DNA from: a virus
IMG/VR virus record: IMGVR_UViG_3300035073_000063
Span: 1-26,886 of that record
Reading direction: 5' to 3' (one strand)
DNA: 26,886 nt
Of the stretch, positions 1 to 26,886 are shown piece by piece. The notes beneath the pieces were generated by a model, which saw only the letters and a program-made list of their open reading frames with translations, did not search any database and was not told the origin of the DNA. A program made the position numbers and the translations under genes. Every line of letters starts with the position of its first letter. Positions within the stretch are counted from its first letter, which is position 1.

Positions 1-2859
1 GGTCTGAACGATCCCGTTGATGTTGTTGTTGTTCGACGCGACGAATTGCAGCTGTCGGCCGGGCATAAGCCAATATTTGATATCGACATAATTGGCGCCG
101 AGCGTGAAGGTCTTCGGCCGCACCGGCTGCCAATCGACGCCATCGAAGGCGACGCGCGACATGATCTTTCCAAAAATCTCGCCGATCCATCGATAACCGA
201 GGCGGTATGGATGGATGTGATTGGTGATCTGTAACATCGGGCCGACGTTGTAAATCGGACGCGTGCCGCGCTGGTCGATGATGTCGAGGAAAAGCTGATC
301 GATATAGGCCGAGGCGGACACGCCGCGATTGTTGGTCCCGTCCGACGAATAGCTGATCTGCGGAATGAAGCACATCACGTCGTCTGACTGGCCCGTGATC
401 CGCTTCACCGCCGCGTTGAACTTGTCGTAATAGGCGAAGAAGTCGGTCACATAATTCGTGTTCGAGGTGTCGGAGTGGCCCTGCTGCCAGATGAAGAATT
501 TCAGCTTGTAGCGCTTGCCGCGCGCGGTCGCCCAGTCTCTCGCAGCGACGATCGATTGGAGCAGCATCTCATATGTCGTAATGACATTCGGCGACGCGCC
601 CTCATTGTAAGACTTCAGCGCCTGCACCAGGATCGACGGGCTCGACTCAGCGGACAAATTGGCGATCGTGTTGCCGCCCGCGCTGGCATTGGTCAGCAGC
701 CAGTCGACGCGCGGCGCGCCGGCATGATTGATCAACCATTTCATCATCCCCCATTCGATCGTTTCGCCAGTGCTCGAAAAGCCGTTAGTTTTTGACACAT
801 TCCCGAATGTGTTGGTTTCGATCGTCATGGGACCGATCGAGTCGTTATTCGACGGCAGCGAATGCGCGAACACTCCCGGCAAAAATTCGCGCGTCAGTGA
901 ATTATGCTCGCCCGAGTTGGACGTGTTCTCGCGCGTCACCATGCCGTTCCAACCGTTCGGGTTGGTCCAGGTATCCGACGACGTGTCGATGGAACCTTGG
1001 CCCCATGACTGCCCGCTCTTCGCGACGCCCCATACCTCGGGCCGATAGTCGAGGCGCGTGGTCCCCGCGTAATCCGCGATGGCGTCATGCGACATCCGGA
1101 AGCCGTCCCAAGAGCAATCATCGATCACGGCGAACGCAGTGAACCAGTGCCGGACGCCATTCACCGGAATGGCGGGATTTACGCCGCGCGAATCCCCATT
1201 GATGTAGAAGTTCGCGAGATTGGTGATGTTGACCTGATGCGTCACGACGCCGAAGCTTTTCACCACCGACTCGTCATATCCGATCTCGACGCCATCGAGG
1301 AACATGTGGGTCCCCGAGGCGTCGCGGAAAATCGACATCTGATGACGTCCATTTCCGACGACGACGGTCGCCTTGCTCTGGACGGTGGCGATCGCGACGC
1401 CGTCATACATCGTGAAGAAAATCTGGCCGAGACGGTTGAGATATGCCTTCAGATATTTGCCGTCAGCAGACATGAATGCGAACAATTCGAAAATCACGTT
1501 GTTCGTGGCCCAAGCGCTGAAATTGCGAATATAGAATCCTCTGACCAGATTCGCATCCGCGTAGCCGCCTTCGAAGACATTGGTGAGGTCCGGCGTGTAG
1601 GTCGTGATCGTGTCGCCGGTGACCTGCGCAATGTCACCTTCGGTTCCGCCCGCCGCGACCATATCGGTTTTCAGCGGGTAGGTATTCGTCACGCCGATCT
1701 CGAAGACATGATGCAGCGCGAATTTGTCGGTCTTCGTCAGGATTCCGGACGCAATGGAAAGACCGGCCTGATTGTTGAAATAGATTCCCTTGTCTTGCAC
1801 CACTGGGCGCGGATCAGCCCCGGAGAAGAGCGTCGAGTGCAGCGAGAGGGTCAGCTCGGCCGCATCGATGCTCTTGAGTGTCGAGACGACGCCCGGCGCG
1901 TGAAATGTCTTCGGCCCGTCCGCATACCAGAGCGCCTTGAGGGCGCCGCGCGACGGGCTCGCCTTCGTCGAAAAGATGCTGTCGCGCACATGATCGAGCG
2001 GCTTCGACGCGGCGGAGATCGCCGAGTCGACGGAATCCACGAGCGCGGTCATGTCGGATTCGACCGCGGCGACGCGTGCGGCGAGTCCGTCGAATCCCAG
2101 GTCGGCGATCCACGTCCAAGCGCCGGCGCCATTGGAGATCGAGACGCCATTGCGATCGACCTGGCCTCCCGTGTCGGCGTTCGAGCTCTCATTGGCGCCC
2201 GTGCTCGCATAGACGATCGTCGAGCCCGTCGTGCCTGCGAGAGTCGTCACGCGGCCATTGTAGCCCGCCCCGCCGAGCCCGCGCACATTGACCGTCACGC
2301 CGACCGCAAGCCCGTGAGGATCCGTCGTCCCGACGGTCGCGACATTGGACGCACGCGAGCGTGTCGCTGTCGTTCCGACTACATCGGCGACGACCTCTCC
2401 CTGGACATTTGCCGCCGCATTGGTGACCGCGTCCCGCGCGGCCTCCGTCGCAAAGGTGAGCCGCCCCTCGATCAGCGACGTCCATGCCGCGTCATTCCAC
2501 GCGTAGAGCTTGTGGTCGGCCTCGATCAGGCAGAACATCCGCGTCGTCGGCGGCACAATGAACCAGGCGTCGTCCCGCCATTCGGCGACCTCATCGGGGC
2601 GGCCCGCCCAGTCATCCGTCGGGCTCGCGCCGATGATGTAGCGGTCTCCCGCCGCCGGCCACGCCGGCGGGGTGGAGAGGATCGCCTTGACGCTGAACGC
2701 CACGCTGCCGATCGGCAGCAAACCCGCGATCTGCGCCGCCGCATCGGCCGCACTGATCCGGAACGGCCCCTCGAGGCCAATCCCGCGATCGGAGTTTCCG
2801 AGAAATTCCTCGGCTGTCGTGACCGAGTCGATAGTCGTGATCACGTGTCCTGCAGTCAT
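1..2859 (-). CDS. Tail fibre / receptor-binding protein with SGNH-esterase-like domain (partial, 3' end beyond window)
   Basis: The minus strand is open without a stop from ATG 2859 to the window edge, giving at least 953 codons. The start has a strong ribosome site (GGAGGA) just upstream. Residues about 50-125 resemble DUF2793, a domain of alphaproteobacterial phage tail proteins (STPPAWPAAGDRYIIG, then WRDDAWF). Around residue 500-530 is a LamG/concanavalin-type strand pattern (GRHQMSIF, then FLDGVEIG). From about residue 610 there are SGNH-hydrolase blocks of the sialate O-acetylesterase kind: SGQSWGQGS with candidate nucleophile Ser618, FIWQQGHSD near 790-797, and NHIHPYRLGY with candidate catalytic His883. 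The usual DxxH aspartate position is Asn880. It probably sits at the tail tip, binds surface polysaccharide and removes acetyl groups. It follows the lambda-J-like gene, the normal place for a fibre. The domain calls are by motif only. Confidence 0.85.
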   Translation of the reverse strand, partial: MTAGHVITTIDSVTTAEEFLGNSDRGIGLEGPFRISAADAAAQIAGLLPIGSVAFSVKAILSTPPAWPAAGDRYIIGASPTDDWAGRPDEVAEWRDDAWFIVPPTTRMFCLIEADHKLYAWNDAAWTSLIEGRLTFATEAARDAVTNAAANVQGEVVADVVGTTATRSRASNVATVGTTDPHGLAVGVTVNVRGLGGAGYNGRVTTLAGTTGSTIVYASTGANESSNADTGGQVDRNGVSISNGAGAWTWIADLGFDGLAARVAAVESDMTALVDSVDSAISAASKPLDHVRDSIFSTKASPSRGALKALWYADGPKTFHAPGVVSTLKSIDAAELTLSLHSTLFSGADPRPVVQDKGIYFNNQAGLSIASGILTKTDKFALHHVFEIGVTNTYPLKTDMVAAGGTEGDIAQVTGDTITTYTPDLTNVFEGGYADANLVRGFYIRNFSAWATNNVIFELFAFMSADGKYLKAYLNRLGQIFFTMYDGVAIATVQSKATVVVGNGRHQMSIFRDASGTHMFLDGVEIGYDESVVKSFGVVTHQVNITNLANFYINGDSRGVNPAIPVNGVRHWFTAFAVIDDCSWDGFRMSHDAIADYAGTTRLDYRPEVWGVAKSGQSWGQGSIDTSSDTWTNPNGWNGMVTRENTSNSGEHNSLTREFLPGVFAHSLPSNNDSIGPMTIETNTFGNVSKTNGFSSTGETIEWGMMKWLINHAGAPRVDWLLTNASAGGNTIANLSAESSPSILVQALKSYNEGASPNVITTYEMLLQSIVAARDWATARGKRYKLKFFIWQQGHSDTSNTNYVTDFFAYYDKFNAAVKRITGQSDDVMCFIPQISYSSDGTNNRGVSASAYIDQLFLDIIDQRGTRPIYNVGPMLQITNHIHPYRLGYRWIGEIFGKIMSRVAFDGVDWQPVRPKTFTLGANYVDIKYWLMPGRQLQFVASNNNNINGIVQT

Positions 2860-2911
2860 AGAGTCCTCCATTTTTGGATGTGTAGATGCGGCGCGATGGC
2901 GCCGCGCCAGA
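2860..2911 (-). other. Intergenic GC hairpin between tip protein and fibre
   Basis: This 52-base gap holds a perfect 7-bp inverted repeat (GCGGCGC at 2888-2894, GCGCCGC at 2899-2905) with a 4-base loop, just after the stop of the J-like gene. No T-run follows on the minus strand, so a full intrinsic terminator is unlikely. It may slow polymerase or protect an mRNA end. The remaining sequence carries the GGAGGA ribosome site of the fibre gene. Confidence 0.35.
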
Positions 2912-5905
2912 TCAGGCCGAAGTGACCTGGACGATGATCGGCGCGCCGCTCTCGACTCCCGAGGAGTCGATGAGCCGGGCGCCGAAGCTGTATTCGGTCG
3001 CGGATGTGATCGCGGGCGTCGTGCTGTCGTGAGGATTCGACGATTGCGCGTCGAGCTGCGACGTCAGATTGGCCCACGATGTCCAGTGACCGACCCTGTA
3101 TTTAATCAGCACGTCACCGCCGGCTGGCGCGGTCGCGAAGGTGAAGCGCCATGTCGTGGCATCGAGCTGCGCGGCGGAGAAGCTCGTCAGACCGCTCGGC
3201 GCCGGATCGGTCGCGGCGACGATGTGGGTGACGATGTCCGAATAGCCGCTATCGCCGCCGGGCCCCAGCGCCTCGGCGCGCAGCTCGACGATGTCGGCGG
3301 CAGAATAGGTGGTGATGATCGTCGAGCCGGGGCTCGCGCCGAATTCGATCGTCGTCCAGCCGCCAGAACCCTGTAGCCGATGCTGCAGGCGGTAGGAGGT
3401 GACCGGACCGCCGGCCGAGGATCGAGCCAGCTTGACAAACAGAGTGGACGATCCGGCGGCCGGCGAGATCGCCGAGGAGAGGATCGAGGCGAAGAGCGGA
3501 ATGGCCGCCGCGAGATAGGAGGTCTCGACATCGGCGCCGACCGAGCCATCCCATTCGGGCACCTCGGCCGCATCAGTGTATTCGTGAATCTGCGGCGCGT
3601 GGTCGACGAGGATGATGCGCCGATCGAGATCGCCGATCGATTCGATCCGCTTGACGACGCAGTCGAGCGTCACCTCCTCGGCGAGGCCGAACATTGCGAG
3701 ATCGCCGACAGAGGGCAGGGCGCCGGAGCCGGCGAGGAGCAGCGACAGGGTCTCGCCCGGCTCCGTCACGACGTACCGGAATATGCCCATGTCCGGACCC
3801 GTCGGGCTCGCGCCGATGTGGCGGAAGACAACGGCGTAAGACTCGCCTTCCTTCATCTCGACGATCTCGTCGAGCCTCACGATATTGCCGGTCACTGAGC
3901 GCACACGCGCGGATTTCATTACCTCGTTCAGCATGTCGTTGGAGACCTGCACGCGCGAGAAGCGCTCGAATGTGAGGGCCTCGAAATCCATCTCGCAGGA
4001 ATATTCATCCTTGCGAAACTCCATCTCGTAATGACGCCACAGGCCGACGCGATAGGCGGCGTCGGGATCGGTCACGCCGGGCGGCGAGAGCTCCTCGACG
4101 ATGCGCGGGTCGCCGATGAAGTCGGGCCGCGGCACGATGCGCTCGGCCCATTCGTAGTCATTGGTCCGGTCGCGGAAGCGCACGCGAAAGGCGTCGGGAC
4201 GCCGCACGCGCTGGCGGCGGATCGTGAAGTTGCGCGAGTTGCGCGGCGTGATCCAGCCGTCGATCTCCGTCTTCGGCTCGTCGACGCCGACGCTCAATTT
4301 GCCGGCGCGCATGATCGGCACGGCGCGGCCGGCCGAGGCGATGTCCGCAAGGACCTCGCTGAAGGAGGAGGGGAAGTCGTGGAAGCGGCTATAGGTGAGA
4401 TTGCGCGCCTCACAGCTCTCGTGCCACTGCTGCAGCCGTTCGAGATCGAGGCGATCGTCGGACCGCGGAAAGGCGATGACGGGCCCTTGCGCCACCCAGC
4501 GAAAGCCGCTCGCGGGATTTTCCGTCTCGGCCTCGGACCATGTCCCCGAGCCGGCGTTCCACTCGAGCGCGACGCGCGTCACCAGCGCGTTGAGCATGTC
4601 GACGCGGCCGTTGATCTGCCACGTCGCGCGCACGTCGACGGCGACGAGGCTCATCGGCTTCTTGAAGTTGACCGGATAGCGGTAGCGATAGGTGCGCAGC
4701 GCCGTCCAGATCGAGCGCGAGATGATGCGCCATTCCTGCGCCGACTGATCGACGAAATCCCAATCCTGGTCGAGCCGATAAAAGCGGATGAAATAGCTCT
4801 CCTGCGTCGGCGGCTCCCATTCCCAGGTGGCGATCAGCTGATGCTGCTGCACGCCGGAGACCGCCCAGTCGCCGAGCACGGTCCAGCTCTCCGACGACGC
4901 CGGCCGCGCCTGCACGCGGAAATTGACGGTCCAGGGCCCCTGCTGCATCACCTGCTGCTCGCCGGACTGAATCTGGAAGAAGGAGATCAGTCCGGCCGGG
5001 AAGGTGACCTCGAGGGAGATGAGATTGGCGCCGGACGCGCTTCGGCGCACATCCGGTCCGAAATCGGTCACCGTCGATTGCAGCAGCTCGACGGCGACCT
5101 CTTCCTCTATGACCTGGACGTTATAGAGGGTGACCGGATCCTCGCCTTCCCATCCGCCGCGCAGCTCATAGGCGAGCTGCTTATAGTCGCCGATCGGCGT
5201 GTCGCGGATGCGCAGATCATCGATCTGCACGCCGCCATAGCCGGCGGTGAGGAGGGCGATCGAATGCACGTCGCCATTGTAGACGTCGCGATAGGGCCTC
5301 GCGACATGGACCAAGGCGACGCGCATCCGGCCGAGGACGAAAGGCACGGCGCCGCCGGGATTGATCGGATTGGACCATCCGGCGATCGAATAGCTCTGAG
5401 AGGTGGAGCCCGCCGCATTCTGCGCCTGCGCGCTGCGCTGCGGCACGAGCGTGTTGACCAGGAAGTGACCGGCGAGGAGGAGGCCGCCGGTGACGGCGGA
5501 GACGGTGCCGGCGAAAAGAGCTGTTCCCTCCGCAATGCCGAGGCCTGTCGCGACCGCCGGCCCCAGATAAACTTGCCCGAGCGCGACAGCCGCCACCGTC
5601 GCGGCGAGTAGGAGCCCAGCTTTTAGCGCATCGGGCTTTCCTGGCAGCACTCGAACGACGACGATCATACCCGGCTGCGGACGCACCTTGCTCCACAGGC
5701 GACGCTCGAAGGCGGCGTCGCCGATCGTCACTCGGATCGCCGTCTCCTCATTGTCGAGGACGCGCGACGGGATCATCGCCGCGACGATCTCCGCGAGCGT
5801 CACTCCAGCGGCGAAGACGCGGGTCTCGCGACGCGCGAGATCGATCCATGGCAGGCCGACGGCCGAGACCGGCGCCGGATCGACGGTCGTCAATTCCTGC
5901 GACAT
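2912..5905 (-). CDS. Lambda-J / TipJ-like host-specificity tail-tip protein
   Basis: The protein has 997 residues from ATG 5905, whose start overlaps the stop of the NlpC/P60 gene (TGATG). A longer reading from a TTG at 5935 is possible but lacks support. The N-terminal third holds a long hydrophobic Ala/Gly/Leu stretch (about 95-165), followed by AGWSNPINPGGAVPFVLGRM, typical of the central tip protein of siphophages and of the J-like proteins of gene transfer agents. The middle is a large beta-rich tip region. The C-terminus carries fibronectin-III-like segments (about 790-997, for example TSFSAAQLDATTWRF). It should form the central tail tip that closes the tube and carries the fibre. Position after TMP, tip proteins and NlpC/P60, and before the fibre, matches lambda H-M-L-K-I-J order. 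Confidence 0.88.
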   Translation of the reverse strand: MSQELTTVDPAPVSAVGLPWIDLARRETRVFAAGVTLAEIVAAMIPSRVLDNEETAIRVTIGDAAFERRLWSKVRPQPGMIVVVRVLPGKPDALKAGLLLAATVAAVALGQVYLGPAVATGLGIAEGTALFAGTVSAVTGGLLLAGHFLVNTLVPQRSAQAQNAAGSTSQSYSIAGWSNPINPGGAVPFVLGRMRVALVHVARPYRDVYNGDVHSIALLTAGYGGVQIDDLRIRDTPIGDYKQLAYELRGGWEGEDPVTLYNVQVIEEEVAVELLQSTVTDFGPDVRRSASGANLISLEVTFPAGLISFFQIQSGEQQVMQQGPWTVNFRVQARPASSESWTVLGDWAVSGVQQHQLIATWEWEPPTQESYFIRFYRLDQDWDFVDQSAQEWRIISRSIWTALRTYRYRYPVNFKKPMSLVAVDVRATWQINGRVDMLNALVTRVALEWNAGSGTWSEAETENPASGFRWVAQGPVIAFPRSDDRLDLERLQQWHESCEARNLTYSRFHDFPSSFSEVLADIASAGRAVPIMRAGKLSVGVDEPKTEIDGWITPRNSRNFTIRRQRVRRPDAFRVRFRDRTNDYEWAERIVPRPDFIGDPRIVEELSPPGVTDPDAAYRVGLWRHYEMEFRKDEYSCEMDFEALTFERFSRVQVSNDMLNEVMKSARVRSVTGNIVRLDEIVEMKEGESYAVVFRHIGASPTGPDMGIFRYVVTEPGETLSLLLAGSGALPSVGDLAMFGLAEEVTLDCVVKRIESIGDLDRRIILVDHAPQIHEYTDAAEVPEWDGSVGADVETSYLAAAIPLFASILSSAISPAAGSSTLFVKLARSSAGGPVTSYRLQHRLQGSGGWTTIEFGASPGSTIITTYSAADIVELRAEALGPGGDSGYSDIVTHIVAATDPAPSGLTSFSAAQLDATTWRFTFATAPAGGDVLIKYRVGHWTSWANLTSQLDAQSSNPHDSTTPAITSATEYSFGARLIDSSGVESGAPIIVQVTSA

Positions 5906-6330
5906 CACGATTCTTTCATTGAAGTATGACGGCAAAAGCCGGTCAGCCGAAGCGACCAGGGCTGCTCGCGATAGTGGATCAGATGCGCGCCATTATGCGT
6001 GTCGACATGCAGCGCGACGCCAGGGCGCGTGACGATCGCGAGATGACTCTCGACGCCATGAAAGAGGAACAAGGCGACATCGAAGCACCGCTCCGTCCCG
6101 GGCGCGATGCGGCGCCAATCGCCGATTTCGCACGCCTCGGCGATGATCGCGGTGATCTCGTCCCGCTCATCGGCGGTCACATAGCGGTCGGCATAGGAGA
6201 CGAGATCGAGGCCGAGCTGGTCGCGATAGACCAGGCGCAGCAGGCCGTAGCAATCGACGCCACGGCGATCGGCGCCGCGCGCGCGCCAGGGCAGGCCGAT
6301 ATAGACATTCGACCAGGACTCGACGATCAT
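5905..6330 (-). CDS. NlpC/P60-type tail-tip peptidase
   Basis: The protein has 141 residues from ATG 6330, with GGAG six bases upstream; longer readings would run into the divergent gene. The motif GVDCYGLLR puts the catalytic Cys at residue 27, and SHLAIVT puts the catalytic His at 96, as in NlpC/P60 cysteine peptidases that cut peptidoglycan peptides. In siphophages and gene transfer agents this protein sits in the tail tip and opens the wall during DNA entry. It overlaps the J-like gene by one base and corresponds in position to lambda K. The next gene upstream on the same strand is separated by an inserted plus-strand gene. Confidence 0.9.
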   Translation of the reverse strand: MIVESWSNVYIGLPWRARGADRRGVDCYGLLRLVYRDQLGLDLVSYADRYVTADERDEITAIIAEACEIGDWRRIAPGTERCFDVALFLFHGVESHLAIVTRPGVALHVDTHNGAHLIHYREQPWSLRLTGFCRHTSMKES

Positions 6331-6361
6331 TTCGTCTCCATAATTGTTGGAGGAATTTCCT
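6331..6361. promoter_or_regulatory. 31-base divergent intergenic region with two ribosome sites
   Basis: This gap separates the minus-strand peptidase gene from the plus-strand lipoprotein-like gene. It carries a ribosome site for each direction (GGAG toward 6330, GGAGGA toward 6362). It is too short to hold two full promoters, so a promoter for the plus-strand gene would have to lie partly inside the peptidase gene. Confidence 0.45.
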
Positions 6362-6709
6362 ATGAAGCGAGCATTTTCTCTCGTGATCGCCGCCAGTTTT
6401 TGCGCGAGCTGCAATACAGCGAAGGATTATCCACTGACGACGATCGTCATTCCTGGAAACTACAGCCGCCTCGCCGCTTGCGCCTATCATCAATTGAGCG
6501 AGGAAAGCTCGATCGGCCTCACACACACCGAAATGTCCGGGATCAACACCGCGGAGATAAAGTCCAGCGCTGGCATGGTGGTGGCCTATGAAGCGCGATT
6601 CAAAGGAGAGGGCGATTTCACACATATCGAAGTCAGAGCAATGCCTACGGTCAGAGGCACAACCTTCTACGCAGAGAAGATTCGCGATGCGGCGCTCTCC
6701 TGCGGATGA
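6362..6709 (+). CDS. Small secreted, lipoprotein-like protein (moron candidate)
   Basis: The protein has 115 residues from ATG 6362, chosen because GGAGGA lies seven bases upstream and a signal peptide begins at once. It starts MKRAF, has a hydrophobic core, then CASC near residues 17-20, a weak lipobox because the -3 residue is Cys instead of Leu. It should therefore be exported and perhaps lipid-anchored. The rest is soluble with no domain I recognise (ends AEKIRDAALSCG). Extra cysteines could form disulfides in the periplasm. It is the only gene in the window on the plus strand, set between minus-strand tail genes and ending one base before the stop of its convergent neighbour. That is typical of a moron, such as a superinfection-exclusion or lysogenic-conversion gene. 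That role is inference; a spanin-like or immunity function is not excluded. Confidence 0.75.
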   Translation: MKRAFSLVIAASFCASCNTAKDYPLTTIVIPGNYSRLAACAYHQLSEESSIGLTHTEMSGINTAEIKSSAGMVVAYEARFKGEGDFTHIEVRAMPTVRGTTFYAEKIRDAALSCG

Positions 6710-7210
6710 TCACCAGAACAGGCCGGAACAATTCTCCTTGCCCATGGTGTCGCAAGGGCAGGGCTCGTCGCCGTCCACATAAGCGAGATCGAGCGTCAGC
6801 ACGCCGGCGACCCCCGCGCTTTGCACCACGCGCATGTCGCCATAGACGAATTCGACCTCGTCGGGCGCGGCCGCCCGCACGATCTGAAACAGGACCGCCA
6901 CCTCGCCGTCGACGGCGCGCAGGGCGCGCTCGAACCTGCCGTCGATATCGTCGATGACGAGCTGGCCGGAGCCCGCGCCGGTATAGTCCGCATCGGGGAG
7001 AGTGATGCCACGCAGCGCGAAAAGATAATCGGCGCCGTTCGACCTGGTGCCATAGACGAGCGGCTCCACGGAGAACCGCTCGGCATTGTCCGAGGAGAGA
7101 CGCAAGGGCTCCTCGAGATCGGGATGGGAGATGGTGACCAGCACCACGCCGACATCGCCGGTCGCTTCGGCGAGCATGGCGCGGCGCATGTCGAGCGAGA
7201 CATAGGGCAC
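6710..7210 (-). CDS. DUF1833-like tail-tip protein
   Basis: The protein has 166 residues starting MPYVSLDMRRAM. The beta-rich body (HPDLEEPLRLSSD, then YLFALRGITLPD) matches the pattern of the DUF1833 phage family, which lies between tape measure and NlpC/P60 genes and is thought to be a tail-tip or hub component corresponding in place to lambda L. The C-terminus is unusual: it ends in a short cysteine cluster (EPCPCDTMGKENCSGLFW) with three Cys in the last 17 residues. Lambda L carries an iron-sulfur cluster in its C-terminal domain, so a metal site is conceivable, but three cysteines alone do not prove it. It is separated from the next gene upstream by 11 bases. Confidence 0.75.
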   Translation of the reverse strand: MPYVSLDMRRAMLAEATGDVGVVLVTISHPDLEEPLRLSSDNAERFSVEPLVYGTRSNGADYLFALRGITLPDADYTGAGSGQLVIDDIDGRFERALRAVDGEVAVLFQIVRAAAPDEVEFVYGDMRVVQSAGVAGVLTLDLAYVDGDEPCPCDTMGKENCSGLFW

Positions 7211-7221
7211 GGGGGAGACCC

Positions 7222-7641
7222 TCAGGGCATCACGAAGAGCGAGAGGCCGATGCGATAGCGCAGGCCGACCGAGGCGATCTGGGGCATGTCATCGAGCTGC
7301 ACGATGCAATGGCGCCGCGTTCCGATCGGCGCGCCGCTCGAGTCGAGGATCATGTTTCCGGCGCTGTCGAGCAGGGCCAAGCCGTCGCGCTCGGGATCGA
7401 ACATCAAGAAGGGCAGGGCGCCGCCGGCGATGTCGAGATCGAGAAAATCGTCGAGCGCCATCTTCTGCCCGGCGTCGATCCAAATCTCGGCCTGGACCGG
7501 CCGCGCGGTATTGGAGAAGCGGCGCCGCTGCTTGCCGCCGCCGGCGTCGGTCTTGCTGCGCAGGCGCCCGTCGCCATAGGCGCCCGAATAGTTCGGACGC
7601 AGCGCCTGCGGCAGCACGGCGGGCCAGACGGGGAGCGCCAT
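7222..7641 (-). CDS. Minor tail (tip) protein, lambda-M-like position
   Basis: The protein has 139 residues from ATG 7641, which shares one base with the stop of the tape-measure gene (TGATG coupling). It begins MALPVWPAVLPQALRPNY and contains TDAGGGKQRRRF followed by beta-strand-rich sequence. The opening and the basic RRRF stretch are typical of small tail proteins found just after tape-measure genes in alphaproteobacterial siphophages, where lambda has M. It is probably part of the distal-tail ring or tip. No catalytic motif is visible. A much longer reading frame exists upstream (to 8052), but it lies inside the tape-measure gene and is rejected. Confidence 0.72.
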   Translation of the reverse strand: MALPVWPAVLPQALRPNYSGAYGDGRLRSKTDAGGGKQRRRFSNTARPVQAEIWIDAGQKMALDDFLDLDIAGGALPFLMFDPERDGLALLDSAGNMILDSSGAPIGTRRHCIVQLDDMPQIASVGLRYRIGLSLFVMP

Positions 7642-10202
7642 CAGCGTTTGATCATCCCTGGCCGCAAACCATACATCGCCAGCGCCGCGCGCCCGCGCGG
7701 GGTGGCGACGCCCCGCTCGATCAGCTCGCCGGCCATCAAATTGATGTTGACGTGGCGGCCGCCGTCCGAATCGGTCGTCTCCTCCGCGCGGGTTTCGGCT
7801 GGGGCCTTGTGGATGTTGACCGTGGTGGCGGGCGCCGCGCGGCCTGCGCCCAGCATGGCGAGGCCGGAGAGATCGAGCCGCGGGCCCTGCACGAGGACCG
7901 GCGGCGCCGACAGGGCGCGGCCGGCGCCGACCATCCGCGCCATGCTGCGCACATAATCGACGGACTCGGCATTGGGCACAACCTGCGAGCCCCGCGGCAG
8001 GTTGAGCAGCTCGGGCCCATTCTCGCCGACCCAGGACCACCCGCCGCGCCAATTATCCGTGCCTTCGGCGAGCCGGCCGAGCGTCGACGCCGGCAGGTCC
8101 GGGCCATAGCCGCCCTGCGCGATGGTGGGAATCGGGCCGCCGGAGACGGCGCGCGTGACGACGCCGGAGATCGCGTTGACGATGGTTCCGAGCACGCCGC
8201 TCTTGCCGTCGCCGCCGAGCAGCGCCTGCTTCAGCGCCGCGCGCTCGAGCTCCTTCACGACATCCTTCAGCACATCGACCAGCTTCTGATTGTCGAGGAT
8301 GAGGCGCTCGATCGCGGATTCCGCGCCGCTGGCGAAGGCGCGTTGCGTCTCCTCCATGCGCTGGCGGGCCTTGGTCGCCTCGTCGATCTTCTCGCGCAGC
8401 GTCGCATGCGCCTCGGCGCTGCGCAGGATGCGCTGCGTCTCCTCCTCCGTGAGGGACTTGCCGCGCTCCTTGGCGGCTTCCTCCGCCCTCGCCAGCGCGA
8501 TCGACTGCTCGCGCTCGACGTTGGACTTGCCGAGCGCCGCGGCCTCGCCCTCGAGCGCCGCATTCTGCCGCTCGAGCGAGCGGATATAGCGCTCGACCTC
8601 GTCGAGCGTCTTCGTCTTCGACGCGGAGCCGCCGGATTTTTCCGTCTTCGCCGGCGGCTCCAGCCCCTTCAGAAATTTGCGCGCCGCGTCCCGATTGGCG
8701 TCGACCGCCGCCTGAACATCGGCATCGGTCGGTCCGAAGCTCTGCCTGTTTTCCGCTGCAATATTCCGAAGGCGCGGCTGCTTCAGAAAGTTTTCTTCCG
8801 TGAAGGGGCCAGCGTCCACGGGCGGCGCCGCCGCATCGGTGACGAGCCGCACATAGACGCTGCGCAGAATCGACAGCTTCTCGAGCAGATCGCCGATCGG
8901 CTCGAGCTTCCCATACAAGTCGGCCGCCGCCCTGGACGCGCGCGCCAGCGCCTCGACGGTCGAAACCCATCCCTCCTTGATGTCGAGCCCGAGCGAGGCG
9001 AGATCGTGCAGGACCGGCTTCAGCCCGCGCTCCATCTCGTCTTTCGCCGCGCGCAGCCTTTCGTCCAGCTCGTGCGAGCGTTGCACCAGCTCCTTGTCGA
9101 GGATCGTCCCGCCGTCGCGCGCCTGCTGGAGCAGCTCGGCCATGTGCAGCTTGCCGGCCCTCAATCCCTCGGCGATCTTGTCGACCAGCTCGGGCGCGCC
9201 GAAGAAGGCCTCGCCGAGCCGCAGGGCCTCGACCTCCCGTCCCGCCGCGAGGAGCTTGCGCATGGTCTCGAGGACGGCGGTCAGCTTCGCGTCGGCGCTG
9301 TCGGCGTTGAGATAGGAGGCGAGATCGGTACGCGAGATTTTGCCGGCGCCTTCCAGGTCGACCAGGAACTTCGCGCCTGGTGACAGCTGCGCCTGTCCCT
9401 TTTCGATCGTCTCGGCCATCGCTTGCTTCGCGCGGTCAAGGGCCTGCTGGAGATCGTCGACCTCGACGCGCAGCGTGCGCGCCTGGCGCGTCCACACCTG
9501 AAAGAAGTCCGAGGACACACCGGCCTTGCGCGCGGCCTCGTCGATCTCCTTCAGCTTGCCGGCAAGGCCGATCGCCGCATCGACGGCTGCGACGCCGAGC
9601 GCGACGAAAGCGGCCGTCGCGATGGTCAGCGGCGAGATCATTCCGCCAACCGTCGAGGCAACGGACGCCAGCGCGGCGCCGGCGCCGCCCTTATGCGAGG
9701 AAAATACATCCGCGATCTGCGACCCCTGCTGCAAGAGCACAGTCATGGGCTTCTGGCCGCCGGCGAGGGAAACGACGACGTCCTGCGCCTGGCGCGACAG
9801 ATTGATCCATTCGTGCCGCTGCAGGCCAGAGGCGCGCACATTGTCGTTCGAGGCCTGGGACAGCTCGTCATATCGCTGCCGCGCTTTCGCGAGAGCCGCG
9901 ATCTGCGCCTCCGTCACCTCGACGCCCCGCGCGCGCGCGGCCGCGACCAGGCGCTCTCCGCGCTCGACCTGCTCCTGCGCGCGATAGACCGGATCATGCG
10001 TCTTCGCATAGGATTCGAGCCTCGCCGCGACACGCTGGACGCTCTGCTCCTGCACCCTCTGCTGGCGAGTCAGAATTTCGGCCTTCGCGGCGGCGTCTTG
10101 ATTCGCCGCGCCGAAATCGCGCAGCTTGCGCGTTCCCTCGTCGAGCCCATCCTCCTTCAGAACATAGGAGACCTCGCGGCGCAGGGCGGACACGTCGACC
10201 AT
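7641..10202 (-). CDS. Tail length tape-measure protein
   Basis: The protein has 853 residues starting MVDVSALRREV. Long helical, Ala/Glu/Arg-rich stretches (about 30-120, 230-420 and 500-640) flank a hydrophobic segment near 170-215 (SPLTIATAAFVALGVAAVD), expected for a protein that sits inside the tail tube and enters the host membrane. The motif QDVVVSLAGGQKP and the C-terminal WVGENGPELLNLPRGSQVVP are hallmarks of prophage tape-measure proteins. The protein sets tail length: at about 1.5 angstroms per residue its helical part predicts a tail near 120-130 nm. It starts one base after the stop of its upstream neighbour. Confidence 0.93.
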   Translation of the reverse strand: MVDVSALRREVSYVLKEDGLDEGTRKLRDFGAANQDAAAKAEILTRQQRVQEQSVQRVAARLESYAKTHDPVYRAQEQVERGERLVAAARARGVEVTEAQIAALAKARQRYDELSQASNDNVRASGLQRHEWINLSRQAQDVVVSLAGGQKPMTVLLQQGSQIADVFSSHKGGAGAALASVASTVGGMISPLTIATAAFVALGVAAVDAAIGLAGKLKEIDEAARKAGVSSDFFQVWTRQARTLRVEVDDLQQALDRAKQAMAETIEKGQAQLSPGAKFLVDLEGAGKISRTDLASYLNADSADAKLTAVLETMRKLLAAGREVEALRLGEAFFGAPELVDKIAEGLRAGKLHMAELLQQARDGGTILDKELVQRSHELDERLRAAKDEMERGLKPVLHDLASLGLDIKEGWVSTVEALARASRAAADLYGKLEPIGDLLEKLSILRSVYVRLVTDAAAPPVDAGPFTEENFLKQPRLRNIAAENRQSFGPTDADVQAAVDANRDAARKFLKGLEPPAKTEKSGGSASKTKTLDEVERYIRSLERQNAALEGEAAALGKSNVEREQSIALARAEEAAKERGKSLTEEETQRILRSAEAHATLREKIDEATKARQRMEETQRAFASGAESAIERLILDNQKLVDVLKDVVKELERAALKQALLGGDGKSGVLGTIVNAISGVVTRAVSGGPIPTIAQGGYGPDLPASTLGRLAEGTDNWRGGWSWVGENGPELLNLPRGSQVVPNAESVDYVRSMARMVGAGRALSAPPVLVQGPRLDLSGLAMLGAGRAAPATTVNIHKAPAETRAEETTDSDGGRHVNINLMAGELIERGVATPRGRAALAMYGLRPGMIKR

Positions 10203-10203
10203 A

Positions 10204-10872
10204 TCAATGCCCTCTCATGATGATGAGGATCGCCGGCTGCCGGCGCGGATTGTTTCGGCCCTTGCGCTTGCGCTGCAACGCGGCGGTCGGGCTGGTCGCC
10301 GCCCAGGCGTCCAGCGCCGGCGCGGGGCCCTCGGGCTCGGCGAAAGTGAATTTGACGAGCGCGGCAGACGCGAACCGCACGCGCGCGGATTGGGCGACCG
10401 CCTCATAGACATGGCCCGGTCCGTAGCCCTTCAACCCGCGCTCGATCTTGCGCGCGTAAGGCACGGTCGGCAGGATCAAGACCTCGCCCCAGCCGGCCGC
10501 GTCCTTCGGCTCGTCGATTTCCCGGCCGCCGGCATACATGCGGGCCGATTTGCGATAATCGCCGCTGTCTCGGGGGCCGACCGATTTCAGCATGCGCCAC
10601 ACGAACTCGACGACGGCGACGCCGACGTCCCATCGCGCCAAGATCTCGCTCTCCGGCTTCACGCGGCTGAGATCGGCGCTCTCGGCCCCGTCGACGAAGA
10701 TGCGATGGTCGAGCCGAATGCCGGCGCGCGCCGCATTCTCGTCATCGATGCGCGCGATGTCCGTCGCGACGGCCGCGGCGAATTGCGCCGCGCGCTGCTC
10801 GGGGCCGAGCACACCGCCGACGCCGAAGACGATGTCCTCTTCGATCACGGGGAATCTTACCGATAGGCTCAT
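10204..10872 (-). CDS. Probable HK97-gp10-like tail / neck protein
   Basis: The protein has 222 residues from ATG 10872, which overlaps the upstream stop by four bases (ATGA). A longer frame to 11154 lies in its neighbour and is rejected. The middle reads GDYRKSARMYAGG and later VPYARKIERGLKGYGPGHVY, the layout of HK97 gp10-like proteins (a tyrosine/arginine-rich PYAR-IE-G patch before a closing helix), which act at the head-tail or tail-terminator interface. The C-terminus is very basic (QRKRKGRNNPRRQP), perhaps contacting DNA. The position between chaperone and tape measure is not the usual one for gp10, which normally comes before the tube gene, so the assignment is moderate. Confidence 0.6.
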   Translation of the reverse strand: MSLSVRFPVIEEDIVFGVGGVLGPEQRAAQFAAAVATDIARIDDENAARAGIRLDHRIFVDGAESADLSRVKPESEILARWDVGVAVVEFVWRMLKSVGPRDSGDYRKSARMYAGGREIDEPKDAAGWGEVLILPTVPYARKIERGLKGYGPGHVYEAVAQSARVRFASAALVKFTFAEPEGPAPALDAWAATSPTAALQRKRKGRNNPRRQPAILIIMRGH

Positions 10873-11315
10873 CGCACGGTCTCCGCAGCCCACAGGACAG
10901 CGTCGAGCAGCGCGCCGTGGCGACCATCGGCGAGCCAGCTCGTCGCGAGCGCCGGAGCAAAGCGCACAGGCTTGCCGCGATCCGACAGGCCGCGCCATCC
11001 GAGCAGCAGGTTGGGCGCGGCGCGCGCTTGCATCTCGCGGAAGCCTCGCTCCGGATTCTTCGCCTCGACCGCCAGCGCCGTCTGATAGGCGATCGATGCG
11101 ATGCCACGGACATGCAGCTCGAGATCGTCCATGCCCGGGATCTCGCTCACCCACGCGCCGGCCTCGACCCGCACCCAGGCACGCAAGACCGTCGCAGAAG
11201 ACGGGTCGCCGATCGCCGCCATGCGCGCGCCGGCGCCCAACGCCGATGCGGACATTTCCTCGAGCCTGAGGCGCGCCGAGCCGGCGAGGAAAGATGCTGC
11301 CGCCACGGTGATCAT
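10869..11315 (-). CDS. Unknown tail-module protein
   Basis: The protein has 148 residues from ATG 11315, preceded by GGAGGAGGGA; its start overlaps the stop of the frameshifted chaperone reading (ATGA). The N-terminal half is Ala-rich. The C-terminal half reads LLLGWRGLSDRGKPVRF and then LADGRHGALLDAVLWAAE. A W-G-L-x-D-x-x-G-x-P-V-x-F layout occurs in small phage structural or tail-assembly proteins, but I cannot name a family. Its coupling to the chaperone on one side and to the gp10-like gene on the other says it belongs to tail assembly. Confidence 0.6.
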   Translation of the reverse strand: MITVAAASFLAGSARLRLEEMSASALGAGARMAAIGDPSSATVLRAWVRVEAGAWVSEIPGMDDLELHVRGIASIAYQTALAVEAKNPERGFREMQARAAPNLLLGWRGLSDRGKPVRFAPALATSWLADGRHGALLDAVLWAAETVR

Positions 11316-11874
11316 ATTCCCTCCTCCAGGAGCGCGCGGAACCATTCGTCCTCGCTCGGCGCGCCAGAAGCGTCCGGGGCGCCGTGGATGGCGTGGAGCG
11401 CGCGCAAGCAGCTCACGAAGTCGGGAATCGTCATCGCCTTCACGTCTCGGGGCGAAAGGCCGAGGGCGGCGCCGGCGATGACATAGGCGGAGAGGTCGCC
11501 GGATCGTCGCTCCTCTCCGCCGTCCCTTTTCCCGGCATGTCTCTCGACGCCTCCGCGGCGCCGCGCATCAACGCGCCGAGAATCGCAATGGCGAGATCGA
11601 GCGTCTCGACGAGTGGGCGCTCGTCGACATAGCGCGAGACGAGCGCAGCGGCGGATGACGGCGTGGTCTCTTCGCCGCCGATCAGGCCGAGCCGAATCGT
11701 CTCGCGGACGTCCGAGTGCTTGAAGTCGAGCGTCGCCAGCCGGCGCCAGATCGCGCCGACGCCGGAGCCGCACAGCTCCTCCAGCTCGCCGATCTCGCCG
11801 ATGCGGAGACAAAAGCGACGCGGGCGCCCGGCGAAGGCGCCGCGATAGACCGTGCTCTCGATCGATTCCGACAT
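11312..11874 (-). CDS. Tail assembly chaperone, -1 frameshift fusion product (lambda-gpGT-like)
   Basis: A second frame, -1 relative to the chaperone, overlaps its end and runs to 11312. A slip on G-GGA-AAA (11533-11527) would join the first 116 codons to 71 more (RDGGEERRSGDLSAYVIAG ... DEWFRALLEEGI), giving 187 residues. The extension contains LGLSPRDVKAMTIPDFVSCL, resembling the small second chaperone domain in gene transfer agents. It has no well-placed start codon of its own, so frameshifting best explains it. In lambda the ratio of short to fused product is needed for tail assembly. The stop overlaps the next start (ATGA). Independent initiation of the second frame remains an alternative. 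Confidence 0.78.
11440..11874 (-). CDS. Tail assembly chaperone, zero-frame product (lambda-gpG-like; gene transfer agent TAC family)
   Basis: The protein has 144 residues from ATG 11874 with AGG five bases upstream; the ATG at 11889 would overlap the tube gene and has no better site. The N-terminal domain (RRFCLRIGEIGELEELCGSG, then SDVRETIRLGLIGG) has the pattern of the small tail-assembly chaperone of gene transfer agents and related siphophages. These chaperones coat the tape-measure protein before the tube polymerises. The last 29 codons past the slippery site at 11527-11533 are Pro/Ser/Ala-rich and look like the meaningless tail left when the ribosome does not shift. Confidence 0.83.
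   Translation of the reverse strand: MSESIESTVYRGAFAGRPRRFCLRIGEIGELEELCGSGVGAIWRRLATLDFKHSDVRETIRLGLIGGEETTPSSAAALVSRYVDERPLVETLDLAIAILGALMRGAAEASRDMPGKGTAERSDDPATSPPMSSPAPPSAFRPET
11486..11533 (-). promoter_or_regulatory. Programmed -1 ribosomal frameshift signal
   Basis: Read on the minus strand, the zero-frame codons are CCG GGA AAA GGG, giving the canonical X-XXY-YYZ heptamer G-GGA-AAA at 11533-11527. Five bases later a perfect 10-bp stem begins (GGCGGAGAGG, plus positions 11521-11512; partner CCTCTCCGCC at 11495-11486) with a 16-base loop. Spacing, stem and frame all fit a -1 frameshift signal. A GGAGG lies about 16 bases before the heptamer, somewhat farther than the stimulatory Shine-Dalgarno of dnaX. 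Confidence 0.87.
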
Positions 11875-11881
11875 GGCGGCC

Positions 11882-12331
11882 TCACGCATTGGCGACCCAG
11901 GCGGGGAGGGCGAACTGGCCCTTGAAGGCCGCCGAGAAGGTCACCGTGTTGTTGTCGTTCGTCCCGAGATCGAGCTTCACCAGCTTCACGGCGCCAGAGT
12001 GCTTGCCGCCGCCCTGCACGCCCGTCCCTTCGCGCGTGATCTGAATATTGTGATCGTTCCCGTCGAGCCATGTTTCGAGCGTCAGATACTTTGCAAAATC
12101 CGCGCGGCCGGAAATTTCGAGATCCCAGCTCTGGCCAGTCGGCACACTGATGCGGACCGGCAGATTACCCGGATTGGCGCAGTCGATCTCCTTATGATCC
12201 TCGGTATCGATGCTGCGCGTGAACTTCTTCGTCGTGGCGACGCAGATCAGCGTGAACGCCTCGGTCGGCGTCGCGCCGTCACCGGCGAGAATGCGGAACG
12301 ACGTTCCGCGCTGCAAATTCGGGAAAGCCAT
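11882..12331 (-). CDS. Major tail tube protein
   Basis: The protein has 149 residues starting MAFPNLQRGTSFRIL. It carries the layout of phage tail tube proteins of the type shared with gene transfer agents: an N-terminal loop, then beta-rich segments (FTLICVATTKKFTRS, HKEIDCANPG, SWDLEISGRADFAKY) and a C-terminal strand pair (NNTVTFSAAFKGQFALP). It would form hexameric rings stacked into the tail. It lies just before the frameshifting chaperone and after the tail terminator gene, the standard order. Its stop is seven bases before the chaperone start. Confidence 0.85.
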   Translation of the reverse strand: MAFPNLQRGTSFRILAGDGATPTEAFTLICVATTKKFTRSIDTEDHKEIDCANPGNLPVRISVPTGQSWDLEISGRADFAKYLTLETWLDGNDHNIQITREGTGVQGGGKHSGAVKLVKLDLGTNDNNTVTFSAAFKGQFALPAWVANA

Positions 12332-12343
12332 GGATGCATCCTC

Positions 12344-12865
12344 TCAGTTCTCGGCGATGATCGCCGTCAGATCGGCGTAAACCCTTTTGGGGTTGAGCGG
12401 GTCGATGATGTCGCCCGCGGAGTGGACGATCAGCTCCAGCGCATGGAAGGCCCGGGGAAGTGACGAATAGAGCGCCGCGCCATCCGAGCCCTCGAGCTGA
12501 TCGCCGTCGCTCTCGAGCACAGGAAAGACGTCGAGCTCCAGTCCCCTCGCGGTGAGCGTGAATGTCTCGCTGTCTATCGCGTCGAGAATCGCATTCATCG
12601 CATCCCAGACTTTGTCCCGACCGAAATCGGCCGAAGCCGTGAAGATGCGAATGCGCAGCTCCCAGCCGGGGCCGCAATCGCTCGCGACGCGCGTGGCGGA
12701 GATCGGGCCGAGATAGGCCCAAGGGCTGGCGACGAGGTCCGCCTCATCCTCGCGCTTGTCCCGCGGCGGCTCGTCATAAATGCGGGCGCCGAGAATCCCG
12801 GCGACCGCGTCGTCTGCCTGAAGGGCCGCGATCAAGGCGGCCTTGAAGGCGTTGACGGGAATCAC
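12344..12865 (-). CDS. DUF3168-like tail completion / terminator protein
   Basis: The protein has 173 residues from GTG 12865, whose GTGA overlaps the stop of a 25-codon mini-ORF. Codons upstream in this frame (to 13036) are basic nonsense overlapping the previous gene and are rejected. The sequence AFKAALIAALQADDAVAGIL ... RIYDEPP ... PWAYLGPISATR is the DUF3168 pattern. DUF3168 proteins (lambda gpU-like or HK97 gp9-like) cap the tail tube end that joins the head. The C-terminal half has typical strand segments (FHALELIVHS). Confidence 0.82.
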   Translation of the reverse strand: MIPVNAFKAALIAALQADDAVAGILGARIYDEPPRDKREDEADLVASPWAYLGPISATRVASDCGPGWELRIRIFTASADFGRDKVWDAMNAILDAIDSETFTLTARGLELDVFPVLESDGDQLEGSDGAALYSSLPRAFHALELIVHSAGDIIDPLNPKRVYADLTAIIAEN

Positions 12866-12939
12866 GCCGCAGCCCCGGCGCCCACAGCCGGCGCGGCCGC
12901 AATCCTTTCGATGAGCCTCGACATGACGCTCTCGCTCAC
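12862..12939 (-). CDS. 25-codon mini-ORF coupled by GTGA overlaps on both sides
   Basis: GTG 12939 overlaps the stop of the 66-residue gene (TTGTGA), and the mini-ORF ends in a TGA sharing bases with the GTG start of the DUF3168 gene. The product would be M(V)SESVMSRLIERIAAAPAV plus a short Gly/Ala tail. It resembles a short amphipathic helix and matches no domain. It sits where many HK97-like phages carry the gp10 gene. Either it is a real micro-protein, or it is a relic or leader that carries ribosomes to the next gene, since no good ribosome site precedes the DUF3168 GTG. Confidence 0.4.
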   Translation of the reverse strand: MSESVMSRLIERIAAAPAVGAGAAA

Positions 12940-13136
12940 AACTTCTTCTCCTCTTCCTGCTCAGTGGTTTCCGGGGCCTTCGATTTTCGCGCCGGAACGC
13001 GCTCGCCATGTCCGGCAGCGACGATCGAGTCGACATGAGCGCGCGGCGCCGTGACCTCGCTGCCGGCGCGATAGAGCAGGTTTACGCTCGGCGTCGCCTC
13101 GACGATGTGATCATGGGTGACCTTCACGCGCGCCAT
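12936..13136 (-). CDS. Small unknown protein of the head-tail connector module
   Basis: The protein has 66 residues starting MARVKVTHDHIVEATPS. The first 50 residues have a short beta/loop pattern (NLLYRAGSEVTAPRAHVD, then AAGHGERVPA) and the end is highly charged (EQEEEKKL). No family is recognised. The layout is like that of the 72-residue protein before the connector genes: a basic strand, a Y-x-A/P-G turn, then a charged tail. It lies between the head-closure and tail-terminator genes and ends in a GTGA overlap with the mini-ORF. Confidence 0.6.
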   Translation of the reverse strand: MARVKVTHDHIVEATPSVNLLYRAGSEVTAPRAHVDSIVAAGHGERVPARKSKAPETTEQEEEKKL

Positions 13137-13151
13137 GCCGTAGCCCTCTCT

Positions 13152-13487
13152 CTACCCGCCGACCTTCCGCACCACGATCATCTCGATCATGCGCCTCACC
13201 TTGTCGGGCCGCGCGACCGTCTCGATCGACCATTCCTCTTCGTCGATCTTGACGCGGTCGGCGGCGGTGATGGTGCGATTGCGGGCGCAGTCGTAGACGC
13301 GCAGCACCATGCGCGCCTGATCCTCGGCGAGGCCGGCCTCGACCGTCTTCACGCCATTTTGCTGGACCGTCCACGCGCGGGTGGAGAAGGCGTCGACGAA
13401 GGCGCCGCGCGCATTGCCGCCCGGCGCTCCGGCCTCGACCGATCGCCGGCGGATCGTGATCTTGTCGCGCATGCGGCCAGCGAGCAT
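13152..13487 (-). CDS. Head-tail adaptor / head closure protein (SPP1 gp16-like)
   Basis: The protein has 111 residues from ATG 13487 with GAGG upstream; an ATG at 13472 is a possible shorter start. The opening GRMRDKITIRRRSV matches the conserved N-terminus of the phage head-tail joining family (a 'RdriTIqr' pattern). Residues 40-100 give alternating strands (ARMVLRVYDCARN, WSIETVARPDKVRRMIEMIV), as in small beta-barrel stopper proteins. It would close the head channel after packaging and dock the tail. It is positioned after the gp6-like connector, as in HK97. Confidence 0.83.
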   Translation of the reverse strand: MLAGRMRDKITIRRRSVEAGAPGGNARGAFVDAFSTRAWTVQQNGVKTVEAGLAEDQARMVLRVYDCARNRTITAADRVKIDEEEWSIETVARPDKVRRMIEMIVVRKVGG

Positions 13488-13496
13488 TGTGGGCCC

Positions 13497-13751
13497 TCAG
13501 GCGGCCGGATCACGGAGCTGCGAGGCGAGCGCATCGACTCGGCTCCGCAGACAGTCGCGCTCATACTCGAGATCGCGGATGCGTAGGGACGTTCGGAGCT
13601 TATAGGCCTCGAGCGTCTCGACCACTTCCGCGGTCTTGCTCCGCGCCGCTTCGGCGGCTGCACGCCAGCGAGCCGTCTCCGCTCGGGCCTCGGCAAGCAG
13701 TCGATGCAGTTGGGCGACCGTCCTTTGATGTCCGCAGTCTGCGTCCGACAT
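13497..13751 (-). CDS. Small coiled-coil protein of unknown role
   Basis: The protein has 84 residues from ATG 13751, with GGAGA nine bases upstream. Nearly the whole chain is predicted helical with heptad-like Leu/Ala spacing (VAQLHRLLAEARAETAR, then VVETLEAYKLRTSLRIRDL, YERDCLRSRVDALASQL). It may be a short dimeric coiled coil. No family is recognised. It is inserted between the two connector genes and has no counterpart in HK97. It could be a scaffold or a chaperone for connector assembly, but that is a guess from context. Confidence 0.62.
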   Translation of the reverse strand: MSDADCGHQRTVAQLHRLLAEARAETARWRAAAEAARSKTAEVVETLEAYKLRTSLRIRDLEYERDCLRSRVDALASQLRDPAA

Positions 13752-13765
13752 CGAGGTCTCCTCGC

Positions 13766-14404
13766 CTAAATATCGTGGAAACGATGGGGCCCGATGAGCG
13801 ACTCGAATCCCAAGGGGATCTCCGTGAGATTGCCGGCGGCACTCACCGCTTCGCGATTCTGATAGAGGTGGCCGAGGAGCAGCAATGCGGCGTGACGGAG
13901 AGCCGGCTCGACATCGCTTGCCGCATCGCCATAGCCGAGGCGGACGGTGATACGCCAGGCCTCTTCGTCGACATCGCAGTTCGGCCAGGACAGATCGGCG
14001 GCGAGACGCAGCCATGTCGCCGCATCGGAGAGGCGCCGTGTTACGAAGCGCTCGCGCGGAATCTCGACATAGGTGCCGCTCTGCATTGCCTCGACCTTCT
14101 CGACCGCCTGTAGCGGCGCGCGATCGAGCCGAAAGCCGGTGGATAGGGGAAGCTTGCGCAGCCGCGCCTCGAGCAGGTCGGCGCTGCAGATCGGCCCCGG
14201 CGCGAGATATTCCCAGGTCTGTGTGAGCAGAGGCCGACGTGTGAGGCCGCCGCCGATATCGAGATGATGCGTCACCAGCTCGCAGAGCGAGGAGAGCAGC
14301 GCATCGTCGTCGGTAAAATCCTCGGTATTCGTCTGGCGCTTCGCCTCGGCGAGCGAGACGAGAGGAGTCGAGGAGCGCGCAACGACGCGCCAGACGCCGG
14401 ACAT
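13766..14404 (-). CDS. Head-tail connector, HK97 gp6-like
   Basis: The protein has 212 residues starting MSGVWRVVARSS. The pattern PLVSLAEAKRQTNTED, then DDALLSSLCELVTHHLD and RRPLLTQTWEYLAPGP, is the hallmark of gp6-like connector proteins of phages and gene transfer agents ('vsLaeaKahLRid...dDalI..li.aAr...e..tgR.litQt'). The C-terminal helix (ALRHAALLLLGHLYQNREA) is likewise typical. It forms the ring beneath the portal that receives the head-closure protein. It is the first gene after the head proteins. Confidence 0.87.
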   Translation of the reverse strand: MSGVWRVVARSSTPLVSLAEAKRQTNTEDFTDDDALLSSLCELVTHHLDIGGGLTRRPLLTQTWEYLAPGPICSADLLEARLRKLPLSTGFRLDRAPLQAVEKVEAMQSGTYVEIPRERFVTRRLSDAATWLRLAADLSWPNCDVDEEAWRITVRLGYGDAASDVEPALRHAALLLLGHLYQNREAVSAAGNLTEIPLGFESLIGPHRFHDI

Positions 14405-14409
14405 GGCGA

Positions 14410-14628
14410 TTACGCGCCCGCGCCGGTCGCGCCGCCGGCGTTCTTATCGGCGCCGGCCTTGCCGCCGGCCTTGCCGTCGCCCGCGTTCTTCTCCTCTTCC
14501 TCGAGCAGGCCGAGCGCACGCGCCGAGTCGACGAGCTCCGGCGGGCAGGCTTCGCCAGCCGGAATGACGCGCGGATAGATTTCGCCCTTAGGCGCGCAAT
14601 AAAAGTCTTTCGCTAGTTTCACGATCAT
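14410..14628 (-). CDS. Small unknown head-module protein with low-complexity tail
   Basis: The protein has 72 residues from ATG 14628 with AAGGA close upstream. Residues 1-45 (MIVKLAKDFYCAPKGEIYPR, then IPAGEACPPELVDSARALGL) form a compact unit also seen as short conserved proteins after capsid genes in alphaproteobacterial phages. Residues 46-72 are Gly/Ala/Lys repeats (GKAGGKAGADKNAGG). The role is unknown; a head-decorating or connector-associated role is possible. It lies 5 bases before the gp6-like gene. Confidence 0.62.
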   Translation of the reverse strand: MIVKLAKDFYCAPKGEIYPRVIPAGEACPPELVDSARALGLLEEEEKNAGDGKAGGKAGADKNAGGATGAGA

Positions 14629-14684
14629 CGTCCTTTCATGAGCGCGCGACTCGCCAGGAGCCGCGCGGAGCCGCGCGACCGGCG

Positions 14685-15920
14685 TCACGCCGAGATGGTG
14701 ATCGCCTTCAGCACGTCGGGATTGAGCAGGCCGCCGCCCACCCGCTTCGTCGTGTAGAAGCTGACATAGGGCTTGTTGCTGAACGGGTCGCGCAGCACGC
14801 GCACGCCTGTGCGATCGACGATCAGATAGCCCATGCCGAAATCGCCGAAAAGGATCGGCTTGGCGCCGGCGGCGACATTCGGCATGCCTGCCATTTCGGT
14901 GATCGGATATTGGTTGAGCGTCGCCGGCTGGCCTGCCTGATAGGAGGGCTGCCACAGATAATTGCCCTGGCCATCCTTGAGCAGACGCACCTTGTTCTGT
15001 GTGTCGCGATTCATCACGAAGCGCGCGGCGGCGGTATATTCGGAGGGCAGCGCATAGACGAGATTGACGATTCCGTCCGAGGTCAAAGCCGCCGCAGCGC
15101 CGCTGACGACGGTGAGGATGGCGCCCCAGGGATGCGCCGCCGCATTGGCGCCGCCGGTGATATAGGTCAGCACGCCATTCGGCTTGTTCGCCCCATCGCC
15201 CGAGACGAATGCGAGCCCTTCCTGATAGGCGAATTCGGTCTGCACCTCGTCGCCGAGCCAGGACTCGACATCGACCTCGGCGTCGTCGAGCATGCCCTGC
15301 GTCGCCGACGGATTGGCGTAGATTTCGCCCGGCGTGTAGGTGAGGGTGCCGAAGGTCGGCGTCGCCGTCACGGGACGCGCGGCGGTTTCGTTCACCCAGC
15401 CTGACGCCGTCCCGCGATTGTTGAAGAGCTTGGAAAAGCCGCCCGTCGAGACCGACTGCACGCGGCAAATCGCGCGCATCGGCGAGATTTTGACGAGCCG
15501 ATCGGTGATCGTGCGATCCCATTCGACCGGCGTCAGATAGCCGCCCTCGGATGCAGTGCCCTTGTTGAGCGAGGCCTGCACGTCGCCGCGACGCATATGG
15601 GCGAGGAAGGCCTTGCTATATTCGGCGTCGCGCGGACGGCCTGGCGCGCCGCCGGCGCCGCCGGAGGCGAGCGCGGCGATGCGCTGATTGGCTTCGTCGA
15701 GCGCCGCCTGCAGATCGCCGACCGCAGCATTGATGCGATCGACCTTCTCGGCGCTCACCACATCGGCGAAGCGCTTGTCGATCCCGCGCAGCTGCTCGTC
15801 ATGCGCCGCCCGGAAGTCACTGAAGGCCTTGTTTAGCTCGACGAGGATCTTGTTCGGGTCGCCTTCCGCGCGCAGGCGCGTCACGCCGCGATAGGCGAGC
15901 GGCGAGGTGTGTATGCTCAT
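14685..15920 (-). CDS. Major capsid protein, HK97 fold
   Basis: The protein has 411 residues from ATG 15920 with AAGGA upstream. Residues 1-95 form a charged helical region (KILVELNKAFSDFRAAHDEQ, then VGDLQAALDEANQRIAALAS), like the delta domain of HK97 that acts as built-in scaffold and is removed by the protease. The shell domain starts near residue 105. Landmarks include GGYLTPVEWDRTITDRLV, a beta-hinge GWVNETAARPVT, and the C-terminal FGDFGMGYLIVDRTGV with LRDPFSNKPYVSFYTTKRVG, all classic for this capsid family. It lies directly after the protease gene, as expected. Confidence 0.95.
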   Translation of the reverse strand: MSIHTSPLAYRGVTRLRAEGDPNKILVELNKAFSDFRAAHDEQLRGIDKRFADVVSAEKVDRINAAVGDLQAALDEANQRIAALASGGAGGAPGRPRDAEYSKAFLAHMRRGDVQASLNKGTASEGGYLTPVEWDRTITDRLVKISPMRAICRVQSVSTGGFSKLFNNRGTASGWVNETAARPVTATPTFGTLTYTPGEIYANPSATQGMLDDAEVDVESWLGDEVQTEFAYQEGLAFVSGDGANKPNGVLTYITGGANAAAHPWGAILTVVSGAAAALTSDGIVNLVYALPSEYTAAARFVMNRDTQNKVRLLKDGQGNYLWQPSYQAGQPATLNQYPITEMAGMPNVAAGAKPILFGDFGMGYLIVDRTGVRVLRDPFSNKPYVSFYTTKRVGGGLLNPDVLKAITISA

Positions 15921-15933
15921 GTTTCGTCCTTTT

Positions 15934-16797
15934 TTAAGATTTGAGGGTCGCGAGCAGCCGCTCGGCGGCGGCCATGTCGAAGGCCGCAGGGTGTGAGCCA
16001 GCGCGAGGCGTGGCGGGATCGGCAGCGTCGCGCATGCCGGCGTCGCGAAACATCTTGCGCCGCTCGGAACGCGGCACGCCCTGTTTCGCGAGAAGAGCTT
16101 CGAGGCGGCGGCGCGATTGGACGCGCGCATCGGCCCCGCTGTTCGATGCGCCTTCGCTCTCCGGCGCGGCGAAATCTCCGTCCGAAAAGCCGAGGTCGCG
16201 CGCATCCTTTGCATTGATGAAGGTTTCGGCGTCCATCATCGCCGCGATCTTGTCGCCCGTCTGGCCCGAGCGCGCGGCGTAGATTTCCGCCATCGCCGAG
16301 TCGAAGGGCTCGAACATATCGGCGCCGGCGCGCATGTCGTGGCGATTGCCGACGACGACGCCCCAGGCGTTGTGAATCATCAGGAATGAGCCCTGGCCCA
16401 TCAGGATTTGATCGCCTGCCATGGCGATCAGCGAGGCGGCGCTGGCGGCGAGGCCCATCACCTTCACGGAGACCTCTGCCTTGTGATCCCTGAGCATGTT
16501 GAAGATGGCGAGGCCTTCGAACATGTCTCCGCCCGGCGAATTTATGGCGATGGTGACGGGCTTCTCGCCGATCGCGCGCAGAGCGCCCGCCATGCGCTTC
16601 GCCGTGAAGCCGCCGCCGGTCCAGTAGTCCTCGCCGATCACGTCATAGATCGTGATCGTCTGATCGGATTCAGCCGCGGCCATGGGCGCGACCATGGGCG
16701 CCGCGGCCCAGAGCTCCAGCGCCGACGAGGGCGCATCCCACTGATAGGATTCGGGACGTTCGAAGGCTTTGACGGCGGGAAGCTGGCGCAGCGACAT
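15934..16797 (-). CDS. ClpP-like head maturation protease
   Basis: The protein has 287 residues from ATG 16797 with GAGG eight bases upstream; upstream codons in this frame overlap the portal gene. ClpP-fold signatures are clear: INSPGGDMFEGLAIFNML, VMGLAASAASLIAMAG with nucleophile Ser119, and FLMIHNAW with His142. An acidic C-terminal half and a Arg/Ala-rich tail follow. It should cleave the capsid delta region (and itself) inside the prohead. It comes right after the portal gene and before the capsid, as in HK97-like phages. Confidence 0.94.
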   Translation of the reverse strand: MSLRQLPAVKAFERPESYQWDAPSSALELWAAAPMVAPMAAAESDQTITIYDVIGEDYWTGGGFTAKRMAGALRAIGEKPVTIAINSPGGDMFEGLAIFNMLRDHKAEVSVKVMGLAASAASLIAMAGDQILMGQGSFLMIHNAWGVVVGNRHDMRAGADMFEPFDSAMAEIYAARSGQTGDKIAAMMDAETFINAKDARDLGFSDGDFAAPESEGASNSGADARVQSRRRLEALLAKQGVPRSERRKMFRDAGMRDAADPATPRAGSHPAAFDMAAAERLLATLKS

Positions 16798-16807
16798 CGG
16801 GGCGGCC

Positions 16808-18043
16808 TCATTGTTGCGGGGATGCGGGCGGCTGGACGCCGGGAGGCGTGAGGCCGACGCCGTCCGGACGCGGCGGAAGCCCGACGAGATCGCGGATTTC
16901 ATTCGCCTCCATCCACGGCTTGTGCCCGCCGGAGCCGGACGCTTTGGCGAAGAATTCGGCCTGATCCTTCATCGAGCCGCGCAGCAATTCACGCTCATCG
17001 AAATCGATCGTGTAGCGGCGCTTTTCCTCGCGGGTGAGCAAAGAGCGGCGGATAGCTTGCTCCCAATTGGCGAAGCTCGGGGCGAGGCCGAAGCGCACGA
17101 ACAAAATGGCGAGCTGCTCGACGCCGGAGCCCCAGGACGTATCGTCCATTCCCATCAGCGGGCGCGGGACGCCGAAGAAGCGGGCGATCTCCTCGACCAT
17201 GTGACGCGCTGTCTCGATCGTCTGCGCGTCTTTGGCCGTCTGCTGGAAATGCTCGACATTCATACCTTCGTCGAGGACCATGAAACGACCACGGTTCTTC
17301 GATCCAGCGTAACTCTCTAGCTGTTGCTTCAGCTCCTCTTTTGCCGGCTTGCTGAGTTTGCCTGGATGTTTGAGCGCGCCACCGGCCGCCATGCCTGTCT
17401 TATAGATCGAGAAAAGCGACGCGGAGGCCTCGCGCGAGAGGCCGATCGCTTCGGCGGCGAGCGTCAGCATCGAGAGGCCGCGCACGCCGTCGACGGAAAA
17501 GCCGCGCAGGTGAAACACCTCCTCTTGCGGCAGATCGAAGCTGCGATTGCTTTGTGTGAAACGATAGCGCAGTCGGCCGTCGCCTTGAACTTCTACATCG
17601 GCGCCAGCGGGCTCGATCGGCAGCAGTCCGGCGACGCGTGGCCCCGTGCGAACGATGCGCGCGAAGGCGTCGCCGCCCGACAAAACGCGCATCTCCATCA
17701 GTCGTTTGAACTCATAAGCCGTCTGAAAGGCGTTTGGCTCATGCATGAGCAAATCAAAAAGCGGATGATCATCCGCTTCTCCCGCCACGCCGCCACCCGC
17801 CGCCGCCTTGCGCATGAGACGTAGCGGCAGCATGCCGATGGCGCCAGCGCGCAGATCGATGCAGCGCACAACCGCGGATGTTTCGTAGGCCGAGACTGAA
17901 TTTCGCCCGGTGCGGACGAATTCGAGAAATGCCGGATCGTCGAAACCGGCGAAGCTTTGTCCGCTTGCGCGCGGCGCAGGAGCGGCCGCAGCGTGGCGCA
18001 GGCGTCGCGCGACGCTCAGTCTCGATGCGACAGCGTATGTCAC
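16808..18043 (-). CDS. Portal protein, HK97 family
   Basis: The protein has 411 residues from GTG 18043, after an AAGG a little far upstream and 12 bases from the terminase stop. Family landmarks are SAVVRCIDLRAGAIGMLPLR near residue 57, HPLFDLLMHEPNAFQTAYEF, EEVFHLRGFSVDGVRGLSML, and the stem/crown region MVEEIARFFGVPRPLMG with SWGSGVEQLAILFVRFGLAP. It forms the dodecameric ring through which DNA is packaged and leaves. The C-terminus is proline-rich (PPGVQPPASPQQ). Confidence 0.95.
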   Translation of the reverse strand: MTYAVASRLSVARRLRHAAAAPAPRASGQSFAGFDDPAFLEFVRTGRNSVSAYETSAVVRCIDLRAGAIGMLPLRLMRKAAAGGGVAGEADDHPLFDLLMHEPNAFQTAYEFKRLMEMRVLSGGDAFARIVRTGPRVAGLLPIEPAGADVEVQGDGRLRYRFTQSNRSFDLPQEEVFHLRGFSVDGVRGLSMLTLAAEAIGLSREASASLFSIYKTGMAAGGALKHPGKLSKPAKEELKQQLESYAGSKNRGRFMVLDEGMNVEHFQQTAKDAQTIETARHMVEEIARFFGVPRPLMGMDDTSWGSGVEQLAILFVRFGLAPSFANWEQAIRRSLLTREEKRRYTIDFDERELLRGSMKDQAEFFAKASGSGGHKPWMEANEIRDLVGLPPRPDGVGLTPPGVQPPASPQQ

Positions 18044-18055
18044 TTCGGATCCGCC

Positions 18056-19834
18056 TTAGCCAATGATGATGGAATCGGTTTCATAGTTGGAGGTTTTGTC
18101 TTCGGCCGTCAGAGCGACTGCCTCGGCGCAGACGGCGGCGGTGATTCCGTCGATCTTCTCGCGCGAGTGCTTTTTGCTCGGCTTGAAATTACCGTTCGTG
18201 TCGGAGATCACATTGGCGTTGAGCGCCATCCAGCGCAGCACGGGATTGCCACCATGATCAAGCTTGCCCGTGTAGACGAGCCCCTCGAAATGCTTTGACG
18301 CTTCGGTCAGATGCGGGATCGTCTGCTTGACGACGCGGAAGAGTTCCGGGTCGACGCCGTCATCGGTCAGATCAGTGTAGAGCTTCGCCGCGTTCCAATC
18401 GTCATAGCCGATCCCGAGAACGTCATAGCAAGCTATAGCTTCCTTGATCGCCGCGCCGATGAGGTTCTGATCGATGTAATCGCCGGGACAGGTCTCGATT
18501 GCTTCCATGCGGAGGAAGCGGTCATAGGGCGCGCGATCTTCTTTCGATCGTGGCTCGATGGCGTCGGCCGGAACCCAGAAGCGGCAGATCACGCGTGTCT
18601 TGTCGTCGTCGCCCTCCGGCGGAAACAGAGCGACGAGCGCGGTGATGTCCTTTTTCACGCTGAGGTCGAAGCCGAGATAGCACTTGCGGCCTTTCAGGCG
18701 CTCCGGAAAAGCCTTCCAATCGTTCTTCGACTCGCAGCATGCATCCCATTTTTTCGCAGGAAGCCAGCGGGTGACGGCGTCCACCCATTGATTGAGGTGG
18801 TAGCGACGGAAATGCGATTCCGCGCGGGGGTTGCCGTGCGCGTAGGAATATTCGTCGCGCAGGAAGTCGATGGTCGGCGAGAGGCCGAGGTTGGGATTGA
18901 CGCGCCGCCAATTGGCTTCATCTTCCCAATCATCCTCGTCCTCCAGCGCGAACATGACGACGAGCGAGCGCGGCGCATAGAGGCCTTCTCCGGTGTCGGC
19001 GCCGCGCTCGGGCGGCGCGATCGGTCCCTCGAGGATCGCCTTCGATTCCTTGAAGAGGTCATAGCCCGTGACGGCGCTCTTCAGTCCGGCTGTGCTGGCG
19101 AACAGCTCGACCGGCTGCAGCTGGGCGCCCATGCCCTGCCGTATCGTGGTGTCGAGATCACGCGATTCCCATTCGTGCATCTCGTCGCCGACCGAGACAT
19201 AGGGCGAAAAGCCATGCTTGCCCGCCGCCTTTCCGGTCAGAAGCTCGAAGCGGGCCAGCATGCGCGCGCACCAGATCGACTTGTGGAAGACGGCGAGGTC
19301 TCTCGCGAGGCGAGGCTCCAGCGCGATCATCGCCTTCATCTTGTTGAGGACCGTTTTCGCCTGCTTTTCATTGAGCGCGAAGCAATAGCCCTGGCCGCCA
19401 TAGACCGCGTCGATCGCCCAGACGGCGAGGGCGAATGCGGCGAGTAATTCCGTCTTGCCGTTCTTGCGCGCGATCCACAGTAGGAGCCGACGAAATAGGC
19501 GAACATGGACCCATGCCTTCTCGCCGGTTTGCGGATCGACGATCTCGGTCGGGACCCGCCAGCCGAAAAACAGCCTGACGGCGATTTCCTGCCAGAGCAT
19601 CAGCCGGAACGGAACACCAGCGAAACGCAGATCTGTCAGCCGGAAAATCTTCGGCCAGAGGTCGACCATGAAGTCGGCCTTGGCCACGTCATACCAGGCG
19701 CCCTCGACGGCGGCGGCGCGGCGCCAAGCGATCTCCGCCCATGTCCAGCCCTCGGCGGCGCCGCGAGCGATGAAGTCGGGGAGATCGCGCGCGAGCGGCG
19801 GAGTATCGCCCGCCGCGGCCGCAGGCGAAGGCAT
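18056..19834 (-). CDS. Terminase large subunit
   Basis: The protein has 592 residues from ATG 19834. The ATPase domain has WIARKNGKTEL (Walker-A-like, Lys127) and YVSVGDEMHEW (Walker B, Asp218-Glu219). The nuclease domain starts near 385 with YLGFDLSVKKDITALVALF (Asp391 a candidate metal ligand) and closes with HSREKIDGITAAVCAEAVAL. This is the terminase-1 (HK97/YmfN-like) type. It packages DNA into the prohead through the portal and cuts it to unit length. It follows the P27-type small subunit by 11 bases. Confidence 0.95.
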   Translation of the reverse strand: MPSPAAAAGDTPPLARDLPDFIARGAAEGWTWAEIAWRRAAAVEGAWYDVAKADFMVDLWPKIFRLTDLRFAGVPFRLMLWQEIAVRLFFGWRVPTEIVDPQTGEKAWVHVRLFRRLLLWIARKNGKTELLAAFALAVWAIDAVYGGQGYCFALNEKQAKTVLNKMKAMIALEPRLARDLAVFHKSIWCARMLARFELLTGKAAGKHGFSPYVSVGDEMHEWESRDLDTTIRQGMGAQLQPVELFASTAGLKSAVTGYDLFKESKAILEGPIAPPERGADTGEGLYAPRSLVVMFALEDEDDWEDEANWRRVNPNLGLSPTIDFLRDEYSYAHGNPRAESHFRRYHLNQWVDAVTRWLPAKKWDACCESKNDWKAFPERLKGRKCYLGFDLSVKKDITALVALFPPEGDDDKTRVICRFWVPADAIEPRSKEDRAPYDRFLRMEAIETCPGDYIDQNLIGAAIKEAIACYDVLGIGYDDWNAAKLYTDLTDDGVDPELFRVVKQTIPHLTEASKHFEGLVYTGKLDHGGNPVLRWMALNANVISDTNGNFKPSKKHSREKIDGITAAVCAEAVALTAEDKTSNYETDSIIIG

Positions 19835-19845
19835 GCGTGCGGATC

Positions 19846-20463
19846 CTACTGCAGCGTGACCGGCGGCTTCGAATCGTGCCGCGACGCCAAGCCAATGAGA
19901 TCGTCGTCGGCGCCGGCGCTCGGTTCACGCGTCTCCGGAGCGGAGGCGCCGCCGCCGGGCCGCGGACCGCCGCCATATTGCGACTGCTCGCGGAGGAGGG
20001 CGTAGCGGCGCAGTGGCGTGAGACCGAACTCGGCGGTGGCGTCGAAGATGAACTTGGCCAGCCGCTCCTTGACCATGACGGCCGGGTTGACGCGCAGCAT
20101 CTTGTTGCCGCCGTGTGTCTTGGCCCAATACTGCGCGCCGTTGACGAGGATGTTGTCAACGGCGGCGAAATAGTCGGCGATCGAGATGCAGAGGACGGCG
20201 AAAGCGTAGCGATCGAGGCTCTGCACGATGTGCATCTCGCGCAGCTCGGCGGCGAGATCGCGCCAGACTGTGAGCGCCGGCTTCAATCGATCGTCGAGCA
20301 GCATGACCGGCGGGGCGAAAGGGTCGCTCGACTCCGCCGGCGCCGCGGCGATGACGCCCGCGAGCCGCTCCGCCTCGGCGAGCGCGCGATCCGCCTTGGA
20401 CATGCGCTTGCCCGGGCCGCCCTTGGCGGCTTGCATCTGCGGCGTGTCAGGTCGGCGGCCCAT
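19846..20463 (-). CDS. Terminase small subunit, P27 family-like
   Basis: The protein has 205 residues from ATG 20463 with AGGGA upstream. It begins with a basic arm (MGRRPDTPQMQAAKGGPGKR) typical of P27 small terminases, then LTVWRDLAAELREMHIVQSL, YAFAVLCISIADYFAA and the conserved end VKERLAKFIFDATAEFGLTP. The C-terminal 40 residues are Gly/Pro/Asp-rich linker. It recognises the packaging site on phage DNA and recruits the large subunit. Confidence 0.9.
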   Translation of the reverse strand: MGRRPDTPQMQAAKGGPGKRMSKADRALAEAERLAGVIAAAPAESSDPFAPPVMLLDDRLKPALTVWRDLAAELREMHIVQSLDRYAFAVLCISIADYFAAVDNILVNGAQYWAKTHGGNKMLRVNPAVMVKERLAKFIFDATAEFGLTPLRRYALLREQSQYGGGPRPGGGASAPETREPSAGADDDLIGLASRHDSKPPVTLQ

Positions 20464-20678
20464 CGTCCCTACAACAAAAAAAGTTTCCAGAATAACGCGG
20501 CATTTTTTGCCGGGTTAAGGGCCCGGTCGCGGGAAGGTGGCCCCTGAAGATTTGCTACCCCCCTCGCATAGGTGATAGCCCTTACTTGTCGCCCCGCGTC
20601 GCTGCTGCGCCTACGTGGATGTGCGTGAGGCTCGCCCTCAATGAGGTGTCTGCGTAGTGTCGACCGCCCGCGGTCACC
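20464..20678 (-). other. Non-coding gap between HNH nuclease and terminase genes; candidate cos or late-control region
   Basis: These 215 bases hold no credible gene. A small hairpin (CGGCA, five T's, TGCCG, at about 20498-20514) and a run of seven A's at 20474-20480 (T's on the minus strand) are present, but hairpin and T-run are about 20 bases apart, so a strong terminator is unlikely. A C6 run (20562-20567) and direct GC-rich blocks (GGGCCCGG near 20520) also lie here. HNH plus HK97-type terminase genes are known to flank or border cos sites in cohesive-end phages, so this is the first place to look for one. No cos sequence could be recognised by eye. Confidence 0.4.
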
Positions 20679-21026
20679 CTATCGCGCCACTGCCCGCTCG
20701 GCGCGTTGCTTGTCGCGGTTGTGGTGGAAGCCGCAGAGGCTCTGCAGCGCACCGTTCCAGAACTTCTCGGGATCGCCGCGATGCGGTTCGATATGGTCGG
20801 CGACGGTCGCCGCCGTCACCACGCCCTCGGCCTGGCACATCCGGCATAGAGGCTCGGCGGCGAGCTGCGCCTTGCTCTTGGCGCGCCATCGGCGCAGGCC
20901 ATACAAAGCGCGACAAGGATCGCGCTCGCGGCGCCAGCGATCGAACTGGCGCGCGCTCTCGGCCTTCAATTCGCCAGAGCCGGAACGCCGACCAGCGGCC
21001 GGCGCAGTGCGGGGAGCCCTGGCCAT
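20679..21026 (-). CDS. HNH endonuclease
   Basis: The protein has 115 residues from ATG 21026, with AAGGGA five bases upstream; longer frames overlap the NusG-like gene. The HNH fold is clear: LCRMCQAEGVVTAATVADHI with a Cys-x-x-Cys knuckle and the DHI pair, HRGDPEKFWN, then LQSLCGFHHNRDKQ with the final C-x-x-H-H-N. The basic N-terminus may bind DNA. In cohesive-end siphophages an HNH protein beside the terminase genes works with the large terminase to cut at cos, and this location fits. A homing-type role is less likely because the gene is in frame with the module and lies in the usual place. Confidence 0.92.
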   Translation of the reverse strand: MARAPRTAPAAGRRSGSGELKAESARQFDRWRRERDPCRALYGLRRWRAKSKAQLAAEPLCRMCQAEGVVTAATVADHIEPHRGDPEKFWNGALQSLCGFHHNRDKQRAERAVAR

Positions 21027-21036
21027 TCGTCCCTTG

Positions 21037-21666
21037 TCATGATTGGAGGCAAAGCTTCGCTTCGCGCGCAGATCGGCCTGCGCGGTGCTTGGACATCGAC
21101 TTGATCGGAGGCCGGCGGCCTTGCTCCACAAGCTCGATGTGCCCGACCTCGATAACCAAGGGCGTCGGGCCGCCGAAGATCGACACAAGAATACGCACAC
21201 TGCCCGCCTTGATGTCAATATCCTGAACTGATGCACGAAAGCCGGAGAATGGCCCCTCGGTCACACGCACGGTGTCGCCCGGCGCAAACCGCGCTACCTC
21301 TTCGGCAGACGGCCGAGGCAGCTTCGCTCGCCGATAGAAGGCAATCAGATCATCAGGCACGGGGGACGGCGGCTCCTGCGATCCTGGCCGCAGGAAGTCG
21401 ACCACATGACGCATATCGGCGACTGTCCGCAGTAGACTACTGCCCGTCTCGCCGTCGAGGTCGGCGCGCAGGAACACATATCGGCCGAAGCGAGGATATT
21501 TGATCACTCGGCGCGCCAGACGGCCGGACTTGGACAGCCTGTCCCGCGTCGTCGATCTCACCACATGCACGGGCCGCCACGCTTGCAACCGGGCCGCACA
21601 TAGCCGCAGCGCGACATCCTCGTCATGACCCTCGTAAGCCTCGACCACATACCATCGCTCGACCAT
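21037..21666 (-). CDS. NusG/RfaH-type transcription elongation factor (phage-encoded)
   Basis: The protein has 209 residues from ATG 21666, chosen for GGAGGGC just upstream; codons beyond it (to 21912) merely translate the repeat array into GIGGIGG-like sequence. Residues 3-112 form an NGN domain: RWYVVEAYEGHDEDVALRL, KYPRFGRYVFLRADLD, TVADMRHVVDFLR, PVPDDLIAFYRR. Residues 127-180 form a KOW domain: FAPGDTVRVTEGPFSGFRAS and IFGGPTPLVIEVGHIELV. A basic tail follows. NGN domains bind the RNA polymerase clamp and reduce pausing; specialised members such as RfaH are loaded at a DNA element or hairpin. Here the gene directly follows an unusual repeat region and precedes the packaging, head and tail genes, which suggests an antitermination role. 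That link is inference. Confidence 0.92.
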   Translation of the reverse strand: MVERWYVVEAYEGHDEDVALRLCAARLQAWRPVHVVRSTTRDRLSKSGRLARRVIKYPRFGRYVFLRADLDGETGSSLLRTVADMRHVVDFLRPGSQEPPSPVPDDLIAFYRRAKLPRPSAEEVARFAPGDTVRVTEGPFSGFRASVQDIDIKAGSVRILVSIFGGPTPLVIEVGHIELVEQGRRPPIKSMSKHRAGRSAREAKLCLQS

Positions 21667-21758
21667 TTTGCCCTCCACTCGGCCATTATCACACCTATCC
21701 CACTTCCCCTTCCGAGAAAAACAATGTGGGATAACACAAGCAACTGTATTGATTTGGG

Positions 21759-21878
21759 TTATCCCACCTATCCCACCTATCCCACCTGTTTGCCATTCCT
21801 GGCCGGCAGGCATCGCGCTCTTCGCGCACGCACGCATACGCGTGGAAAGAGGTGGGATATGTGGGATAGGTGGGATAA
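21759..21878. repeat. 33-base inverted repeat formed by the two facing triple arrays
   Basis: Arms at 21759-21791 and 21846-21878 match at 31 of 33 positions as reverse complements, with 54 bases between. In the minus-strand transcript this would be a very long stem ahead of the NusG ribosome site. A second perfect 10-bp pair (GTGGGATAAC at 21726-21735 with GTTATCCCAC at 21758-21767) competes for the left arm, so two alternative structures can be drawn. This is suggestive of a switch, but not proof of one. Confidence 0.8.
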
Positions 21879-21908
21879 TGCGTTTAAATTCAATTATATA
21901 TACGCATT
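21876..21908. other. AT-rich island flanked by a 6-bp inverted repeat (candidate unwinding element)
   Basis: Between ATGCGT (21878-21883) and ACGCAT (21902-21907) lies an 18-base stretch with a single G or C. It is the most AT-rich spot noticed in a strongly GC-rich window, and it sits between two repeat groups. Origins often place such an easily melted element next to iterons. On the minus strand it also contains TATAAT, a perfect -10 hexamer, but no convincing -35 is found at the right distance, so a promoter is only possible. Confidence 0.5.
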
Positions 21909-21951
21909 CCACTTCCCTGCAGCTCGCTCCAGATGTGGGATAGGTGGGATA

Positions 21952-23565
21952 TCAGAGACCGGGTTCGTCCTCCGCTTCCTCGCCCTTCGCCGGCTCGGCG
22001 TCGATGTCCTCCCCCCAATCGTAGGGCTGACCGATCTGCGCCTCGAAAGCGGCGCGGCACTCGGCCAGAGATGGAAACACCAAGCACCAGACCTGCTTGC
22101 GAACGACATTCATTCGTCCATCCTCGAGAACCTCGATATCCTCCGTCGCTTTCACGCGCTCGATCCCTGGCACGAGCTTACGCAAACGCCGGCCGAACTC
22201 GGTTTCCGCTGCCTTCCTGCGCACACCGATACGCTCGGTCGATCGCAAGTAATCGTTGAACAAGGTCACTGTCGGGATCCGCTTTCGCCAGCCACTGGCG
22301 CGATGTGTCTGCGTCCCGTCCTCGAGCCGGGCGAGAAACCATGCGTTTATCGGATCGAGCGAGCGGATTTTCTGATCGAGCAGCGCCTCGGTGCGCGGCA
22401 CCAATCGCAAGTTCGGCGCGCCCGGCGCGTCGAGATCGAAATCGAGTAGATCTGCGAGCAACGCCTCGAGCCCACCATTTTCGAGCTCGGCCCACATTTC
22501 ACGGAAATAACCGTGATTTTCCTTGACGCCGTCGCCGACGTCGAACACGGCGAACCGCCGCTCGTCCAATCCGGCCGGCACCACCCATTCATTGTTGGAC
22601 GTGAAGATCAATCGCACATAATTCTTGACTGCAATCGCATCGATCCCTTTCGCCTCGATCATCTGCGTCGCGGAGGTGATGAGGCCTTTCAATCGACCTT
22701 CGATCTCCTTATTTCCCGCCCACACACCCTCGTCGATCTGCAACAGCGTGCAGGTCGCCATATGCGTGTTGAACTGGCCGGTCACATAACGCTGATCGTC
22801 GACCAGGAAGTAATGCGGCGCGATCAAGCGGCCGATGACGTCGCCGAACGTGCTTTTACCGACGCCGAACCGCCCGCGCAGCACAATCGCAGTGCCAATA
22901 CGCTCGCGCGGTCGCTGGATGAGATGAGCCATCCACGCCCATATCCACGCGAAATGCATGGTGCGGACGGACGCGACATTGTTCAGCAGATGGTCCCGGA
23001 AAATCTTATAACGTTTCCATCGCTCCCCGGCGGGCGTTGTGCGATCGGGCGCGAGGGCGAGCCCCCGATAGAGATTGAGATAGCCGTCGACGCCGGCGAC
23101 TCCGTCGGGATTCGGCCAGAACTCGACCCCGTCGAACGTACGGCGATCTTTGTGCTGCAGCCAATAGTCCGCAGCCTTCTTATAGGAGGTGGTCCATTTA
23201 TAGGAGCCATCCTCCTGTCTTCGTCTCACGCGGACTTTCACGAAGCGATTGGCGAGCAATATGCTGAAGGCCTGGACCGTCAGAATGCGTTGGCGATTTT
23301 CGATCGGTTTTGATGGCTGCTCACGGAAGACGCGCATGCCGGTCCCGAGCGAAACGAGAGAAAACTCGGCATTGAGCGCTTCGATCGGATCGAAGCCGCT
23401 CTCATCATCATCGCTGTCTTCAGGCGGCGTCTGGGGAGGTTCGTCGGGCGGAGCGCCGCCGCCGCCCCCGCCTGCGGAAGAGGGATCATCCGCGGATTTC
23501 GAGGCCTTCGGAAAGGCGAGGATTTCCGCCGTCTCGATGGCGCGCACGATATCGTCGCCGCTCAT
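21952..23565 (-). CDS. Phage replicative helicase / DUF5906-type ATPase
   Basis: The protein has 537 residues from ATG 23565, overlapping the primase stop (ATGA). Residues 28-58 are a Gly/Pro/Asp linker. The ATPase core begins near 225: LRGRFGVGKSTFGDVIGRL (Walker A, Lys237), TLLQIDEGVWAG (Walker B, Asp278-Glu279), KNYVRLIFTSNNEWVVP (sensor region) and LDERRFAVFDVG (arginine residues 336-337). This is the layout of DUF5906/superfamily-3-like phage and plasmid helicases. The N-terminal part (EFWPNPDGVAGVDGYLNLYR) resembles the region before the helicase in primase-helicases. It would unwind phage DNA together with the primase encoded just upstream. Confidence 0.9.
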   Translation of the reverse strand: MSGDDIVRAIETAEILAFPKASKSADDPSSAGGGGGGAPPDEPPQTPPEDSDDDESGFDPIEALNAEFSLVSLGTGMRVFREQPSKPIENRQRILTVQAFSILLANRFVKVRVRRRQEDGSYKWTTSYKKAADYWLQHKDRRTFDGVEFWPNPDGVAGVDGYLNLYRGLALAPDRTTPAGERWKRYKIFRDHLLNNVASVRTMHFAWIWAWMAHLIQRPRERIGTAIVLRGRFGVGKSTFGDVIGRLIAPHYFLVDDQRYVTGQFNTHMATCTLLQIDEGVWAGNKEIEGRLKGLITSATQMIEAKGIDAIAVKNYVRLIFTSNNEWVVPAGLDERRFAVFDVGDGVKENHGYFREMWAELENGGLEALLADLLDFDLDAPGAPNLRLVPRTEALLDQKIRSLDPINAWFLARLEDGTQTHRASGWRKRIPTVTLFNDYLRSTERIGVRRKAAETEFGRRLRKLVPGIERVKATEDIEVLEDGRMNVVRKQVWCLVFPSLAECRAAFEAQIGQPYDWGEDIDAEPAKGEEAEDEPGL

Positions 23566-24791
23566 GCCGCAGCCCTCTCCATTCGCATATCGTTGAAGTC
23601 GACGCCCGGCCGGCTCATCGCGAGGTGAATCGTCAGCCAGGGACAGGCCGCCGCATAGCGCTTCACCGCGCGCTCGAGCGCGAGGCGCGTCGCGAAGGGC
23701 TCGCTGTCGCCGTCGCCGAGCAGATAGAGATCGGCGACATTTTCCGCGATCGGGATCAGGGGCCAATCGGAGTCGAAATCCGGCTCGGCGCTCGGCACAA
23801 AGACGGGCCGCGGATGCTTGTTCTTGTCCGCCTTGACGAGCGTCGGATGACGCACGCGCCCCTTCGCCTTGCCGCAAAGATTGCCAAGGTCGACCGACGA
23901 TCGGAACTCGGCGAGATGCAGCAAGGGTGAGCCCGCGTCGCGCAGCGCGCAATAGACGGACAGCACGGTCTCGACGCCTTCGCCGATGAACACACGGACA
24001 GGCTTCGCGCCATCGTCGAACCCGTCGCCGAGCGCGAGAAAGATCGAGCCGCCCTTCTTCGATCCCAGCACCTTCTTCACATCGATCGCCTCGCCATCGG
24101 CGTCTCGAATCTCGACCTTCCCCTTCGGCCGCGTGAGATCGATCCAGGTGCGGTGCACGCCTGAGAAGCGCCCGTCCGGCCCTTCGATCGCCGCGACCAT
24201 CGCCGGGCCGCGATGAATGATCGCGCCCCCCGGCCGATTCCAGAGAGGGAGATCCCGCGAAAATCTGAGGCGCGCCCGCGGCGGCAGAGCGACGCCGCGA
24301 AGGGTGAGATAATCCTCGACCAGCGAGACGGCGGCCGGCGCGGCGTCGCGCCAGATGCGATGCGCGCGCTTGCGTTGATCCTCGCGGAACAATGCCGCGA
24401 CGCGCTCATCCTCGACCGCCTTCGCCGCGCGCTTCTCGGCTTCCTCGGCGAGCCGCTTCTCGCGCGCGCGGCGCTCCTCCGCGCTCTCGGCGGCGTCGCG
24501 GTCCGGCGGCGGGCGCCCGGTCACCGCCTCGACGGCGGCGAGGAATTGCGTTCCGTCGACATGCTGCGCCAGCGCGATGGCGTCGCCGCCGAGCCGCGAA
24601 TCGCAGCCTTCGCGACAGCGCCAGACATTCTTGCGGAAATTCACGCGAAAGCGATCTCGCCCGCCGCACGCCGGACATGGCTGACCGATGTCGCCGCCCT
24701 TCAGCTTGATGCCGCGCGAGCGACAGAATGCGGCGACGCTCACGCGCCGCGCATCCTCGATCCATTCGCGCCAGGCTGCATCCGTGCTCAT
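23562..24791 (-). CDS. Zinc-ribbon/Toprim primase-like protein
   Basis: The protein has 409 residues from ATG 24791, overlapping the upstream stop by four bases (ATGA); the longer frame to 24902 lies inside the 68-residue gene. A DnaG-like zinc ribbon is formed by Cys39, Cys42, Cys59 and Cys63 (PCPACGGRDRF, WRCREGC), followed by GGDAIALAQHV. A Glu/Arg-rich helical linker (about 95-150) follows. The C-terminal part has Toprim signatures: VFIGEGVETVLSVYCALRD (acidic Glu of the first motif) and YLLGDGDSEPFATRLALERA (the D-x-D motif), ending PGVDFNDM. It would lay primers for the helicase partner. Confidence 0.92.
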   Translation of the reverse strand: MSTDAAWREWIEDARRVSVAAFCRSRGIKLKGGDIGQPCPACGGRDRFRVNFRKNVWRCREGCDSRLGGDAIALAQHVDGTQFLAAVEAVTGRPPPDRDAAESAEERRAREKRLAEEAEKRAAKAVEDERVAALFREDQRKRAHRIWRDAAPAAVSLVEDYLTLRGVALPPRARLRFSRDLPLWNRPGGAIIHRGPAMVAAIEGPDGRFSGVHRTWIDLTRPKGKVEIRDADGEAIDVKKVLGSKKGGSIFLALGDGFDDGAKPVRVFIGEGVETVLSVYCALRDAGSPLLHLAEFRSSVDLGNLCGKAKGRVRHPTLVKADKNKHPRPVFVPSAEPDFDSDWPLIPIAENVADLYLLGDGDSEPFATRLALERAVKRYAAACPWLTIHLAMSRPGVDFNDMRMERAAA

Positions 24792-24994
24792 CGCCGCGCC
24801 GCCGCCGCGCGCTTCAGTCCGCGCACATAGGAGGCCGCAGCCTCCTCGCCCTCGAGATCGGCGAGCAGCTCGTAATCGGCGACATAGTCCCTCGGCACCC
24901 ATTTCGGAACGTCGACCGGGACGCGCGGCTTAGGCTTGCTGAAATAGCCGGGCCAGCGCTCGCCCGCGCGCGCATGCTTGCGTCTCTCGCTCAT
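24788..24994 (-). CDS. Small unknown protein of the replication operon
   Basis: The protein has 68 residues starting MSERRKHARAGERWPGYF. It is basic at both ends with an acidic middle (DYVADYELLADLEGEEAAAS) and closes YVRGLKRAAAARR. No domain is recognised. It overlaps both neighbours by four bases (ATGA), so it is translated with the TSCPD protein and the primase, and a helper role in replication is plausible. Confidence 0.65.
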   Translation of the reverse strand: MSERRKHARAGERWPGYFSKPKPRVPVDVPKWVPRDYVADYELLADLEGEEAAASYVRGLKRAAAARR

Positions 24995-25506
24995 TGCAGC
25001 TCCCCGATCAGATCGAGCACATGCCCGCCGAGCCCCTGGGGCTTTCCCGTGGCGTCGCGCGTCATGGCGCGGCGCAGCTCCGCGAGCGTCGCGCCATATT
25101 GCAGGGCGAAGCTGAGCGCCATGCCGAGGTCACGCGCATAGAAATCCGTCTGATTGTCCAGCTTGGCGCCGTTGAGGAAAATCTCGCCGATGCGGCCGCC
25201 ATCCGGTCTCGATCCATCAGGATATCGGCCGATCGTCGCGACGAAGCCCATTCCCTCATATTTGAAATCGAAAACCTCGCCGGCGCGCCTTTGCGGCAAG
25301 ACCGCGCGCTGCGCCGACAAGCGCAGGATGATCGCGGCGGAGATCGACATGTAGAGCCGCGCGCATGCGGCTTGTTCCCTGCTGTACACCTCGACGCTCC
25401 ACCCATCATCCAACAGGCACCTGCGGAATCGCTCGATCTCCGCCTCGGAGATCTCGGCGCCGTCGCGCAGCAGCTGCGACAGAAGATCGATTTCCTCGCG
25501 CTTCAT
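24991..25506 (-). CDS. TSCPD-domain protein (ribonucleotide-reductase-associated fold)
   Basis: The protein has 171 residues starting MKREEIDLLSQLLRDG; start and stop overlap neighbours by ATGA. Residues about 79-168 match the TSCPD pattern: GFVATIGRYPDGSRPDGG, RIGEIFLNGAKLDN, YARDLGMALSFALQYG, LAELRRAMTRDATGKPQGLG. TSCPD domains are found at the C-terminus of B12-dependent ribonucleotide reductases and as free-standing proteins in alphaproteobacterial phages; the free form has no established function. A link to nucleotide supply for phage replication is suggested only by family and operon. The N-terminal part is helical with no known fold. Confidence 0.8.
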   Translation of the reverse strand: MKREEIDLLSQLLRDGAEISEAEIERFRRCLLDDGWSVEVYSREQAACARLYMSISAAIILRLSAQRAVLPQRRAGEVFDFKYEGMGFVATIGRYPDGSRPDGGRIGEIFLNGAKLDNQTDFYARDLGMALSFALQYGATLAELRRAMTRDATGKPQGLGGHVLDLIGELQ

Positions 25507-25703
25507 CCGAGCAGCTTCCTATGTGCTGCGCACGCCCACTGCATCGCCTCGAGCCGGCGTGGGTCGCCATAGCCGAATGGAGCCGGCCACATACCGCAGA
25601 AGGCGCAGGTCTTTGCCTTCAGCAGCTCGCGTGCGTCCTTGGCGGGGGAGGGGGCCTTCGCCGGTTTCGGCGGCGGGGCGAGGCCATCGAAGAGGTCAGC
25701 CAC
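25503..25703 (-). CDS. Cys/His zinc-binding-like mini-protein
   Basis: The protein has 66 residues from GTG 25703, chosen for GGAGGG nine bases upstream; this start overlaps the GcrA stop (GTGGCTGA). A longer in-frame ATG at 25742 lies in the GcrA gene. After a Pro/Ala/Lys linker it has KTCAFCGMWPAPFGYGDPRR, then QWACAAHRKLLG: C-x-x-C plus C-x-x-H, a likely single zinc ion. It is similar in size to small phage zinc-finger proteins. The role is unknown. Confidence 0.65.
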   Translation of the reverse strand: MADLFDGLAPPPKPAKAPSPAKDARELLKAKTCAFCGMWPAPFGYGDPRRLEAMQWACAAHRKLLG

Positions 25704-26259
25704 GTCTAGCGCCCTCCTTGGGCCTATAGACGATCTCGGCATGCGCGCGGCACCAGGAGCGCCCTTCGAGCGCCGGCTCGCCGCAAAAGCTCACCCCCCC
25801 TTGCCGCGTGTCGCCGAAGGGAAAGCGGCAATCGCCCTCGCGCAGCTGGAAAACGCTCTTACGCCCGAGCGGAACACGGACCTCATAGATCGTCTCGCCG
25901 CCGCGCCGGATGAGGCGCGGCTCGTAAAGGGCGGGATCGACCGCCTCCGGCGGCGAGATGCGGCGCCGAGCATCATCATCATGATGATCTTGATGATGAT
26001 GCTCGGCCGGGGCGTCCGCCCCGAACGGCGTGGCGGCGACCGGATCGGCGGGAGCCGCGCGCTTCGTCGACACCCGTTCTCGTGCTTTTCGCCTCGACCT
26101 CTCACGCTCCGGAAAGACCTGGCCGGCCTTTCGCGCCCGGTCCAGCAGGCCAGCGGCCGAGCCGCGCGATATGCCGACCTTCCGCGCGATTTCGCTATAG
26201 GCCCACCCGGCCCGCCGCAGAGCATAGACCTGCTCGATCAGCGATGCGCTCAAGGCCAT
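25696..26259 (-). CDS. GcrA-family cell-cycle regulator homologue
   Basis: The protein has 187 residues from ATG 26259 (MALSASLIEQVYALRR). Residues 5-45 look like the GcrA N-terminal HTH (GWAYSEIARKVGISRGSAAG). The C-terminus has the GcrA zinc-like end: DCRFPFGDTRQGGVSFCG, EGRSWCRAHAEIVYRP, with Cys144, Cys159, Cys170 and His173. GcrA in Caulobacter acts with sigma-70 at promoters with methylated GANTC sites. A phage copy might redirect polymerase or tie phage timing to the host cycle. Between the parts is a basic linker with a His/Asp cluster (EHHHQDHHDDD), absent from ordinary GcrA as far as I know. The start overlaps the 52-residue ORF by ten bases. Confidence 0.85.
   Translation of the reverse strand: MALSASLIEQVYALRRAGWAYSEIARKVGISRGSAAGLLDRARKAGQVFPERERSRRKARERVSTKRAAPADPVAATPFGADAPAEHHHQDHHDDDARRRISPPEAVDPALYEPRLIRRGGETIYEVRVPLGRKSVFQLREGDCRFPFGDTRQGGVSFCGEPALEGRSWCRAHAEIVYRPKEGARRG
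25965..26007. repeat. 17-bp perfect inverted repeat inside the GcrA-like gene
   Basis: Arms at 25965-25981 and 25991-26007 (GCCGAGCATCATCATCA and its complement) enclose nine bases. They encode the His/Asp cluster, so the repeat partly follows from His and Asp codons (CAT, GAT). The GCCGAG/CTCGGC ends extend it beyond that codon bias. It could form a strong hairpin in mRNA. Confidence 0.7.
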
Positions 26260-26408
26260 TGCCGCACCCGTGATTCGCAATAGAGCGCGGCGCGGTCGAG
26301 GAGACTCGACAGAGCCAAAAGCGGCCAGCAAATCCAGCGGGAGACGAACAGCAGAGCGTCGCGCCCGAAAGCGGTGAGCCAGGCGAGGCGCAGATAGACG
26401 GCGCGCAT
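26250..26408 (-). CDS. 52-residue hydrophobic mini-protein
   Basis: ATG 26408 follows the HTH gene stop by three bases and has GGAG eight bases upstream. The product is MRAVYLRLAWLTAFGRD, then a hydrophobic stretch (ALLFVSRWICWPLLALSSLL) and a short charged end. It reads like a single membrane segment with a positive N-terminus. It is missed by common length cutoffs. The good ribosome site and ten-base overlap with the GcrA start argue that it is translated. The function is unknown; small membrane proteins of this kind in early phage operons may act in exclusion. Confidence 0.5.
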   Translation of the reverse strand: MRAVYLRLAWLTAFGRDALLFVSRWICWPLLALSSLLDRAALYCESRVRQWP

Positions 26409-26411
26409 GGA

Positions 26412-26795
26412 TCATCTCCGCTTGCCGTCGACATCGTCGATGCCGCATTTCGCCCGCAGCTCGGCGACGCCCTCCTCATAGCGCTGTCGCCGTTCGGCGA
26501 GCGCGGCCAGCTGCAGGCTCTCGGGCGCATCCGATCCCATCACCGCGACCAGGAATTCGGCGCGATAGGTGCGCGTCAGGGCCAGGAAATTATCGAAGCT
26601 CGGCCCCGAGCGATGGTTGAGCATCTTGCGCGCCGCCGCCGGCGACATCACGCCCGTCTCGGCGGCGATCGCCTCGCTCGTCTTGGTGGGATGACGCTTG
26701 CGCAGATAGGCGACCAGCCTGTCGCGCGCGTCATCGACGCAACCGCGCTCCCCATTTTGGAACTGCGGTTTCATATTCGGCGACGAAAGTTTCAT
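26412..26795 (-). CDS. HTH-like DNA-binding protein
   Basis: The protein has 127 residues from ATG 26795 (MKLSSPNMKPQF), chosen because GGAGGATCGC is just upstream; earlier ATGs at 26864 and elsewhere have no such site. Residues about 25-80 suggest an HTH: RLVAYLRKRHPTKTSEAIAA, ETGVMSPAAARKMLNHR, SGPSFDNFLALTRTY. The end is a helical charged stretch (ALAERRQRYEEGVAELRA). It could be an early regulator or a helper of replication. It is first in the operon, directly after the regulatory-looking sequence at the right edge. Confidence 0.65.
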   Translation of the reverse strand: MKLSSPNMKPQFQNGERGCVDDARDRLVAYLRKRHPTKTSEAIAAETGVMSPAAARKMLNHRSGPSFDNFLALTRTYRAEFLVAVMGSDAPESLQLAALAERRQRYEEGVAELRAKCGIDDVDGKRR

Positions 26796-26886
26796 GCGAT
26801 CCTCCGATGCTGTGCGCATCGGTGGATCTGGAAATCGCATCGAGAAATCGAGAGTCGAACTCATTTCGGAAATCCCAAAATGCTGT
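26796..26886 (-). promoter_or_regulatory. Operator-like leader of the early operon
   Basis: These 91 bases at the window edge carry a 7-bp inverted repeat with five-base loop (CCGATGC at 26804-26810, GCATCGG at 26816-26822). On the minus strand its second arm runs directly into the GGAGG ribosome site of the HTH gene, so folding could hide that site. Three GAAATC copies (26831, 26844, 26869), an ATTTC-G-GAAAT dyad (26863-26873) and one GANTC site (26852-26856) lie upstream. No clear -35/-10 pair is visible, and part of the promoter may lie beyond the edge. Confidence 0.45.

Follow-up and report, generated by a model that had tools for sequence, protein, structure and literature searches.

The gap between the DUF5906 helicase gene and the NusG-like gene of this phage is very probably its replication origin, in which mirror-image sets of short iterons would act as docking sites for the phage's own helicase. 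The window, the whole stretch of 26,886 bases that was analysed, is an IMG/VR virus record. PICIs are satellites that lack structural and packaging genes of their own. The window encodes terminase, portal and protease and is the genome of a tailed phage; since TerS, TerL, portal and head protease are all present (TerS called by Pfam/PHROGs, the other three read from open reading frames), the element is a phage and not a PICI. The layout of sites beside related helicases, the origin of the satellite EcCICFT073 and the way the iteron word tracks the helicase C-terminus together argue that a full tailed phage carries a helicase-read origin of the PICI/SaPI type.

The octamer TATCCCAC occurs in ten exact copies on both strands, every one of them inside 21696-21951, against 0.19 expected from shuffles, and the remaining 26.6 kb of the window hold four matches at up to one mismatch. 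Two extra sites, with one and two mismatches, lie where mirror symmetry asks for them (Table 1) and bring the array to 12 sites of 8-9 bp, six in each of two mirror-image halves. In the orientation of the helicase gene, the layout is (>>)(<)(>>>) core (<<<)(>)(<<); on the plus strand the groups follow in the order 2, 1, 3, 3, (1 degenerate), 2, with a step of 9 bp inside groups and about 37 bp between the inverted single and its triple. A preliminary description had reported ten perfect copies and one near copy, which is confirmed and to which the copy with two mismatches is now added. It was also right that the array fills the 285-base gap (exactly the intergenic interval from helicase stop to NusG-like start, both genes on the minus strand) and that the 9-base period and both orientations are real. 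Its groups of 2, 1, 3, 3 and 2 stand, but the degenerate single was missed; its 'roughly mirror' symmetry exists, but is too loose a term for the long-range order given above.

The AT-rich island noticed earlier is likewise real (73% AT); it lies off-centre in the helicase-side half, and the core is 64% GC (36% AT). Across 55 phage arrays, AT content is 45% in cores and 53% in spacers, compared with 39% in genes. No DnaA boxes (TTATCCACA, one mismatch allowed) were found in the gap. GC skew, proposed as a check on where replication starts, goes at the array from weakly positive values to negative ones, which in a window this short weakly supports an origin. Further from the gap, the phage encodes a GcrA-like cell-cycle regulator (25696-26448, minus strand; PF07750, 8.5e-16) and an open reading frame with weak TSCPD similarity (24991-25506, minus strand), for which L077, L081 and L131 have a counterpart upstream of their helicase.

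Table 1. Features of the iteron array and adjoining genes (positions in the window)
Feature	Position	Strand	Remarks
Predicted replication origin, whole gap	21667-21951	.	Matching position in relatives, plasmids and EcCICFT073
Outer iteron pair, far half	21687-21703	+	TATCACAC (21687-21694, 1 mismatch) and TATCCCAC (21696-21703), 9 bp apart
Far-half single inverted iteron	21726-21733	-	
Far-half triple iteron	21760-21785	+	9-bp period
Core separating both triples	21786-21851	.	66 bp
Alternating purine-pyrimidine tract	21823-21844	.	22 nt, uninterrupted, Z-DNA-prone; 7 bp off helicase-side triple
Helicase-side triple iteron	21852-21877	-	9-bp period
AT-rich spacer	21878-21904	.	Candidate melting element
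Helicase-side single inverted iteron	21905-21912	+	Degenerate CATTCCAC, 2 mismatches; predicted from conserved geometry
Helicase-side outer iteron pair	21935-21951	-	End adjoins helicase stop codon
NusG/KOW-type antiterminator gene	21037-21666	-	Downstream; array does not require it
DUF5906 (D5/NrS-1-like) helicase, predicted self-loading initiator	21952-23571	-	Pfam PF19263 2.4e-22; Foldseek 6k9c 5e-18, 7ola 9e-10; start near 23571 is an estimate, open frame extends to 23952
Predicted C-terminal winged-helix domain, predicted iteron reader	22021-22290	-	About residues 401-490 of 512-aa model
Predicted recognition helix	22174-22206	-	Residues 429-439; E429 and T430 among top covarying residues
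Toprim primase, helicase's partner	23562-24902	-	DUF7146, PHROG 510 DNA primase

A helicase profile search recovered 80 loci from viruses and 73 from bacterial genomes, the closest helicases by sequence being those of Rhodoblastus and Bradyrhizobium; prophages L131 (Rhodoblastus acidophilus) and L132 (Bradyrhizobium) are among the bearers of the array. Helicase relatives of 30-55% identity show the same layout just 3' of their own stop codon, written in other words (TGTCCAACC, TGCCCCACC, TGTCATAGGT and others). Within 500 bp past the helicase stop, an octamer repeated at least four times is present at 89 of 157 loci, as against 51 of 2416 control windows drawn from those same loci; about 43% of loci fall under this exact-repeat cut-off, and some of these hold degenerate arrays, for example L051. 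The preliminary description had suggested looking for the octamer near DUF5906 helicases of related phages. As an array word, TATCCCAC was found at none of roughly 150 such loci, which gave scattered matches only, but the array itself is there with another word. Words vary between phages and are near constant inside one array, with a shared frame of TGTCC and about four variable bases. A single-protein scan of IMG/VR and a blastn search of the gap against phages gave no match.

What is kept is the geometry: steps of 9 bp, the order 2-1-3|3-1-2, an inverted single about 35 bp past the triple, an outer pair lying some 73-83 bp away from the core-side site and a core with a median of 89 bp. The two-way array with its 9-base period had been thought unusual for an origin; it is instead how origins of a large helicase-read family are normally laid out. 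One array, at L079, has 16 sites of the word CACCACCT, ten of them on one side, and does not fit a scheme of six plus six.

Among cultured phages, Moraxella Mcat1 carries the array, and Vibrio VP2 and Alteromonas ZP6 lack it. The helicase relatives in the YuA/CN2 and VP2/ZP6 groups (L047, L049, L213, L217) are all without the array and have their own DNA polymerase A adjoining the helicase, as if this type of origin had been lost or replaced in CN2, YuA, VP2 and ZP6. Because these polymerase-bearing groups lack it, array and helicase are separable, a point against the origin reading. In two further cultured phages, DLP4 (L212, 3826-4455) and AAT-1 (L050, 5326-5815), degenerate TTAGAT-type repeats, partly in 9-bp steps, lie between helicase and TerS.

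An experimentally tested counterpart is found in EcCICFT073, whose rep-ori segment replicates a plasmid in E. coli; this replication is lost when rep is deleted, and deleting ori causes a significant reduction, with a lower colony yield (PMC6092414). The 289 bp past its Pri-Rep gene read >> < >>> | << > <<, with the word TGTCTACC, and are followed by a gene for a single-strand-binding protein. Pri-Rep has D5_N and DUF5906 domains, the latter (PF19263) being common to Pri-Rep and the window helicase. PICI origins (SaPI, Gram-negative EcCICFT073; PMC6092414) resemble the window in their place directly 3' of a primase-helicase gene, in their two opposed sets of short iterons and in a DUF5906/D5 initiator. 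They differ in that the single site of EcCICFT073 stands 22 bp off the triple, as opposed to about 37 bp in the window, and in that a short AT-rich centre separates the PICI sets, whereas the window has a larger, GC-rich core with an alternating tract.

The array also accompanies DUF5906 helicases on small plasmids without annotated terminase, at L204 and L207 (9-10 kb) and L206 (7.6 kb). Bearers include plasmids of Roseomonas (9.7 kb), Vibrio (pMP1, 7.6 kb) and Citrobacter (9.3 kb, with a less regular array), and larger E. coli and Citrobacter plasmids likewise carry it (plasmid loci L204, L206, L207, L209 and L210). The small array-bearing plasmids are possibly satellites in plasmid form. 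As natural replicons they point the same way as EcCICFT073, to what may be autonomous replication with the helicase.

These plasmids bear on two other readings of the gap. Like origins, centromeres also hold iteron arrays with spacing rules, and some array bearers are plasmids, which might indicate a partition site of a plasmid-like prophage. We consider this extremely unlikely, as the constant neighbour of the array is a replicative helicase, and no ParA/ParB-type gene lies beside it in the window or on the small plasmids (E. coli L209 has a MipZ-like ATPase elsewhere). A packaging start (cosB/pac) recognised by the small terminase would suit the HNH, TerS and TerL genes that come after the array in the window, the NusG-HNH-TerS-TerL order of L051 and the TerS of DLP4. 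L051 is the sole locus with the gene order of the window; its array follows the layout of the window too, in degenerate sites that resemble GCCCTACC. A cos or pac site would keep company with a terminase, however, and the array occurs on small plasmids without an annotated one; in EcCICFT073 the gene that comes next is that for the single-strand-binding protein, and the word tracks the C-terminal domain of the helicase. Packaging is accordingly an improbable role for the gap. NusG, HNH and TerS homologues were undetected in most array-bearing loci, a search that distant families could escape.

The case for a helicase-read origin draws further on the relationship between words and proteins. Arrays tend to differ more in their iterons the more distant their helicases are, and the word follows the C-terminal domain of the helicase, not its ATPase: with ATPase distance held fixed, C-terminal distance correlates with iteron distance (partial r 0.20, reached in 0/300 permutations; phylogeny is not fully corrected), while the ATPase given the C-terminus yields a partial r of 0.05 (55/300 permutations). 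The strongest single-residue associations, by mutual-information tests uncorrected for tree structure, are those of residues 448, 429 and 430, all in the C-terminal domain, with word positions 6, 7 and 8 in the variable half. In the AF2 model of the helicase (pLDDT 89.9) the C-terminus forms a winged-helix-like arrangement of helix-helix-strand-strand-helix, in which residues 429-430 open a putative recognition helix and 448 lies within the first wing strand. A fold search with the isolated domain returned a replication terminator protein on DNA as its best match and also listed RFX5 and ORC/Cdc6, with E values of 0.03 at best and none significant. The likely binder of the iterons is the helicase itself, rather than the HTH or NusG protein, and it would read its sites through the C-terminal winged helix.

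The same tracking bears on a possible operator array through which an HTH or GcrA-like transcription regulator of the phage would control the late operon. HTH-like and GcrA-like genes do lie upstream, and the array is intergenic. Against this, no sigma-70-like promoter was found in the gap in a scan confined to that promoter type, the word tracks the helicase, and the layout is kept on plasmids with different gene content; an operator is thus very improbable. The position and geometry of the array in relatives, the terminase-free plasmids, the tested EcCICFT073 origin and the covariation of the C-terminus all back the suggestion, made in the preliminary description, of a phage origin beside primase and helicase genes.

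By Foldseek, the whole helicase matches the helicase region of the NrS-1 polymerase and SaPI5 PriRep1. The polymerase of the deep-sea phage NrS-1 (PDB 6k9c, 6lrb; PMC7102993) is the best structural match; it is phage-encoded and has a short recognition sequence of 8 nt, but Prim-Pol and helicase are fused in it and the NrS-1 genome contains the 8-nt site twice, whereas in the window the toprim primase is encoded separately and the sites number twelve. SaPI5 PriRep1 (PDB 7ola, 7om0, 7pds) and SCCmec Cch2 (PMC7581432) share with the window a D5-type hexameric helicase and a downstream origin. The match to PriRep1 is only a remote structural one (12-14% identity, E about 1e-9), and the Cch2 origin has three iterons compared with twelve sites in the window; for Cch2, the C-terminal domain has been shown to bind the iterons (PMC7581432). 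More broadly, repeated initiator sites link the window to the iteron plasmid origins of RK2, P1 and R6K and to lambda O. In those origins, direct repeats of about 17-22 bp are read by a non-helicase Rep or O protein. The alpha protein of P4, with its ori/crr, is a primase-helicase that reads short iterons. A comparison with P4 appears in PMC6092414.

The core itself has a recurrent feature. Among 43 arrays whose helicases are <70% identical, 58% of cores contain a tract of 12 nt or more in which purines and pyrimidines alternate without a break, in contrast to 1.8% of cores after shuffling and 2.3% of controls taken from the flanks. The tract lies nearer the helicase-side triple in 21 of 25 cases (p 0.0009), at a median distance of 10 bp (IQR 8-14). 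Runs reach 49 nt, compared with 22 nt in the window, and occur in the cores of relatives including L141, L181, L096 and L102; their steps are mostly CG/GC, also CA/TG and some TA. By eye, EcCICFT073 and the inspected plasmid arrays are without such a tract, and the literature searched yielded no relevant work on Z-DNA at phage origins. We tentatively suggest, as a possibility that is open to considerable doubt, that the tract has a function in the origin, absorbing negative twist by a flip to Z-DNA or by melting as two hexamers pull on the core, and that its off-centre place makes the origin functionally one-sided.

The inverted triples could alternatively form an RNA hairpin in the helicase-NusG transcript, which would serve the NusG-like protein encoded next as an attenuator or antitermination site. 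The minus strand does fold at -127 kcal/mol, compared with -89 kcal/mol for shuffles (z -7.3), but any inverted iteron set folds. The complementarity of spacers between halves is 0.475, against 0.441 for unrelated pairs; the same-strand direct copies have no role in a stem; most array-bearing loci have no detected NusG homologue, and an Rfam scan of the gap gave no match. An RNA element is therefore highly unlikely.

A similar mirrored grammar is found in the Prim-Pol phages L020, L025, L030 and L031, with the word of the window (TATCCCACC) and alternating runs of 20-29 nt; in L025 and L031 one array mixes TATCCCACC with TGCCCACC. Prim-Pol gave no hit in the window helicase or its neighbour, where a toprim primase is found instead. 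Common ancestry of the Prim-Pol helicases with that of the window was considered and set aside, as BLASTP detects no relationship between them (L030 tested). The common grammar suggests a shared solution or exchange.

In the origin model that these comparisons favour, the C-terminal winged helix of the helicase would read the sites, with the wing and the first residues of the recognition helix at least partly setting the choice of bases. Each six-site half may seat one hexamer, in which case two head-to-head hexamers would assemble around the core, although the hexamer count per half is so far numerology. DNA might open in the AT-rich spacers or in the alternating core, which is flexible; priming would fall to the toprim primase encoded next to the helicase, and forks would depart both ways. 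Each phage would keep a private pair of word and reader, and such pairs would prevent cross-talk between replication modules.

If functional, the alternating tract would be a new kind of origin element, conserved as a propensity of DNA shape and not as sequence. According to the authors who tested EcCICFT073, only PICIs have this origin organisation (PMC6092414); the present comparison would make it a common replicon type of tailed phages and small plasmids as well, with a bearing on the source of the satellites' replicon. Dozens of natural pairs of word and helicase in one geometry would make origin finding and opening by a hexameric helicase testable, and offer a specificity code to decode.
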